Origin: Thermococcus peptonophilus
GTDB lineage: Archaea > Methanobacteriota_B > Thermococci > Thermococcales > Thermococcaceae
Direction of reading: 5' to 3'
DNA: 64,000 nucleotides
NCBI RefSeq assembly: GCF_001592435.1
Contig: NZ_CP014750.1
Coordinates: 310,001 to 374,000 of the forward strand
Of the stretch, positions 1-64,000 are shown in pieces (the first letter of the stretch is position 1; each line of letters starts with the position of its first letter). The notes below the pieces were generated by a model. It was not told where the DNA came from. It made no database searches and worked only from the letters and a program-made list of their open reading frames with translations. The position numbers were made by a program, and so were the translations under genes.

Positions 1-47
1 CTAACGAAGCGTTTCTGCAAAAAGCAATTCGATAGGAGGAATGTTAA

Positions 48-1694
48 ATGGCACAGCTTAGTGGACAGCCGGTTGTTATTCTGCCTGAGGGGACTCAGAG
101 GTACGTTGGTAGGGACGCCCAGAGGCTGAACATTCTTGCCGCGAGAATCATCGCCGAGACTGTCAGGACAACCCTCGGCCCGAAGGGAATGGATAAAATG
201 CTCGTCGACAGCCTCGGCGACATAGTTGTCACGAACGATGGCGCTACGATCCTCGACAAGATCGACCTCCAGCACCCGGCTGCTAAGATGATGGTTGAGG
301 TTGCTAAGACTCAGGATAAGGAGGCTGGTGATGGTACTACTACTGCTGTCGTCATCGCTGGCGAGCTTCTCAGGAAGGCTGAGGAACTCTTAGACCAGAA
401 CATTCACCCGAGCATAATCATTAAAGGTTACGCCCTCGCCGCTGAAAAAGCCCAGGAAATACTCGACGAGATAGCCATAAAGGTTGACCCGGACGACGAG
501 GAGACCCTCCTCAAGATCGCCGCCACTTCAATCACCGGAAAGAACGCCGAGAGCCACAAGGAGCTCCTTGCTAAGCTTGCCGTCGAGGCCGTCAAGCAGG
601 TCGCCGAGAAGAAGGACGGAAAGTACCTCGTTGACCTCGACAACATCAAGTTCGAGAAGAAGGCCGGCGAGGGCGTTGAGGAGAGCGAGCTCGTCCGTGG
701 CGTCGTCATCGACAAGGAGGTCGTCCACCCGAGGATGCCGAAGAGGGTCGAGAACGCTAAGATCGCCCTCATCAACGAGGCCCTTGAGGTTAAGAAGACT
801 GAAACAGATGCGAAGATCAACATAACCAGCCCCGACCAGCTCATGAGCTTCCTTGAACAGGAGGAGAAGATGCTCAAGGACATGGTCGACCACATCGCCC
901 AGACAGGTGCGAACGTCGTCTTCGTTCAGAAGGGTATTGATGACCTTGCCCAGCACTACCTGGCCAAGTACGGCATAATGGCGGTCAGGAGAGTCAAGAA
1001 GAGCGACATGGAGAAGCTCGCCAAGGCCACTGGAGCTAAGATCGTCACCAATGTGAAGGATCTCACCCCAGAAGACCTCGGCTACGCTGAGGTCGTTGAG
1101 GAGAGGAAGCTCGCCGGCGAGAACATGATCTTCGTTGAGGGCTGCAAGAACCCGAAGGCCGTCACCATCCTCATCCGCGGTGGAACCGAGCACGTCATTG
1201 ACGAGGTCGAGAGGGCCCTCGAAGATGCTGTCAAGGTCGTCAAGGACGTCATGGAGGACGGTGCCGTTCTTCCGGCTGGTGGCGCTCCGGAGATCGAGCT
1301 CGCCATCAGGCTCGACGAGTACGCCAAGCAGGTCGGTGGCAAGGAGGCCCTCGCCATAGAGAACTTCGCAGAGGCCCTCAAGATAATCCCTAAGACCCTC
1401 GCTGAAAACGCTGGTCTTGACACCGTTGAGATGCTCGTCAAGGTAATCAGCGAACACAAGAACAGGGGCCTTGGCATCGGCATAGACGTCTTCGCCGGTG
1501 AGCCTGCCGACATGCTCGAACGTGGAATCATTGCTCCTCTAAGAGTCACCAAGCAGGCCATCAAGAGCGCCAGCGAAGCAGCTATAATGATCCTCAGGAT
1601 CGACGACGTCATCGCCGCAAAGCCCTCCAAGAATGAGGGCAACCAGGGCGGCGGAATGCCGGGCGGAATGGGCGGCATGGACATGGGCATGTGA
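48..1694 (+). CDS. Thermosome subunit (group II chaperonin)
   Basis: This is a 548-residue group II chaperonin subunit, which forms the double-ring ATP-driven folding chamber in the archaeal cytoplasm. The conserved nucleotide-site segment GDGTTTAVV lies near residues 94-102, TLGPKGMDK near 42-50 and the late GGAPEIELA motif is present. The C-terminus is a glycine-methionine rich tail ([14 protein letters not shown]), as expected for chains projecting into the central cavity. The start is supported by AGGAGGA seven bases upstream. An ATG seven bases earlier is out of frame. The promoter lies left of the window. Thermococcus species carry one or two paralogues, and I cannot tell which one this is. 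Confidence 0.97.
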
Positions 1695-1787
1695 TGCCTC
1701 TCTCACTTCTCTTTTCCCTCCAGCAGGAATTATAAGTCTAAAGTAAAAACTTCTGCACAGAGGCCGGCAATTAATACTAGACCAAAG

Positions 1788-1796
1788 CTTTTAATA
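1788..1796 (+). promoter_or_regulatory. TATA box for htpX
   Basis: CTTTTAATA lies about 39 bases before the htpX start, the spacing expected for an archaeal TATA element followed by a short leader that carries a ribosome binding site. Confidence 0.45.
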
Positions 1797-1830
1797 CCAG
1801 ATTGTTATTTTAGTCTGGAGGTGAGAGGGC

Positions 1831-2703
1831 ATGGGACTTGTGATGTGGCTGAGAACCGGAGTGCTCATGGCGATCCTCACTGGCCTGCTAATGGGGATAG
1901 GTTACCTCTTCGGCGGACCGAATGTGGCGTTCATAATGTTCCTGTTCTCAATGTTCTTCAACTTCATAACATACTGGTACAGCGACAGGATAGTGCTGAG
2001 CTGGTACAACGCAAGGATAGTTGATGAGTACGAAGCCCCAGAGCTGTACGCGATAGTGAGAGACCTCGCCCAGAGGGCCGGCCTTCCAACGCCCAGAGTG
2101 GCAATAATCCCAAGCGAGACCCCCAACGCCTTCGCAACCGGAAGGAACCCAAAGCACGCCGTAGTGGCCGTAACCCAGGGACTGCTCAGGATACTCAACC
2201 GGGACGAGCTTGAGGGAGTCATAGGGCACGAACTGACCCACATAAAGAACAGGGACATACTAATAGGGACTGTGGCAGCTGCAATGGCCGGCGCGATAAT
2301 GCAGCTCGCCTACTGGGCCCGCTGGATAGCAATATTCGGCGGCTTCGGAAGAGACAGGGACGATAGCGGAGACATCATAGGTGCAATACTAGTGGCGGTC
2401 TTGGCTCCAATAGCGGCGATGCTCATCCAGGCGGCGATAAGCAGGTCAAGGGAGTTCTTAGCGGATGAAGGCGGTGCGAGGATAAGCGGTAAGCCGCACG
2501 CATTGGCGAGCGCGCTGATGAAGATAGAGCAGGCCGTCCGCTATAGACCGATGAAGGACGGTAACCCTGCAACTGCCCACATGTTCATCGTGAACCCGTT
2601 CAGGGGCATGAGCATAGCGAACCTCTTCTCAACCCATCCGCCGACCGAGGCGAGAATAGAGAGGCTCAGGAAGATAGCGGAGGAGATGGGGATTTACTTC
2701 TGA
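1831..2703 (+). CDS. htpX: HtpX-like membrane zinc metalloprotease (M48)
   Basis: This 290-residue protein matches the HtpX family, membrane proteases that degrade misfolded membrane proteins. Two hydrophobic segments occupy roughly residues 8-48. The zinc motif HELTH is at residues 133-137, and the downstream [11 protein letters not shown] segment supplies the third zinc ligand. Two more hydrophobic stretches lie between them. Length is normal for the family. A strong GGAGGTGA ribosome binding site sits five bases before the ATG. It follows the thermosome gene after about 136 bases with its own TATA box, so the two are probably separate units that share a proteostasis theme. Confidence 0.95.
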
Positions 2704-2764
2704 GTCAGTTTCTCTATCTCTTCTAACCCTTTTTGGTGTGTTGAGGAAAATGTAAACTATTCCG

Positions 2765-3571
2765 TCAGATGTCCACCGCCCTCGTCATTGCCCCGTCTAT
2801 AACGACCGTCGAGCCGAGCATGTATTCGGCTTCCTTGCTCAGCAGGAAAGCCACCAGCGAGCCAAGCTCCTCCCACCTGCCCGTCCTATGGAGGGGCGTC
2901 CTCGAGAGGACTTCCTTCTCCCAGGTCTCCTCGAAGAATTCTCCTCTTTCATCAGCCAGCTTTCTCAGGTTCTCCCTCGCTCCCGGCGTGTCGAAGCTTC
3001 CCAACAATACCGAATAAGCCCGAATGCCGTACTTCCCATAGGTTCTTGAAACACTCTTCGCCAGCTGGATTAGTCCTGCTCTCGTCACGTCCGCCAAAAC
3101 AAGGGGTGGCATAGGCTCCTTCACCGAGACCGAGTTGAGGTAAATTAAAGTTCCCTTCATCTTCTTCTCAAGCCAGGTTTGAACCAAGAGCGTGGTCAGG
3201 TATCCTGGTGCAACCGAGTGAAGTGCGGCCGCCTCAAGCCAGTCCATATACTCTGCCTCGTGGAGGAAGCAGGGCTCACACCTCACGTTGCCGGCGTTCC
3301 AGATTAGGGTATCAATTCCGCCGAGGAGTTCCCAGGAAGTTTTTACAAGGTTCTCCAGCTCCCGCTGGTCGTATAGGTTCGCCCTTACAGCGTAAACTTC
3401 CCCAACTTCTTCGAGCTCTTTCTTTGCCCTTTTGAGATTCTCAAGGTTCCTAGAGCTGATGACAACCCTTGCGTTCCTCTTCAAGAGTTCGCGCGCGACG
3501 TTGAAGCCTATTCCCCGCGATGAGGCCGTCACGATGATCCTCATTCCCTCTAGGTCTATCTCCACGCTCAT
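2765..3571 (-). CDS. Short-chain dehydrogenase/reductase-like protein lacking YxxxK
   Basis: The 268-residue protein has the Rossmann fold of the SDR superfamily. The nucleotide-binding turn reads TASSRGIG near residues 16-23 and the NAG motif (LIWNAGN) is present, so NAD(P) binding is likely. The catalytic serine region (NSVSV) is kept. The usual Tyr-xxx-Lys is not: the aligned segment reads LADVTRAG, with alanine for the tyrosine and arginine for the lysine. It may therefore be a non-canonical or inactive SDR that binds a cofactor without classical dehydrogenase chemistry. Annotation as a glucose or 3-oxoacyl reductase would go beyond what is seen. It converges on htpX and is divergent from the next gene. 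Confidence 0.85.
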   Translation of the reverse strand: MSVEIDLEGMRIIVTASSRGIGFNVARELLKRNARVVISSRNLENLKRAKKELEEVGEVYAVRANLYDQRELENLVKTSWELLGGIDTLIWNAGNVRCEPCFLHEAEYMDWLEAAALHSVAPGYLTTLLVQTWLEKKMKGTLIYLNSVSVKEPMPPLVLADVTRAGLIQLAKSVSRTYGKYGIRAYSVLLGSFDTPGARENLRKLADERGEFFEETWEKEVLSRTPLHRTGRWEELGSLVAFLLSKEAEYMLGSTVVIDGAMTRAVDI

Positions 3572-3683
3572 GGAGTATCCTTGGAAATAGCAGTTAATAA
3601 CCTTGTCTTTCCGACGAATTAGGCTTTCCGAATTTGAGGAGTTTTCGCCGTTTGTACAAGCTTTTCACGAAAAGTGCCTTAAA

Positions 3684-3706
3684 GTTGAAAACCTTTTGTT
3701 AAAAAC
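3684..3706 (+). promoter_or_regulatory. Double SurR-type operator
   Basis: Two copies of GTTn3AAC are present, at 3684-3692 (GTTGAAAAC) and 3698-3706 (GTTAAAAAC), separated by exactly five bases. This equals the extended consensus GTTn3AACn5GTT described for the Thermococcales redox and sulfur regulator SurR. The second half overlaps an AT-rich element about 38 bases before the downstream GTG start, so binding could control the flavin oxidoreductase gene. Confidence 0.7.
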
Positions 3707-3740
3707 CAGAAGTTCTAAAAAAATCTTGGGGGGTGATTGA

Positions 3741-4787
3741 GTGAGGTTATACATCTGCAGGGAAAAAGAAGAGCCAAAGCCCTTCAAGATAGCGATCATC
3801 GGTGCTGGGCCGGCAGGATTATCGGCGGCTGGTTATCTAGCCTGCAGGGGCTACGAAGTCCACGTTTACGAAAAGATGTCAGAGGGCGGGGGAATGGTTG
3901 CCTTTGGAATCCCAGAGGCCAGAATACCAATAAGGACAGTTAGAGAAGGAGTTAAAGACCTTGAAAGACTCGGCGTGAACTTCCACTTCAGGACGAAGGT
4001 GGTCTACGATTCTCCCAGAGAGCTGGGCGATGAATGGGCCGAGCACTTCGTCTCGCTTGAGAGACTTCTGGGTGAGTTTGACGCAATTCTGATAGCAACC
4101 GGGGCATGGAGGCCGAGAAAACTGAAGGTGCCGGGTGCAGACCTTCCCAGCATTTACGACGCCCTCAGCCTGCTCCACCATATAAAGATGGCGAGGATAG
4201 GTTATTATCCTTGGGACAGGATACCCGACCTTAAGGGCAAACACATTGTGGTCATAGGCGCCGGCTACACGGCGGTTGACGTCGCCATTGAGGGCAGACT
4301 CCTTGGGGCGGAGAAGATAACGATGGTCTACAGAAGGGGATTAGAACACAGCTACGCAAAGACCGAGATCAGAAAACTCATTGAGGAGGGCGTTGAGTTC
4401 ATAGAGTTTGCCACCCCAGTGAGGATAATTGGAGACGAAAGGGTTCACGGAGTCGAGTTCGCAAGGACTAAGATTGAAGAAGGCAACGTTGTCACTACGG
4501 ACGAGCGCTTCATTCTCGATGCTGACATCGTCGCCTACGCTATTGGCCAGCTCCCCACTAGCCCGATAAGGGAAGTGGTCTGCGCCAACGAGAAGATCCT
4601 CAAGGAAGCTGGCATTTTCTTCGCGGGCGATGTTGTAGCTCCGAGGAACATTGGAACGGCCATGAGGGAAGGAAAGGCCAAGGCGAAGGAGATAGAGGAG
4701 TGGCTACTCAAGAAGGCTCCAAAGAAGGTGTTCCCGGTTCCTGTGGCGGCAAGGCTTATCAGCGAAGTCGTCAGCGGGAGGTGCTAA
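3741..4787 (+). CDS. FAD/NAD(P)-dependent oxidoreductase, glutamate synthase small-chain-like
   Basis: This 348-residue protein carries two dinucleotide-binding folds. The FAD motif IIGAGPAGLSAAGYL is near residues 20-34 and the NAD(P) motif VVIGAGYTAVDVA is about halfway along. A late FAGDV...NIGTAMREGK segment is typical of the GltD/NfnB-like flavoprotein group. It lacks the N-terminal iron-sulfur domain of full-length GltD and NfnB, so it needs a partner or is a short archaeal form. The GTG start follows a GGGGGGTGAT ribosome binding site. The double SurR-type site just upstream suggests control by sulfur or redox state. The electron acceptor is not evident from sequence. Confidence 0.85.
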   Translation: MRLYICREKEEPKPFKIAIIGAGPAGLSAAGYLACRGYEVHVYEKMSEGGGMVAFGIPEARIPIRTVREGVKDLERLGVNFHFRTKVVYDSPRELGDEWAEHFVSLERLLGEFDAILIATGAWRPRKLKVPGADLPSIYDALSLLHHIKMARIGYYPWDRIPDLKGKHIVVIGAGYTAVDVAIEGRLLGAEKITMVYRRGLEHSYAKTEIRKLIEEGVEFIEFATPVRIIGDERVHGVEFARTKIEEGNVVTTDERFILDADIVAYAIGQLPTSPIREVVCANEKILKEAGIFFAGDVVAPRNIGTAMREGKAKAKEIEEWLLKKAPKKVFPVPVAARLISEVVSGRC

Positions 4788-4830
4788 TAAGTTTAAGATG
4801 GTCTATTCGTAGGTGATGATAACACTTCTT

Positions 4831-4847
4831 ATAATCCCTTCTTTTTT
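4831..4847 (+). terminator. T-rich probable terminator
   Basis: A pyrimidine stretch ending in six T residues lies about 45 bases after the oxidoreductase stop and before the next promoter. Thermococcales terminate at such T-rich tracts. No strong hairpin is seen. Confidence 0.4.
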
Positions 4848-4962
4848 CGCGTGCAGTTTTCAATGCCAAAGCAAAACTTAAAAAGAGTATTCTGAGTCTA
4901 AAAGTGGAAAAACATTTCATCCAACGAACCGCCCAGGAATATGCGGCATGAAGGTGGTAAAA

Positions 4963-5424
4963 ATGGTCGATATAGACTTTAATGCCGCAGCCGAACTGTT
5001 CGCCGCAACCTCAACGTGGGTCGGGGACGGCAGAACAAAAACAAAACTGGGCAAAATTGAACTTGAGGTGGATAATCCGCTATCAGTTCTTCCAACGAAC
5101 TCCGAAGAGATGATAACTTGGCCGGAGCAGTTATTACCGGCGGCCTTAGCCGCGTGCTTTATAACTACAATGACAACAGTAAGTGAGAAGATGAGGATTA
5201 ATCTCAAATCACTTCAAGTCACCGCCAAACCCCTTCTCGCTAGGGATAACGATGGAGGATTTAAGTTCGACAAGATTTTCATCACGATTGAACTTTCCAT
5301 CCCACGGGAGGACCGGCCTAAGGTCGAAAGACTTGTAGACCTGACCCACAGGTACTGTCTCATAAGCAAGGCAATAAAAGGCAACGTGGAGGAGATCATA
5401 GAAACGAAGGTCCATGATGTTTAA
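4963..5424 (+). CDS. OsmC/Ohr family peroxide-related protein
   Basis: The product (153 residues from the preferred start) matches the OsmC family, thiol peroxidases that reduce organic hydroperoxides. The two expected cysteines are present: one in the AAALAACFITT helix and one in the HRYCLISKA segment. An ATG at 4948 is also in frame. The ATG at 4963 is preferred because AAGGTGG lies just before it and falls inside the longer reading. No partner gene is adjacent. The general role in peroxide defence is family knowledge, and the substrate is unknown. Confidence 0.88.
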   Translation: MVDIDFNAAAELFAATSTWVGDGRTKTKLGKIELEVDNPLSVLPTNSEEMITWPEQLLPAALAACFITTMTTVSEKMRINLKSLQVTAKPLLARDNDGGFKFDKIFITIELSIPREDRPKVERLVDLTHRYCLISKAIKGNVEEIIETKVHDV

Positions 5425-5449
5425 TCTCCATCGCCTTTTATAGTGAAAA

Positions 5450-6494
<1,045 letters not shown>

Positions 6495-6495
6495 A

Positions 6496-6510
6496 GCCCC
6501 TTCCTTCTTT
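6496..6510 (+). terminator. T-rich probable terminator
   Basis: A CCCCTTCCTTCTTTTT tract directly follows the deoxyhypusine synthase stop and fits an archaeal T-rich terminator. Confidence 0.35.
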
Positions 6511-6544
6511 TTGCTCTCTGCCAAACAACCATAGCCCAGAAAAG

Positions 6545-6553
6545 GTTTTTTAA
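6545..6553 (+). promoter_or_regulatory. TATA box for the RNase H-like protein / cdc48 operon
   Basis: GTTTTTTAA is centred about 26 bases before the ATG of the next gene, which again suggests a leaderless message. This promoter probably drives both the small protein and the coupled AAA ATPase. Confidence 0.5.
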
Positions 6554-6574
6554 CGTCCCTGCTAACTTTCGACC

Positions 6575-7333
6575 ATGAGAGTAGCGATTATGACCGACAA
6601 CGTGAGGGTCTATTACCTCGCCACCAAGGTGTTAAAGGAGTATGGAATACCCTTTCTGAGCCTTAGGGTTGGCGAGAGGATTCCCTACGATGTTGAGGTC
6701 GTTCTCACGGGTGAGAAAGATAAGGTCGAGTTCCCGGTTAAGGTCATCGTGAGGGATGAAAACTTCATAGACGACCTTCTCGCCAGGCTGGAGGGGAGAA
6801 AGCGCTTCCAGAACGTCTTCATAGCCATAGACCCCGGGGACAGGCCAGGAGTGAGCGTTGTCGCCGACGGAAGGGTTATAGAAGTCCACAGGCTTAAAAG
6901 CCCCAAAGATGTTGAACCTGTGGTGGGACTGCTTGAGAAATACCCGACCGCTAAGCTTAAGGTCGGGAACGGCGCTAAGAGACAGAGGACTATGATGCTG
7001 AAGGCCCTTGGAGAAGTACTAGGGCATGACTACCCAATAATCATTGTGAACGAGTCCAGGACGACGCCAAAGGTCGGTGGGGTTGAAAGCTCCTCCGTGG
7101 TTGATATCGTTGCATCCATAAACATCGGACTCAGGGAAGGCAGGGAGACCACCATAGGCGACGTTCTTGAGGTAAAAGAACCCACAAAAAAGGAGATAGA
7201 GCACATAAAGAGGAGGAGCCGCGAGCTGAGCGGAAACATTACGATTTCCTCAAGACTGGCCAGGGAGGTTGCGCTCGGGAACCTCACGCTCGAGGAGGCG
7301 ATAGAAATTCACAGGAGGGGGCGTTCAAGATGA
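6575..7333 (+). CDS. Conserved protein with RNase H/RuvC-like segment, coupled to Cdc48
   Basis: I do not recognise a named family for this 252-residue protein. In its middle, near residues 87-115, the segment [26 protein letters not shown] resembles the first beta hairpin of the RNase H/RuvC/YqgF fold, where the aspartate would bind a catalytic metal. A conserved-looking [11 protein letters not shown] segment and a basic helical C-terminus follow. The gene overlaps the start of the downstream AAA ATPase (ATGA junction), so the two are translationally coupled, which argues for a related job. Nuclease activity is inference only. Confidence 0.7.
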
Positions 7334-9837
7334 TATTCGGTAAAGAAGATGAAAGGGTTGACGAGATTAAGCTCCGCGTCGCGGAGGCCCTGAAAAGGGA
7401 CGTTGGAAGGGGAATAGTCAGGTTCGACAGAAAGTACCAGAGAAAGCTCGGCGTTGAGCCTGGAGATATAGTTGCGCTCAAGGGAGAGAGGGTTACGGCG
7501 GCAATAGTCGCCAATGCCCATCCAGACGACAGGGGGCTTGACATAATCAGGATGGACGGCTACATCAGGAGAAACGCGGGAGTGAGCATAGGGGACTACG
7601 TCACGGTCTCCAGGGCGGAAGTCCAAGAGGCCAAAAAGGTCGTTCTGGCTCCTGCCCAGAAGGGAGTCTTCATCCAGATTCCGGGAGAGATTGTAAAGCA
7701 GAACCTCCTCGGAAGGCCCGTCGTTAAGGGCGACCTCATAGTGGCCGGCGGACAGAACGAGGCTGTGTACTCACCCTTTGACGAGCTGCTCAGAGGGTTC
7801 TTTGAGGCCATGCCGATAGGCTTCGGTGAGCTGAAGTTCGTCGTGGTAAACACAGTTCCAAAAGGCATCGTTCAGATAACATACAACACCGAAGTCGAAG
7901 TCCTTCCGCAGGCAGTCGAAGTCAAGGAGGAGAGCATCCCGGAGGTCACTTACGAGGACATAGGCGGCCTCAGCGACGCCATCCAGAAGATAAGGGAGAT
8001 GGTCGAGCTTCCTCTCAAGCACCCGGAGCTCTTCGAGAGGCTTGGGATTGAGCCGCCGAAGGGAGTTCTCCTCTACGGCCCGCCCGGAACGGGTAAGACT
8101 CTGCTCGCTAAGGCCGTCGCCAACGAAGCCAACGCTCACTTCATAGCAATCAACGGACCGGAGATAATGAGCAAATTCTACGGCGAGAGTGAGGAGAGAC
8201 TGAGGGAGATATTCAAGGAAGCCGAAGAAAACGCTCCGAGCATAATCTTCATCGACGAGATAGACGCGATAGCCCCGAAGAGGGAAGAAGTAGTTGGAGA
8301 GGTCGAGAAGCGCGTTGTCAGCCAGCTGCTCACCCTGATGGATGGTCTCAAGAGCCGTGGAAAGGTCATAGTCATTGCCGCTACCAACAGGCCCGACGCA
8401 CTCGACCCGGCCCTGAGGAGGCCAGGAAGGTTTGACAGAGAGATTGAGGTCGGCGTCCCGGACAAGCAGGGCAGGAAAGAGATCCTCCAGATCCACACCA
8501 GAGGAATGCCCCTCGAACCGGACTACGACAAAGAGGCCGTCCTCAGAGTGCTCCGCGAGATAAAGGAGAAGGGTAATTTTGACGCCGAAAGGGTAGACAA
8601 TATCATCGCCGAAGTTGAAAACGCGAAGACTGAAAGCGAAGTTAAAGAGGCTCTCAAAAGGGACGCCGAAATATACTCGGAGGTCAGGAACAAGCTGATA
8701 GACAAAATGCTCGACGAGCTGGCTGAAGTTACGCACGGCTTCGTCGGTGCTGATTTAGCTGCCCTTGCAAGAGAAGCGGCCATGGTCGTTCTCAGGAGGC
8801 TTATCAAAGAGGGTAAGATAAGCCCAGAACAGGAGAGAATCCCGCCAGAGGTCCTTCAGGAGCTCCGCGTTAGAAGGGACGACTTCTACGAGGCCCTCAA
8901 GATGGTAGAGCCAAGCGCCCTCAGGGAGGTACTCATCGAAGTCCCGAACGTCCGCTGGGACGACATCGGCGGCCTTGAGGATGTGAAGCAGGAGCTCAGA
9001 GAAGCAGTAGAATGGCCCCTCAAATACCCCAAGGCCTTTGAGAGGCTCGGAATTGAGCCGCCGAAGGGAATACTCCTCTACGGTCCGCCGGGAACCGGTA
9101 AGACCCTCCTGGCTAAGGCAGTAGCCAACGAAAGTCAAGCAAACTTTATAGCCATACGCGGCCCGGAGGTTCTTTCAAAGTGGGTCGGCGAGACCGAGAA
9201 GAGAATTAGGGAGATCTTCAGGAAGGCTCGCCAGGCCGCCCCAACAGTGGTGTTCATCGATGAGATCGATGCAATAGCCCCAGCTCGTGGGTCAGAGGGG
9301 GACAGGGTTACTGACAGGCTGATCAACCAGCTGCTCACCGAGATGGACGGAATCCAGGAGAACAGTGGTGTGGTTGTTATTGGTGCCACTAACAGGCCGG
9401 ACATTATCGATCCAGCACTCCTCAGACCAGGAAGGTTCGACAGGCTGATACTCGTTCCAGCGCCGGACGAGAAGGCCAGGCTCGAGATATTCAAAGTCCA
9501 CACGAGGAGAGTACCGCTTGCAGGTGACGTTAATCTCAGAGAGCTCGCCAAGAAGACCGAAGGCTACACCGGCGCAGACATAGCCGCACTCGTCAGGGAG
9601 GCAGCCCTAATAGCGATGCGCAGGATAATGAGAGAGCTCCCGCGCGAGGTAGTTGAAAGCGAGTCCGAGGAGTTCCTTGAGAAGCTGAAGGTGTCAAAGA
9701 AGGACTTCGAGATGGCCATGAAGAAGGTCAAACCGAGCGTCACGCCGTACATGATGGAGTACTACAGGAGCTTTGAGGAGAACAGAAAGAAGCAGGCAGG
9801 GAAGGAGAGAGGCGGCCCCGACTACTATACCTTCTGA
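7330..9837 (+). CDS. Cdc48/VCP-type AAA ATPase
   Basis: This 835-residue two-ring AAA ATPase is the archaeal Cdc48/p97/VAT homologue, an unfoldase that feeds proteins to the proteasome. The N domain spans about residues 1-200. Two Walker A motifs GPPGTGKT lie near 250-257 and 584-591, each followed by [10 protein letters not shown]. Arginine-finger segments ([18 protein letters not shown]) are intact. The D1 lid contains about 65 extra charged residues (near 398-465) compared with p97. The C-terminus ends DYYTF, not the hydrophobic-Tyr-X tail that opens proteasome gates. The ATG overlaps the stop of the upstream gene. Confidence 0.97.
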
Positions 9838-9863
9838 CGCTCCCATCTCTATTATTTTGGAAA

Positions 9864-9875
9864 AGGTTTTATACA
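9864..9875 (+). promoter_or_regulatory. TATA box for the PRC-barrel gene
   Basis: AGGTTTTATACA lies about 50 bases before the next ATG, giving a leader of roughly 25 bases that contains GAGGTG. The following gene can therefore be transcribed independently of cdc48. Confidence 0.5.
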
Positions 9876-9919
9876 CCGATGCCCAATAACGGTGGGAACA
9901 ACTCCAGAGGTGGCTGATA

Positions 9920-10255
9920 ATGGTAAAGATAATGGCATCAAAACTTAGGGACGTTGAGCTGATAACCGATACGGGAATAAGGCTTGGATGGGTCTACGAC
10001 CTGAGCTTCGATGAGGAAACGGGGGAGATACTTGTCATCGTGGCAGAACCCGACGAGGACCTCGACGTCAGTGAGTTTGTGACGGACCAGGAAGGACTCC
10101 TTCTAATCCCAATCAGCGCGGTGAAGAGCATTGGTGAGGTCATAATAATAGACTCCAACAAACTGGCTGTTAAGTCAAAGCTTAAGCACCTTCCAAGCGT
10201 GACTGGAACTGCACGGGAGAAGAGGCTTGGCGGCGGCCTCCAGAGGAAGGACTAA
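9920..10255 (+). CDS. PRC-barrel domain protein
   Basis: The 111-residue product matches small archaeal PRC-barrel proteins. The barrel is visible as LRDVELITDTGIRLGWVYDLSFDEETGEILVI followed by ISAVKSIGEVIIID. Archaeal stand-alone PRC-barrel proteins are linked to RNA metabolism and to cell division, but the role here is not shown by sequence. GAGGTG sits seven bases before the chosen ATG, and a second in-frame ATG lies four codons later. The basic tail (KRLGGGLQRKD) could bind nucleic acid. It converges on and overlaps the next gene by four bases. Confidence 0.8.
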   Translation: MVKIMASKLRDVELITDTGIRLGWVYDLSFDEETGEILVIVAEPDEDLDVSEFVTDQEGLLLIPISAVKSIGEVIIIDSNKLAVKSKLKHLPSVTGTAREKRLGGGLQRKD

Positions 10256-10959
10256 AGGCCCTCGAACAGCCTATTCGCTAGAAACCTTGGAAGACCCTCT
10301 TCGATTATTTTCCTTGCCGCCTCTTCCACATCGTATTCTACCCTGTGGAATTCCACGTTCTCTGGAGGCTCCTCGTCAGTATCCATAAGTGCGTAGCTCG
10401 CCCTCCAGTCCCCGTCCCTGGGCTGGCCTACAGAGCCCGGATTGATTATCCTCCGTCCATCTATGACTTTGAGCATCGAGATGTGGGTGTGGCCCACTAA
10501 AAGGTCGTCCTGCCTGACGTAGTTAAGAACAGACCTGAACTCGCTCTCTGGGAGCCAGGGAAAGAGGTACTCATCCAGAGGTGCCCTCGGGGAGCCGTGG
10601 ATTAGGAGATAACTCCTTTCCCTGTCGTCAGTGAAGAGCTGTCTCACGGGGAGCCTCCTCAGAAACTCCAGGTTCTCGCTCTTCATAACCCACTGGTGCC
10701 ATCTAACCGCTTCCCTCGCGTAGGGATTGAACCCCCAGTCCGCTCCAAATGCCACCGCGTTGTCGTGGTTGCCCCTGACGCAGAGAAGGGTCCTCTCCTC
10801 CATCTGCTTTCTGACGAACTCAACAACCTCATTTGGACTTGCTCCGTAACCAACCAAATCCCCCATGCAGAGTATCACATCGGCGTACTTTACCTCCTTC
10901 CACACCGCCTGAAGGGCCTCCCAGTTGGAGTGGATGTCTGAGATTAGGGCGATGAGCAT
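10252..10959 (-). CDS. Metallophosphoesterase (YfcE/MJ0936-type)
   Basis: This 235-residue protein is a calcineurin-like phosphoesterase. All metal-binding motifs are in order: SDIHSN near residue 8, GDLVGYG near 33, GNHDN near 62, the H of LLIHGSP, and GHTH near 160 followed by NPGSVGQPRDGD. This pattern matches small archaeal and bacterial phosphodiesterases such as MJ0936 and YfcE, which usually use manganese or nickel. The natural substrate is unknown. The gene is monocistronic and convergent with the PRC-barrel gene. Confidence 0.92.
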   Translation of the reverse strand: MLIALISDIHSNWEALQAVWKEVKYADVILCMGDLVGYGASPNEVVEFVRKQMEERTLLCVRGNHDNAVAFGADWGFNPYAREAVRWHQWVMKSENLEFLRRLPVRQLFTDDRERSYLLIHGSPRAPLDEYLFPWLPESEFRSVLNYVRQDDLLVGHTHISMLKVIDGRRIINPGSVGQPRDGDWRASYALMDTDEEPPENVEFHRVEYDVEEAARKIIEEGLPRFLANRLFEGL

Positions 10960-11054
10960 AGGTGTCCCCAGAACTCACTTGGGGTTGACCATTAAAACGC
11001 TTGTTGTTGGGATGAAGCAAGAACAGAAAGTTTGAGAGAATGGAAAAAAGAAGC

Positions 11055-12452
11055 TCACTCCTTCTTCTGCTTCTTCTTCCACCTGCTCCAGCGGTAGAGC
11101 GCCGCGAGGGCCTTTATTGCCCTCTCCGGCTCAGGATAGGCAGGAATGCCCTCCTCGTTGAGCCTGTCAATGGCTTCTTTGGCCTCGATACCACCGACGA
11201 TAGCAACGACGAGCGGCTTCTTCCTGCCGCTCTCGTTGTACTCGCGGATGACTATGTCGGCGAGGTCCCTAGGATCGAGGACGGCCGTCTGGCAGTAGAG
11301 AACCGCTATGCTGTGCATGTTTGGGTTGGCGAGAGCGTCCCTTATGGCACCTTCGTAGCTCTCGGCACCGGCCATACCGGTGAGGTCAACCGGGTTCTTG
11401 TAGGAGCCGAACGGCGGCATGTGGTTGGCGAAGACCTTGAGGTCTTCGAGGTTGTCGTAGAGGTGCAGGCCGGCTTCCTCTGCCGCATCGGTAGCCATGA
11501 CGCCTATTCCACCGCCGTTGGTGAGGATGACGAGGTTCTCTCCCTCTGGCTCTGGCAGGTTGCTGAGGGTTCTTGCGTAGTCGAAGGCCTCGCCGATGGT
11601 GTAGGCCCTTATGACACCACTCTGTTTGAAGGCGGCATCGTAGACCTTGTCGCTTCCGGCGAGCGAACCGGTGTGGGAAGCGGCAGCCTTTGCACCGCGC
11701 TCGCTCCTTCCGGCCTTGATGATGACTATTGGCTTGACCATGCTGACTTCCTTTGCAACCTCCATGAAGCGCCTTCCGTCCTTGACGCCCTCCATGTAGA
11801 TGAGGATTGCCCTTGTGTTCTCGTCCTCCTTGAAGTACTCGAGCAGGTCGGCGTCGTCAATGTCGCTCTTGTTTCCAACGCTGACTACAGCGGAGAGACC
11901 AACCTTCTCAAGGATCGTCCAGCCCATAAGGGCTATTCCAAGGGCACCGCTCTGGCTGATGAGGGCGAGCGGACCGGGGAGAACGTCGGTCGGACCGAAG
12001 GTGGCGTTGAGTTTCTCGGGAGTGTAAACGACGCCGAAGATGTTCGGGCCGAGAATCCTCATGCCGTACTTGTGGGCAGTCTCAACGAGCTGCTGCTCGA
12101 CCTTCTTGCCCTCCTCACCGAGCTCACCGAAGCCCGAACTTATGATTGGGAGAACCTTAACGCCCTTCTGACCGCACTCCTCAACGACCTGCGGGACGAA
12201 CTTTGCCGGAACGACGATAACTGCCATGTCAACCTCATCGGGAACATCAAGAATGCTCTTGTAAACAGGGAATTTCCTTCCACTGATCTCAATTTCGCCG
12301 CCCTTGATGTTGACAGCGTATATCTTTCCTTCGTATCCGTAATCGACGAGGTTCTTCATAATCGCATAGCCTATCTTTCCAGGCTTTCCAGAAGCGCCTA
12401 TAACTGCAACGCTCTTGGGCCTGAACAGTGCCTCTATCTTGGGGTCAGCCAT
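11055..12452 (-). CDS. Acetyl-CoA synthetase (ADP-forming), alpha subunit
   Basis: This 465-residue protein is the alpha subunit of an ADP-forming acyl-CoA synthetase, which makes ATP from acyl-CoA during peptide or sugar fermentation in Thermococcales. The CoA-binding Rossmann segment (KSVAVIGASGKPGKIGYAI) is N-terminal, and the phosphohistidine lies in AAASHTGSLAGSDKVYDAAF. The beta subunit is not in this window. The start at 12452 is preferred over an in-frame codon at 12473 because GAGGTGAT lies five bases before it. The C-terminus is lysine-rich (KKKQKKE). Several paralogues exist in the genus, so acyl specificity is undecided. Confidence 0.93.
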   Translation of the reverse strand: MADPKIEALFRPKSVAVIGASGKPGKIGYAIMKNLVDYGYEGKIYAVNIKGGEIEISGRKFPVYKSILDVPDEVDMAVIVVPAKFVPQVVEECGQKGVKVLPIISSGFGELGEEGKKVEQQLVETAHKYGMRILGPNIFGVVYTPEKLNATFGPTDVLPGPLALISQSGALGIALMGWTILEKVGLSAVVSVGNKSDIDDADLLEYFKEDENTRAILIYMEGVKDGRRFMEVAKEVSMVKPIVIIKAGRSERGAKAAASHTGSLAGSDKVYDAAFKQSGVIRAYTIGEAFDYARTLSNLPEPEGENLVILTNGGGIGVMATDAAEEAGLHLYDNLEDLKVFANHMPPFGSYKNPVDLTGMAGAESYEGAIRDALANPNMHSIAVLYCQTAVLDPRDLADIVIREYNESGRKKPLVVAIVGGIEAKEAIDRLNEEGIPAYPEPERAIKALAALYRWSRWKKKQKKE

Positions 12453-12494
12453 TTTTATCACCTCTGATGACATTCACAGTTTTACGTCTGTAAA

Positions 12495-12504
12495 AGCAGT
12501 TAAA
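12495..12504 (-). promoter_or_regulatory. TATA box for the acetyl-CoA synthetase gene
   Basis: On the minus strand GTTTTAACTG lies about 47 bases upstream of the preferred ATG, suitable for a leader that contains the GAGGTGAT site. Confidence 0.4.
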
Positions 12505-12667
12505 ACGTTTCTCTTCTCGTTTTGACGATAGGGAAATCGGCGACTGTTCAAAACCTAGCCGCTACAACACCCTCACAAGTCCCAAAACACAATCGGCATT
12601 TCTATGGCAATTCACGTTCCAAAAAGCTTAAATATGACCTTCTCTTCGCTCCCTTAAGGGAAATCCA

Positions 12668-13315
12668 ATGAAGAAGTTTCCTGCAAGGCTCGCTTCTTGG
12701 GAAGACATTGAAAGGTGGGCGAAGGAAGGCGCTTGGAAGATTCTGGAAGAAGGCTGGAAGCCAGACGTGGTGGTTGGTCTCGCTAGGGGAGGCTGGGTCG
12801 CGGCGAGGCTCTACTGCGACTACCTCGGTATTAAAGACCTCGTCAGCCTCAAGGTGGAGCATTGGGGCGTTACAGCAACCCCGGACGGCAAGGCCAGGCT
12901 CAAGTACGGCACGAACTACGACCTCAGCAGGAAAAAGGTTCTCATTGTCGACGACATCAGCGATACAGGTGAGAGCCTGACGCTGGCGAAGAACTACGTT
13001 GAGAGCAAGAGCCCTGCGGAAGTCAGGACTGCGACACTCCTAACGATCAGAGGCTCCCGCTTTAAGCCTGAGTACTACGGGGAGGAAATAGACTGGGCCT
13101 GGATAGTCTTCCCGTGGAACTTCGTCGAGGACATGATAAACCTCGTGAGCAACATCCTCGAGGAGAAAGAAGCCGTCAGCACAGACGAAATAGTCGAACT
13201 ATTCAAGGAGCTCCATGGTCTCGAAGTCCCGAAGGGCAAGCTCGAAGAGGCCCTCAGGATGGCTGAAATGAGGAAGGTTTTTAAGTTCAGGGAAGGGAAG
13301 TGGCTCAAAGCCTGA
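12668..13315 (+). CDS. Phosphoribosyltransferase family protein
   Basis: The 215-residue product has the PRPP-binding loop VLIVDDISDTGESL at residues 91-104 and the upstream substrate loop VVVGLARGGWVAARL, which place it in the type I phosphoribosyltransferases. A C-terminal extension of about 60 residues resembles a winged-helix-like segment (TDEIVELFKELHG...EEALRMAEMRKVFKFREGKW). Family members in Thermococcales are annotated as purine or xanthine-guanine phosphoribosyltransferases. The base specificity cannot be read here. A TATA-like GCTTAAATA lies about 40 bases upstream. The small gene downstream follows after 12 bases. Confidence 0.85.
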   Translation: MKKFPARLASWEDIERWAKEGAWKILEEGWKPDVVVGLARGGWVAARLYCDYLGIKDLVSLKVEHWGVTATPDGKARLKYGTNYDLSRKKVLIVDDISDTGESLTLAKNYVESKSPAEVRTATLLTIRGSRFKPEYYGEEIDWAWIVFPWNFVEDMINLVSNILEEKEAVSTDEIVELFKELHGLEVPKGKLEEALRMAEMRKVFKFREGKWLKA

Positions 13316-13327
13316 GGGAGTGGTAGC

Positions 13328-13642
13328 TTGGACAGGGAGAGGAAGGTTGAAGAGATAAAGAATCACAGCGTCTACTCCCGTGAGATATACGAGATGCACA
13401 GCGAGAGCATCAACCACGTCCTTGACAACTACGAGAGCCTGAAGGAGGACTACATAAACGACCACTCCCGCGCGAGGATCGTGAGGATAGTTTTCAACGA
13501 GGACAACGACCTTCCACTGGCAATAGAATTCAACAGGAAGGACGACAGCTTCAAGGGCTTCACGATAGCCATCGGCAAACCTCACATCAAGAGCAACGGG
13601 AAAGAAAAGAGCGAAGAAGAGCCTCATGAAGAAAGCGGCTGA
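13328..13642 (+). CDS. Small hypothetical protein
   Basis: This 104-residue soluble acidic protein is not recognised. It starts with TTG, supported by a GAGGGAGTGG stretch just upstream. The N-terminal half is helical (KVEEIKNHSVYSREIYEMHSES...), the middle is strand-like (RIVRIVFNEDNDLPLAIEF), and the tail is charged and probably disordered. It lies 12 bases after the phosphoribosyltransferase, so the two are likely cotranscribed. Its 3' end overlaps the convergent protease gene by 19 bases. Confidence 0.65.
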   Translation: MDRERKVEEIKNHSVYSREIYEMHSESINHVLDNYESLKEDYINDHSRARIVRIVFNEDNDLPLAIEFNRKDDSFKGFTIAIGKPHIKSNGKEKSEEEPHEESG

Positions 13643-15408
13643 ACGTAGAATCCCATCTGGATTTCTTTTCCATCATACACCTCATAGCTGCTGAGGTAGT
13701 AGGTCGGGTTCGTGTACAGCCTCGTCAGTTCTCTGTTCTCTCCCGCTATCCACGTAACGTAGTTCTCTGGATTGTATGGGTTCCTGACTGTGAGTATAAC
13801 TGATGCGTTGTCCGTTAGGAGGTATGCGATACCCTTGATGCTCTCATTGGTTATCGTGAAGAACTTGACGCTGTAGGGGCAGTCTGAGTATTTGACACAC
13901 TTGTAGGCAAGCCTCCAATCCCCATTCACGTTGACAAACCTGAAAGGAAATTCCTCTTCAAACTCCTTAACGAGCGCGTTAGCCACGGGACCGCCGACGA
14001 GAACGAGGTTCTCCCTAAGGTCGTCGTCTGTCACTTCGCTGTCGGCTTTTATGACGACATCAACCCCTCTAGGCCACTGGGAGTAGAACTTCCTGAGGTT
14101 TTCCGCTATCATCTCAGCTGTCTTCCGGTCGTACTCCGTCCCGTTTTCATCGGGATTTTGAGTGCCGTAGACGATTACAATCTTTCCAGCCTGGGCAGCC
14201 CTGTCAAAGGCCCTTAGCGGTGTCACTGGAACTTCATTCTCATAGACCAGGCTGGCGTTCTCGGGGGAGACGAACTTCTTGAGTGACTCAAGGGCCCACG
14301 GGACGCAGGCGGTAAGGTTGGGCACCTCCATAAGGCGAACCTTACCCACGCAGTCCTGAATCCTGTAGAACAGCTCTTCCACCCAGAACTCGCCCCAGGC
14401 CTTCTGCATGTACATGGCCAAAAGGGTGTAGTTCTCGTCCAGTTGAGCGAGGGCGTAGTCTTCCCAGGCATCCGCAAAGCCCTCGTAGATCATCCCAACC
14501 GAGTCCCAGAAGTGGATGTCGTAGCGCGCCAGATAGGGCATGTCTTCCTCTATGGCATCCTGGAGGTACTCATATTCCGTGAGGTTGATGGAGTAAAGGG
14601 CTGGAAGAGTGACATCGTGGCCGAGCTCGTGGTAGATGAACCCGAGGTATATCAGCTCATCGAGGTACGTGGAGTTGATTATGTCTCTGTTAAGGGGCAA
14701 ACCAAACATCGTATCGCGTGCGGTTTTGTAGCTCCATACTGTCCTCTGCGACGTCCTTCTAACGAGTGGCATCATCCCGCCAGCGCCCCAGTAGAGCGTT
14801 CCGTTCAGTTCTGGATTGAAGCTGTGACCGTGAACCGCGACGAGGTACGGATGGAGAAAGATGTATTTCACGTTGGATATTCCTGTGGTTTTGGCCATGA
14901 ACTCATCAGGAGGGAGTAGAGAGAGCGCACCTATGTAAATCCTCAAATCTTCCCGATAGTAATTCTGATGCGTACGGTAGAACTCCATGAAGTTGCTTTC
15001 CTCTGCAAACTTCCTCACGGCCGGCAAAAAGACATCCTCAAACCAGGGATAACCCAGCTCGGTGAGGGGCTTCAGCTCCGGGGGTTCCGAGCATAGGAGA
15101 AGGTAGTACTCGAGAACCATAAGGCGGTAATCCCTCTCTGGAATCGTATTCGCACCTGAAAAGTAATCCCTCACGAGTGCAACGGCATCCGAGTCCCTGT
15201 ATTTCCCGAAATAAACCTCAACGTCCTTAATATAGCCGCCTCTGTCTATCACGAAGGTGTCGTTGCCGAAGGCGAGGTAGTAGAGAACTCCGAGAAGCTC
15301 CGCGTTTGGGCTTATCTCGACGGTAACGTTTGAACCTGTGTCATAAGCCGATGTGGACAGAGCAGTCGCAAGGAGTCCCATGATTATCAAACCAGCAAGT
15401 CTCCTCAA
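13624..15408 (-). CDS. Secreted protein with HELGH zinc-protease motif
   Basis: This roughly 594-residue protein begins with a signal peptide (RRLAGLIIMGLLATALSTSAYD). A gluzincin-type motif YHELGH lies near residues 263-267 counted from an in-frame GTG at 15417. About 45 residues later YEGFADAWEDYA offers a plausible third ligand. The C-terminal third (YGTQNPDENGTEYDRKTAEMI...LVGGPVANALVKEF) looks like an alpha/beta domain of the kind found in S-layer-associated proteins. The TTG at 15408 is preferred because GGTGG precedes it by five bases. It resembles DUF4932-type proteins. Protease function is inferred from the motif. It is divergent from a zinc-type binding protein. Confidence 0.75.
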   Translation of the reverse strand: MRRLAGLIIMGLLATALSTSAYDTGSNVTVEISPNAELLGVLYYLAFGNDTFVIDRGGYIKDVEVYFGKYRDSDAVALVRDYFSGANTIPERDYRLMVLEYYLLLCSEPPELKPLTELGYPWFEDVFLPAVRKFAEESNFMEFYRTHQNYYREDLRIYIGALSLLPPDEFMAKTTGISNVKYIFLHPYLVAVHGHSFNPELNGTLYWGAGGMMPLVRRTSQRTVWSYKTARDTMFGLPLNRDIINSTYLDELIYLGFIYHELGHDVTLPALYSINLTEYEYLQDAIEEDMPYLARYDIHFWDSVGMIYEGFADAWEDYALAQLDENYTLLAMYMQKAWGEFWVEELFYRIQDCVGKVRLMEVPNLTACVPWALESLKKFVSPENASLVYENEVPVTPLRAFDRAAQAGKIVIVYGTQNPDENGTEYDRKTAEMIAENLRKFYSQWPRGVDVVIKADSEVTDDDLRENLVLVGGPVANALVKEFEEEFPFRFVNVNGDWRLAYKCVKYSDCPYSVKFFTITNESIKGIAYLLTDNASVILTVRNPYNPENYVTWIAGENRELTRLYTNPTYYLSSYEVYDGKEIQMGFYVQPLSS

Positions 15409-15479
15409 GACAACCACCAGTAGTAGCTGGGAACAATGTTTTAAAGGCTTTCTGAAAAGTGAATTAGGGTGACCAAAAA

Positions 15480-16472
15480 ATGAAGAGGGAAATCATGATC
15501 CTACTGCTCATAGGCTCACTCTTCTTCCCCTCAGCAACGGCCAGCGGAGAGAAGCCACTGGTAGTGGCCACGATAGGGCCGCTCGGGTCGATAGTCAGGG
15601 AGGCGTTTCCTGAAGTTGATGTGGTGGTTCTAATACCTCCAGGAGTTGACCCCCACGACTACCAGATGACAGCAGAGCAGGTCGAACTCGTCCAGAGGGC
15701 CAGTGTAATAGTGACCACCGGAGGCCATCTCCCGGTGGAGAGGAGGATGGTAGAACTCAAGGAGAACGGCGAGATTGCCGGAAAGATACTCCTCGTGGAG
15801 GACTACAAAAAATACGGCTTCAGATACCTCAAAGAGCACTGGTACAACGAGAAGGACAACCCACACGGCGTCTGGCTCGACCCCTACAATGCCATTGCGA
15901 TAGCAGAGGCAACAGAGGAAGCACTGATTCAAAGCGACCCTGCGAGAGAAAACGAGTACAGGCTCCAGTTTGAGGCATTTAAAGCAAGAGTCCTGGGGGT
16001 AGTTAAGGCGTACAGAGCTCTCATCAACTCAGACGCCACCGCAGTCATTCAGATGCCGCCCGACCAGTACGCCCTTGAGTGGCTTGGAATTAAGGCCGCT
16101 GAGGCCCTGAAACCTGAGGAAGAAGTCCCGGCCAAGGGCGTTGACACGCTCGTTGAGAAAGCCAAGGGGGCGGACATTCTCGTGTACGGCCTCGACAGTC
16201 CGGATCAAATGAAGAAGGCAATGACGGAGCTGGCCGAGAAGAGCGGGAAGCAGCTGGCTGGGATAACAGTCTTCTGGAGCTCAGGCAACTACACAGACTG
16301 GCTGGTGAAGAACACTGCATCAATCATTGAGGCTCTCAAAGGAGAAGGCCTCAAAGAAACGCCACAAGAACCCAAAAAAGAAACTGGAACAAACACCGAG
16401 AGGTACATCCTGCTTTCGCTGCTCACGGGGATAGTGCTTGGGACTGCTCTCGGAGTAATAATGAAAAAGTAA
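15480..16472 (+). CDS. Zinc/manganese-type solute-binding protein with C-terminal anchor
   Basis: The 330-residue protein resembles ZnuA/TroA-family binding proteins of metal ABC importers. A signal peptide occupies residues 1-22. Candidate metal ligands are in VDPHDYQMT, GGHLPVE and HGVWLDPYN. Instead of a lipobox cysteine it has a C-terminal membrane helix (YILLSLLTGIVLGTALGVIMKK) after a Pro/Glu/Thr-rich linker, so it is likely tethered at that end. No permease or ATPase of this type is adjacent. GGTGA precedes the ATG. It is divergent from the HELGH protein, with a short shared promoter region of about 70 bases. Confidence 0.85.
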   Translation: MKREIMILLLIGSLFFPSATASGEKPLVVATIGPLGSIVREAFPEVDVVVLIPPGVDPHDYQMTAEQVELVQRASVIVTTGGHLPVERRMVELKENGEIAGKILLVEDYKKYGFRYLKEHWYNEKDNPHGVWLDPYNAIAIAEATEEALIQSDPARENEYRLQFEAFKARVLGVVKAYRALINSDATAVIQMPPDQYALEWLGIKAAEALKPEEEVPAKGVDTLVEKAKGADILVYGLDSPDQMKKAMTELAEKSGKQLAGITVFWSSGNYTDWLVKNTASIIEALKGEGLKETPQEPKKETGTNTERYILLSLLTGIVLGTALGVIMKK

Positions 16473-16478
16473 AGGGTA

Positions 16479-17366
16479 TCACTCCCTCTTGTACGGTTTT
16501 CCGTCAGCCTTCGGCGGTTTTGCCTTTCCTATTATTCCCGCAACGATGATTAGTGTCATTATGTAGGGCAGCATCAGGATGAACTGTCCTGGGATTATGT
16601 GCTTTGGAGCAAGCCACGTTGCCAGTGCGTCGAAGAAACCGAAGAGCCAGCCGCCGATGAGTGAAACCAGCGGATTCCAGTTGCTGAATACCATGTTTGC
16701 GAGCGCTATGAAGCCCCTTCCTCCTGACATCGTCTTGTGGACGAGACCGAGCCAGTCAACGCTCATGTACGCTCCAGCAAGCCCCGCCAGGGCGTGGCCG
16801 TAGACCGTTGACCAGAAGCGGTACTTCTCGACGTTTATACCGAGGGCATCCGCCGCCTCCGGGTTCTCACCGACTGCCCTGACCCTCAGGCCGAGCGGGG
16901 TCTTGAAGAGCACCCACCATGTAACCACAGCTATGATTATCGTTATTGGAACCATAGGGCTTATCTCGCCGTACTGTGTTCTCCAGTGGTAGAGCTTGAA
17001 GGGGAGCTGGTGCTGGCCGGCCGTTCCCCAGTAGGCAAGGATTCCGAATGGGACAACACCGGCGGCGAGAAGGTTTATGCCTATGCCCGGAATCACGTGG
17101 TCGCCCTTTAGGTAGACAGTGAGGAAGCCGTGAAGCATTCCCAGGAGCAGGCCCACTATGAGTCCACCAAGAAGGCCTATCGTCGCATGACCGCTCATCT
17201 CTGCAAATATGCCGCCGAAGAATGCGCTCATGAGCAGGACTCCCTCATAGCCTATGCTGACCACTCCTGCCCGCTCGCTCCAGGCCGCGCCGACGCTTGT
17301 GAGAACTATGGGAACCATCGCCATAAGGGACAGGATGAGAGGACCAAATATGTCCGCCACGTTCAT
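16479..17366 (-). CDS. Nucleoside-type ABC transporter permease 2
   Basis: This 295-residue membrane protein belongs to the permease family that pairs with BMP-type binding proteins (YufQ/NupQ and RbsC-like). About eight hydrophobic helices can be counted. The cytoplasmic coupling segment LGLRVRAVGENPEAADALGINVEKYRFWS is diagnostic. It is the last gene of a four-gene operon and its ATG overlaps the stop of the preceding permease (ATGA). Together the operon encodes a complete importer, probably for nucleosides. Confidence 0.92.
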   Translation of the reverse strand: MNVADIFGPLILSLMAMVPIVLTSVGAAWSERAGVVSIGYEGVLLMSAFFGGIFAEMSGHATIGLLGGLIVGLLLGMLHGFLTVYLKGDHVIPGIGINLLAAGVVPFGILAYWGTAGQHQLPFKLYHWRTQYGEISPMVPITIIIAVVTWWVLFKTPLGLRVRAVGENPEAADALGINVEKYRFWSTVYGHALAGLAGAYMSVDWLGLVHKTMSGGRGFIALANMVFSNWNPLVSLIGGWLFGFFDALATWLAPKHIIPGQFILMLPYIMTLIIVAGIIGKAKPPKADGKPYKRE

Positions 17367-18415
17367 TGTGATCCCCTCCCGAAGGCCTTCTTAATCAGGT
17401 CGAGGAGCCCGGGAACTGCAACGGTAATGACTATAATTCCCTGAATGACCCTGACGATTTCAAGGGGGACTTGAGCAGTTGCCTGCATCGTCGACGTACC
17501 CGCCCTGAGCATCCCGAAGAATATCGCTGAGAGTATTATCCCGAGCGGGTGGTTCCTGCCGACCAGGGAAACGCCTATTCCATCAAAGCCCAAGCCGTAG
17601 ATGTTCGCGCCGCCCTGACTTATCGCGTAGCCAGGATAGCCGCCCATTATCTTTATCGCCCCTCCAAGGCCGCTCATAATGCCGCCTATTATGAACGACC
17701 ACATTACAGCCATCTTCGGGTTTATGCCTCCGTACTCGGCAGCTCTCGGATTCTGCCCGCTTACGCGCATGCCGAAGCCGAGTCCAGTGTGCCAGAGCAG
17801 GAAGTACGTGAAGATGGCCGCGATAACGGCTATAATAAAGCCCCAGGATAGAGTTGTGTCGCCTATAAGCGGCAGTCTGGCCGCCTCCGGAATTCTTATC
17901 GTCTTGTTTGGATCCTGAGGATTGGCATAGGGGCCGACTATGAGGTAAAGCACGAAGTACCAGCCTATCCAGTTCAGCATGATGGTCGATATAACCTCGT
18001 GAACACCGCGGTAGACCTTGAGAACGGCAGCGGGAAGCGCCCAAAGAGCTCCCAGAACCATTCCCATGATGAGACCAAACCACATGTTGTCCCAGAGGTT
18101 GGTGAAGATCACCGCCGCTATTGCCCCGAAGTAGAAGGAGCTTTCAGCACCGATGTTGAAGATTCCCGTCCTCGTACCAATGGCAAAAGTCAGGGCTGTG
18201 AGCATTATGGGCGTTGAGTAGTCCAGGGTCGCTGCTATACCGTCTATGGAGCCAAGTGCCCCAGTGAAAAGGCCCTCGTAGGCTTTGATGGCATCGTACC
18301 CGAAGGCGTACATCACTATCGCACCGATGATGAAGCCCACGAAGATCGCTATCAGGCTCTCGATGAAGGCCTTAACGTTGAGCTTTCTGAGGATTTCACT
18401 TCCTGAGCTCTTCAT
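17363..18415 (-). CDS. Nucleoside-type ABC transporter permease 1
   Basis: The 350-residue protein is the larger of the two permeases (YufP/NupP type). It has eight to ten predicted helices and the coupling segment GFGMRVSGQNPRAAEYGGINPKMAVMWS. Its start overlaps the end of the ATPase gene by 20 bases, indicating translational coupling. Only a weak AGGT lies before the ATG. With its sister permease it should form the heterodimeric membrane channel of the importer. Confidence 0.92.
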   Translation of the reverse strand: MKSSGSEILRKLNVKAFIESLIAIFVGFIIGAIVMYAFGYDAIKAYEGLFTGALGSIDGIAATLDYSTPIMLTALTFAIGTRTGIFNIGAESSFYFGAIAAVIFTNLWDNMWFGLIMGMVLGALWALPAAVLKVYRGVHEVISTIMLNWIGWYFVLYLIVGPYANPQDPNKTIRIPEAARLPLIGDTTLSWGFIIAVIAAIFTYFLLWHTGLGFGMRVSGQNPRAAEYGGINPKMAVMWSFIIGGIMSGLGGAIKIMGGYPGYAISQGGANIYGLGFDGIGVSLVGRNHPLGIILSAIFFGMLRAGTSTMQATAQVPLEIVRVIQGIIVITVAVPGLLDLIKKAFGRGSQ

Positions 18416-19940
18416 ACCTGATGCCCCCCATCATCATGCCTATCTCCTCTATCGTGACTTCCTCGGGCTTTACAACGCCCATGAACTCGCCCTCGTACAT
18501 TATTCCCATCCTGTCGCTCAGCTGGAGAACCTCGTCGAGGTCGGCGGAGACGAGCAGGACTGCCTTTCCCTCAGTCCTGAGCTTTATCAGGTAGTTTCTG
18601 ATGTACTCAGTTGATGCTACGTCAACACCCCTTGTTGGCTGGGACGCTATGATGAGAATCGGCTCCTTGCTGACCTCTCTTGCAACTATGAGTTTCTGCT
18701 GGTTTCCGCCGCTGAGGGCCTTTGCCGGGGCCTCGGTTCCGGGGGCGAGGATGTCAAACTTCTCTATGAGCTTCTTTGCGTGCTTCCTGGCTCTGCCCCA
18801 GTGAATCACCCCCCTGAACCTCTGGAACTTCTTCCGCCAGTGAAGGCCGAGGATGGAGTTCTCGGTGACTGTCATGTCAAGGACGAGACCCATGTGCGTC
18901 CTGTCCTCTGGAATGTGGGCCATACCTAGGTCGTAGAGCTCCTTGGGGGTCTTCCCGGTGACGTCCTTATCCTCCATCAGGATCTTTCCTTTCTCGACCT
19001 TCCTAAGCCCCGTGATGGCCTCGATAAGCTCGGTCTGTCCGTTGCCCTCAACGCCGGCTATTCCAAATATTTCTCCCGCCCTGACCTCGAAGCTCAGACC
19101 CTTAACTGCATCCTCTCCCCTGTCTCCTTTGACCCAGAGGTTCTCGACGCGGAGTACTGACTTCCCAGGCTGTGCTGGCGGCTTTTCGAGCCTCAGAACC
19201 ACGTCCCTTCCCACCATCATCCTCGCTAATAGCTGCGGCGTTGCCTCGCTCGTGTTGACCGTTCCAATGACTTCGCCCCTCCTTATGACCGTGACCCTGT
19301 CGGTTATCTCCATTACCTCGTTGAGCTTGTGGCTGATGAAGATTATCGTCTTCCCCTGGGCCTTGAGCTGTCTGAGAACCCTGAAAAGCTCCTCGACCTC
19401 TATTGGAGTCAAGACTGCCGTTGGCTCGTCGAGGATGAGGACATCAACATTCCTGTAAAGCATCTTGAGTATCTCAATTCTCTGCTGAACCCCAACTGGG
19501 AGGTTTTCAACGGGGACATTGAGCGGAACCCGGAAGTTCAGCTCGTCCATGAGCTTCTGGAGCTTTTTCCTCGCGTTTTCGACGTCTATCTTGGAGAACA
19601 GTCCATGCCCCTCCATGCCGAGGATTATGTTGTGGAGCGCATCGAAGACGTCAACGAGGGTGAAGTGCTGGTGAACCATGCCAATGCCCTTGGCTATGGC
19701 ATCGGAAGGACTCTTGAAGTGGACCTCTTCACCCTTAACGATGATTTTACCGGATGTGGGTTTGAGCATGCCGAAGAGAATCTTCATGAGGGTAGTCTTT
19801 CCAGCACCGTTCTCACCAAGAAGACCCAGAATCTCACCTTCATAAACGGTCAAATCAACGCCTTTAAGGGCCTTTGTTCCATCGGGATAAACCTTAACGA
19901 TGCCCTTCATCTCGATGATTGGCCGTTTTTCCTCGCCCAC
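18396..19940 (-). CDS. Nucleoside-type ABC transporter ATPase (two nucleotide-binding domains)
   Basis: This 514-residue protein contains two ABC cassettes in one chain, as in YufO/RbsA. The first has GENGAGKTTLMK and LILDEPTAVL. The second has GVEGNGQTELIEAI, a degenerate Walker A without the usual Lys-Thr, and the signature LSGGNQQKLIVARE followed by IASQPTRGVDVAS. Unequal second cassettes are normal for this family. The start is GTG with a G-rich ribosome binding site. It powers the two permeases downstream. Confidence 0.94.
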   Translation of the reverse strand: MGEEKRPIIEMKGIVKVYPDGTKALKGVDLTVYEGEILGLLGENGAGKTTLMKILFGMLKPTSGKIIVKGEEVHFKSPSDAIAKGIGMVHQHFTLVDVFDALHNIILGMEGHGLFSKIDVENARKKLQKLMDELNFRVPLNVPVENLPVGVQQRIEILKMLYRNVDVLILDEPTAVLTPIEVEELFRVLRQLKAQGKTIIFISHKLNEVMEITDRVTVIRRGEVIGTVNTSEATPQLLARMMVGRDVVLRLEKPPAQPGKSVLRVENLWVKGDRGEDAVKGLSFEVRAGEIFGIAGVEGNGQTELIEAITGLRKVEKGKILMEDKDVTGKTPKELYDLGMAHIPEDRTHMGLVLDMTVTENSILGLHWRKKFQRFRGVIHWGRARKHAKKLIEKFDILAPGTEAPAKALSGGNQQKLIVAREVSKEPILIIASQPTRGVDVASTEYIRNYLIKLRTEGKAVLLVSADLDEVLQLSDRMGIMYEGEFMGVVKPEEVTIEEIGMMMGGIRYEELRK

Positions 19941-19981
19941 AGAACAACCCCCCTATCAAAGTTGAAGAAGAAAAGAAAGAA

Positions 19982-21220
19982 TCAGCTGGCCAGCTTCTCC
20001 ATCTCCTGCCAGGTCTTGGCCTGTCTGACCTTCTCAATGCCATCCTTGTCCATCGGAGCGGGTACCTTGATCTCGCCGCTGATTATCTTCTGCTTGAGCT
20101 CGTCAACCGCCTGCCATATCCAGTCGGGAACCTGCTTCCTGGTGTTCTCGAGGTACTGCTGAAGTTCCTCCTTGCTGTTAAATCCAAGCTCCTGGAGCTT
20201 CTTCTTCTGGGTCTCCTCCGGAAGGGAGTTGAACATGGCCATGACATCGTCAACGGTGCTCAGTCCAACACCGTTGTCTTTGAGGCCGAGCTCGACTATT
20301 CCGCCCTTGAAGGTTCCCTCGACAGCGGCCTTAACAGCGTTGTAGACACCGACGTCAACGCGCTTCATCATGCTGGCTATTATAACTCCCGGCTTGATCC
20401 AGTCCTGGGCAGAATCAACGCCAATGGCAAACGGCGGCCCCATCTTCTTACCCTGTGAGTCAAGGACTTCCTTGACTGCATCAAAGACACCGAGACCGGT
20501 TCCACCTGCGACCTGGTAGATGACCCAGGCACCCTGCTGTAGCTGGGCCTGGGCGGCGGCCTTACCCTTGGCGGCATCGTTGAAGGAGCCCGTGTACTGG
20601 TAGAGGACATCAATGTTAACATCCTTTCCGGTCTTCTGCTTGTAGTAGTCCTCGGCCCACTTGACACCGAAGCGGTATCCGGCTTCGAACTTGTAGAGAA
20701 CCGGTATCTCCATGCCGAGGACGATACCGACCTTGTTCTTGCCGTCGTTGGCGGCAATAAGGCCGGCGAGAGCACCTGCAAGGGCTGAACCCTCGTTTTC
20801 CTTGAAGAGGATGCTCATGACATTCGGCTTGTCCGGGACATAGCCGTCAATGATTGCAAACTTCTGGTCGGGATACTTGTCAGCGACGGCCTTAACGGCG
20901 TCGGTCATCATGAAACCAACCGCGATTATAACCTTGTACTTCTTCTGCTTGGCGAGGGTCTCGAGGTTCTTTATGTAGTCATCTTCACTGTTGCTCTGGA
21001 GTTCAACAAGTTCGAGGTTGAAGTCCTTGGCGGCCTTAGAGGCGCCGATGTAGGCCATGTCGTTGAAGCTTAGGTCGCCCCTACCACCAACGTCATAGAC
21101 GATGGCGATTGCGCCGGCTTTTGCTTCTTTTTCCTCCCCCCCTCCGCCGATACAACCGCTTGCGAAGACGCTAAGGGCCAGCAAGCCCACAAGGAAAACT
21201 GCCAATACGCTCTTCTTCAT
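19982..21220 (-). CDS. BMP family lipoprotein, nucleoside-binding
   Basis: This 412-residue lipoprotein belongs to the BMP/PnrA/Med family of ABC binding proteins, several of which bind purine nucleosides. The signal peptide ends in the lipobox FASGCIGGGG. The domain opens with IAIVYDVGGRGDLSFNDMAYIGA, matching the family motif, and GVDSAQDW lies in the ligand site region. A C-terminal insertion (residues about 340-412) is lysine-rich. The start at 21220 is chosen because it yields a proper signal peptide and follows GGGGTG. An in-frame codon nine residues earlier has no site. It heads the importer operon, with a TATA box at 21267-21277. Confidence 0.93.
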   Translation of the reverse strand: MKKSVLAVFLVGLLALSVFASGCIGGGGEEKEAKAGAIAIVYDVGGRGDLSFNDMAYIGASKAAKDFNLELVELQSNSEDDYIKNLETLAKQKKYKVIIAVGFMMTDAVKAVADKYPDQKFAIIDGYVPDKPNVMSILFKENEGSALAGALAGLIAANDGKNKVGIVLGMEIPVLYKFEAGYRFGVKWAEDYYKQKTGKDVNIDVLYQYTGSFNDAAKGKAAAQAQLQQGAWVIYQVAGGTGLGVFDAVKEVLDSQGKKMGPPFAIGVDSAQDWIKPGVIIASMMKRVDVGVYNAVKAAVEGTFKGGIVELGLKDNGVGLSTVDDVMAMFNSLPEETQKKKLQELGFNSKEELQQYLENTRKQVPDWIWQAVDELKQKIISGEIKVPAPMDKDGIEKVRQAKTWQEMEKLAS

Positions 21221-21266
21221 GGGAACACCCCTGGAAGGTTTTGTCATTATGGTGTGGGTCTAGGGG

Positions 21267-21277
21267 GGAATATATAG
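21267..21277 (-). promoter_or_regulatory. TATA box for the nucleoside importer operon
   Basis: On the minus strand ACTATATATTC lies about 52 bases before the lipoprotein ATG and precedes a C-rich leader. It is the only strong TATA element upstream of the four-gene operon. Confidence 0.5.
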
Positions 21278-21366
21278 TTTGTGGTCTGCTAATTTGCCCC
21301 GGGGATGTTCAACGACTTTTCAGCAACTTGGAGCGTTTTTAGAAAATGTTTCACAAAGCGGGCAAA

Positions 21367-21375
21367 TCTTTTTAA
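21367..21375 (+). promoter_or_regulatory. TATA box, probable leaderless transcript
   Basis: TCTTTTTAA is centred about 32 bases before the ATG at 21404, which supports that internal start over an in-frame ATG at 21305 lying upstream of the promoter. Confidence 0.45.
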
Positions 21376-21403
21376 CTCTATACAAGAAGTAATTCTGATC
21401 GGA

Positions 21404-21862
21404 ATGAGGCTGAGCGACCTCGTTTATGTCAAATCCGGGCGAATCCTGATGACCGGGAGCCCCCGGAGAATAGCGAGGATATTCCTCAATGAATGGGCTA
21501 GGGAAGGCTACAAAATCCTGGCGGAAGGGCTCCCCTTCGTCGTTGATGGAGAAGTCTTCATCGGCGACCCCTTGAAGAATCCAGGCTTTGATGCGTACCT
21601 CATATTAAACCCCCTGTCGCGCTCGAGAGAAGAACGGGAAAGACTTTATGACTGGCTGGAAGAAAATCGGGACAAGCTCATTCTCCTCTATGAGACCAAA
21701 TACGTAGGGGACTCAATAACTCGCTATCAGATACGGAACTTCATAGACTACCTCCTCGCCTACCGCAGGGAAACCCTTGGGGCAGAGGTTATAAGGCTGT
21801 ATCGCATTGAAGGTGGCAGAGTAGTTGAGTCCAGGGAGTTCATCCGGAGAAAAGGCCCGTGA
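21404..21862 (+). CDS. Hypothetical protein; 3' end overlaps a C/D box RNA
   Basis: This 152-residue soluble protein is not recognised. It has an alpha/beta pattern (DLVYVKSGRILMTGSPRRIARIFLNEWAREGYKIL, then DAYLILNPLSRSREERERLYDWLEENRDKLILLYE) and no membrane segment or metal motif. The start at 21404 is preferred because a TATA box lies 32 bases before it. The longer reading from 21305 would include the promoter. Its stop codon TGA is part of the C box of a guide RNA on the same strand, so RNA processing and translation compete for the same transcript. Confidence 0.65.
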   Translation: MRLSDLVYVKSGRILMTGSPRRIARIFLNEWAREGYKILAEGLPFVVDGEVFIGDPLKNPGFDAYLILNPLSRSREERERLYDWLEENRDKLILLYETKYVGDSITRYQIRNFIDYLLAYRRETLGAEVIRLYRIEGGRVVESREFIRRKGP

Positions 21863-21911
21863 TGAGTGGCTTCGGGTCCGAGCGGTGAGGACACCAGCTA
21901 TCGCTGAGGCC
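21854..21911 (+). ncRNA. C/D box guide sRNA
   Basis: All elements of an archaeal box C/D RNA appear in order. They are: a GGCC terminal stem (21854-21857), box C GTGATGA (21859-21865), a 12-base guide, box D' CCGA (21878-21881), a 3-base spacer, box C' GTGAGGA (21885-21891), a second 12-base guide (21892-21903), box D CTGA (21904-21907) and the closing GGCC (21908-21911). The symmetric 12-base guides and short spacer are typical of Thermococcales. The second guide is complementary to a GATAGCTGG-containing target, a motif I recall from conserved 23S rRNA. It would direct 2'-O-methylation. Confidence 0.82.
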
Positions 21912-21917
21912 GATAAT

Positions 21918-21927
21918 GATATATAAC
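21918..21927 (+). promoter_or_regulatory. TATA box for ftsY
   Basis: GATATATAAC is centred about 35 bases before the preferred ftsY ATG and leaves a leader of about ten bases holding AGGTGAT. Confidence 0.55.
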
Positions 21928-21957
21928 CTCCGCAAGCTCACTTTACAGGTGATGAGC

Positions 21958-22986
21958 ATGTTCGGAAAACTAAGGGAGAAGCTCAAAAAGTTCACAAAGC
22001 AGGTCGAGGAGAAGATAGAAGAGGAAGAAAAGGCCGTTGAAGTATCAACGACAGAGGAGAAACATTCAACGGCTGTCCAAGGATCCACAGAAGCAAAGGA
22101 AGAAAAACCCGGATTCTTTGGAAGGCTCCTCCAGGTGGAGATAAAGGAGAAAGACATCGAAGATGCCCTTGACGAGCTTGAGCTTGAACTCCTTGAGGCG
22201 GATGTTGCCCTTGAGACCGTCGAGGCCCTCCGCGAGAAGATTAAAGAAAAGCTTGTGGGGAGAAAGGTCAGGATAGGTACCAACAAGGGCAAGATCATAG
22301 AAGAGGCCCTGAAGGATGTCATTCTCGAAATTCTAACCCCCGAAAAGAAAATTGATCTGCTTCAGATGGTAAAATCGAAAGAGGAGAAGCCCTTCGTCAT
22401 AGCCTTCGTGGGCTTCAACGGATCTGGAAAGACCACAACCATAGCGAAGCTCGCCCACTGGCTCAAAAAGAACGGGTTCAGTGTTGTAATAGCGGCCAGC
22501 GACACCTTCAGAGCAGGGGCTATAGAACAGCTTGAAGAGCACGCGAAGAGGGTCGGCGTCAAGGTCATCAAGCACGACTACGGCGCAGACCCTGCTGCGG
22601 TCGCCTACGACGCCATCCAGCACGCCAAGGCGAGGAAAATTGATGTCGTCCTGATAGACACAGCGGGAAGAAACGAACTGAACAGGAACCTTATGGACGA
22701 GATGAAGAAGATCGTCCGCGTCACTAAGCCCGACCTGGTGATATTCGTCGGGGACTCGCTCGGAGGTAACGCCGTTGTCGAACAGGCAAAGCAGTTCAAC
22801 GAAGCTGTGAGGATAGACGGGGTTATACTCACCAAGCTCGATGCAGATGCGAGGGGAGGAGCGGCTTTGAGCATAAGCCACGCAATCGGCGCGCCCATAC
22901 TCTTCGTCGGCGTTGGACAGGGCTACGAAGACCTAAGGCCCTTCGATGAGAAGTGGTTCGTGGATAGAATTTTTGGGGAGGATTGA
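21958..22986 (+). CDS. ftsY: Signal recognition particle receptor FtsY
   Basis: This 342-residue protein is the SRP receptor GTPase that docks ribosomes making membrane proteins. A charged N-terminal region (residues about 1-60, Lys/Glu-rich) precedes the helical N domain and the GTPase domain. The G motifs [15 protein letters not shown] and [10 protein letters not shown] are intact, as is the [11 protein letters not shown] segment. Translation is placed at 21958 because AGGTGA precedes it by a few bases. Upstream in-frame ATGs at 21916 and 21952 fall in or before the ribosome binding site. It has its own TATA box. Confidence 0.96.
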
Positions 22987-23072
22987 TCTCTAGTCCTCCA
23001 ATTCTCAGGCTCTTATTATCTTCTTTCTAGATTTGCTCTTGGACTTCAGAAGGGAAAAGAAAAACGAGATAA

Positions 23073-23882
23073 TCAACCGAGCATGGAATCAAGGAACAGC
23101 ATCACATAGAAGCCCAGAAAGAAGCCGAGAGTGACCAGCGTTTCGTTTTCCTCCCTCCTGTATATCTCCGGTATCATCTCCTTCACTGTCACGTAGAGCA
23201 TTGCTCCGCCTGCCATTCCGAGCCCGTAGGGCAGGAGGGAGTGGAAAACCGTGAAGAGGAACGCTCCGAGGATTACCATCACCATCTCGGCAACACCGCT
23301 TAGCGCGCCCATAACAATGGGCATAAGGCGCTTCTTTTGGAGGGTCGCAAGGGGAAGCGAGACAACGGTTCCCTCAGGGAAGTCCTGGATTCCGATGGCT
23401 ATTGCTGTTATCAACCCTGTTTTTAGGTCGTAGACTAGCGAAGTTCCTACTGCCATTCCCTCCGGCAGGTTGTGAATGATTACCGCCAGGACTATGAGCC
23501 ACACAACCCTGAGTTTTTCTTTGAACTCTTTCGGCCCCTCATAGCCCTTGACGAGGTGCTCGTGGGGAACGAAGCGGTCTATGATGTAAATGAGCAGAAC
23601 ACCGAGGAGAATTCCAACTCCTGCGGGGGTAAATTTTCCAGTTGATTCTATTGCGGGGAGGATAAGGCTGGTAAAACTTGCAACGATCATCACTCCAGCG
23701 GCGAATGAGAGGCTTACGTCAACGCCCCAGTCTGGCATCCTGTTGGCGAAAATCGCGAGCAGAGCACCAAAGGTTGTCATTAAAGCAACGAATATGCCGG
23801 CATAGACTGCAACCATTAAGAGACTGCCACCCGAAATGCTGAGTAGCCATGAGGATAAATTAGCTATGAACCCTTCCAGCAT
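23073..23882 (-). CDS. ZIP family metal transporter
   Basis: The 269-residue membrane protein matches the GufA/ZupT branch of ZIP transporters, which import zinc, iron or other divalent metals. Eight helices are apparent. The metal-site helices read IHNLPEGMAVG and IQDFPEGTVVSLP, where histidine, asparagine and glutamate line the pore. A loop with RFVPHEH carries extra histidines. The ATG at 23882 follows AGGTGGG by eight bases and is preferred to a GTG four codons earlier. It is monocistronic and convergent with ftsY. Confidence 0.93.
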   Translation of the reverse strand: MLEGFIANLSSWLLSISGGSLLMVAVYAGIFVALMTTFGALLAIFANRMPDWGVDVSLSFAAGVMIVASFTSLILPAIESTGKFTPAGVGILLGVLLIYIIDRFVPHEHLVKGYEGPKEFKEKLRVVWLIVLAVIIHNLPEGMAVGTSLVYDLKTGLITAIAIGIQDFPEGTVVSLPLATLQKKRLMPIVMGALSGVAEMVMVILGAFLFTVFHSLLPYGLGMAGGAMLYVTVKEMIPEIYRREENETLVTLGFFLGFYVMLFLDSMLG

Positions 23883-23966
23883 TGTTAGGCCCACCTAAAA
23901 ACATTGGGACTATCGAATTTTATAAATCTTTCCCCCCATTGCATTAATGCGTTAAGATAAAAAGGT

Positions 23967-24491
23967 TCAGGGGCCAACGTGCATCATCTGGCCGTACATC
24001 TCCCAGTCGAGGAGGAGCTCGTACTCGGCCTTGAGATTGTAGTAGTGGCCCCACTCCATGTCGCTGAGGTAGCGCATGAGCCTTTTCTTCTCTTCTGTAT
24101 CAACCATCTCCTCAAGCTTGGCGTAGAACTGTGCCGCTATCTCCTCCGCCTTCATGGCCCAGCGGATGAGGTCTATGACGTCCTGAATCCCCTCCAGCTT
24201 CCTCGTTACTGGCTGGAGCTCCGGTCCTATGTGCTCCTTCGGGAAGACGACCTCCTTCCCCGGGAACATGTTGGCGTAGATTTTCCTCAAAAGCTCCTCA
24301 TGCTTCTTCTCCTCTCCGGCGAGCCACTCTATCTTTTCCCTCAGCTCCTGTATGTCAATCCTCTCCGCGAGGCTCTCGTAGAACTTTCTAGCACCAATCT
24401 CAGCCTTAATGGCCATCCCAAGGAGCTCCTCAAGGGGGAAGTCCTTCATCTTTTCGAGGGGGAGCCCCTCTTCAAGCTCAGGTGGAACCAT
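23967..24491 (-). CDS. Ferritin-like (rubrerythrin-type) protein
   Basis: This 174-residue four-helix protein has paired Glu and ExxH-like motifs: AIKAEIGARKFYESLA, LAGEEKKHEELL, AMKAEEIAAQFYAKLEE and MEWGHYYNLKAEYE. These fit a diiron ferritin-like fold as in rubrerythrin erythrin domains, without a rubredoxin domain. The frame is open upstream for over 130 more codons, which would fuse it to a DUF59 domain. The start at 24491 is preferred: a strong GGGGTGAT lies four bases before the ATG, and a TATA element lies 42 bases upstream. The apparent fusion is explained by a frameshift in the upstream gene. A role in iron handling or peroxide reduction is inferred. Confidence 0.8.
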   Translation of the reverse strand: MVPPELEEGLPLEKMKDFPLEELLGMAIKAEIGARKFYESLAERIDIQELREKIEWLAGEEKKHEELLRKIYANMFPGKEVVFPKEHIGPELQPVTRKLEGIQDVIDLIRWAMKAEEIAAQFYAKLEEMVDTEEKKRLMRYLSDMEWGHYYNLKAEYELLLDWEMYGQMMHVGP

Positions 24492-24851
24492 ATTTATCAC
24501 CCCATTCATCGAGCAGTAGTCCAATCTCATTATATATCTCAACCCTCTTAAACTCTTCTTTTTGAGGACCTCTATCGTGTCTCTTAAAATTCTCCGCTGG
24601 ACGTTGATAGCTAAAGCCTGGCAGAAGTGGCAGTCGGGCGTCGAACGTGCTAAGAGAAGGAAAACTTGAACCCTTTTGCCCTCAACGGTCAGGCCGTAAA
24701 CGAGACCTTCCTCGACGACGTTCAGGCCCGTCTCGGGGTCTATGACCGATTTGAGAACATCCACCACCCGCTGGACTTCTGGCGGAAGGTCTTCCCTAGG
24801 GCCGCGCTTGGGCTTTTTATCGGTCCTTTTGAAGACCCCAAAGAGCCCCAA
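24478..24851 (-). CDS. MIP18/DUF59 family protein, frameshifted at 24559-24563
   Basis: The N-terminal part (LPPEVQRVVDVLKSVIDPETGLNVVEEGLVYGL) is a MIP18/DUF59 domain, as in iron-sulfur cluster assembly factors. It has a CHFC pair that could hold a cluster or metal. After the run of five A residues (minus strand), restoring one base gives KKEEFKRVEIYN and a stop at 24478. That tail aligns with the KFENVYVFDL tail of the neighbouring paralogue. As given, the frame instead runs on into the ferritin-like gene. The likely start is TTG at 24851, after GGAGG and next to the stop of the upstream gene. The intact product would have 124 residues. Confidence 0.72.
24529..24537 (-). promoter_or_regulatory. 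Internal TATA box for the ferritin-like gene
   Basis: On the minus strand ATATATAAT lies inside the DUF59 coding region, 42 bases before the ferritin-like ATG. This spacing predicts a leader of about 15 bases that contains the GGGGTGAT site. Confidence 0.55.
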
Positions 24852-24852
24852 A

Positions 24853-25206
24853 TCATCCGCCTCCAAGGTCTTCGGCCCTGTACCTCCCCCTGTTTTCAAA
24901 GACCCCAACTGGATTGTTCTTTAGGTCAAACACGTAGACGTTCTCGAATTTCACGAGGGCAAAGCGCTCTATTATGTCGCCGATGATCTTTGAATAGGCT
25001 ATGGCGCTCTCGCCGGTTATGTTGTACTCGGCGTGGCTCTCGAAGTTGAGCCAGATTTTGAGCGTATCCTCCGTGACCTCTAAGCCAGCAACAACGCCGG
25101 AGTCGAGGATGTCGCCCCCAGTTATAGGGTCGGTTATCTTTGCAAGCTCATCCAGAACGGCCCTGTATGGCTCGGGCCACTCTCGGTCGGGCATGTAAAC
25201 CTTCAT
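24853..25206 (-). CDS. MIP18/DUF59 family protein
   Basis: This 117-residue protein has the MIP18/DUF59 pattern (VLDELAKITDPITGGDILDSGVVAGLEVTEDTLKIWLNF), the fold of SufT, Cia2 and PaaD that help deliver iron-sulfur clusters. The usual conserved cysteine after the second strand is absent (NFESHAEYNITGESA has histidine there), so its chemistry may differ from classical members. It is immediately followed by a second DUF59 gene and then a ferritin-like gene, suggesting a joint role in iron or iron-sulfur metabolism. The ATG begins MKVYMPDREWPEPY. Confidence 0.82.
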   Translation of the reverse strand: MKVYMPDREWPEPYRAVLDELAKITDPITGGDILDSGVVAGLEVTEDTLKIWLNFESHAEYNITGESAIAYSKIIGDIIERFALVKFENVYVFDLKNNPVGVFENRGRYRAEDLGGG

Positions 25207-25239
25207 TTTCCTTCACCGTTTGGAATTTCTTTTGCACAG

Positions 25240-25845
25240 TTATAAGCTTTCCTGACCAGTTTTGTTGAACTTATCTTTCGCAACTAAGTGCAGTTTCACA
25301 AGGGCATAGAGCCAGAGGAGCTGGGAGAGCAGGTACAGAATAGGAATATACGCAGTACCATGCCTTCTGGCGTTCAGAAGGACAAAGAGCGTGAAGAGCC
25401 ACGCCGCGGCCCGTGAAATCCGTGATATGTTGGATGGACAGTGGACATAGGACGCCACTGCATTCATCAGGAGGATTATGGATATGGCTGAAAACACCTC
25501 GGCAGTAGCCAGATAGTCCCCTCCCATAAAAACAAGGGAGAACACCGCGAGAGATACCTGCAGCAGCATTTCCAGAGTCGCCCTGACGAGTCCGCTCTCC
25601 GAAAGGACGTACCCAATGAGAACCGGGCCGATTATAAGTGCCCAAACTACCAGATGTCCCCCTTCGCTCAGGATCAGAGGCATGAACCCCATAGCAGTAA
25701 TCAAACCCCCGAGGAGGATAAGCCATGAGAGCTTCCCCTTCCCGACCCTAAACTTCTCAACAAGCCTTGACAGGTTCCATGTTAAGACTATGCCCATAAG
25801 AGTCATTAAACCGCCCACGGCCATTATTCCGAAATAGAGATCCAT
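25240..25845 (-). CDS. Hypothetical seven-helix membrane protein
   Basis: This 201-residue protein is not recognised. Seven hydrophobic segments can be counted, from LYFGIMAVGGLMTLMGIVL to the last helix YLLSQLLWLYALVKLHLV. A short cytosolic tail ends KFNKTGQESL. It begins at an ATG preceded by TGGTGAT. It is the last gene of a minus-strand membrane cluster that also holds a second small membrane protein and a KaiC-like/seven-helix fusion. The helix count resembles the C-terminal half of that fusion, so a common origin is possible but not shown. Confidence 0.65.
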   Translation of the reverse strand: MDLYFGIMAVGGLMTLMGIVLTWNLSRLVEKFRVGKGKLSWLILLGGLITAMGFMPLILSEGGHLVVWALIIGPVLIGYVLSESGLVRATLEMLLQVSLAVFSLVFMGGDYLATAEVFSAISIILLMNAVASYVHCPSNISRISRAAAWLFTLFVLLNARRHGTAYIPILYLLSQLLWLYALVKLHLVAKDKFNKTGQESL

Positions 25846-25961
25846 TAATTATCACCAGTTGAGTTTTGTCCATTATGAACTAGTGCTGTGGGTGGTAATA
25901 AACTTAGTGTTCATCCAGGAGACATCCCACGGGATAAAGATTTTGAGAACGTAGTAGACCA

Positions 25962-26519
25962 TCAGGTAATACCCATAATATTTTCTGCTATCGTCAGTAT
26001 CAGGAGGATAAGTGCTCCTGTATACAGGAAGGCAGAGAGCATCCTGAAGCCTGGAACGAGTGAGAGTGCTGATAAGAATGCCATCGCCCCCGCGGTGAGC
26101 AGGGGGAGCTTAATCTCCGTTCCGAAGAGCATCCCCGTTGAGCTGAACCTTACCGCCGCCGTGCCAAGGACTGTGAGAAGACCAGCCTCAAAGTAGGTGG
26201 GGTTTTCAGTGACTATTGCCGTGAAGACTGTCAGAAGGGTAATCATCCCGAAAAGCCAGTACAGCGGCTTTTTGCCTGTATTGATCGAGACGAAACGTTC
26301 TATTTGGGTTGCAGCGATCAGGATAATGAAGAACTCTAGAGCTGAAATCCAGAAGAATGTGATCCCAACAGCCTCAAGAATGGAAGTAATGAAAAGGGAA
26401 ACACCTGCGCCCAGTGCCCATGGGGAACGGTGCAGTACCGGATTCCTGCTTGAGGAGAATCCAACAATGGCGAAGATCGCGAGTATGAAATCAGGTAATC
26501 CAGTGATCCAGCACCCCAT
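25962..26519 (-). CDS. Hypothetical multi-helix membrane protein
   Basis: The 185-residue product has about six hydrophobic segments (for example LPDFILAIFAIVGF, SLFITSILEAVGITFFWI and ILLILTIAENIMGIT) and few charged residues. The family is not recognised. Its ATG shares one base with the stop of the upstream fusion protein (TGATG), and AAGGTGG lies five bases ahead, so the two are translationally coupled. An in-frame GTG three codons earlier is less likely. The tight coupling suggests that it works with the degenerate KaiC-like membrane protein. Confidence 0.68.
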   Translation of the reverse strand: MGCWITGLPDFILAIFAIVGFSSSRNPVLHRSPWALGAGVSLFITSILEAVGITFFWISALEFFIILIAATQIERFVSINTGKKPLYWLFGMITLLTVFTAIVTENPTYFEAGLLTVLGTAAVRFSSTGMLFGTEIKLPLLTAGAMAFLSALSLVPGFRMLSAFLYTGALILLILTIAENIMGIT

Positions 26520-27742
26520 CACAACCACCTTGAGATCCTTTCATAGACAACTATGGCTGAGTACAGGAGGAACACTGATGGGATAAACAGGGAAAGGAAC
26601 GCGGTGTAATAAAGGCAGGCGCTCCCATGGGTCAGTTGGTAGAGCCTCAACCATCCGGACAGGACTATGAGCCACGCCGCCGTGCGGAGGTTTTTCTTTT
26701 CGAAGGTTGTGAGCATGTTCATTGAGTAGAACCATCGTATTACCATCAGTACAAGGGACTGGAAAATGGCGATAAATATAGTAATTTCCTCTAAGTTCGA
26801 CGAAATAAACGGGAAGAACACGGGAACCGCAAGTAGCAGGGCTGTGATCTGGGCGGTAAGCTCTTTTTCCAGCCTGAGCCATCCGGACTTCACCGCAGGG
26901 TATATGTAAAGAACGCTTCCAGTTATGGCCCCAACGTGGAAAATATACGGTGGGAGTGATGAGAGATAGTTAAACTTCCAGAGAGCTAGCGACAACAAGG
27001 CAAGGGAGAGTCCGATAATATGGAACCCAAGAACTTTCTTACACCCCTTCAAGCACCTCTCCAGCCTTTTGAGCGTCAGAGAGAAGTACCAAAACGCTGT
27101 CGCCATCGTTAACATTACCAGCAGGTAAACTAAAGCTCCCTCATCCAAGGGCCTCACCCACGGTAACCTCTCCGTCCCTGAAATCAACCGGTAGAACCCG
27201 CTTACACCGGAGGGGAACTTCTTCACCCTTATCCCCCTAACTATCGCAAACCCTGAGATTGTCTCGGATATTTCGATGACATGGGTGGCGCTGGCCTCAA
27301 AGCCCGCTATCTCCCTTTCCTTGAGGAACCTCTTGTCGAGAATTGCAAGAAGTATAAAACGACGTTCAAGTGCTATCTCCGTGAGTTGAGCGAAGAACCT
27401 CTGAACTACTTCGACTGGATGAAAAAGGAAGAGGGGCTGGAAAAAGAACACGCCTATGTAGCTATCCTTTGCTAATTTCCTAACTATATCAGTTGTCTCA
27501 AAGAGGTTTTCCGGGCTAACCTCCTCCCCGAGAACGATGAACTTAGCTTTCGTTATACTCCTCTTGTCAAACAGGAAGCGCTTGATCTGGGGTGTTGCAA
27601 ATATCATTGCCCTCTCTTCGTTGGCCTTGAGGAAGTTGAAGAAGATGTCCACTCCAAGGTCTCCAACGGTGAACAGGAGCAGTGTACTCCCCGGTTCAAT
27701 ATCTCCGAGGAGCTCGTCGAGCTTTGGAACCCCCAGCTTCAT
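26519..27742 (-). CDS. Degenerate KaiC/RAD55-like domain fused to seven membrane helices
   Basis: This 407-residue protein has two parts. Residues 1-190 resemble a KaiC/RAD55 RecA-type fold: the opening GVPKLDELLGDIEPGSTLLLFTVGD mimics the family start, but the Walker A loop reads GDLGVD with no Lys-Thr, so ATP hydrolysis is not expected. From about residue 200 seven hydrophobic helices follow (VYLLVMLTMATAFWYFSL through FLSLFIPSVFLLYSAIVVY). The domain order suggests a membrane receptor or scaffold with a cytosolic pseudo-ATPase. It lies 26 bases downstream of a genuine KaiC-like ATPase gene and is coupled to a small membrane protein. Confidence 0.72.
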   Translation of the reverse strand: MKLGVPKLDELLGDIEPGSTLLLFTVGDLGVDIFFNFLKANEERAMIFATPQIKRFLFDKRSITKAKFIVLGEEVSPENLFETTDIVRKLAKDSYIGVFFFQPLFLFHPVEVVQRFFAQLTEIALERRFILLAILDKRFLKEREIAGFEASATHVIEISETISGFAIVRGIRVKKFPSGVSGFYRLISGTERLPWVRPLDEGALVYLLVMLTMATAFWYFSLTLKRLERCLKGCKKVLGFHIIGLSLALLSLALWKFNYLSSLPPYIFHVGAITGSVLYIYPAVKSGWLRLEKELTAQITALLLAVPVFFPFISSNLEEITIFIAIFQSLVLMVIRWFYSMNMLTTFEKKNLRTAAWLIVLSGWLRLYQLTHGSACLYYTAFLSLFIPSVFLLYSAIVVYERISRWL

Positions 27743-27768
27743 TTCTCTTCCCTGCCGGCATTCATTTT

Positions 27769-28470
27769 TCAGAGTAGGGACTCACGCCAGTACACAACTA
27801 TGCCACTGTCGGTTATCTTGTAGGGCCTAATCTCTTCGTCAAAGGAGCTCCCCCTGAACTTCCTGATCTTGATGCCCCTGAGGGGCTTTCCATTCTGCTC
27901 GAGCACCCTAAGCTCTATTACCCCGCTCACGAGGTACTCCTCAATATCACTGTTGGACATCTCCGAGGTGAACACAACCGTGGCGTTGAGCTTGACACAA
28001 CCTTAAGAAACGCCATGAATGTCCTCCTGTACTCGAGTTCATCCTTAATCGTGAGCTTGAGCATAGTTATTGGGTCTATAACTATCCTCGAGTAGTTTTC
28101 GGCTTTGAGCTCTTCGCCTATTGCCTCTGTGAGTTTCTCAAAGCTGACCGCAAAGTCCCGGTACATAACATCCGCAAATATGCTCTTCTTTTTCCCAACT
28201 GGGGTGGCGTCAACAAGCTTTAAGTTCGGATGGTCAAGATCGAATCCAAAATTCTTCATATCCTCTCCTCTTTTAGAGAAGAGACCGATTCCTCTAGCGT
28301 GACATAAAGGCACTTCTCCCCGTTTTTGAACCCGTCCATAATAAAGTGCATTGCGAGGGTTGTCTTTCCAGCTCCCGGCCCCCTTCTATGAGGTAAGCCC
28401 TCCCGGGAATGAGGCCGCCGTTGAGCATCTCATCGAGGCCTTCAACCCCCGTCGAAATCCGCCGACCCAT
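27769..28470 (-). pseudogene. KaiC/RAD55-like ATPase gene with three frameshifts
   Basis: Three consecutive frames on the minus strand together spell one KaiC-like RecA ATPase of about 233 residues. It runs from [31 protein letters not shown] through a Walker A GPGAGKTT (after restoring one base near 28374-28380), a break near 28262-28290, RIVIDPITMLKL (Walker B region), and a third break near 27991-27998 before ATVVFTSEMSNSDIEEYLVSGVIELRV. It ends in the family-typical FRGSSFDEEIRPYKITDSGIVVY. Total length is a multiple of three, so the shifts compensate. Start 28470 follows GGTGG. Errors or true decay are both possible. Confidence 0.75.
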
Positions 28471-28612
28471 AGTACTTACCACCAGGAACAATGTCGCCTA
28501 ATACCTAATAAATGTTATCCTGAACCGCAGAAACTTACAAATTCATAGTTAAACCTGCGTAAACTCCAAAAAAATATTCCAGAAGAAGAAACGAGAGGAA
28601 AAAAGATAGTAA

Positions 28613-28960
28613 TCACTCAAGCGCGACCTCGTTCTCCCAGAGACCGTGGATGTTGCAGTAGCTGAGGGCGTAGAGCTTGCCCTTCTTCCGGGTCCTGAAG
28701 AAGAAGACCGCCCTCGGTTCGGTGAGCGGGTCGCTGTGGTTTGTGAAGGCGACCCTGCCAACCATTATGGGAAAGTTCTCCCCCTCCGGGTGGAAGTAGA
28801 GCTCTATCCAGGCAATGTGGTGCTCCGGGGTGTTTGGGTGGGGAATCTCCTTGCCGACGCTGACCTCGACTTTGACGAGGTCGCCCTCCTTCTCGTACTC
28901 TATAACAGGGACGTGCTTCTCACCCTTCCAGTCTCCACTCTTTATGGTCTGGCTAAGCAT
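28613..28960 (-). CDS. sorA: Superoxide reductase (neelaredoxin type)
   Basis: This 115-residue protein is a class II superoxide reductase, which reduces superoxide to peroxide without making oxygen. The iron ligands are visible: the first His in GEKHVPVI, HPNTPEHHIAW with two more, and the C-terminal CNIHGLW that provides cysteine and histidine. A glutamate near residue 12-14 (KGEKH) matches the mobile ligand. The ATG at 28960 follows GAGGTGGT. It starts 12 bases after the rubredoxin stop, so rubredoxin, the electron donor, is made from the same message. Confidence 0.95.
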   Translation of the reverse strand: MLSQTIKSGDWKGEKHVPVIEYEKEGDLVKVEVSVGKEIPHPNTPEHHIAWIELYFHPEGENFPIMVGRVAFTNHSDPLTEPRAVFFFRTRKKGKLYALSYCNIHGLWENEVALE

Positions 28961-28971
28961 CTTCCACCACC

Positions 28972-29133
28972 TCACTCAATTTTTTCAAACATGTCCTTGG
29001 GAGCGCCGCAGAGCGGGCAGACCCAGTCATCCGGAAGGTCCTCGAACTTGGTTCCCGGGGCTATCCCGCTGTCGGGGTCGCCCTCATCCTCATCGTAGAT
29101 GTACCCACAAACCATGCACTTCCACTTCGCCAT
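28972..29133 (-). CDS. Rubredoxin
   Basis: A short gene of 53 codons encodes a complete rubredoxin. CMVCGY (residues 6-11) and [11 protein letters not shown] (39-49) supply the four cysteines for one iron. The core [27 protein letters not shown] is typical. Start ATG at 29133 is preceded by GGTGAAAG. The stop overlaps the ribosome binding site of the superoxide reductase gene. Rubredoxin donates electrons to superoxide reductase and rubrerythrin in Thermococcales, and all three genes are adjacent here. Confidence 0.95.
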
Positions 29134-29164
29134 CTTCTTTCACCGTTTTAACGTTATTAGTCAT

Positions 29165-29176
29165 ACCTTATAAGGT
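29165..29176 (-). promoter_or_regulatory. Palindromic TATA region of the rubredoxin-SOR operon
   Basis: ACCTTATAAGGT is a perfect 12-base palindrome that contains the TATA box, centred 37 bases before the rubredoxin ATG. It could be a repressor site or serve transcription in both directions. The rubrerythrin gene upstream ends within 40 bases. Confidence 0.5.
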
Positions 29177-29213
29177 TTGCGTCTCAAACCTGTGAAAAGG
29201 AAAATCGAAAGAT

Positions 29214-29729
29214 TCACTCGAACACCACGAACTTGTCCTTTGAAGTGCCGCAGATTGGACAGTATTCGGGCACTTCATCAACGGCCGTGTAGCCGCAGAC
29301 AGGGCAGATGTATACCCTCTTTATCTCAATGTCCTCTCCCTTCTCGGCCTTCTCCTTGGCCTTCTTGTAGAGTTCGGCGTGTATTTTTTCAGCCTCAAGG
29401 GCATAGTGGGTCGTCCTCACCGCGTCCTTCTCCTCCTGGAACTCGGCGGAGTTCTTGTAGACTGGATACATCTCCTCTACCTCAAAGGTCTCGCCCTCTA
29501 TTCCCATCTGCAGGTTCTCGGGAGTCTTCCCAAGCTTGCCGAGGGCTATGAAGTGGTTCTTAGCGTGGACGAACTCGGCATGGGCTATAGCCCTGAAGAG
29601 CTTGGCTATGTTGTGAAGTCCCTCCTTCTCTGCCTGCTCAGCGAAGATAAGGTACTTCATGTGAGCCATGCTTTCGCCCGCGAAAGCATCCTCCAAAAAC
29701 TTCCGGGTCATTTCCCTCTTCACTACCAT
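29214..29729 (-). CDS. Rubrerythrin
   Basis: This 171-residue protein reduces hydrogen peroxide. The ferritin-like domain (residues 1-130) carries EDAFAGESMAHMKYL, FAEQAEKEGLHNIAKLF, AIAHAEFVHAKNH and a late EKIHAELYKKA, giving the diiron ligands. The C-terminal rubredoxin-like domain has CPVCGY and CPICGTSKDKF. The frame is open 48 codons further upstream, but that stretch lacks family similarity. The ATG at 29729 has AGGTGT before it. A TATA box lies about 50 bases upstream. Confidence 0.95.
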   Translation of the reverse strand: MVVKREMTRKFLEDAFAGESMAHMKYLIFAEQAEKEGLHNIAKLFRAIAHAEFVHAKNHFIALGKLGKTPENLQMGIEGETFEVEEMYPVYKNSAEFQEEKDAVRTTHYALEAEKIHAELYKKAKEKAEKGEDIEIKRVYICPVCGYTAVDEVPEYCPICGTSKDKFVVFE

Positions 29730-29773
29730 TGGCAGACACCTGGAAAAGCTGTCACAACAAATTTGTACTTTGG

Positions 29774-29783
29774 TGTATAAAAA
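29774..29783 (-). promoter_or_regulatory. TATA box for rubrerythrin
   Basis: ATTTTTATAC on the minus strand lies about 50 bases before the rubrerythrin start, which argues for a leader of about 20 bases and against the upstream in-frame extension. Confidence 0.45.
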
Positions 29784-29859
29784 TATTGCGTAATTGTCAG
29801 GTTTAGTTTTTATTGATGCTCTGTTTTTACACTGCTTCAAAACTTCCCGAACCACAGTT

Positions 29860-29949
29860 AAGAGAGGATCCAAGAGCTATCCTGTCCTCTACATGTTCGA
29901 CGGCCAGAACCTCTTCGAGAGCGTAACTTCCTTAAACGAGTATTACTAG
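29860..29949 (+). pseudogene. Remnant of an esterase-like gene
   Basis: On the plus strand a short frame ending in TAG at 29947 reads KRGSKSYPVLYMFDGQNLFESVT. The YPVLYM-DGQNLF block is a hallmark of esterase-D/enterochelin-esterase-like alpha/beta hydrolases. No start, upstream domain or catalytic serine region is present on either side, so this looks like a deletion remnant of about 30 codons between the rubrerythrin promoter and the helicase gene. Confidence 0.5.
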
Positions 29950-30003
29950 GCAAGCGGTTCCAAATGCTGTTTTGTGGCCCTTCGAAGAGTGACTTCCAAA
30001 CCG

Positions 30004-30016
30004 CTTTATTTTTTAA
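30004..30016 (+). promoter_or_regulatory. TATA box, probable leaderless transcript (helicase)
   Basis: CTTTATTTTTTAA is centred about 27 bases before the helicase ATG, and no ribosome binding site is seen. Confidence 0.45.
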
Positions 30017-30037
30017 CCGCAGTTCCAATTCTAACCC

Positions 30038-32746
30038 ATGTCCCTCTTTGAAGTCCTCAAACCGCTGAAGTCAGAGATCGTGAGAGTCCACGTTTTTCCC
30101 CCGAGAGAAGGTGAGTTTAGGGAGTTCACGTTCAAAAACCCTGAAATAAACGCCCTCGTTGAAGAGCTGGGCTTTTCCCTCTACAATCACCAAGTTGAGG
30201 CCCTGGAGAAGCTCTACTCTGGCAAGAACATCGTCGTTACAACGCCCACGGCCAGCGGGAAGAGCGAAATCTTCCGCCTGGCAATTTTTGACTCCTACCT
30301 CTCAGATCCACGGAAGACCTACCTCCTCGTTTACCCCACGCGGGCACTCATAAACAACCAGCTCGAGAAATTCCAGAGGGCGAACCTTGCGTTCTATCGT
30401 ATAACTGGAAAGCTCGTATCTGCGAGGATTCTAACGGGGGATGTTCCGTGGGAAGAGAGGAGGAGGCTCCTCCGCGAGAGGCCGAGGGTGGTCTTCACTA
30501 CGCCCGATATGCTCCACTACAACATCCTGCGCAGGTGGAGAGACTACGAGTGGCTCCTCCGGAACCTCAGGTACCTCGTCGTCGACGAACTCCACGTCTA
30601 CCGAGGGGTCTTTGGGAGCAATGCGGCGTGGCTCTTCAGGCGTCTGCTCTTCAGGCTCAAACACCTTGGGGTGAAGCCGCAGATAATTGTCCTCTCCGCC
30701 ACGCTGAGAAACCCAAAGGAGTTTGCGGAGAAGATCTTCAGAATGGAATTCGAGCCGGTAACCCAAGCGACGAACCCGTTCCCGCGGAGGTATCTCGTCC
30801 TCTTCGAGCCGAAGAACCTCGATGATAAACAGCTTTTGAGGGCAGTGATAGAGCGGCTAGTGAGTAAAGGAATAAAGACCCTCGTCTTCTTCGACAGCAG
30901 GAAGGGCACCGAGAAGACCCTGCGCTTTCTCCTCAACTCTCCTGTCTTCTCAAAGGTGACGACCTACAAGGGCACCCTGCCGAAAAACGTCCGCTGGGAA
31001 GTTGAGAGGGACTTCAGGGACGGGAAATTACTTGCCCTCCTAACTACGAACGCCCTCGAACTCGGGATAGACATAGGCGACCTTGACGCGGTTATAAACT
31101 ACGGCATCCCTCCCGACGGGCTGTTCTCCCTGATCCAGCGCTTTGGGAGAGCTGGGAGAAGCGCCGACAGGGAAGCCCTCAACGGCGTTGTTTTGAGAAA
31201 GAACGGCCTCGATTACTACTACCGCGAGCACTTCGATGAGCTCGTCGAGAGGCTTGAGAAGGGCATCATCGAGTACATGCCGGTCAAAGTTGACAACGAG
31301 CGCATAGCGGAGAAGCACCTCCACTACCTCCTTACCGAGCTTGGAATAGTTGATTGGGACGAGCTGGATGAGTTTGAGAGGAGAATCGCCGAAAAGCTTG
31401 TTATCGAGAGGAAGGCCGACCTCAAGAAGAACCCACTCACGGAGAAGCTTGAGGTCAGGGTTAGAAGACCTGCCTTTGAGTACTCCTCACTCAGGACAGC
31501 AAGCGACGAGAGCTTCTTCCTCGTGAAGGACGAGCCGTGGATAAGGACGAAGCTGGTGGAGAAGTCCTCCCTCCGGGAGCTCCTTAACTTCATAAACTGG
31601 CTCAAGATGAAGGGCTACATCATTGAAGAAATTGATGAAGACGAATACCACCGCTCGCTCTTACCTGGAATGGCTTACTTCTCAAGGGGAAAGCTCTACA
31701 TGACTAAAGAAAGAGCCAGCATCGGAAAGTTCCACTTCATATTTGCGAAGCAACTCAACCGCCTCTGGGACGTCGAGACCTTCGCGAGGAAGCTGGAAGA
31801 GGTCAATATACTGGAAGAGAGAGCAAAGAAGGCCTACAAGGGCGTTGAGATAGGGCTAGGAAGGCTCCGCGTCAGGCACGTTTACACGGGATTTGCCGTC
31901 AAGGGACTTGACACAGGGAACTACGTAGGCGAACTGGTGAAGCTGAAGGAAGATGGCATACTCAAGGGCGAAATCTCATCTCCGACGACGGGTGAGAGGG
32001 TTGAGACGGAGGAAGACTTCTCGATACTCAACTGGGAGAAATTCGCAAAAGTGGAATTCGAGGAGCCCTACGTCAGGGAGTTCGAAACCGAGGGAATATG
32101 GCTCGTCTTCCCGGATGATATACGAGAACTGATGGAGGTGGAGTTCAGGGAGTTCTTTGGCAGGGCGGCCGAGAAGGGGTTTGAGGATTTGGCGTTCCAA
32201 ATATACGAGAGCCTTGACAGGAGAAAGCTCTTCCCGCTCTACCTCGGCGCCACGAGCTTCATAATAAGGAAGGCAATAGGTGATGCCCTCCAGAAGGCCG
32301 GAATTCAGGATGAGGAGCTCGCCTTTGCCATAAAGAAGATGGCGGACAGCAAGGACGGAATCGGAAGCGCGCTCCACGCGATAGAGCACAACATGATAAA
32401 GATAGCTCCGATATTCACCTACGTAGACAGCAGGGAGCTCGGCGGCTACAGCTACGAGAGCTTTCCGGGGATGCCCTATTTTGGAAAGCCGGTCGTTTTC
32501 ATCTACGACGGCAACGAGAACGGTGCAGGTTTGGCTGATATAATCTACGAGAACGCCGAGAAGCTAATGGAGAAGAGCCTCGAACACCTCAGGGGTTGCC
32601 CCTGCAAGGACGGCTGTCCCGTCTGTGTCCTCTCACCGAAGTGTGGAACATTCAACGAGTTTCTGGACAAATGGCTGGCCATAAGGGTGTGGGAGAAAAT
32701 CCTGGAGAACAGTAGAGAGAATGAGCAAGCTAAAAGCTCCTCATAA
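30038..32746 (+). CDS. Hrq1/MrfA-like DEAD/DEAH helicase with C-terminal cysteine cluster
   Basis: This 902-residue SF2 helicase resembles yeast Hrq1 and Bacillus MrfA (YprA), which act in DNA crosslink repair. Motif I TPTASGKS lies near residues 70-77, the DELH box near 183-186, SATLRNP is motif III, and QRFGRAGRS is motif VI. The C-terminal DUF1998-like domain ends with GCPCKDGCPVCVLSPKCG, the four-cysteine metal site diagnostic for the Hrq1/MrfA group. The gene has its own promoter, appears leaderless and overlaps the convergent yigZ-like gene by 17 bases. The repair role is inferred by family. Confidence 0.9.
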   Translation: MSLFEVLKPLKSEIVRVHVFPPREGEFREFTFKNPEINALVEELGFSLYNHQVEALEKLYSGKNIVVTTPTASGKSEIFRLAIFDSYLSDPRKTYLLVYPTRALINNQLEKFQRANLAFYRITGKLVSARILTGDVPWEERRRLLRERPRVVFTTPDMLHYNILRRWRDYEWLLRNLRYLVVDELHVYRGVFGSNAAWLFRRLLFRLKHLGVKPQIIVLSATLRNPKEFAEKIFRMEFEPVTQATNPFPRRYLVLFEPKNLDDKQLLRAVIERLVSKGIKTLVFFDSRKGTEKTLRFLLNSPVFSKVTTYKGTLPKNVRWEVERDFRDGKLLALLTTNALELGIDIGDLDAVINYGIPPDGLFSLIQRFGRAGRSADREALNGVVLRKNGLDYYYREHFDELVERLEKGIIEYMPVKVDNERIAEKHLHYLLTELGIVDWDELDEFERRIAEKLVIERKADLKKNPLTEKLEVRVRRPAFEYSSLRTASDESFFLVKDEPWIRTKLVEKSSLRELLNFINWLKMKGYIIEEIDEDEYHRSLLPGMAYFSRGKLYMTKERASIGKFHFIFAKQLNRLWDVETFARKLEEVNILEERAKKAYKGVEIGLGRLRVRHVYTGFAVKGLDTGNYVGELVKLKEDGILKGEISSPTTGERVETEEDFSILNWEKFAKVEFEEPYVREFETEGIWLVFPDDIRELMEVEFREFFGRAAEKGFEDLAFQIYESLDRRKLFPLYLGATSFIIRKAIGDALQKAGIQDEELAFAIKKMADSKDGIGSALHAIEHNMIKIAPIFTYVDSRELGGYSYESFPGMPYFGKPVVFIYDGNENGAGLADIIYENAEKLMEKSLEHLRGCPCKDGCPVCVLSPKCGTFNEFLDKWLAIRVWEKILENSRENEQAKSSS

Positions 32747-33347
32747 ACAGCGGCTTTAGCCTTATTCTTCCCCTCGTCCTCTCAGTTAAAAGCTCTATCA
32801 GAGGTTCTGCTTCGCCCTTCCTCGTCTCGACCGTGAACCTCACGAGCTCCCCGTACTCTTCTCCCACAACCCTGCCGCCGTTCTCCTCAACTGTACTTTT
32901 GACCGTGTGAAAGAGGTTGTAAGGAAAAGTCACCTCGAAGCGCTCCGTCTCGTAGACCTCAACGATTCCCGCGTTTTCTATTGCCAAGCTCGCCGCATCG
33001 CTGTAGGCCTTGACCAAACCACCGTAGCCGAGCTTTATCCCGCCGAAGTATCGCGTAACCACGACTACAACGTTGCTCAGCCCTTTGTTCTGGATGACCT
33101 TGAGGACGGGCTTTCCAGCCGAGCCTTTTGGCTCTCCATCGCCATCATGCCTGACCGCGAAGTTCTTCCCGTCGTTGATGAGATAGGCCGAAACGTTGTG
33201 GGTCGCATCGCTGTGGTGAGCTTTTATCCTCGCTATAAAATCCTTCGCCTCCTCCTCGGTGTTCGCTGGAGAAGCATAACCTATGAAGACAGACTTCCTA
33301 ATTATTAGCTGGGCAGTGCCGACGCCCTTCAGCGTCCTGTACTCCAA
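32730..33347 (-). CDS. YigZ/IMPACT family protein
   Basis: The 205-residue product has the IMPACT/UPF0029 N-terminal domain (KSVFIGYASPANTEEEAKDFIARIKAHHSDATHNVSAYLI, then DGEPKGSAGKPVLKVI and VTRYFGGIKLGYGGLVKAY) and the C-terminal ferredoxin-like DUF1949 domain. Eukaryotic IMPACT modulates translation control through GCN1. The archaeal role is not known. It starts with TTG after GAGGTGGT, just 12 bases after the HAD gene, so the two form an operon. Confidence 0.9.
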   Translation of the reverse strand: MEYRTLKGVGTAQLIIRKSVFIGYASPANTEEEAKDFIARIKAHHSDATHNVSAYLINDGKNFAVRHDGDGEPKGSAGKPVLKVIQNKGLSNVVVVVTRYFGGIKLGYGGLVKAYSDAASLAIENAGIVEVYETERFEVTFPYNLFHTVKSTVEENGGRVVGEEYGELVRFTVETRKGEAEPLIELLTERTRGRIRLKPLFMRSF

Positions 33348-33358
33348 ACGCTACCACC

Positions 33359-33811
33359 TCACCCTCTCAGCGTCGCTATGAGCTTCTTCTCGTCGAGGAG
33401 CATCGCTATGGCATCTCTAACGTCTGTTACAACTATGTCGCTCGCTAGGATGGCATCAACAGTGGCACCTTCCTTTCCGATGACACAGAACGCCAACTCG
33501 GCCTCCTCAAGCATCGCCACGTCGTTGTTGCCGTTGCCAACCGCTGCATATGGGGAGTAGCCCCTTGCTATCTCAACCTTTTCGGCAGCGTTTGAGGCCT
33601 TTTCAATCCTCACAGGGAGACCTCCAAGCTCTTCCTCCAGTGTGCCAAAGGTGTCGGCGCTTATCACGACGACGGTGTACTTATCTGCCAGCCTCTCAAG
33701 GAGGTGCTTGACTTCTTCATCAACCCTGCCCCTCTCTCCAAGGGTGCCGTTGAGGTCAAAGATCACGGCCTCTATCTGGACTTCTCCGTAGTTCGGTATT
33801 TCTACGTTCAT
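33359..33811 (-). CDS. HAD-superfamily hydrolase-like protein
   Basis: This 150-residue protein has HAD motifs: motif I FDLNGTLGERG, motif II VVISAD, and motif IV VGNGNNDVAML. In motif I the usual DxDxT is DLNGT, so the second acid is replaced by asparagine, a change also seen in small soluble P-type ATPase-like HAD proteins of archaea. Phosphatase activity is therefore uncertain. The start at 33811 follows GGTGTA. A longer in-frame reading exists but lacks support. It is cotranscribed with the YigZ-like gene. Confidence 0.8.
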   Translation of the reverse strand: MNVEIPNYGEVQIEAVIFDLNGTLGERGRVDEEVKHLLERLADKYTVVVISADTFGTLEEELGGLPVRIEKASNAAEKVEIARGYSPYAAVGNGNNDVAMLEEAELAFCVIGKEGATVDAILASDIVVTDVRDAIAMLLDEKKLIATLRG

Positions 33812-33906
33812 TTTGTACACCGATGGAAGTTCAAAAGGTGCCGCTAAAAAACTTCCCCCCACGTTTTTAAAATAAGTAAGTCAGAATCAAAGATAAAACG
33901 AACGAA

Positions 33907-35118
33907 CTAAAGCCTCTTCTCTATCTCGTCCCAGAGCCTCTCCGCCAGCTCGCGCTTGCTCATTCTTGGGAGCTTCTTGGTGAAGTCCCTCCCGACCAGG
34001 ATAACCTCGTTCTCCTCGCTTCCAAAGGCTTTGAGGGTGTTTGCTACGACGAGATCGCTACTGGCGCGTTCAATCTGCTTCCTGGCGGCGGTTATCAGCT
34101 CCTCCTCGCTGAGACCTGTCTCCGCCTTGAAGCCGACCAGGAACACCTCAGGCTGGAGTTTCTTAACGCGGTCTATTATCTTCGGCGTCGGCTCAAGCTC
34201 AAGGAGGAGCGGCTGACCGCTCTTTATCTTCACGTCCGCCCTGTTCTTCACCCTGAAGTCGCTGACGGCCGCAGCCAGGACAACGACGTCATACTTTTTG
34301 TCTTTCAGCTCGCTCTCTATCGCTTCAAGCATCTCCTCAACTGTCTCGACCTCTATCTGGTTCTCCACGAAGCTCTGGACGCTGCCCTTGGTACGTATGA
34401 GCGTTACCTCCGCACCCCTGAACTCCGCCTCTTCCGCCATCGCCACTCCCATTTTTCCGCTGCTTGCGTTGGTTATGTATCGTATCGGGTCTATGTACTC
34501 TCTCGTCGCGCCTGCTGTGACGAGAACGCGCTTCCCTTCCAGGCTCTTAGGGTGAAGCTTCCTGATCACACGGTAGACTATTTCATCTATTGAAGCAACT
34601 TTCGCTTTGCCCTCCTCAAAGCGCGGCTCTATAAACTCCACCCCAAGCCCTTTCAACTTCTCGATGTTTTCCTTAACTATTGGGTGGTCGTACATCGTCG
34701 AATGCATGGCAGGAGCTATCATTATAGGAGTGTGGGCAAAGGCAGTCGTCACAACTGTTGTAACTGGAGTATCGTCAATTCCGCAGGCTATCTTCGATAT
34801 GGTGTTGGCCGTCGCGGGACAGACGAGAACCAGGTCGGCCTTGTTCTCGTGTTCCCCAGCAAGCTCGACGTGCTCGATAAAGCCCGTTATTTCGGTAATT
34901 ACAGGGTTTCCAGTCGCGAACTCCATAGCATAGGGGTGGATTATCTTCTGCGCGTTTTCGCTCATGACCGCATGAACTTCCGCACCGTGACGTATCAGCT
35001 CCCTGGCGAGCTTGACGCATTCCACCGCCGCTATGCTCCCGGGGATGGCCAGCACAATTTTCTTCCCAACAAGCTTCCTGCTCTTGGTCGCGTAGATAAG
35101 CTTAACGTGATGGAGCAT
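33907..35118 (-). CDS. coaBC: Bifunctional phosphopantothenoylcysteine decarboxylase/ligase
   Basis: This 403-residue protein carries out two steps of coenzyme A synthesis. The N-terminal CoaC flavoprotein (residues about 1-180) has the IPGSIAAVECVKLAREL opening, the H of IEHVELA, and PAMHSTMYDHPIV, matching the PxMNxxMW region. The CoaB ligase follows with VTAGATREYIDPIRYITNASSGKMG and VLAAAVSDF. The start at 35118 follows GGTGAT by four bases. An in-frame GTG nine bases earlier is unlikely. The gene appears monocistronic. Confidence 0.94.
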   Translation of the reverse strand: MLHHVKLIYATKSRKLVGKKIVLAIPGSIAAVECVKLARELIRHGAEVHAVMSENAQKIIHPYAMEFATGNPVITEITGFIEHVELAGEHENKADLVLVCPATANTISKIACGIDDTPVTTVVTTAFAHTPIMIAPAMHSTMYDHPIVKENIEKLKGLGVEFIEPRFEEGKAKVASIDEIVYRVIRKLHPKSLEGKRVLVTAGATREYIDPIRYITNASSGKMGVAMAEEAEFRGAEVTLIRTKGSVQSFVENQIEVETVEEMLEAIESELKDKKYDVVVLAAAVSDFRVKNRADVKIKSGQPLLLELEPTPKIIDRVKKLQPEVFLVGFKAETGLSEEELITAARKQIERASSDLVVANTLKAFGSEENEVILVGRDFTKKLPRMSKRELAERLWDEIEKRL

Positions 35119-35172
35119 CTGAATCACCGTGGGTAGTTAGAAGAAGGGGTTAAAGACCTTGCCCAAAACAGG

Positions 35173-35688
35173 CTAAATGACACCAGCACCGGCCCCGTTT
35201 AATGGCAGGTTAGCTCGCAGGTATATTAAAAGCACCCCGTTCTCCACTGTGCTTTTGATCTTCTCCGTGTCCAGGAGTCTGAGCTTGCCAACTGTCCTAG
35301 AGAGTACAGCATCTATAAGTTCCTGGGGGGCCTCTGCTAGCGTCCCGACTACTATCTTATCTGGATAAACCTTGCTAACGTTATAGTACAGGAGAACAAA
35401 AACTGGGTAAATCCCCTCAGAAACTTCCACGCTGAACAGAAAAGCCTCGTGAATTAACCTTTCCCCGATTTTTTCCTCAACTATTGTAACCTCCAGGGGG
35501 ATCATAACAACCTTCGCAAGTCCGAAGAGGAACTGCTCAACAACTTCGGCGGAGATCAAAACCCGTACCACTACTGAATTCGTCCTCTTGGAGTAGCGAA
35601 CCCACTGGAGTTTGGCATCTTCTTCAATAATGTAATCCATAACGTCATTGAGGAGATCAAGGGGAATCTCAAATTCAATGGACATCAT
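35173..35688 (-). CDS. Hypothetical protein
   Basis: This 171-residue protein is not recognised. It is acidic, lacks membrane helices and alternates strands and helices (FEIPLDLLNDVMDYIIEEDAKLQWVRYSKRTNSVVVRVLISAEVVEQFLFGLAKVV). A GGGGTGAT ribosome binding site precedes the tandem ATGATG start. The site lies in one arm of a CCCCT...AGGGG inverted repeat (35698-35713). An AT-rich region 35740-35785 contains its likely TATA box. It ends in a glycine-rich tail (GAGAGVI). Confidence 0.6.
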   Translation of the reverse strand: MMSIEFEIPLDLLNDVMDYIIEEDAKLQWVRYSKRTNSVVVRVLISAEVVEQFLFGLAKVVMIPLEVTIVEEKIGERLIHEAFLFSVEVSEGIYPVFVLLYYNVSKVYPDKIVVGTLAEAPQELIDAVLSRTVGKLRLLDTEKIKSTVENGVLLIYLRANLPLNGAGAGVI

Positions 35689-35697
35689 TGAACATCA

Positions 35698-35713
35698 CCC
35701 CTGATTATAGGGG
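35698..35713. repeat. Small inverted repeat at the ribosome binding site
   Basis: CCCCT and AGGGG arms flank GATTAT. In the mRNA of the 171-residue protein (minus strand) one arm contains the Shine-Dalgarno sequence, so a hairpin could lower translation. The arms are only five bases long. Confidence 0.35.
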
Positions 35714-35789
35714 AGCATTACATACTAACACCCCCTTGGAGTTTATTAAATTTTTGATTAGTATTAAAAAATTTTAAAAAATTAACACA

Positions 35790-36546
<757 letters not shown>

Positions 36547-36573
36547 GGCACCACCACCGAAGGCCATTTCCTT

Positions 36574-36993
36574 TTAATCCTTACCCTCAAAGGAGAGGTA
36601 GTAGTGAATAAGCTCCTCAATATTGGTGTAGTCCTTCTCCGGCTTGTCGAGAATTTTCCTCAAACGTTTGTTCTCGGCTATCATCCCAGAGAGCTGTATT
36701 CCAAGGTTCTGGTTGTCGAGGACGAGGTAGTATGTCCTGAACCTTAGCGGGGACCACTTTCCCTCAAGCTCGTAAAGCTTCCTTTCAAGCTCCGATATCT
36801 CCCTTTCCAGATTCTCAATGTCTGTCTCTCCTTCCCTGAAGTCAATGTAATCGTGGAGGAGGATTATCCTCAGAACCTCATCAGGCCTGAAGCCGTAGCG
36901 TTTCGCCAGTTCCATTATCTGCTCAAAGGTTTCGTCTGGCACATTAAAGGTGACCTTCCTCCATCCGCGTTTAGACTTAACGACCACCTTCAT
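36574..36993 (-). CDS. Small protein with RHH-like N-terminus and coiled coil (fluoride operon)
   Basis: This 139-residue protein is not assigned to a named family. Residues 1-45 (WRKVTFNVPDETFEQIMELAKRYGFRPDEVLRIILLHDYI) look like a ribbon-helix-helix DNA-binding unit: a strand followed by two helices. A charged coiled coil follows (TDIENLEREISELERKLYELEG). The gene overlaps the previous coiled-coil gene by 17 bases and precedes crcB by 27 bases, so it is part of the fluoride-responsive message. It could be a local regulator, which is inference. Confidence 0.68.
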   Translation of the reverse strand: MKVVVKSKRGWRKVTFNVPDETFEQIMELAKRYGFRPDEVLRIILLHDYIDFREGETDIENLEREISELERKLYELEGKWSPLRFRTYYLVLDNQNLGIQLSGMIAENKRLRKILDKPEKDYTNIEELIHYYLSFEGKD

Positions 36994-37291
36994 TTTTGCT
37001 CTCCTCTAACTCCCTTCTCAGGCTCCTGTTTTCCCTGCTGAGCTCTTCTCTAACCTTCATTAGGAACTCCTTGTCCCTTTTTGCCTTCTCCTCAAGCTCC
37101 ACAAGCTCTCGATACCGCCCCTCCATCTCTTCAAGCTTTTCTCTGAGGTTGTTTCTGTGCTCAATCAGGTATTCAAACTTGAGAGCTTTTAGTGTCCTCT
37201 CAAGTCCCTCTAAGTCTTGAAACCGCTTTTCGATTTCTCTTCTGTTCTTCTTCACCTGCTCAAACTCCTCCGGAGAGAGGATTATCTCCAC
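36977..37291 (-). CDS. Small coiled-coil protein (fluoride operon)
   Basis: The 104-residue protein is almost entirely helical with heptad-like Leu/Glu/Lys/Arg repeats (RREIEKRFQDLEGLERTLKALKFEYLIEHRNNLREKLEEMEGRYRELVELEEKAKRDKEFL). No motif identifies a function. It overlaps both neighbours (10 bases upstream, 17 downstream), so translation of the three genes is coupled. Partnering through coiled coils with the next gene product is plausible. Confidence 0.65.
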   Translation of the reverse strand: MEIILSPEEFEQVKKNRREIEKRFQDLEGLERTLKALKFEYLIEHRNNLREKLEEMEGRYRELVELEEKAKRDKEFLMKVREELSRENRSLRRELEESKNEGGR

Positions 37292-37977
37292 TTCAAAAGC
37301 CCCCTCTTTACGTTTTTGGAATTTCCACGCCCTCCCAGTGTGATGCCAGTTTCAAGGCCTTTGAGGGCTTCTATCGTAAGAGGGAGTGATGAAGTTTCTT
37401 CTTTTGTAGGCTCCTCCTTAGATAGGTAGTCAAACTTATCTATGAAGGACTTCAGCCTCTCTCGTAGCTTTCTGAGCTTCTTCAACTGAATTTCCTTCAG
37501 GACAGTTGCCTTGTCATTATCCCTTCTAGCAACTTCGGAGAGCAGCATTTCGTAGTGCCTTCTGCAGAGTATCGCATTAGAGCTCTCGTAAACGGGAAGC
37601 AGTTCGTCTATTCTATCGGCAAAGCCCTCGATGGTGCTTCTTTCCTTCTCCCTAACCAACTCACAAAGGAAGCATCCTTCCTCCTTGGAGACTCTTCCAT
37701 CTTCAAGGAAACCTATGTACCTGGAGAGGACATCTTCGTAGATTATCGCCACTCCCAGCGGGCCAAGGAGGGGCTCTGAGTATGCCTTCTCGAGCGTCTT
37801 CCACGCGTGGTAAGTGCAGAGACCAAGACTTTTCCGGAACTTCTTTCGAACCTCTGGGTCGTTCACGTGCTCGTAGAGTATAGTCTCTATCTGGGATTCC
37901 TCGTAGGAGCGGAGGATTCTGCACACTGGACAGCCCTCGTCCATCGCCTCACGGAGATAAACGCCTATAAGATCCAT
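37282..37977 (-). CDS. DUF6062-like cysteine-rich protein (fluoride operon)
   Basis: The 231-residue product has four Cys/His motifs: EGCPVCRILRSYEES near residue 14, LCTYHAWK near 50, GCFLCELV near 100 and ILCRRHYEML near 135. These resemble the DUF6062 family, where such pairs could bind zinc or an iron-sulfur cluster. The C-terminal third is helical and lysine-rich. The ATG at 37977 has a weak GTGG-type site, and an overlapping GTG at 37986 touches the previous stop. It is the second gene of the fluoride-riboswitch operon. No function is known to me. Confidence 0.72.
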   Translation of the reverse strand: MDLIGVYLREAMDEGCPVCRILRSYEESQIETILYEHVNDPEVRKKFRKSLGLCTYHAWKTLEKAYSEPLLGPLGVAIIYEDVLSRYIGFLEDGRVSKEEGCFLCELVREKERSTIEGFADRIDELLPVYESSNAILCRRHYEMLLSEVARRDNDKATVLKEIQLKKLRKLRERLKSFIDKFDYLSKEEPTKEETSSLPLTIEALKGLETGITLGGRGNSKNVKRGLLKWR

Positions 37978-37986
37978 TCCAACCAC

Positions 37987-38853
37987 TCAGAGGTATCTCA
38001 TCATGGCATCTACCACTGCAAGTGCTCTGTATGTGTTCTGGAAGTTTGAGATACCAAGTTCAAGACTCCTCCTGAAGCCACCGTTGGAGTTCTGAAGCTG
38101 ACGTATGAACCAGATGTGCCTCCTCGGACAGGTTGGAGCTTCTTCCTGGAGCTCAAGCCCCCTTGTTGCATAGAAAGTCGGCTCAAGGTAGGGGGGAAGG
38201 CTGTATGGAACCTCCGTGAAGCCGCCCCAGTCGCCGCAGAGCTCACAGTTCCTGAAGTGGGGGCTCTTAGGCGGGCGATAGCCGAGCGCGTAGAGGGTGT
38301 GGAGGGCCTGATAGGTCATCGTGGTCGTTGGTTGTTTCACTCCGAACCCGTTGCCCATTCTAAATTTCATAACGAAGGCCCTTATCCTGTCCCTTTCCTC
38401 ATCGCTTATCGGCTGGCCAATTGCCTTGAACGCCTTAACGACCCAGTATGTAGCCTCAAGGGGCGTCGCAGTTCCGAACTCCTCACTGCCGCCAAGACCA
38501 ACGGCAAACTTGTCTTCGAGGGGATTGTACTTGGTGTAGACGATGTCCACGTGCTCCCTTGCGATGTCCTTCGCTCCAAGCATCGCAAGACCTTCAAGGG
38601 CCATTGCTATGGCCACTACTGCCGTCTGGGGCTGAATCGCTTTTTCAAGAAATTCGATCGTCTTCTCCTTCTCCGGGACTTCGAGGCCGAGCAGGTCGTA
38701 TATCTTGACTGCGTAGTATGTGTCGTTGACGTTGGTGTCATCTAAAACGCTCACGAAGCAGTAGCCTCCGTCCTCGTGTCGCCTCTTCTCGACGTACTCG
38801 AGGGCCTTCTCTACGTTAACAAAGCGTGCAAACTCATCAAGCTTCGAGCCCAT
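37987..38853 (-). CDS. Prenyltransferase/squalene-oxidase-repeat-like protein (first gene of the fluoride operon)
   Basis: This 288-residue protein resembles the alpha-alpha toroid of protein prenyltransferase beta subunits and terpene cyclases. Repeats of the type DGGYCF, GNGFGVKQPTTTMTYQALHTLYALGYRP and NSNGGFRRSLELGISNFQNTYRAL are visible. CELCGDWGGF adds a cysteine pair near residue 205 that could bind metal. There is no signal peptide. GGAGG lies before the ATG, inside a small hairpin below a fluoride riboswitch. Its link to fluoride is therefore regulatory and seen in sequence, while its activity is unknown. Confidence 0.78.
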   Translation of the reverse strand: MGSKLDEFARFVNVEKALEYVEKRRHEDGGYCFVSVLDDTNVNDTYYAVKIYDLLGLEVPEKEKTIEFLEKAIQPQTAVVAIAMALEGLAMLGAKDIAREHVDIVYTKYNPLEDKFAVGLGGSEEFGTATPLEATYWVVKAFKAIGQPISDEERDRIRAFVMKFRMGNGFGVKQPTTTMTYQALHTLYALGYRPPKSPHFRNCELCGDWGGFTEVPYSLPPYLEPTFYATRGLELQEEAPTCPRRHIWFIRQLQNSNGGFRRSLELGISNFQNTYRALAVVDAMMRYL

Positions 38854-38861
38854 CCTACCGC

Positions 38862-38872
38862 CTCCCTCGGAG
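38862..38872 (-). promoter_or_regulatory. Shine-Dalgarno hairpin below the fluoride aptamer
   Basis: On the minus strand CUCC-GAG-GGAG can form a four-pair hairpin that covers the GGGAGG ribosome binding site of the first operon gene. It lies six bases after the aptamer, consistent with control of translation by ligand-dependent folding. Confidence 0.5.
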
Positions 38873-38877
38873 TAGAA

Positions 38878-38938
38878 CAGGCGTCATCAGCCCTTTCGGG
38901 CGGTTCGGGCTCGAAGCCCCGGGCGGACGCCATCGCCC
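38878..38938 (-). promoter_or_regulatory. Fluoride riboswitch (crcB motif)
   Basis: The minus-strand leader contains all parts of the crcB-motif aptamer. It opens with GGGCGATGGCGTCCGCCC, whose ends form the first stem. It continues with GAACC, a GCCC-GAAA-GGGC stem (38891-38902 region) and the conserved CTGATGACGCCTG. The loop GGCGTC pairs with GACGCC (38880-38885) to make the pseudoknot. It closely parallels the Thermotoga petrophila aptamer. A 5-pair hairpin (38907-38920) is inserted between the first stem and GAACC. The controlled operon contains crcB and DUF190, which confirms the call. Confidence 0.93.
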
Positions 38939-38965
38939 GCGCTGGGTTATATAAAGCAACTTTAA

Positions 38966-38973
38966 AAATTTCA
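38966..38973 (-). promoter_or_regulatory. Likely TATA box for the fluoride operon
   Basis: TTTTTAAA on the minus strand sits about 26 bases before the first base of the aptamer, so the whole riboswitch would be transcribed. A nearer TATATAA at 38949-38956 would start transcription inside the aptamer and is less likely. Confidence 0.5.
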
Positions 38974-38991
38974 CGGTCACCATCCTAAAAA

Positions 38992-39000
38992 CTTTATAAG
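38992..39000 (+). promoter_or_regulatory. TATA box for the archaemetzincin-like gene
   Basis: CTTTATAAG is centred 34 bases before the ATG at 39030. It is back to back with the fluoride operon promoter within about 30 bases. Confidence 0.5.
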
Positions 39001-39029
39001 GCTCTCTCTAAAATCCCCTGGGCAGTAAA

Positions 39030-39737
39030 ATGGAGTACATAGGCTTCACATACGTCTCGAACTTTGTATCCAAAAGGGTGGAGGAAGTCCTCTTCGAGGC
39101 CTACAACGATGCAAACAGGCTCTTAGAGGAGTGGGAACTACCCCTTCGCCTCGTGTACCTGGACAAACTGATTTTGGAGCCTGGGTACTTGATAACCCTC
39201 GAAACACCGGAAGGAAAGGTCAGACTGTTTCCTCTCGATGTCTTGGTGGACTTCATGGACTACCGGCTCAAGGTTGAGATTGAAAAGAACGACGGGCTAA
39301 ACATGAACAAGATACTCGGAATAACGAGTTTTCCTCTGGCTTCCAGGGACAAATACTTCGGCTTCTATGAGAAATTCCTAGGATTCCAGACTGAGAGGCT
39401 TGGCAGGAGAATAATGCTCCTCTCCATGCGTCCATTTGAGTCCGATTCCATGAGGATGACCCTGAAGATACTCGATAATCCCCTGGCCGATGACGACCTG
39501 AAGAGCTTAGCGGTGAGAGTCCTCTCAAAGGAGCTTCCAGCGTTCAAGAGGCGCCTGATCAAGGGCATGCTCCATGAGATTGGGCACTCCTTTGGGCTGG
39601 AACACTGCTCAAACGACTGCGTCATGAACCCCCCAAAGACGCTTGGGGAGTGGGACTCAAGGTTTTTGGGATACTGTAACTCATGCTACCTGAAGCTTGA
39701 GGAGAGCCTCCGAAATCCGGTTTCAGGGAAAGATTAA
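39030..39737 (+). CDS. Archaemetzincin-like metalloprotease
   Basis: This 235-residue protein carries the metzincin signature HEIGHSFGLEH at residues 182-192, followed by CSNDCVMNPP (Met-turn) and a late CNSC pair. This matches the archaemetzincin layout of a catalytic zinc plus a second structural zinc. The first cysteine pair is spaced CX3C, one residue shorter than the usual CX4C. No signal peptide is seen, so it acts in the cytoplasm. It is divergent from the fluoride operon and about 37 bases upstream of pyruvate kinase. The substrate is unknown. Confidence 0.85.
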   Translation: MEYIGFTYVSNFVSKRVEEVLFEAYNDANRLLEEWELPLRLVYLDKLILEPGYLITLETPEGKVRLFPLDVLVDFMDYRLKVEIEKNDGLNMNKILGITSFPLASRDKYFGFYEKFLGFQTERLGRRIMLLSMRPFESDSMRMTLKILDNPLADDDLKSLAVRVLSKELPAFKRRLIKGMLHEIGHSFGLEHCSNDCVMNPPKTLGEWDSRFLGYCNSCYLKLEESLRNPVSGKD

Positions 39738-39773
39738 TTTAGAATGTTTTCCGGTTTCTTCTTAGGTGATATC

Positions 39774-41210
39774 ATGCGGCTTCCAGGACAGAAGACCAAG
39801 ATAATAGCCACTCTCGGCCCGGCATCCCTCAACGAGAAGACCATAACGGCCATGGTTCGAGCGGGGATGAGCGTTGCTAGGATAAACTTTGCCCATGGAG
39901 ATTTAAAACAGCACGAAAAATCGATAAAACTTGTGAGGAGGGTTTCAGAGAGGCTCAACAGGCCCGTTGCAATTCTCGGAGACCTGCCTGGAGTAAAGAT
40001 TCGCGTTGGTGAGATCGAAGGAGGTTCAGTGACGCTGAGACGCTGGCAGACGGTAACCCTAACCACAAGGGACGTAATCGGCAACGAGGCCGTGATACCC
40101 GTTGAGTTCAAAGACTTTCCAAAGCTCGTCTCGAAGGGGGACGTTATCTACCTCAGCGACGGGTTCATAGCACTGAGGGTTGAGGAAGTCCAGGAGCAGG
40201 ATGTAGTCTGTAAGGTGCTCGTCGGGGGAACTCTCTTCTCCCGCAAGGGGATCAACATCCCCAAGGCCCGTCTAGCTATCGAGGCTATAACCAAGAAGGA
40301 TCTGGAGTTTCTAGAGTTTTCACTGGAACATGGAGTCGACGCCGTTGGCATAAGCTTCGTTGGCTCCGCTTATGACATACTCAAGGCAAGGCGCTTCATC
40401 GAGGAGAGGAACGGAAGACTGTTCTTGATAGCCAAAATAGAAAGGCCTGACGCGGTAAGGAACTTCGACGAGATCCTTCGGGCGGCGGACGGAGTCATGG
40501 TGGCGAGAGGAGACCTCGGAGTGGAAATGCCCATAGAAAAGCTCCCGATTCTCCAGAAGAAGCTTATCTACAAGGCAAACTGTACAGGAAAGCCCGTGAT
40601 AACCGCAACCCAGATGCTCGAGAGCATGACGCATGAGAAACTCCCAACAAGGGCAGAGGTCACTGATGTTGCAAATGCAATCCTCGACGGAACCGATGCC
40701 GTGATGCTATCTGAAGAAACAGCCGTTGGAAAGTACCCAGTTGAGACCGTCAGAATGATGGCAAAGATAGCCAAGACGACTGAAGCATACAGGGACTCCA
40801 AATGGGCTGAAAGGACCGTTGAATGGAAGATGAGCGAGCTGAGAGGTGTCAGACAGGCCAAGGGCACCATAAAGGATGCTATAACAAGGAGCATAATAGA
40901 GGCCCTGAACTCAATAGATATCAAGTACATCCTTACCCCAACAAGAACGGGTCAGACCGCAAGGCTAATAGCCCGTTTTAAGCCAAAACAGTGGGTACTG
41001 GCATTTGTAACTGATGAATGGGTCAAAAACACTCTGATGTTCTCCTACGGCGTTTATCCGTTCCTCGTTGAGGATACCAGCGAAGAAGAGATACTGCGCA
41101 TGATAACCGGGCTTGGACTGGTGAACGAAGGCGATACGGTACTGCTGACGAAGGGAACGCCCATAGGAAAGACCGCAGGAACGAACACCATCCGCATCTT
41201 CAACGTTTGA
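39774..41210 (+). CDS. pyk: Pyruvate kinase
   Basis: The 478-residue protein is pyruvate kinase of glycolysis. It opens with TKIIATLGPAS and RINFAHGD. The active-site block FLIAKIERPDAVRNFDEIL and the metal region GVMVARGDLGVEMPIEKLPILQKK are intact, as is TQMLESM. The C-terminal domain with TRTGQTARLIARFKP is complete. GGTGATATC precedes the ATG at 39774. A further in-frame ATG ten codons upstream is not supported. A TTTTT tract follows the stop. Confidence 0.97.
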   Translation: MRLPGQKTKIIATLGPASLNEKTITAMVRAGMSVARINFAHGDLKQHEKSIKLVRRVSERLNRPVAILGDLPGVKIRVGEIEGGSVTLRRWQTVTLTTRDVIGNEAVIPVEFKDFPKLVSKGDVIYLSDGFIALRVEEVQEQDVVCKVLVGGTLFSRKGINIPKARLAIEAITKKDLEFLEFSLEHGVDAVGISFVGSAYDILKARRFIEERNGRLFLIAKIERPDAVRNFDEILRAADGVMVARGDLGVEMPIEKLPILQKKLIYKANCTGKPVITATQMLESMTHEKLPTRAEVTDVANAILDGTDAVMLSEETAVGKYPVETVRMMAKIAKTTEAYRDSKWAERTVEWKMSELRGVRQAKGTIKDAITRSIIEALNSIDIKYILTPTRTGQTARLIARFKPKQWVLAFVTDEWVKNTLMFSYGVYPFLVEDTSEEEILRMITGLGLVNEGDTVLLTKGTPIGKTAGTNTIRIFNV

Positions 41211-41228
41211 TCTCTTTTTGTCAATATT

Positions 41229-42029
41229 TCAGTATTTCAGCCTCGGGTTGTACTCGAGGAGCATCAGCCCGTTCTTGAATATCCTTATAGTGCCGCTCTC
41301 CGAGAGACTTATGGCCATTGCGCTGGTTATCTTTGTTATTCCAGCGGCCGCTATGTGCCTGCTTCCCAGCCCAGGGGGGAGCATCAGGTCTATAACTCTG
41401 GGTTCTACCTCCAGATACCTCCCAGCGGCCACTATCCTGCCGTCCTCCCTGATGAGGAACGCGCCGTCCAGCTGGGCGAACTCCTTTATTATTTCCTTGC
41501 TCTCCTTGTCCAGAACGTTTATCCTGTGCCCCTTGAAAGGATTTGGAATGAGCTGCCTCGAATGTTTGAGAACCCTCCTCGTGTCACCTATGACGAATAT
41601 TGTCCCAACGGGATTTCCCTCCCTGCCCTCTATGCTCAACTCTATCGCTATCTCCAGCATCCTCTGAAGGACGTTCTGGTTCTGGGCAAAGAAGCTCTTC
41701 ATGGCGATGATCGACCTCTTTATTGTACGGACCCCGATCAGGTTCTCCGTTACGTAGACAAATGAATCACCCTCAGCCAGAATTCCATGCTCAAGCAGAA
41801 AAGCCGAGATGAGGTTGAGCAGATTGTTGAGGTCAAGGTTCTGGGGGATCGATATTCTCTTAACCTTATCCTTCTCCACATCAAACGTGGAGCCAACTAT
41901 AACAACGGTAATGCCGATATCCGGTATTTCTTCTTCAGGAAGCTCCTCCATGATGACCAACGCTTTTGCACCAATTTTTTCTGCTACTTTTGCGGCCCCC
42001 TCTAAAAGCACCTTAATAACTTCGGCCAT
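41229..42029 (-). CDS. dacZ: Diadenylate cyclase (DacZ type)
   Basis: The 266-residue protein is the archaeal diadenylate cyclase, which makes the second messenger c-di-AMP. The DAC domain is C-terminal, with the DGA motif in AQLDGAFLIREDG and the RHR-like motif in GLGSRHIAAAGITKITSAMAISLSESG. The N-terminal 120 residues form the archaeal pyruvate-kinase-C-like domain (EKIGAKALVIMEELPEEEIPDIGITVVIVGS). A TGAGG site precedes ATG 42029. It converges on pyruvate kinase. Confidence 0.92.
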   Translation of the reverse strand: MAEVIKVLLEGAAKVAEKIGAKALVIMEELPEEEIPDIGITVVIVGSTFDVEKDKVKRISIPQNLDLNNLLNLISAFLLEHGILAEGDSFVYVTENLIGVRTIKRSIIAMKSFFAQNQNVLQRMLEIAIELSIEGREGNPVGTIFVIGDTRRVLKHSRQLIPNPFKGHRINVLDKESKEIIKEFAQLDGAFLIREDGRIVAAGRYLEVEPRVIDLMLPPGLGSRHIAAAGITKITSAMAISLSESGTIRIFKNGLMLLEYNPRLKY

Positions 42030-42120
42030 TTTCCTCAACCTGAGATAGTAACTCGGAATAATATAAAAATCTGCCGGAAAAGTTTAAAGCAGCCATTCCC
42101 AGCGAACGTTAGGTGATTGA

Positions 42121-42678
42121 ATGAAGATTATTGTGGCGATAACAGGGGCAAGCGGGGCCGTTTATGGGGTGAGATTGATAGAAGTTCTGAAAGAACTTGG
42201 GCATGAAGTCGTTACCCTTGCCTCACGGACTGGAATAGCCGTTGCGTACCACGAGCTGGGCATAAAGTTGAAGCCTGATTACGACGAGAAAGACCTATTC
42301 GCCCCGGTTGCGTCAGGTTCTTACCCCTTTGATGCTATGGTTGTCGCCCCATGCTCCATGAAGACCCTCTCGGCAATAGCCAACGGCTACGCCGACAACT
42401 TAATAACAAGGGCGGCGGATGTTGCACTCAAAGAAAAACGAAAGCTCCTTCTTCTCGTTAGGGAGACTCCACTCAACGTGATTCATATTGAAAACATGAT
42501 GAAGGCCGCCAGGGCGGGGGCCGTGATTATGCCGGCATCCCCTGGATTTTATACAAGGCCCCAGACTGTGGAGGATATGATAAACTTTATAATTGGCAGA
42601 ATCTTAGATATTCTCGGAATACCTCACGAATTATACAAACGTTGGGGGACGATCCATGATACAGCTGGACGACCTTGA
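42121..42678 (+). CDS. ubiX: UbiX-like flavin prenyltransferase
   Basis: The 185-residue protein matches UbiX, which makes prenylated FMN, the cofactor of UbiD decarboxylases. The flavin-binding opening [20 protein letters not shown], the [45 protein letters not shown] block and the [20 protein letters not shown] end are typical. No UbiD is in the window. It overlaps the next gene, an Lrp-type regulator, by 23 bases, so both are made from one message. Confidence 0.95.
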
Positions 42679-43138
42679 TAGGGCTATACTCAAGCTGTTA
42701 AAACAGGATGCCCGACTTACAATATCCGAGCTTGCCGAGAGGTTAAATAGGCCAGAATCCACAATACACTTTAGAATAAAAAAGCTCATTGAAAAAGGCG
42801 TGATCGACAGGTACACCATAATCCTTGGAGAGCCGCTGAAACCAAAATCAGTAGTTGCAGTGTACATCGAGACGGAAATACCAGTTATAGAAGACTTCCT
42901 TGAGAAGTACATCAATCACATAACAAAAACCCTCTCAATGCTCCCGAACGTCCTGGCAGTTGCAAAGAGCGGCAGAAACGGAATTATGGCCCTTATCGGT
43001 GGGGAAACTGAGGAGCAGATAGAAAAGTTCGTTGACGACACAATAAGAACCCTTCCAAGCCTTAGAAGGGTAGAAGTATTCCCGTTCACGAGCATTGTGA
43101 AGGGCAAAGATGTTATAGGCTTCCTGGTGGACGTCTGA
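42656..43138 (+). CDS. Lrp/AsnC family transcription regulator
   Basis: The 160-residue protein has an N-terminal helix-turn-helix ([54 protein letters not shown]) and a C-terminal RAM-like domain for ligand binding and oligomerisation. It starts within ubiX and its stop shares a base with the next ATG (TGATG), so three genes are translationally coupled. It could regulate its own operon. The effector is unknown. Confidence 0.92.
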
Positions 43139-43659
43139 TGGAGATCGAAATAAAGTTCAGAGTTGGATTTGAGGACATAAGGAGAAAAATTGAAGGGCTT
43201 GGGGCATCTTTCATCAGAGAGGAAGTCCAGGAAGACCTTTATTTTTCAATTCCGCTGCCAAATCTTCTCAGAGTGCGGAGAATCACGAACCTTGGGAAGG
43301 CTTTTCTAACATATAAGTTCATAAAAGACCCGGGCAGAAACGAGGAGTTCGACGAGCTTGAGGTCGAGGTCTCTGATTTCGAGACTACAGTTGAAATCCT
43401 CAAAAGGCTGGGTTTCAGGGGAGACCTCTGGGTCAGGAAGAAGAGGCTCGTTTACAAGCTCGACGATGTGACACTCGAGCTGAGCGATGTTGAGGGACTG
43501 GGTGCTTTTCTCGATATTGAAGTCATGAGTGAGGACGTTGAATACGCCAAAAGAAGGATTTGGGAGATTGCCGAAAAGCTCGGGCTCAGCGATAAAGACG
43601 TTGAACCGAGGCTCTACCAGGAGCTCCTGAAGGAAAAGGTTCAGGCGAGCTCCAGCTGA
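43138..43659 (+). CDS. CYTH domain protein (class IV adenylate cyclase/thiamine-triphosphatase type)
   Basis: The 173-residue protein opens with EIEIKFRV, the EXEXK signature of the CYTH triphosphate tunnel fold. Further basic and acidic tunnel residues occur in LLRVRRI, FLTYKF, FDELEVEV, WVRKKRLVY, VTLELSDVEGLGAFLDIEV. Members include AC2-type adenylate cyclases and triphosphatases, and the reaction here cannot be read from sequence. Its ATG overlaps the stop of the Lrp gene by one base. Confidence 0.92.
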   Translation: MEIEIKFRVGFEDIRRKIEGLGASFIREEVQEDLYFSIPLPNLLRVRRITNLGKAFLTYKFIKDPGRNEEFDELEVEVSDFETTVEILKRLGFRGDLWVRKKRLVYKLDDVTLELSDVEGLGAFLDIEVMSEDVEYAKRRIWEIAEKLGLSDKDVEPRLYQELLKEKVQASSS

Positions 43660-43700
43660 TAAAAAGCTGAAAAGAAATAAACTGATCCAAAAACAGGAAC

Positions 43701-44894
43701 TTACTTTGCAGTGGCCACTATCTTAATGATGTCGTTGAACTGGAGCTCGTAGTCATCCCCAACGCGCCGCTTTGTCCTCGCGTTGACAGCATAGAGGAAG
43801 GTCTTCCCGAGGTCAGTATGCACCTTGTAGGCCAGGTCTTTTGGCGTTGAGCCCTTTGAGAGCAGATAAACGTGCGGTAGGACGTTCCCGAACTGGTCAG
43901 TGAGCTTGTTTTCGTCCTGGACAGGATAGACGGGAATCAGCTTGAGGAGCTCAAAGACAGCCCTGTTTATTACTTCCTGAACGCCCGTTGAGCCGAAGCG
44001 CTGGAGGACTTTCTCCCTTATCAGCTCAAGGGCTTTTTCCTGCTTTGGACTCAGTTTTTTGAGAACCTTGAAGTCCGAGCTTCCGGGGAGGTACTCTATG
44101 AAACCTGCCTTAGCGGCCTTTCTCAGGGTCAGTTCGGCCGCTGCCGAGGTCGGAATTACTATGTAGCCCCTCTTTTCACCCTCTTTCTTCAGCCTCTCAA
44201 GCTGTTCATCGCTGGCTGCATCAGCCTTGTTGGCCGCTATGATTATCGGCTTGTTCACCTTCCTGAGCTCGCGGACGAAGTTGAACAGGTCTTCCTCAGT
44301 CCACTTCGTTGGATCGTCGCCCAGTCCGAGCCTGTGAATAGCCTCCCACACATCTTCCTCGCTCACACCGATTCCAGAGAGATGATCTGCTATCGCCTGC
44401 TCAAGCTTCATGTGTTGGAGCTTTATCCTCTTGGCGAACTTTTCCCAGCCCTTCTTGAGTATCCCGAGTATCCAGTAGTCTATCTCTCTCTCGAGGAACT
44501 CAATGTCCTCGACCGGGTCGTGGTAGTCGGTCGGCTGACCCTCTGCATCGGTCTTCCCGGTGGCGTCAACGACGTGTATCAGCGCTGAGGCCATCCTGAG
44601 GTCGTCAAGGAACTTGTTCCCAAGGCCGCGTCCTTCGTGCGCCCCGGGGACGAGACCCGCGACGTCTATCATCTTTATCGGGATCAGCGCCTTTCCGTCC
44701 CTGTATTCGTAGTTCTGCGGGTTTGGAGTGCACCCGAGCTCCTTACATGGGTGCTCTGCTATCGCGTAGGTAACCCCAACGTTAGCATCTATCGTCGTGA
44801 ACGGGTAATTGGCGACCTCCACATCAACAAGCGTTGCCGCCGAGAAGAAGGTGGACTTTCCAACGTTTGGCTTTCCAACGACACCTATCTCCAT
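43701..44894 (-). CDS. YchF/Ola1-like archaeal GTPase with TGS domain
   Basis: The 397-residue GTPase belongs to the Obg-like OLA1/YchF group. G1 is GKPNVGKST near residues 8-16, G3 lies in IDVAGLVPGAHEGRGLGN, and the G4-like motif is AANKAD. A helical insertion follows, and the C-terminal TGS domain (LPHVYLLSKGSTPKDLAYKVHTDLGKTFLYAVNARTKRRVG) completes it. Family members bind ribosomes and stress factors. The ATG at 44894 follows GGTGG by five bases. It is divergent from the CorA gene. Confidence 0.94.
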   Translation of the reverse strand: MEIGVVGKPNVGKSTFFSAATLVDVEVANYPFTTIDANVGVTYAIAEHPCKELGCTPNPQNYEYRDGKALIPIKMIDVAGLVPGAHEGRGLGNKFLDDLRMASALIHVVDATGKTDAEGQPTDYHDPVEDIEFLEREIDYWILGILKKGWEKFAKRIKLQHMKLEQAIADHLSGIGVSEEDVWEAIHRLGLGDDPTKWTEEDLFNFVRELRKVNKPIIIAANKADAASDEQLERLKKEGEKRGYIVIPTSAAAELTLRKAAKAGFIEYLPGSSDFKVLKKLSPKQEKALELIREKVLQRFGSTGVQEVINRAVFELLKLIPVYPVQDENKLTDQFGNVLPHVYLLSKGSTPKDLAYKVHTDLGKTFLYAVNARTKRRVGDDYELQFNDIIKIVATAK

Positions 44895-45010
44895 GCTCTC
44901 CACCAGCCCAAATTCGCCACTGACTTTTAAGTCCTTTCGGCCGAAAACTATAATTTCCTCTCTTACTATTTTCTGCCAAATTGTCTATGCTGTTAAACGG
45001 GGGAAGAAAA

Positions 45011-45988
45011 ATGGAAAAACAGGAAAAGCCCAAGATTACTGCGATAGCTTACTCAAAAGACAAATTCGTTAGTAAGAAACTCTCAAATATAGAAGAGGCC
45101 CTTGGATTCCAAGATTATCGCGTTGTCTGGCTCAACGTTGACGGCCTTTCTTTGGCGGAGGAGCTAAGGGATGTTTTTAAAATTCACGAGAGACCCATAA
45201 GGGCTCTTCAAAGACAGACCTCCCGTGTCAGAGTCTTCGTGTTTCCCGAGTATCTGTTTCTCATCGTCCACCAAGTTTACGAGAGCGAGGGGGGCTTAAA
45301 AAGGGAGAGAGTTGGCATCATCCTGAAAGACAACTTCCTGATAACGGTTCAGGAGATACCTGGGGATGTTTTTGACCCAATTCGGGAAGGTATCAGAGAG
45401 GGAGAGGGCCTTTTCAGAGAACAGGGAGCGGACTACCTTCTTTTTGCTCTCCTTGAGGCAATAGTGGAGAACTACGTCCCGATAATTGAGGCTATAAGCT
45501 CCAAAATCGAGGAGCTTGAGAGCGGGATACTTTCGAGAGGCGACACAGGAACTCTTAGGAAGATACACCGCATACGGCAGGACATCCTCTTCATGCGGAG
45601 AACTGTTTTTCCGCTCCTTGAGGCGTTCAGACAGCTCGAAATTGATGGGTCAAGGTTTTTCAGTGAAGGTACACGGCCTTTTCTTGACGAGCTCCATGAC
45701 CACGTCCGTGAGGTTCTGGAAATCCTGGAGGGCCAGCGTGAGCTCGCCAACAGCCTGATAGATCTCTACTACTCCACAATCTCAATGAGAACCAATGACA
45801 TCATGAGAATTCTTACAGTGGTTTCAACCATATTCATTCCGCTGACGTTCATTACGGGCCTCTATGGCATGAACTTCAGGTATATGCCCGAACTGCAGTG
45901 GCGCTACGGCTATCCTGCGGTGTTGGTGGTGATGCTGGTGATAGCGGTTGGCATGCTGTCATACTTCAGGAAGAAGGGATGGCTTTAA
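45011..45988 (+). CDS. corA: CorA family divalent cation transporter
   Basis: The 325-residue protein is a CorA-type magnesium or cobalt channel. A large cytoplasmic N-terminal domain is followed by two C-terminal helices, with the selectivity motif GMN in [11 protein letters not shown] between them. The long stalk helix region ([15 protein letters not shown]...[11 protein letters not shown]) is also typical. GGGGGA precedes the ATG at 45011. Upstream in-frame codons at 44981 are less likely. Its end overlaps the convergent racemase gene by four bases. Confidence 0.94.
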
Positions 45989-46683
45989 AAGTCCTCGATG
46001 CCAAGTGCCAGCCTCACGGCCTTCTCGGCTATCACGTCCATCGGATCTATCAGAGGGACAGTGAAGTCTTCCGGCTTTAGAGCAACGCTTACCTCCGTAC
46101 AGCCGGCTATTATGCCCTCGCTCCTCCTTTCCAGCTTCTTTGCAACTTTCAAGAGAAGTTCTCTGCCGAGTTCGAGGTTTCCAGCCTTGACCCCCTCGTA
46201 GATACCCTTCATGACGAGCTCCTGATCCTTTTTGTTCGGCACTGCTATATGGATATCCCTCTTGAGGAGCGCCCGGTGGTATATCATTCCCTTTATCGTC
46301 CCGTCGGTGGCGAGGAGACCCACTTTTCTGAGGCCCATTTCTTCGATTCTTCTGGCAGTCTCCTCTATCATGCTTACTAGGGGGATGTTTATCGCCCTCT
46401 GAATGGTCTCGGAGAAGAAGTGGGCGGTATTGCAAGGCATTATTATAAAGTCCGCACCGCACTCTTCCAGCCTCTTCGCGCTTGCTATGAGCTCTGGCCT
46501 TGGGTCTTCCCCTCTTCCAAGTATGAAGGCTGTTCTATCGGGGATTTTGGGATTGTTGTAGATTATTATCCTCGGGTGATCCTGATCGCGCTTTGCGGGA
46601 GTCTTCTCGACTATCCTGCGGAATAGATCTGAGGTTGCCAGCGGCCCCATCCCACCAAGGATTCCAATTACCCTCTCGGGCAT
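45985..46683 (-). CDS. Aspartate/glutamate racemase family protein
   Basis: The 232-residue protein belongs to the cofactor-independent Asp/Glu racemases. Both catalytic cysteines are present: MPCNTAH near residue 85 and [10 protein letters not shown] near 195. The opening [15 protein letters not shown] fits aspartate racemase. GGGTGAG lies before the ATG. It follows a small cupin gene by 12 bases and is likely cotranscribed with it. D-aspartate formation is the family reaction, and the substrate is not proven. Confidence 0.93.
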
Positions 46684-46695
46684 GCTCTCACCCGC

Positions 46696-47040
46696 TCATT
46701 CATTAAGCCATACGGAGTCATCCCCGTAGTAGTTCAGCTTGACAACAAGCAGCCTGAACGGCTCGTCCCTCTCGTTGACCACCCAGTGAACGGTCTTCGG
46801 CTTGACGAGGAAGATGTCTCCGGGTCTCGCTGTATATTCCTTCTCACCGATCCCCAGCCTCGCTTCGCCGCTGATAATGTAGAACAGCTCATATTGGCGC
46901 TCGTGATAGTGCTTCTTGACGGTCTGCCTTGGCTTGACCTCAACTATCTGCGCGTAGCTCCCATCGGGCAGTTCGCCCTCGAAGAGTGGGAGCTTTCGGT
47001 AAGTACCTCGGTCGATGAGGCTTTTGATTTCGGCTTTCAT
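46696..47040 (-). CDS. Small cupin domain protein
   Basis: The 114-residue protein is a single-domain cupin. Motif 1 reads KKHYHERQYELFYIISGEARLGIGEKE, with two histidines and a glutamate able to hold a metal, and motif 2 is PGDIFLVKPKTVHWVVN. GGAGGGGA precedes the ATG. It is the first gene of a two-gene unit with the racemase-like gene, which hints at a sugar or amino acid related role. The ligand is unknown. Confidence 0.9.
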   Translation of the reverse strand: MKAEIKSLIDRGTYRKLPLFEGELPDGSYAQIVEVKPRQTVKKHYHERQYELFYIISGEARLGIGEKEYTARPGDIFLVKPKTVHWVVNERDEPFRLLVVKLNYYGDDSVWLNE

Positions 47041-47128
47041 ATTGTCCCCTCCGGTGATATGATTATCCCCAGTATTGAAAAATCTTCCCTTTCGAATTTC
47101 ATCGAAATGTTCAATCTATCTCAAAAGA

Positions 47129-47137
47129 CTTTTATAT
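47129..47137 (+). promoter_or_regulatory. TATA box for tldD-tldE
   Basis: CTTTTATAT lies about 48 bases before the preferred ATG of the TldD gene and is divergent from the cupin gene. Confidence 0.45.
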
Positions 47138-47180
47138 CTCAACGAGAACATAGATTGGACAAACGTCAACGGTGGTGGAC

Positions 47181-48548
47181 ATGGAAGCACTCGAAAAGGC
47201 CCTCCGCTGGGCTGAGGAGAACCTGAAGGCGGAGTACATAGAGCTCCGTTATGAAGACCTGAGAAAGACAACACTCGGCCTCAAAGATGGCGTTTTTACG
47301 AGCTTCACTGGAAAGCTCCACAGGGGCGTCGCAATAAGAGTTCTGGCTGATGGAGCATGGGGATTCGCCTCAACCAGCGACTTAACAAACCTAGAGAAAA
47401 AGATTGAAGAGGCCTACAAGCTAGCCAAAGCCGCAGCGCAGACCAAGAGGGAGAAGATTGAGCTGGCGGAGATAAAGCCCGTTGAGGACTTCGTGAAGAG
47501 CAAGATGAGGATCAAGCCGAGGGAAGTTGACATCGAGGAGAAGGTGAACCACCTCCGCGAGCTGGAGAAGATTCTCAAGGAAGACGAGGCCGTAAAGAGC
47601 GTCCAGATACGCTACGAAGACGGTGGAGGTAAGAAACTCCTCCTCACCAACGAGGGGACGCGGATAGAGTGGGACTACAACTACCTCTACCAGGGGACAT
47701 ACGTCACCGGCAAGGCCGACGGAAAGCTTGCAATGGCGAGGGACAGCATCGGCGCGGTTGACTACGGCTGGGAGCTGATGACCGAGAAGGAGCCGAACGA
47801 GAGGGTCGCCGAGAGGCTGAAGAGGAAGATGTGGAGCCAGCTCAAGGGCATTGCTCCAAAGCGCGGTGAGTGGCCCATCGTGGCCGGACCGATAGTTGTA
47901 GGCATCATAGCCCACGAGGCGCTGGGTCACCTAGCTGAGGCCGATTTGACGATAAACTCGCCCTTCAAGGACTTAATCGGCAAGCAAATCGCTCCGGAGT
48001 TCGTCACGATGAGCGAGAGGATCGTAGAGGGCGGTTTTGGAAACGACAAGTACGACGACGAGGGCGTTCCTGTCAAGGACATCCACATCATCGAGAACGG
48101 AATCCTCAAGGAAATAATGCTGAACAGGGAATACGCGGCCAAGTGGGGCATGGAGCCGAACGGACACGCAAGAGCGGAGAGCTACCGCTATCCTCCGATA
48201 ATCAGGATGAGAAACACCATCTTCGAGCCCGGCGACCACTCCTTCGAGGAGCTGATAGAGGATATCAAGTTCGGCTACTACGTCGTGGACTTCCGCGGCG
48301 GCCAGGCCCAGCTCAATTCAGCATTCCAGGTTGGAATCCAAGAGGGCTACGTCATAAGGAACGGTGAGATAGCCGAGCCGATAAGGGACACCTCTATCAC
48401 CGGAGTCGCCATCGAGGCTCTCAAGAAGATTTCAGCTGTGGGCAAGGACTTCGGCCTTGAAGTAGGGTTCTGCGGCAAGGGGCAGACGGCCTTCGTAAGC
48501 TCCGGCGGCCCGCACATGCGCTTTGACGGAGGAATAATCATCGGGTGA
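47181..48548 (+). CDS. tldD: TldD-like metalloprotease subunit
   Basis: The 455-residue protein matches TldD, the catalytic half of the TldD/TldE heterodimer that cuts unfolded peptides. The metal motif HEALGHLAEAD (HExxxH) lies near residue 245, and a late GFCGKGQTAFVSSGGPHMRF segment is typical. ATG 47181 follows GGTGG. The in-frame GTG three codons earlier is part of that site. TldE follows 10 bases later, so both subunits are made together. Confidence 0.93.
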   Translation: MEALEKALRWAEENLKAEYIELRYEDLRKTTLGLKDGVFTSFTGKLHRGVAIRVLADGAWGFASTSDLTNLEKKIEEAYKLAKAAAQTKREKIELAEIKPVEDFVKSKMRIKPREVDIEEKVNHLRELEKILKEDEAVKSVQIRYEDGGGKKLLLTNEGTRIEWDYNYLYQGTYVTGKADGKLAMARDSIGAVDYGWELMTEKEPNERVAERLKRKMWSQLKGIAPKRGEWPIVAGPIVVGIIAHEALGHLAEADLTINSPFKDLIGKQIAPEFVTMSERIVEGGFGNDKYDDEGVPVKDIHIIENGILKEIMLNREYAAKWGMEPNGHARAESYRYPPIIRMRNTIFEPGDHSFEELIEDIKFGYYVVDFRGGQAQLNSAFQVGIQEGYVIRNGEIAEPIRDTSITGVAIEALKKISAVGKDFGLEVGFCGKGQTAFVSSGGPHMRFDGGIIIG

Positions 48549-48558
48549 GGTGGTGGAG

Positions 48559-49884
48559 ATGGAGAACCTCATACGCTTCGGCGAGAAGTTTTTTGACGAG
48601 CTTGAGATAGCCGTTTACTGCTCAAGAGAAGTCTCAGCCAACGTGGAGCTCAACGAGATTTCTATGGCCTCAACGAGGAGCGGGGCTTTAACTATAATCC
48701 GCGGAATAAAGGACAAGCGCCTCGGGCTAGCTATTGTGGACAGCGATGAGCAGGAGAAGGTGAAGGAAGCCATAGAACAGGCCGCCAAGATGGCAAAGCT
48801 AAACTCACCCGACGAGACGTGGGTCTCTCTGCCCGAGCCTGGGAAGTACCGGGAAAAGCCAAAGCCGAACTACGAGCTGAAGGAGGCTTCTCCCGATATT
48901 CTGGTCGAGAAGCTTGTCAGGGGGATAAAGCTCGCCCGTGAGAAAGACAAGAACGCTGTAGTGGCTGGAGGAGCCAGCGGGGTTTCATGGGAAGAGAGGC
49001 ATGTCCTCAACTCACACGGTCTCGACGTCTTCCAGGAAGGTGGAGCGGCGTACATGTACCTTGAGCTTGTTGGAAGGAAGGGAAGCGTCGTCACACCGGG
49101 AATCTTCGACTTCGATGCACGCAGAGACCTCGACCTCGACGTTGAGGGGGTCGTTGAAAGAGCCGTCCAGAAGGTTGGGTGGGCTTACAACGTCGTTACC
49201 AGTAAGAACGAAGAAGTGCCTCTGGTCTTCGGTCCGTGGGCAATAGCGGGGCTCTTCAGCTACGCCCTCCTTCCAGCCTTCAGCGGTGAGCGCTTGGTCA
49301 AGGAGACCACGCCGCTCGCAGGGAAGGTTGGGGAGAAGATAGCGAGTGAAGTAATTACCCTCTACGACGACCCGCTCCACCCGCTTTCTCTCGAGCCCCT
49401 CATAGCCGATGGAGAGGGCGTCCCCACGAGGAAGAACGTCCTCATTGAAAACGGAACTTTCAAGGGCTTCGTCTGGGACAACTACTGGGCAAAGGTCTAC
49501 GGGACAGAGAGCACTGGAAACGGAAAGCGCGACCTCAGGAGTGGTGGGATAAACATAGGCTTCCACAGCGTCGTCATCGAGAACGGAAAGCGCTCCCTTG
49601 AGGACATCGTAGGGGAGATCGACAGGGGCTACCTCGTGGACGGCCTGCAGGGTGCGCACTCGAGCAACCCGGACAACGGAAACTTCGCAGTAACCGCCAA
49701 TCCAGCGTTCCTCATCGAGGATGGGGAGGTAAAGGGTTCAGCGGTCTTCCTCATAGCTGGCAATGTCTACGAGCTTCTCCAGCAGGCGAGCGAGGTCTCG
49801 AGGGAGCAGACCGTAATGCCCTTCATGAACACTATGATAACGCCGCACATAAAGTTCGAGAACGTGAAGATCGCTGGAAAATGA
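48559..49884 (+). CDS. tldE: TldE/PmbA-like protease partner
   Basis: The 441-residue protein is the TldE/PmbA half of the peptide-cleaving heterodimer. It lacks the HExxxH metal motif, as expected. Typical features are PLAGKVGEKIASEVITLYDDPLHPLS and the late GAHSSNPDNGNFAVTANPAFLIEDGE. GAGGTGGT lies just before ATG 48559, while two in-frame GTG codons at 48550 and 48553 fall within the site. It is cotranscribed with TldD. Confidence 0.93.
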   Translation: MENLIRFGEKFFDELEIAVYCSREVSANVELNEISMASTRSGALTIIRGIKDKRLGLAIVDSDEQEKVKEAIEQAAKMAKLNSPDETWVSLPEPGKYREKPKPNYELKEASPDILVEKLVRGIKLAREKDKNAVVAGGASGVSWEERHVLNSHGLDVFQEGGAAYMYLELVGRKGSVVTPGIFDFDARRDLDLDVEGVVERAVQKVGWAYNVVTSKNEEVPLVFGPWAIAGLFSYALLPAFSGERLVKETTPLAGKVGEKIASEVITLYDDPLHPLSLEPLIADGEGVPTRKNVLIENGTFKGFVWDNYWAKVYGTESTGNGKRDLRSGGINIGFHSVVIENGKRSLEDIVGEIDRGYLVDGLQGAHSSNPDNGNFAVTANPAFLIEDGEVKGSAVFLIAGNVYELLQQASEVSREQTVMPFMNTMITPHIKFENVKIAGK

Positions 49885-49969
49885 TGCCTTTTCTTCTCCT
49901 AACCTTTTGGGTGCTTTATCGGGAAAACAACCACCATTATGAACCTTGTCGTCCACATAAAGTAAGCCT

Positions 49970-50965
49970 TTACTTCCAGACCCTGAAATCTATTGCTATG
50001 TTGAACTGCCTTGGCGCGTAGGGGCGGACTTTCCTTTCGTCGAGAAATTCCACCTTGAAACCAAACTCCCCAGCCACATTCTTTATCTTCCGCTTGTGCT
50101 CTGAAAACAGGTCTTCTTCCGGGTCGAAGCCGTAGTAGTGTATTATTCCTCCAGATTTTACGCTCAGCATGGCCTCCCTCAGAAACCTGTCGGCAAACTT
50201 GGGAAGGTTCATTATAACCCTGTCGGCCTCGATTTGGCCGGTCACTTTCCGCACATCGCCCAGGATGGGAATAACATTGGGTGTCTTATTGAGCTTCCTG
50301 TTCTCCTCAAGGTATTTTATCGCCCAGGGGTTTATGTCGCAGGCGAACACGAGCTTTGCCTTTTTGGCGAGGAGTATCGAGTATGGCCCAACTCCTGCGA
50401 ACATATCGAAGATTATTTCCCCAGGCTGGACCTTCTCGAAGACCCTCATTCTCTCGGTGGCAAGCCTGGGAGAGAAATAGACCTTAGCAACATCGAGCTT
50501 TAGCCTTATTCCGTTTTCGCGGTGGAGGGTTTCAGTCCTTTTCTCACCGGCAAGGTGTATGAGCTCTCTAACGCGGTATTCCCCTGAAACCTTACTCCCC
50601 TTTGCAAAAACAGCCTTTATGTGGCGGTGGACTTTAAGGATGGCTTCCCCAATGGCCTTTCCATACTCTATGAGTTCCTCCGGTAGTTCGATTATCGCGA
50701 TATCGCCGATAATGTCGAATGAGCTAGGGAGGAGTGACCTCAGCTCCTTGGGAACTTCTACGACCTCACGGTAGCTGTGGGGCCGTCTTTCAGTTTTTTT
50801 GAACTCTGCCTCGGCGAGTTCAAACCCCTCTACGGGTCTTGTAACGGGAAAGAGCACGAAATCTTTCTCTCGCTTGGGGGAGTATCCTTTAGCCAGGACG
50901 CCGAGCTCGATAAGCTTCCTTCGGACGTTTTCAGCTTCCCTCTTTGGAACTTTTACGGCGAGCAT
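49970..50965 (-). CDS. Trm5-type tRNA (guanine-37 N1)-methyltransferase
   Basis: The 331-residue class I methyltransferase matches archaeal Trm5, which makes m1G37 in tRNA and, in some archaea, wyosine derivatives (Taw22). The SAM site is FDMFAGVGPYSILLAKKA near residues 190-205, and the catalytic NPPY-like motif is MNLPKF. The N-terminal D1 domain (VKVPKREAENVRRKLIELGVL) is present, so it is full length. A TTTTTTTAA element about 25 bases upstream suggests a near-leaderless message. I cannot tell Trm5a from Trm5b. Confidence 0.92.
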   Translation of the reverse strand: MLAVKVPKREAENVRRKLIELGVLAKGYSPKREKDFVLFPVTRPVEGFELAEAEFKKTERRPHSYREVVEVPKELRSLLPSSFDIIGDIAIIELPEELIEYGKAIGEAILKVHRHIKAVFAKGSKVSGEYRVRELIHLAGEKRTETLHRENGIRLKLDVAKVYFSPRLATERMRVFEKVQPGEIIFDMFAGVGPYSILLAKKAKLVFACDINPWAIKYLEENRKLNKTPNVIPILGDVRKVTGQIEADRVIMNLPKFADRFLREAMLSVKSGGIIHYYGFDPEEDLFSEHKRKIKNVAGEFGFKVEFLDERKVRPYAPRQFNIAIDFRVWK

Positions 50966-51025
50966 CGAAGAGGGATTGGGAAGTGGGTTAAAAAAGCTTA
51001 GGGAGTACTTCAGAAAAATATCTGC

Positions 51026-51157
51026 TTATATGGAGAACAAAAACGGTGCGAAGCTTTTGGAAAAAAGCTTGAGCAAAAGTGTTCCCTTCCCCTTGAGCTC
51101 GCCTGTTAGGGGGTGTATGCTCCTATAGAAGGCAAGCTCGCGCGGGTTTAACTCCAA
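51026..51157 (-). pseudogene. Possible small gene or gene remnant
   Basis: On the minus strand 43 codons from a TTG read LELNPRELAFYRSIHPLTGE and continue LKGKGTLLLKLF before a stop at 51026. The sequence has coding-like composition, and GAGGAG lies just before the TTG. The frame is closed by a stop directly upstream. It may be a fragment or a tiny protein. Confidence 0.3.
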
Positions 51158-51191
51158 AATCTCCTCGCTAATGGGATTTTAACTTTCTTTT

Positions 51192-51210
51192 TAGTGCCCT
51201 CTGGGCACTA
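51192..51210. repeat. Perfect 8-bp inverted repeat
   Basis: TAGTGCCC and GGGCACTA flank a TCT loop, giving a strong hairpin in otherwise AT-rich sequence. It is preceded on the plus strand by a T-rich stretch. Its role is unknown. Confidence 0.5.
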
Positions 51211-51324
51211 TACTGTGAGAAAATCCTGTAAGATTTCAAATTGGTCTGTAAACCCTCATAAAATTAGCCTGTTCCAAAAAGCATACTAACTTTCCGCCAG
51301 CGCTTTCGCAAGAAAGGGCTGTTA

Positions 51325-51401
<77 letters not shown>

Positions 51402-51468
51402 TCGGGAGAGAACTTGAGGAGTGCTCTTATAAAAGTTACGGTGAAGAGGAAATAAAAAAGGATAGAAG

Positions 51469-53481
51469 TCACTTCTTCCTTCTGAGAAGGAGCGGCACAA
51501 CCGCAAGGCCAACGAGGGCCGCTGGCCCGCAGGTGCTCTTGCCCTCAGAGGACGTCTGCTTGGCTGTAGTGGTCTTAGCGGCCTTTGAAGTGCTGGTGAT
51601 GGTTATCTCCTTGGTAGCGGTCGCCTTATTGCCGTAGAAGTCTTCTGCGACTATCTCTATCTTGTATTTGCCCTCATTAAGGCCGGGGAGCTGGACGATG
51701 TAGAAAGTGTCTCCAGGCTTTCCGCTTGATGGCTCGCCCGGGAACTTGTCAACCTTGCCGTACTTGACCGGGTTTCCGTTCTCGTCATATATGACGGCGT
51801 AGAGGTCCCTTATACCGAGGTTGTCCTGGGCCGTGAAGTAGGCCATGAAGTTGGCGTTCGGCTTCGGGTGGCTAGGCTGGAGGTAGGCTATCTGGACAAC
51901 TGGCTTCTCGGTGTCTGCGCCGGTGTCAATCACAAGCTGGGAGACACCCTGGGGAATCGTGACGTTCAGCATTATGTAGTACTGGTCGGCTATCTGCCTC
52001 TCACCGAGGATCGTGTAGGTTATGTTCGTGGCCTTTGGATCAACCTTTGCTCCCTCAGGTATCGGGAGAACTATAGGGCCGCTGACGCTCTCGTTAAGCT
52101 CGTTAATAAACTTGACCGCAGTCCCTTCCTTCGAGATGTGCCTAAAGGCCATGAACCTCTGCGGAACCGGAACGCTCATGAAGTCGCTCTGGACTTTGTC
52201 GTCCTTGATCTCAACGTTGACATAGGGCATCTCAACGGTTCCATCCTCCTTGATAACAACTAGGTTGCTTCCGTACCAGGTCGGGCTGTGCGTCTTGATA
52301 GTCTGTGGGTTTGTCTCTTTGTCAGGGGCACCAGTTGAGGTCAGGGTGAGGAAGTAGTGCTTGTTGCCGTTCTTGTCAATGTAGAGCCAGTACATGTCGT
52401 GGTGGATGTGTCCACTCATGGTAAGCGGCACGTTGTACTTGACTATGTCCTCAAGGAAGCGTTTGGAAATCTCCTCCTGTGCTGACCAGCTCCTGCGGAG
52501 GTGTACTTTAATCTGATCCCAGTCTGCGTCCGGGTCAAGGCCCTTGAGGACACCACCAAGATAGTTCCAGCCCGGATCAAAGAAGTACGGGTGGTGGTAG
52601 AGGATTATCGGTGTGTAGCCTTTGTGTTCATCAAGAACCTTCTCCATCCACTCAATCTGATCCATTGTGGGGTATCCCTGGTCACCACCGGTATCGAGGC
52701 CTATTATGATGAACTTGCCGATGGTTACGTAGAAGTACTTCGGACCGAGGAGCTGGGTGTAAACCGTCGGCGGGTCATCGTGGTTGCCCTTGATTCCAAC
52801 AACGGGCATGTCGCCGGCGGAGGTGTCCTTTGTTATGTCAAACATAATCTTGTATCCAACCATGTCGCCGCTGGTATCAACTTCATCCCCAGTGTTTATC
52901 ATCAGTGTCGCTCCATTCATCTCCCAGTAGAGGTAGGCGCTGTAGGTAGCGACGACGCTGTGGAGCGGAATCGGATTCGAGCACATCTCCTCAAGCTTGT
53001 ATATGTCCCTCTGGAAGTAGTCCCCACAGACATAGCCCACTTTGGCACCCGTAGTGACATGGGTGTCGCTCGTCCAGGCGAGCTTAAGCTCCTTCGGCCA
53101 CTCCTTGAACACCTTCAGGCCGTCGGGAAGAACAAGGGTGCCCTTGTCGGTCTTTATGAGCAGAAAGTATGTGTCAGGGACTATATCCTCCGGGGTCTTG
53201 ACTTTCACTACAGTCATCCCATCTTCTCCCGGCGATGTTCCCTGGATTTCCAGCTGGTACGGGCCGTGAAGCACTGAGACGGCTTCTATTGAGCTTACTG
53301 AGATCCCCTCCTTTACGTAGAGCTCGAAGCTCCCTCCGGGAAGTGCAAAAGCTGGAACAACTGGTGCCGGCTGGTAGAGGTAGTCGCTGTAGGTGTAGGA
53401 GTACTCTCCCGCCGAGACATACCCTGCGGCGGCCAAAACGGCAGTCAGGGCAAGTAATATGGGGAGGACTTTCCTCAGCAT
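51469..53481 (-). CDS. Secreted metallophosphoesterase with CGP-CTERM tail
   Basis: The 670-residue protein has a signal peptide (LRKVLPILLALTAVLAAAGYVSA) and a calcineurin-like phosphoesterase domain with WTSDTHV, INTGDEVD, GIKGNHDD, ILYHHP and MSGHIHHD motifs. A beta-rich region follows, then a Ser/Thr/Lys linker and the tail CGPAALVGLAVVPLLLRRKK. That tail is the CGP-CTERM surface-anchor signal of Thermococcales. The start at 53481 is set by GGTGAT and the signal peptide. It lies last in a unit with an ABC importer and a DUF447-like gene. The substrate is unknown. Confidence 0.9.
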   Translation of the reverse strand: MLRKVLPILLALTAVLAAAGYVSAGEYSYTYSDYLYQPAPVVPAFALPGGSFELYVKEGISVSSIEAVSVLHGPYQLEIQGTSPGEDGMTVVKVKTPEDIVPDTYFLLIKTDKGTLVLPDGLKVFKEWPKELKLAWTSDTHVTTGAKVGYVCGDYFQRDIYKLEEMCSNPIPLHSVVATYSAYLYWEMNGATLMINTGDEVDTSGDMVGYKIMFDITKDTSAGDMPVVGIKGNHDDPPTVYTQLLGPKYFYVTIGKFIIIGLDTGGDQGYPTMDQIEWMEKVLDEHKGYTPIILYHHPYFFDPGWNYLGGVLKGLDPDADWDQIKVHLRRSWSAQEEISKRFLEDIVKYNVPLTMSGHIHHDMYWLYIDKNGNKHYFLTLTSTGAPDKETNPQTIKTHSPTWYGSNLVVIKEDGTVEMPYVNVEIKDDKVQSDFMSVPVPQRFMAFRHISKEGTAVKFINELNESVSGPIVLPIPEGAKVDPKATNITYTILGERQIADQYYIMLNVTIPQGVSQLVIDTGADTEKPVVQIAYLQPSHPKPNANFMAYFTAQDNLGIRDLYAVIYDENGNPVKYGKVDKFPGEPSSGKPGDTFYIVQLPGLNEGKYKIEIVAEDFYGNKATATKEITITSTSKAAKTTTAKQTSSEGKSTCGPAALVGLAVVPLLLRRKK

Positions 53482-53549
53482 GGTATCACCAGGTAATAAG
53501 AAACCCGCACTGCTTAAAACGTTTCCTCTGGATGCTATTTTCGAACGAT

Positions 53550-54107
53550 TCAATCAAGATGCCTAACGATGTACTCTACCGCGTCAGAGTTTCCACCGAG
53601 ATGCTTGTAGAGGGCGTAAAGGTCAAGGATTTTGTTCTTAAGCTCCGATGTGGGTTTAACAAGGTATCTTGTGAAAAGAACAGCCATTTCTACAAGAATG
53701 CAGTCAGCCCTAGTGAAGGGAACCTGCTGGACATTTCCTGCCAGCTCCTTCTCAGGAAAGAATTCACACTTAAGGACTTCGGTAGTCCCGAGCTCGTCCT
53801 TCCATAACTCTCTTCTGCACTGAACTTTTCCCAGCCAGCCAGGAAGGTTAGATATCCACCGATACTGCCCATCGGACTCAAAGGAAAGCTCCACATCGAG
53901 GTTAAGAGCGGTCTTCACGAGGAGCTCAGCGTCCCAGGCCATCTGAAGGGCGACCCTGTTGTGTTCCAACAGATCTCTAAAGCTCTTCCCTGGAAAGAGC
54001 TTAAAATGAAGCGTCTCTCCTTTCCTCACGACACCGACTGGGGTGACGTTGGATTTTGAGACAAGAAGGAGCTCGTAAACCTGGCCTTCCCTCATCAGCT
54101 TCATCAT
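53550..54107 (-). CDS. DUF447-like protein
   Basis: The 185-residue protein resembles DUF447, an archaeal family with a split-barrel flavin-reductase-like fold. The opening MREGQVYELLLVSKSNVTPVGVVRKGETLHFKLFPGKSF fits that pattern, and the second half is helical (FTRADCILVEMAVLFTRYLV...LDLYALYKHLGGNSDAVEYIVRHL). GAGGTGA precedes ATG 54107. It lies 30 bases after the ABC ATPase gene and overlaps the upstream extension of the phosphoesterase gene, so it is in the same transcript. Confidence 0.72.
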   Translation of the reverse strand: MMKLMREGQVYELLLVSKSNVTPVGVVRKGETLHFKLFPGKSFRDLLEHNRVALQMAWDAELLVKTALNLDVELSFESDGQYRWISNLPGWLGKVQCRRELWKDELGTTEVLKCEFFPEKELAGNVQQVPFTRADCILVEMAVLFTRYLVKPTSELKNKILDLYALYKHLGGNSDAVEYIVRHLD

Positions 54108-54136
54108 AGGGTTCACCTCAAAAAGAAGAAAAAAGC

Positions 54137-55198
54137 TCAGAGCTGCTTGGGCAGGACGATTATGTCCTCACGGTTGATGTAGAAGGTAACGGGCTGGGTC
54201 GGGCGAAGTCCCTGGACTTCCCTGTCGCTTATTGTCCTAGCTATTATTCTTGTCTCCCCAAAGAGACCGACGACCTCTGTGAAGAAGCCATAGTACTCAA
54301 CAAGGTCGACGGTACCCTCGATGGAGACCGCGTTCTCAACCGGGTGGAGCTTTATCCTCTCGGGCCTTATGACGAGAACGACGTTATCTCCGTCGCCATC
54401 GTAGTGGAGGCCGTCGAGGCGGAAGCTCTCAAACTCGACCGTAACCTTGTTCCCTTCTCTCTTAACGACTTTAGCCGGAATGACATTGGTCTTGCCCATG
54501 AAGCTGGCAACGAACTCGCTCTGGGGCCTCTCGTAGATGTCCCTCGGCGTTCCTACCTGCTCTACCGTTCCGACGTTCATGACCGCTATCCTGTCGCTTA
54601 TTGCCATGGCCTCTTCCTGATCATGCGTAACGTAGATAACGGTGATTCCGAGTTCGCGCTGGATTCTCCTTATCTCGGAGCGCATCTCAAGCCTGAGCTT
54701 TGCGTCGAGGTTGCTGAGCGGTTCGTCAAGGAGAAGAACCTTTGGCTCAACTACTAAAGCCCTGGCTATCGCAACACGCTGCTGCTGACCGCCCGAGAGC
54801 TGTGTTGGATAGCGGTTCTCAAAGCCCTTGAGCTTGACAAGCTCAAGCGCCCACTCGACCTTCTTCCTTATCTCCTCCTTGGGAAGCTTCTTGAGCTTGA
54901 GGCCGTAGGCGACGTTGTCAAAGACCGTCATGTGTGGCCAGAGGGCGTAGTTCTGGAAGACGAGGACTGCACCGCGCTCGTAGGATGGAAGGTACGTGAC
55001 CTCCTGGTCGCCGAAGTATATCTTCCCGCTCGTCGGATAGTCCAGGCCGGCGATCATTCTCAGCGTTGTAGTCTTTCCACAGCCGCTTGGACCGAGCAGT
55101 GTAAACAGCTCACCGTGCTTTATGTGGAGGTTTATCCCCTTGACGGCCTGAACGCCGTCAAACTCCTTAACCACGTTTTCAAGCCTGACATCGACCAT
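54137..55198 (-). CDS. ABC transporter ATPase (FbpC/PotA type)
   Basis: The 353-residue ATPase has GPSGCGKTTTLRMIAG (Walker A), LSGGQQQRVAIARAL (signature), VLLLDEPLSNLDAKLR (Walker B) and the switch histidine in VTHDQEEAM. A C-terminal TOBE-like regulatory domain follows. This type drives importers of ferric iron, polyamines or similar solutes. The ATG at 55198 follows GAGGTGAT. It lies 10 bases downstream of the permease gene. Confidence 0.95.
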   Translation of the reverse strand: MVDVRLENVVKEFDGVQAVKGINLHIKHGELFTLLGPSGCGKTTTLRMIAGLDYPTSGKIYFGDQEVTYLPSYERGAVLVFQNYALWPHMTVFDNVAYGLKLKKLPKEEIRKKVEWALELVKLKGFENRYPTQLSGGQQQRVAIARALVVEPKVLLLDEPLSNLDAKLRLEMRSEIRRIQRELGITVIYVTHDQEEAMAISDRIAVMNVGTVEQVGTPRDIYERPQSEFVASFMGKTNVIPAKVVKREGNKVTVEFESFRLDGLHYDGDGDNVVLVIRPERIKLHPVENAVSIEGTVDLVEYYGFFTEVVGLFGETRIIARTISDREVQGLRPTQPVTFYINREDIIVLPKQL

Positions 55199-55208
55199 TA
55201 TCATCACC

Positions 55209-57056
55209 TCAGGTTAGGCCTATGAAGGAGTACCTCTGCTTGGTTATCACGTTGGCTATGACTATGGCCGTTATCTGGACGGCCATAAGGAAGACACCGA
55301 GGGCGGCGGCAAGGTTCGCGCTTCCAACTGCACCGATAATGAGTTCCTTCATCTTAGCCGTTATTGGATACCAGGTTGAGTTTATCGAACCTAACGTGAT
55401 GCCGACGCTTGTCTCACTCATACAGTAGACGAAGCTGAGCATTGCACCGCCGAAGAGGTTGAGGTATATCATCGGTATTATAACGCTGGTGAGGGCCTTC
55501 CACCTCCCCGCTCCGAGGTTCATAGCCGCTTCCTCAAGGGAGACGTGAACCTGCTGCAACCCGGCTGAGATTGAACGGGCGGCGAAGGGCAGACGCCTGA
55601 TCGAGTAGGCCAGTATCAGCGCCGCTCCCGGGAAGAACTCCAGCAGGTTGGTGGGGTCAAGGGTGCTTCCCTTGAACGGCGGCACAGTAGAGAAGAAGAA
55701 GAAATAGCTCATCGCTATGACGATACCCGGAACTGCTATAGGTATCGTGGCGAGGCTATCTATTATCGGGGCGAGCCTGGCCTTCTTGAACCTGTTGGAG
55801 GCATAAGCTGAGGTAAGAGAGAGCAGGATTATGATGAAGACTGCAGCGGTTGAGTACATAAGGCTGTTTATGATGACCCTCTCAATGTCGGGCTGTGTTA
55901 TAATAGCCTTCATGTTGTCAAGTGTGAAGCCGCTCGGCCATGTACCGTACCAGCTCTTGGAGAACGCCAGGAGGAGGACTCCTATCTGGGGGAACACAGT
56001 TATAAGGAGGAGTGGAACTGCCACGAAGGCTATAAGGAGCGCCTGCCACCACCTGGGCTTTGCAACCCTCGGGTTCCACCTTCCACCTTTGCTGAGCATT
56101 GCGTACTGCCTGAGGCCAACATACCACCTGACGGCGAGGAACATTATAACTGCTAAGACGAGCATCACGAGGGCCAAAGCCGCCATCTGCGGGTTGCCCA
56201 CGGCAAACCCTGAAACGAACGAGCTGTAAATCTGGTAGGACATGAGCTTCTTTGCTATTGGACTTCCCTGGAAGACTATCGGCGCGGCGAGGTCTTCAAG
56301 GCTGAATATTCCAACGAGTATTGCACCGCTCATAATTCCCGGGAGGGCGAGCGGGAAGGTAACTGTCCTGAATAGGTGAAAGCCCCTGCTACCGAGGTTC
56401 TCAGCCTGCTCTTCGAGGGACGGGTCGATGTTGATGAAGCTTGCGTAGGCATTTAGGTAAACTATTGGGTAGTATGTTATGGTCTGGGCAATTATGACAC
56501 CGACCAGCCCGTCTATCCAGATGGGCTTCGGGAAGAGATGCAGGTGCTCGTAGAATATCCAGTTTATGATTCCATCAGGAAGAAACATCTTCTTGACGAC
56601 GACCACGTTGACGAAGGGGGTAACCAGGAGCGGAATAAAGAGGAGAATCCTCATTATGTTCTTGCCTGGAAAGTCATAGCGAGCCATTATGAACGCGAAG
56701 ACCGTTCCAAGGATCGTCGTCAGTATCATTACTGCTATTGATACCAGTATGGAGTTAATGACAACACCGAAGTCCCAGCCATAGAAGTGATAGACCTCCT
56801 GCCCGCCGTAAGTCAGGGTCTTTACAAGGTATCCGTCCGGATGGAGCGGGTTGAAGTAATAGGCAGACCTGAAGATGCTGCTGAACCAGTGCCCCGAGAT
56901 ACGACCGTTGTACTCAAACGCCGTCGCTAGCATCACGAACGTGGGTATGATGAGAAACGCCACGAGGTAGAGCAACGGGAATAGGAACGACGTTATGACG
57001 ACGCCATCAGGTAGCGGCGTCCCGAACAGCCTTTCGCTCCACTTATTGACCTTCAT
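55209..57056 (-). CDS. ABC transporter permease, fused double unit (FbpB type)
   Basis: The 615-residue protein contains two permease halves in one chain with about twelve helices, as in FbpB iron(III) permeases. Each half carries an EAA loop: DPSLEEQAENLGSRGFHLFRTVTFPLALPGIMSG and HVSLEEAAMNLGAGRWKALTSVIIPMIYLNLFGG. GAGGTGGT precedes the ATG by six bases. A TATA-like CATTTAAAAC at 57117-57126 suggests its own promoter, apart from the binding protein gene upstream. The substrate may be ferric iron or another small ion. Confidence 0.94.
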   Translation of the reverse strand: MKVNKWSERLFGTPLPDGVVITSFLFPLLYLVAFLIIPTFVMLATAFEYNGRISGHWFSSIFRSAYYFNPLHPDGYLVKTLTYGGQEVYHFYGWDFGVVINSILVSIAVMILTTILGTVFAFIMARYDFPGKNIMRILLFIPLLVTPFVNVVVVKKMFLPDGIINWIFYEHLHLFPKPIWIDGLVGVIIAQTITYYPIVYLNAYASFINIDPSLEEQAENLGSRGFHLFRTVTFPLALPGIMSGAILVGIFSLEDLAAPIVFQGSPIAKKLMSYQIYSSFVSGFAVGNPQMAALALVMLVLAVIMFLAVRWYVGLRQYAMLSKGGRWNPRVAKPRWWQALLIAFVAVPLLLITVFPQIGVLLLAFSKSWYGTWPSGFTLDNMKAIITQPDIERVIINSLMYSTAAVFIIILLSLTSAYASNRFKKARLAPIIDSLATIPIAVPGIVIAMSYFFFFSTVPPFKGSTLDPTNLLEFFPGAALILAYSIRRLPFAARSISAGLQQVHVSLEEAAMNLGAGRWKALTSVIIPMIYLNLFGGAMLSFVYCMSETSVGITLGSINSTWYPITAKMKELIIGAVGSANLAAALGVFLMAVQITAIVIANVITKQRYSFIGLT

Positions 57057-57116
57057 TGGACGACCACCTCTCGCTAAGTTACAGCATGTCCCAACAGAAT
57101 GGGGTCTATAAGCGTG

Positions 57117-57126
57117 TTTTAAATGT
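57117..57126 (-). promoter_or_regulatory. TATA box for the permease-ATPase unit
   Basis: CATTTAAAAC on the minus strand lies about 65 bases before the permease start in the 208-base gap to the binding-protein gene. It would allow separate control of the membrane parts. Confidence 0.4.
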
Positions 57127-57264
57127 TTCTGGTCTTAATCCAAGGAACATCCCGTACTTCAAGCGACAAAATTAGACGTCTAGGTGGAAACAAGTGGCGG
57201 GTCAATTCAGAACTTAAGAGTGGAAAGTACCACCAAAAACATGAGAAAAAGGAAGTAAAAGACT

Positions 57265-58722
57265 TCAGCCGGTAATCTTGTTCAGCTCTTCAAGGACCTT
57301 GTTGTACTTCTCCTGGGCCGCGGTGCGCCACTCGTCCATGAGCTGGCTCTGGAATCCAGCGTCGGTTGCAATTCTGTCGTTGATCTTGGCAGCGTACTCC
57401 TCGGTGAAGGTGACTATCTGTCCGGTCTCCGGATCCTTGAACTCTATAGGTGCGGTAAGCTCGTCTTTGAGCTTCTCAAACTGCTCCTGGGTGATCTTTC
57501 CTTCCTTGTAGGCGTTGACTATAGCCATCCAGGCCTGATGGAGCGGGCCGTTCACATCAACGAGGGTCGCCTTGAAGTAGTACTGGAGGGAGTTGACGGT
57601 CTTGAGCGCCCTAGCATCGTCAAACGGGATGCCCTTGCTGGATATTGAGATCTGGTAGGCCTTGTAAAGGGCAGGTGCAGCTTGGGCGTAGGTCTCACCG
57701 ACATTCTGGCCCTTGAAGAGTATCTTGGCATCTTCCTCGGTTATGGTCATGTTGAAGACATCAGGATTGATAGGAAGCCTGTTGATGTCTGGACTCATCC
57801 AGACCTTCTGGCCCTCGGTGAGAACCCAATAGATGAACGCCTGAGCCGCCTCGGGGTGCTTGCTGTACTTGAGGAGGGCTATTGGGTCACCGTTAATGAT
57901 GCTCTCTCCTTCAGGGATAACGTAAACACAGTTCGGATTCTGCTTCATGGCAGTGTAACCATAGAAGTCAATGGTGTTTCCAGCGGCTATCTCACCGTTG
58001 ATGACTGCATCTCTAACGGCGTCGCTGGCCTCATAGACCTTGGAGTTCGCCGCTATGAGCGTCATTATCCTCCATCCTTCGTCCCAGCCGAAGGCCTGAA
58101 GGATAATCTGGTATATCCTCGTGTTGGAGGTACTCCTCGTCGGGTCAGCTATGCCGTACATCTGCGGGTCTCTGGCCCACTCGGGTGAGGCTACATCCTC
58201 CCACTTCTTGGGGAAGGGAAGACCCTGCTTGTTGAGAACCTCCTTGTTCACTGTGAAACCGAATGATGAGAGCGCCGCCGCTATCCAGTAAACCTGGCTT
58301 CCATTTTTCCTGACCATTGGCATTCCGGCGAGTTCCTCCGGAATCTGCTTGCCAATGAGGTCGAGTATATTCTGGTCGGTTATCGGTGCGAGGTAGCCCA
58401 TCCTGTACATATCGTCAAACAGTGTTGGGCCTCCACCCCAACCGACGTCGGCTCCCTTCTTGATGTAGCTCGGCCAGAGAGACTCAGGAACACCTATGAA
58501 TTTGAGATCCTTGATGTTGTACTGCTTCGCGATGTCGCTCTGGAGGAAGAGTTGCTTAACTTTGTACTGGATTGTAGCATCGTGCCTCGTAACAATGGTG
58601 AGGGTTATTCCCTCTCCAGAAGTTCCTGTGTTGGTGTTGCTACCACCGCCACCTATACAGCCGCTGGCGACTACGCTTAAGCCAAGAACGATTACCAACA
58701 GGACACCGATAAAGCGCTTCAT
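57265..58722 (-). CDS. ABC transporter solute-binding lipoprotein
   Basis: The 485-residue lipoprotein has a signal peptide ending in the lipobox VVASGCIGGGG followed by a Gly/Ser/Asn/Thr linker. The mature part resembles family 1 / ferric-type binding proteins (WEDVASPEWARDPQMYGIADPTRSTSNTRIYQIILQAFGWDEGW, VWMSPDINRLPINPDVF). The helical C-terminal part is longer than in bacterial FbpA. It is the upstream gene of the importer and has its own TATA-like element (CCTTTTATTG) about 38 bases before the ATG. Confidence 0.92.
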   Translation of the reverse strand: MKRFIGVLLVIVLGLSVVASGCIGGGGSNTNTGTSGEGITLTIVTRHDATIQYKVKQLFLQSDIAKQYNIKDLKFIGVPESLWPSYIKKGADVGWGGGPTLFDDMYRMGYLAPITDQNILDLIGKQIPEELAGMPMVRKNGSQVYWIAAALSSFGFTVNKEVLNKQGLPFPKKWEDVASPEWARDPQMYGIADPTRSTSNTRIYQIILQAFGWDEGWRIMTLIAANSKVYEASDAVRDAVINGEIAAGNTIDFYGYTAMKQNPNCVYVIPEGESIINGDPIALLKYSKHPEAAQAFIYWVLTEGQKVWMSPDINRLPINPDVFNMTITEEDAKILFKGQNVGETYAQAAPALYKAYQISISSKGIPFDDARALKTVNSLQYYFKATLVDVNGPLHQAWMAIVNAYKEGKITQEQFEKLKDELTAPIEFKDPETGQIVTFTEEYAAKINDRIATDAGFQSQLMDEWRTAAQEKYNKVLEELNKITG

Positions 58723-58799
58723 GGTACCATCCCCGTTAGGACTTTAACGAACCCAATAAAAGGATGTCGGTCGAATGAAACAAAAAGAAGGGAAGGGAG

Positions 58800-59898
58800 T
58801 CACTTCCTTCTCCTGAGGAGGAGCGGCACGACGGCAAGGCCCACGAGGAACGCTGGGCCGCAGGTGCTTGAGCTGCTTGATCCACCGGCTGTCTTCTCTT
58901 CGCCCTTGGTCATCTCAACGCTCCACTTGAAGATATTGGAGACGACCTTGGGTCCGTCAAGCGGCCTCTGGTAGTAGACACTGGCCCACATCGGCTCGTA
59001 GTCACCGATCGGGCTCTCACCGCTGACGATGATCACACTTGGCTTCTTGCCCTCAAACTTGATTATCTGAGCAGCAACGATCGGGAACTCACCCTGCTCA
59101 CCGGCGGTGTAAGCGTTGGCCGGCGGGTCGTTGTTCTCTGTTATGTCAGAACTGCTGTTGCTGTGAACGAGGACGTAGGTGTTCTCGGGCTTTTCATCGG
59201 GTGTAAGCGGGTGCCAGTCACCGCTTCCATCGACACCGTCAACCCATGCAACAACACCTGGACCGTGGGCAAGGACTGCACCGTTGTGCTCAAAGCCCTG
59301 AACGAGAATGTCCCTCTTGGGAGTGCCCTGCCAGGGATCGGCATAGGCAACAACACGGTAGGGCTTTCCGCCCGCGTTGCTGACTGGGTCTTCAACTGAA
59401 GCGAGGTCGAGCCTGAGGTTGGTCAAACTAAGCTGATCGAGGAAGCTGTTAACGAACTGCTGGGTCTTTGCACCGTTACCATAGTCAGAATCGCCGGCAA
59501 TCCAGAGGACGTGGCCGCCCTCTTCAAGCCACTTCTTTATTGCCTCAGCCTCGTCAGGATAGAGCGGGCTGGTCGGCTGGCCGAGCACCAGGATTGTAAC
59601 GTTGTTCTCCTTGAGGGCCTCGTAGGTTATCTTGTCTCCGATGTTCTTGATACCGAGGTCTGCCTCATACTTGGCATCGCCAAAGTAAACGAAGGTGTAG
59701 TCGGTCAGAACCGTGAGCATTCCTTCTGTCAGTGTCTGGTTCTTGTAGGTCAGGTCATTCAGTCCCTTCGGGTTCTCGCCGTGGGCGAGGTCGACCGCTA
59801 TAACGACCCCCCCCAGCGGCGCTGACCTTCGGCATTCCCACAACTCCAAAAACAGACAGCAACACAACAGCCGCCAGTATTATTGCAGCCTTCTTCAT
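58800..59898 (-). CDS. CGP-CTERM surface protein with frameshift in a G8 tract
   Basis: Reading from the ATG at 59898 (after GGTGAT) gives a clean signal peptide, MKKAAIILAAVVLLSVFGVV, ending near SAA. The frame then breaks at eight G residues (59807-59814). With seven it continues GVVIAVDLAHGENPKGLNDLTYK through ALKENNVTILVLGQPTSPLYPDEAEAIKKWLEEGGHVLWIAGDSDYG to CGPAFLVGLAVVPLLLRRRK, a CGP-CTERM anchor. The intact protein would have 365 residues. The middle resembles a DUF4350/glutamine-amidotransferase-like fold. It lies just upstream of the ABC binding-protein gene on the same strand. Confidence 0.8.
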
Positions 59899-59927
59899 GG
59901 TATCACCGTTTGAATTAATCATGATTA

Positions 59928-59938
59928 AGTTATAAATC
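59928..59938 (-). promoter_or_regulatory. TATA box for the CGP-CTERM gene
   Basis: GATTTATAACT on the minus strand is centred 35 bases before the ATG at 59898, which supports that upstream start and hence the frameshift reading. Confidence 0.5.
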
Positions 59939-60021
59939 TTATCGCTCGAACTTTAACAGGGCTGAAAAACTTCCGCAAAGTCCTTAAAGGACTCCACCTT
60001 TTTCCAAGCGGTGGTGATAGA

Positions 60022-61149
60022 ATGGACATAGAAAAGAAGATAGAGCTCATCAAGAGAAAGCCAACCGAGGAGCTTCTCACTGAGGAAAATCTGAGACGCC
60101 TGCTTGAGGTCGGCGCTCCGCTTCAGCACTACATAGGCTTCGAGATAAGCGGTTACATTCACCTAGGGACTGGTTTGATGGCCGGGGCCAAGATAGCAGA
60201 CCTCCAGAAGGCTGGCGTGAAGACGAGAGTCTTTCTGGCGGACTGGCACAGCTGGATAAACGACAAGCTCGGAGGAGACCTCGAGACGATCCAGAAGGTC
60301 GCGCTCACCTACTTCAAGGAGGGCATGAAGCAGAGCATAAAGGTCATGGGCGGCGACCCGGACAAGGTTGAGTTCGTCCTGGCGAGCGAGATACTCGAGA
60401 AGGGTGACTACTGGCAGACCGTCATAGACATCTCCAAGAACGTGACCCTCAGCAGGGTCATGCGCTCGATAACGATAATGGGAAGACAGATGAGAGAGGC
60501 CGTGGACTTTGCAAAGCTCATATATCCAATGATGCAGGTTGCTGATATATTCTACCAGGGCGTTACAATCGCCCACGCGGGAATGGATCAGAGAAAAGCG
60601 CACGTTATAGCGATTGAGGTGGCTCAAAAGCTCAAGTACCACCCGCTTGAATGGAAAGGCGAGAAGCTAAAGCCAGTAGCTCTCCACCACCACCTCCTCC
60701 TCGGCCTGCAGGAGCCGCCAGTCTGGCCGATAGAGAGCGAGGAGCAGTTCAAGGAATTGAAGACCCAGATGAAGATGAGCAAGAGCAAGCCCTACTCGGC
60801 TGTCTTCATCCACGACAGCCCTGAGGAGATAAGGCAAAAGTTAAGGAAGGCCTTCTGCCCGGCTAGAGAGGTTAAATACAATCCGGTTCTCGACTGGACC
60901 GAGTACATCGTCTTCCGTGAAGAGCCGACAGAGTTCACCATCCACAGGCCGGCGAAGTTCGGCGGCGACGTCACGTATACCACATTCGAAGAGCTTAAGA
61001 AGGACTTCGCGGAAGGAAAACTCCATCCACTTGACCTCAAGAACGCCGTGGCGGAGTACCTAATTGAGCTTCTCAAGCCAGTCAGGGACTACTTCGAGAA
61101 GCACCCAGAGCCCCTCGAGTTAATGAAAGAGATAAAGATAACAAGGTGA
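60022..61149 (+). CDS. tyrS: Tyrosyl-tRNA synthetase
   Basis: The 375-residue class I synthetase charges tRNA-Tyr. The HIGH-type motif is HLGTG near residues 47-51, the KMSKS motif is KMSKSKP near 254-260, and the tyrosine site has YIGFEISGYIHLG and GMDQRKAH. Length is typical of archaeal TyrRS. GGTGGTGAT precedes the ATG. The next gene, an Lrp-type regulator, starts about 40 bases after its stop. Confidence 0.96.
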   Translation: MDIEKKIELIKRKPTEELLTEENLRRLLEVGAPLQHYIGFEISGYIHLGTGLMAGAKIADLQKAGVKTRVFLADWHSWINDKLGGDLETIQKVALTYFKEGMKQSIKVMGGDPDKVEFVLASEILEKGDYWQTVIDISKNVTLSRVMRSITIMGRQMREAVDFAKLIYPMMQVADIFYQGVTIAHAGMDQRKAHVIAIEVAQKLKYHPLEWKGEKLKPVALHHHLLLGLQEPPVWPIESEEQFKELKTQMKMSKSKPYSAVFIHDSPEEIRQKLRKAFCPAREVKYNPVLDWTEYIVFREEPTEFTIHRPAKFGGDVTYTTFEELKKDFAEGKLHPLDLKNAVAEYLIELLKPVRDYFEKHPEPLELMKEIKITR

Positions 61150-61187
61150 TTTTTCTTTTTCTTTCCGTTTCAGTTCCGGTGAAGAAG

Positions 61188-61688
61188 ATGCCCGGCGTAG
61201 ATGAAAAGGACAGAGAAATCCTAAGGATACTCCGCGGAGAGGGCAGGATTACCCTTACCGAGCTTGGGAAAAGGGTAAACCTCTCCCCGGCCAGCGTCAA
61301 GAACAGACTGGAAAAACTGGAGCGGCTCGGCGCGATAAAGGGATATTCGGCCGTTGTTGATCATGCGTTTCTGGATGAATTCGTCTCTGCCATACTGGAG
61401 CTCTACTTTAAAGAGTTCGACGATTCCTTGAGGCCATACCTTTCACGGCTTTCCACGATGGAGAACGTCGAATTTTTGTATGTAAGAACCGGGGAGAGTC
61501 AGGTTCTCATGAAGGTAAACGTCGCCGATACCGATGAACTCAGGCGTTTTATTGAGAGGTTAAAAGCCATTTTTGGGGTAAACTTAACGTTCGTGGAGGC
61601 GACGCTCGTTCTGGAAGAACTTAAAAACTGCTGGGTGCCCTTCACTGGTGAGAGAAGAAAGGGCGAAAACTTCCCTGCGAGGCGGTGA
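61188..61688 (+). CDS. Lrp/AsnC family transcription regulator
   Basis: The 166-residue protein has an Lrp helix-turn-helix (VDEKDREILRILRGEGRITLTELGKRVNLSPASVKNRLEKLERLGAIKGYSAVV) and a C-terminal RAM-like domain (FLYVRTGESQVLMKVNVADTDELRRFIERL). GGTGAAG precedes ATG 61188, while an in-frame ATG at 61146 overlaps the tyrS stop. Its stop lies three bases before the helicase start, so the two are coupled. Confidence 0.92.
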   Translation: MPGVDEKDREILRILRGEGRITLTELGKRVNLSPASVKNRLEKLERLGAIKGYSAVVDHAFLDEFVSAILELYFKEFDDSLRPYLSRLSTMENVEFLYVRTGESQVLMKVNVADTDELRRFIERLKAIFGVNLTFVEATLVLEELKNCWVPFTGERRKGENFPARR

Positions 61689-61691
61689 AAG

Positions 61692-64000
61692 ATGCTCTTC
61701 GTCGTGAGACCGGGAAGGAAGAAAAACGAGCTTGAGGCGTTTTTCATTGAAAACGAGCCCGAAAAGCTCTCTCAAATGCAGAACCTTAAAGCTGATCGGA
61801 TTTACCGCTTCATAATGAGAGAAGGCAGGCTTTTCAAAGTACTTGAGAGAAGTCAGTACCGGAACCCGAAGGAAATAGAGAAGCTCCTCCGTCAATCCAG
61901 GATCGTCCTCGTCAACGCCGACGAGTGGGAGGACTACTTCAAGAGGAGGCTTCAGAACAAGAGAGTTGAAAAGGCCGAGCTGTGCCGCCTCTGCTTGCTG
62001 GAGGGCAGGATAACCGTCCTGACAGAGGGCAACCGTATAAAGTACCGCAACGAGTACATCTGCGAACGCTGTGCCGAGGACGAGCTGAAGAGGGAGCTCC
62101 GCTTCCGATTCAAGAGCATAGCAATGTTTGATCAGGCGAAGAAGCTCCTTGACCGCTTCCGTGACCTTGATAAAGTCCTCTACGCCTTCGACCCGCGCTT
62201 CGATCCGACGAAGCACCCGGAGATAACCAAGTGGGACGAGCTCAAGGCCAAGCACGTTAAAGTCGAGAAAATAAAAATCGACGAATTACCTATCCCAGAG
62301 AAGTTTAAAGAAGTCCTAAAGACAGAAGGAGTAAATGAACTCCTGCCCGTCCAGAGCCTTGCAGTCAAAAACGGTCTCCTTGAGGGTGAAAACCTTCTGG
62401 TAGTCTCTGCAACTGCCAGCGGGAAGACCTTAATAGGCGAGCTGGCAGGGGTACCAAAGGCAATGAATGGGAAAAAGCTCCTCTTCCTGGTACCTCTGGT
62501 AGCTTTGGCGAACCAGAAGTACGAAGACTTCAAGAAGCGCTATTCCAAGCTTGGCCTGAGGGTGGCGATAAGGGTCGGCATGAGCAGGATAAAGACCAAG
62601 GATGAGCTCGTGGTCGTTGACACAGGGATAGACGCCGATATAATCGTCGGAACATACGAAGGTGTAGACTACCTTCTCCGCGCAGGGCGAAAGATAGGAA
62701 ACGTCGGAACCATAGTGATAGACGAGATACACACGCTCGACGATGAGGAGCGCGGACCGAGACTTGACGGCCTTATAGCGAGATTGAGAAAGCTCTACCC
62801 AAAGGCCCAGTTCATAGGCCTCTCCGCAACAGTCGGCAACCCAGAGGAGCTTGCAAAGGAGCTTGGGCTAAAACTGGTGCTCTACGACGAGAGGCCCGTT
62901 GACCTTGAGAGACACGTGATAATAGTTAGAAACGAGAGCGAGAAGTGGAGGCATATAGTGAACCTCTGCAGGGCAGAGGCAATGAGGAAGTCAAGGCAGG
63001 GCTACAGGGGACAGAGTATTGTCTTTACATTCTCCAGGAAGAGAACGCACGAATTAGCGGCTTACCTGACGAGCAAAGGACTCAAAGCCAAGCCCTATCA
63101 TTCCGGCCTTCCGTACAAGCAGAGAAAGCTCACCGAGATGGAGTTTCTGGCTCAAAGGCTTGATGTTGTGGTTACGACGGCGGCACTTGGAGCTGGCGTG
63201 GACTTTCCCGCTTCCCAGGTCATCTTTGAGAGCCTTGCCATGGGCAACAAGTGGCTAACCGTTAGGGAGTTCCACCAGATGCTAGGGAGAGCCGGAAGGC
63301 CGCTCTACCACGAGAAGGGGAAGGTCTATCTTCTCGTCGAACCCGGAAGGAAGTATTCCGCCCAGATGGAAGGAACTGAAGATGAAATCGCCTTCAAGCT
63401 TCTGACGGCCTCTATCGAGCCAGTTCAGGTGGAGTGGAGCGACGAGCTTGAGCAGGACAACGTCTTAGCTCACTCCTGCGTCTTCAATCGGCTGGACGTC
63501 ATCGAGGAAGTCCAATCTATGTGCTTAGGAGCTAATCAGAGCGCCGAAAAAGTCCTTGAAAAGCTCGAGGGGTTAGGCTTCGTGAGGATAAAGAGACCGG
63601 TCGTTGAAGTTACTCCCTACGGAAGGGCCGTCAGCATGAGCTTCCTCCTGCCAAAGGAGGCAACCTTCATCAGGGAAAACCTCAGGAAAAGGGAAGCTAG
63701 ATGGATAGCGATCAAGCTCCTCCCGTTCGAGAACCTCTACCTCAGCGGGACTCTCCAGAGAGAGCTTGAAGGGGCTGTTAGGGGTCGTTTAAGCGCAAAC
63801 GTCTTCTCTCCGAGTTTTGCCTCAATCCTTGAAGAACTTGATAAGGTTATTCCCGAGCTGAGTCCCAACGCAGCGGAGAGGCTGTTCACGATCTACCAGG
63901 AGTTCTTCATGTGTCCAGAGGAGGATTGCACCGAGTACACTATGGAGAGGGTGAGCAACCTGATAATCGAGCTTAGAAGGAACGGAAAGCACCCGACCCA
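61692..64000 (+). CDS. ASH-Ski2-like SF2 helicase (cut by the window edge)
   Basis: At least 769 residues are present before the window ends. An N-terminal domain with a C4 zinc finger (CRLCL near residue 98 and CERC near 120) precedes the helicase core. Motif I is SATASGKT near 239, the Walker B box is IDEIHTLDD near 341-349, motif III is SATVG, and motif VI is QMLGRAGRP. A winged-helix region follows. The zinc finger plus Ski2-like core fits the archaeal ASH-Ski2 group, reported to act with RNase J in RNA decay. GGTGAAAG precedes the ATG. Confidence 0.82.
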   Translation, partial: MLFVVRPGRKKNELEAFFIENEPEKLSQMQNLKADRIYRFIMREGRLFKVLERSQYRNPKEIEKLLRQSRIVLVNADEWEDYFKRRLQNKRVEKAELCRLCLLEGRITVLTEGNRIKYRNEYICERCAEDELKRELRFRFKSIAMFDQAKKLLDRFRDLDKVLYAFDPRFDPTKHPEITKWDELKAKHVKVEKIKIDELPIPEKFKEVLKTEGVNELLPVQSLAVKNGLLEGENLLVVSATASGKTLIGELAGVPKAMNGKKLLFLVPLVALANQKYEDFKKRYSKLGLRVAIRVGMSRIKTKDELVVVDTGIDADIIVGTYEGVDYLLRAGRKIGNVGTIVIDEIHTLDDEERGPRLDGLIARLRKLYPKAQFIGLSATVGNPEELAKELGLKLVLYDERPVDLERHVIIVRNESEKWRHIVNLCRAEAMRKSRQGYRGQSIVFTFSRKRTHELAAYLTSKGLKAKPYHSGLPYKQRKLTEMEFLAQRLDVVVTTAALGAGVDFPASQVIFESLAMGNKWLTVREFHQMLGRAGRPLYHEKGKVYLLVEPGRKYSAQMEGTEDEIAFKLLTASIEPVQVEWSDELEQDNVLAHSCVFNRLDVIEEVQSMCLGANQSAEKVLEKLEGLGFVRIKRPVVEVTPYGRAVSMSFLLPKEATFIRENLRKREARWIAIKLLPFENLYLSGTLQRELEGAVRGRLSANVFSPSFASILEELDKVIPELSPNAAERLFTIYQEFFMCPEEDCTEYTMERVSNLIIELRRNGKHPT

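Follow-up and report, generated by a model that had tools for sequence, protein, structure and literature searches.

An inserted hairpin in a Thermococcus fluoride riboswitch is complementary to the start region and first codons of the downstream gene

The window, the whole 64,000-nt stretch of Thermococcus peptonophilus DNA that was analysed, carries on its minus strand an apparent operon with the order toroid gene, DUF6062, two small ORFs, CrcB and DUF190. It is preceded by a promoter-like element and a structured leader. The features are as follows, in the direction of reading.

38961..38974, minus strand: BRE/TATA-like promoter element GTGAAA-TTTTTAAA, from the sequence
38921..38938, minus strand: first aptamer stem GGGCG/CGCCC with its loop (38938-38934 with 38925-38921), from the cmscan alignment, pairs kept in relatives
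38931-38926, minus strand: pseudoknot 5′ strand GGCGTC, from the sequence and the cmscan alignment
38907..38920, minus strand: inserted hairpin GGGGCTTCGAGCCC, an insertion in the RF01734 alignment
38906-38902, minus strand: joint GAACC, from the sequence
38899..38904, minus strand: ACCGCC (joint), aptamer core and 5′ side of the second stem, complementary to GGCGGT of the Shine-Dalgarno region
38890..38901, minus strand: second aptamer stem GCCC/GGGC (38901-38898 with 38893-38890), from cmscan and pair counts
3′ of the second stem, minus strand: aptamer end CTGATGACGCCTG, from the sequence
38880..38885, minus strand: pseudoknot 3′ strand GACGCC, canonical in 81/81 distinct aligned rows
38857..38866, minus strand: Shine-Dalgarno region GGGAGGCGGT, from the sequence, with GGCGGT (38862-38857) as partner of the joint
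38841..38852, minus strand: start codon region UGGGCUCGAAGC, partner of the insert, overlapping codons 1-5 (AUG 38853-38851)
37987..38853, minus strand: first operon gene, a 288-aa alpha-alpha toroid (prenyltransferase-like) protein, MGSKL... (PF00432, E 7.8e-12)
37983-37282, minus strand: DUF6062 gene, operon neighbour of crcB
37288-36977 and 36993-36574, minus strand: two small ORFs without assigned function, operon neighbours of crcB
36175..36567, minus strand: crcB, fluoride exporter gene of the same apparent operon (PF02537, E 9.5e-30; TIGR00494 above cut-off)
36170-35790, minus strand: DUF190 gene, operon neighbour of crcB

The leader at 38938-38878(-) is a fluoride riboswitch aptamer of the crcB class (RF01734). 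In a cmscan of the window the family matched at 38946-38871(-) with 50.1 bits and E 6.6e-11, above the curated gathering score of 34 bits, which bears out the original prediction; a search of the T. peptonophilus genome returned this single match. Both stems, the pseudoknot and the conserved joint are present, and the aptamer leads an operon with crcB downstream, as a fluoride-linked 5′ leader should. Direct reading agreed with the parts that had been named (stems, GAACC joint, pseudoknot GGCGTC/GACGCC and end). The extra hairpin at 38907-38920 is also real: in the RF01734 alignment 13 additional bases separate the first stem from the AACC joint. Among 81 distinct aligned rows, the six pseudoknot pairs were canonical throughout (486/486 cells); in 7 relatives a T-A pair has become C-G, a compensated change. 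The second stem was 98.8% canonical, the five pairs of the first stem were nearly invariant and the hairpin itself had 96.5% canonical cells. Folded alone, the 61-nt aptamer gave no significant fold (z -0.89) and its structure was not recovered, as expected since it is a pseudoknot; folding of the full leader gave z -2.89.

The promoter TATA starts 30 nt before the initial G of the aptamer, and a TATA-like octamer begins 27-29 nt upstream in 75 of 102 relatives scanned. This spacing suggests a transcript start near 38938, with an RNA beginning at or very near the aptamer. From this G to the AUG the leader measures 85 nt. The switch-proximal gene, which heads the fluoride operon across the family, encodes the toroid protein and not the exporter. 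CrcB was found in order behind the toroid gene in 72 of 88 toroid loci, as counted on fetched stretches of about 6.5 kb at most, some contigs ending earlier. CrcB is perhaps only partly under the switch, since a separate start site before crcB is reported for T. kodakarensis in the consulted part of PMC4247193. Elsewhere in the window lie an ordinary C/D box guide RNA, sR28 (21855-21909(+)), and an ordinary tRNA gene (51328-51401(-)).

RF01734 gave 103 matches in 88 of the 94 genomes of the family, 88 of them preceding the toroid gene and 15 an NADHdh-family (PF00146) gene. In 85 of the 88 toroid leaders the first stem and TGATGA lie 26-40 nt apart, and these leaders therefore carry the insert, which is absent in L050, L130 and L133. 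The NADHdh-class leaders have no hairpin (15/15). More widely, a contig scan with a pattern for longer-joint aptamers returned at least 120 stretches, of which 80 loci were read. Among the matches listed, hairpins of unrelated sequence fill the same site in many bacteria and archaea, including mesophiles such as Flavonifractor, Microbacterium and Methanosarcina. The R2R paper legend attributes a hairpin to 31% of crcB RNAs (PMC3023696), the text seen giving no position. The extra hairpin as such is already known and is not new. Heat stabilisation, which had been proposed as a possible function, is rejected as the main role because mesophiles also have a hairpin at the site and the second leader class in related hyperthermophiles lacks one. 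In other families of the class, aptamers were observed whose inserts resemble GGCATATGCC, at L145 and L147 (G110, G111) and L146 (G099); the insert of L145/L204 has a weak 7-nt complement directly after the pseudoknot strand.

Within the insert of the window leader, GCUUCGAGCCC (38917-38907; DNA GCTTCGAGCCC) is the exact complement of GGGCUCGAAGC (38851-38841), with 11 contiguous Watson-Crick pairs. This partner runs from the last base of the AUG through codons 2-4 to the first base of codon 5, and G-U pairs lengthen the helix on both sides. In addition, the Shine-Dalgarno region has in GGCGGU (38862-38857) a complement of ACCGCC in the joint (38904-38899). Being collinear and antiparallel, the two pairings make up one interrupted helix over the Shine-Dalgarno sequence and the AUG. 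The hairpin can pair, and its sequence is also constrained by a second partner, at 38851-38841, outside the element originally described. The alternative helix is predicted, is conserved, and excludes the aptamer through the shared bases 38901-38899. Synonymous recoding of codons 2-6 according to the genes' own usage gave an 11-nt run 2,200 times in 100,000 trials; among 938 other ORF starts, taken mechanically from the window and the loci, no run was longer than 8.

Minimum-free-energy folds of the tested leaders with a GCUUCG insert include the start helix, also at 80 C. For 87 leaders (L133, which has no ATG start, being excluded), the mean start-insert pairing probability exceeded 0.9 in 63 at 37 C and, in unconstrained folding, 0.8 in 75 at 85 C. 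The 12 leaders below 0.8 at 85 C are exactly those without a GCTTCG insert. At 37 C, L039 (probability 0.42) and some other leaders favour different folds. We also compared the fold with this helix (OFF) and the aptamer fold (ON) in 85 leaders. The OFF minus ON energy had a median of -5.8 kcal/mol at 37 C (range -11.7 to 1.1) and -4.6 kcal/mol at 85 C (range -8.8 to 0.4), as nearest-neighbour estimates which include a pseudoknot duplex term, ignore Mg2+, fluoride and tertiary contacts, and take the ON state as two separate folds. The 85-row alignment excludes L050 and L130, which have no insert.

The complementary codons are fixed at the nucleotide level. In relatives with a GCTTCG insert, codon 2 is GGC in 74/74 and codon 3 is TCG in 74/74, and these are the top two of 82 conserved four- or sixfold degenerate columns, where the third-ranked column has a top-codon share of 0.74 and the median is 0.44. 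All 68 lysine rows (68/68) use AAG at codon 4, and codon 5, with its third base beyond the helix, varies freely (0.62). This count and the tree leave out one truncated gene. TCG makes up 11% of background use in toroid-leader genes; in genus g3 the background is 6.9% for GGC and 5.3% for TCG, yet 8/8 have GGC-TCG-AAG.

Pairing is conserved accordingly. In 71 distinct rows with the GCTTCG insert, none of 899 start-helix cells was non-canonical, a count partly built in on the insert side because the choice of GCTTCG rows fixes six insert bases, the codons not being part of the selection. All 21 departures from the commonest pair stay paired, 19 of them as G-U. Over all 81 distinct rows, canonical cells reached 96.9% for the start helix and 94.2% for the Shine-Dalgarno helix, against 9-54% and 21-68%, respectively, when the partners were slid by 1-3 columns. 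The Shine-Dalgarno helix is the weaker of the two: 24 of 426 cells are unpaired in rows with the insert, and GGAGGTGAGAG replaces its sequence in several leaders. L082 combines a joint ACUGCC with GGCAGU in the Shine-Dalgarno region, a compensated C-G to U-A change, and its tree neighbours L096 and L112 show the U-G intermediate. Double compensated changes are few since both helix strands hardly vary.

Codons and insert also change together. GGC-TCG is found in 75/75 leaders with GCTTCG and is missing in 6 of the 12 without it (Fisher p 1.8e-6 for 87 leaders, kinship ignored). On the protein tree the codons are lost at five places (G065; G045; G064 and G054; G048 and G059; G022), all of which coincide with altered or lost inserts; given the starred branches, the combined state of insert and codons must have changed at least 7 times. 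Two observations count against the helix reading proposed below: the other 6 of the 12 leaders with altered or missing inserts retain GGC-TCG, and so does G012 (genus g3), where the aptamer is reduced to its 3′ tail. At this locus (L149) most of the aptamer is lost and the tail AGATGGCGCCTATTCTA is left before the Shine-Dalgarno sequence and ATGGGCTCGAAGC, upstream of the ATG at 663. We predict this leader to be a natural deletion that is constitutively on. In G080 (L150) the toroid gene itself is broken, with the N-terminal part missing and an internal stop; no aptamer was found at this broken locus.

We further examined 61 hairpin-bearing aptamers, those among the 80 loci of the matches listed that passed a stricter aptamer pattern and a length filter. 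Long insert-start complementarity occurred only in Thermococcus aptamers with GCTTCG: L160, L162 and L166 have 10-nt runs (0/500 shuffles) and L183 an 8-nt run (p 0.002). The runs of L204 (7 nt, p 0.016) and L225 (8 nt, p 0.046) carry little weight given that 61 tests were made, and no complementarity stood out in L216, a Thermococcus locus with an altered insert, or in the Methanosarcina loci. A general archaeal rule, by which the insert would always be anti-start, is thus unsupported among these aptamers from the matches listed.

The insert-codon complementarity and the nucleotide-level conservation of the codons point to an expression-platform role for the hairpin. We think it likely that the leader is a translational ON switch; its response to fluoride, the direction of this response and the action on translation are what we infer from sequence. 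Without fluoride, the strand GCUUCGAGCCC would quit its own hairpin and pair with UGGGCUCGAAGCU at the start codon and codons 2-5, while ACCGCC of the joint and stem would pair with GGCGGU of the Shine-Dalgarno region, so that the ribosome-binding site and the AUG would both be hidden. This helix excludes the complete aptamer since it uses the 5′ side of the second aptamer stem. Fluoride would lock the aptamer (first stem, insert hairpin, second stem and pseudoknot) and release the start site, so that the toroid protein and, by co-transcription, CrcB would be made. Archaeal fluoride riboswitches are stated or presumed to be translational in the consulted parts of PMC11077080 and PMC8241225.

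A second class of fluoride leader was observed in 15 of the 94 genomes (L032, L034, L051, L085, L109, L119, L123-L129, L131 and L132), upstream of the NADHdh-family (hydrogenase/complex I-like) gene and without the hairpin. All 15 repeat the pseudoknot 3′ strand, GACGCC, within the GUG start GUGACGCC. Codons 5-7 include CCCGGAA, the pairing partner of UUCCGGG in the 5′ flank, with 7/7 pairs in 14 of 15 leaders and 6/7 in L125; in L132, one of the 14, the altered flank ACUCGGG faces CCCGGGU, with two compensated pairs. Pairing of this start strand with the 5′ part of the aptamer had predicted mean probabilities of 0.6-1.0 at 37 C and 0.47-0.94 at 85 C. In these leaders switching would fall to the pseudoknot and not to an insert. 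On balance we favour a reading in which one class of RNA has yielded two codon-embedded, start-blocking designs in one family: a crcB hairpin recruited across the Thermococcaceae as antisense to codons 1-5, and a GUG start that copies the pseudoknot strand in NADHdh leaders.

Eight genomes of the Pyrococcus-like genus g3 (L108, L111, L113, L116, L118 and L120-L122) have an extra conserved stem-loop with the core GARCCGAAACCGGYAACGGRAGTAGG between promoter and aptamer, within about 75 nt upstream of the latter. Its stem varies in sequence yet pairs. Near-copies of the core elsewhere in g3/g4 genomes coincide with sub-threshold Rfam matches to HgcC and sot0042; these near-copies may be TnpB-type guide RNA scaffolds.

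Other explanations of the complementarity were considered. The hairpin could merely strengthen the aptamer, in heat stability or ligand affinity, the codon pairing being incidental. Since the hairpin is conserved and hairpins of unrelated sequence are widespread at the site among the matches listed, the hairpin as such probably serves a structural purpose in some cases. As an account of the toroid leaders we find this unlikely: it leaves codons 2-4 unexplained where GGC and TCG are rare, as in g3, the NADHdh-class aptamers of related hyperthermophiles persist without the hairpin, and mesophiles among the matches listed have it too. It is quite unlikely that the pairing is real with its logic inverted, or that it damps translation constitutively whatever the fluoride level. 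The predicted OFF fold of the window leader is stable (-12.5 kcal/mol at 85 C) and could resist opening; the operon, however, encodes a fluoride exporter, which it makes sense to induce, and ligand binding should oppose a helix that excludes the second aptamer stem.

Fixation of the first codons by the protein N-terminus or by translation efficiency, independently of the leader, would fit the conserved MGSK/MGSE amino acids and the persistence of the codons in G012 without an intact aptamer. Amino-acid conservation cannot, however, fix TCG among six serine codons in 74/74 rows, the constraint ends where the helix ends, at the third base of codon 5, and the codons change only in lineages with changed inserts; we hold this to be very unlikely. 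Transcription termination, as in the well-studied bacterial crcB RNAs, which often overlap terminators (Weinberg 2010, as far as consulted), is most improbable here: the element adjoins the Shine-Dalgarno sequence and the AUG, and the window sequence has no T-run longer than two between aptamer and AUG. Finally, insert and codons form two complementary arms about 55 nt apart near a promoter, as would a DNA operator for a protein regulator. This is scarcely credible given that the element sits within a recognised RNA aptamer and that 19 of the 21 start-helix departures are G-U, tolerated in RNA and mismatched in DNA.

The reading we prefer, an insert-codon helix that hides the start in the absence of fluoride, would provide a concrete expression platform for an archaeal fluoride riboswitch and would explain what the optional hairpin of the class does in one lineage. 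A regulatory RNA would then govern codon choice within a protein-coding gene throughout an archaeal family: it would set the synonymous codons of its own target, and perhaps also the MGSK amino acids. A fluoride-inducible system was reportedly described by Speed et al. in 2018. For tight switching, the native first codons would probably have to be kept in fluoride-inducible constructs made for hyperthermophiles.

We found no description of the insert-codon helix in the parts of the literature searched, which did not take in Speed et al. 2018, and the descriptions of translational archaeal fluoride riboswitches give no structural basis in the sections consulted (PMC11077080, PMC4247193, PMC8241225). 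In T. kodakarensis an 86-nt putative fluoride riboswitch RNA was detected by RNA-seq upstream of TK0513 (PMC4247193). Like the window leader it precedes the gene before crcB and not crcB directly; unlike the proposal made here, the portion seen gives no expression-platform mechanism. The Shine-Dalgarno sequestration model for the crcB RNA of Acidothermus cellulolyticus (PMC3023696 Fig. 6) is likened here by its description only: the ligand-free state likewise hides the Shine-Dalgarno sequence, and the legend mentions no codon-encoded partner. The transcriptional fluoride riboswitch of Bacillus cereus (PMC11077080, as far as consulted) is likewise an ON switch in which aptamer and platform share a strand. 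There it is a pseudoknot strand that joins a terminator, whereas in the window leader it would be the insert and the 5′ side of the second stem, in a helix over the start site. With the RF01734 crcB riboswitches that carry the optional hairpin, the window leader shares the aptamer core, pseudoknot and joint; unlike in the general case, the sequence of its hairpin is bound up with that of the gene's first codons.
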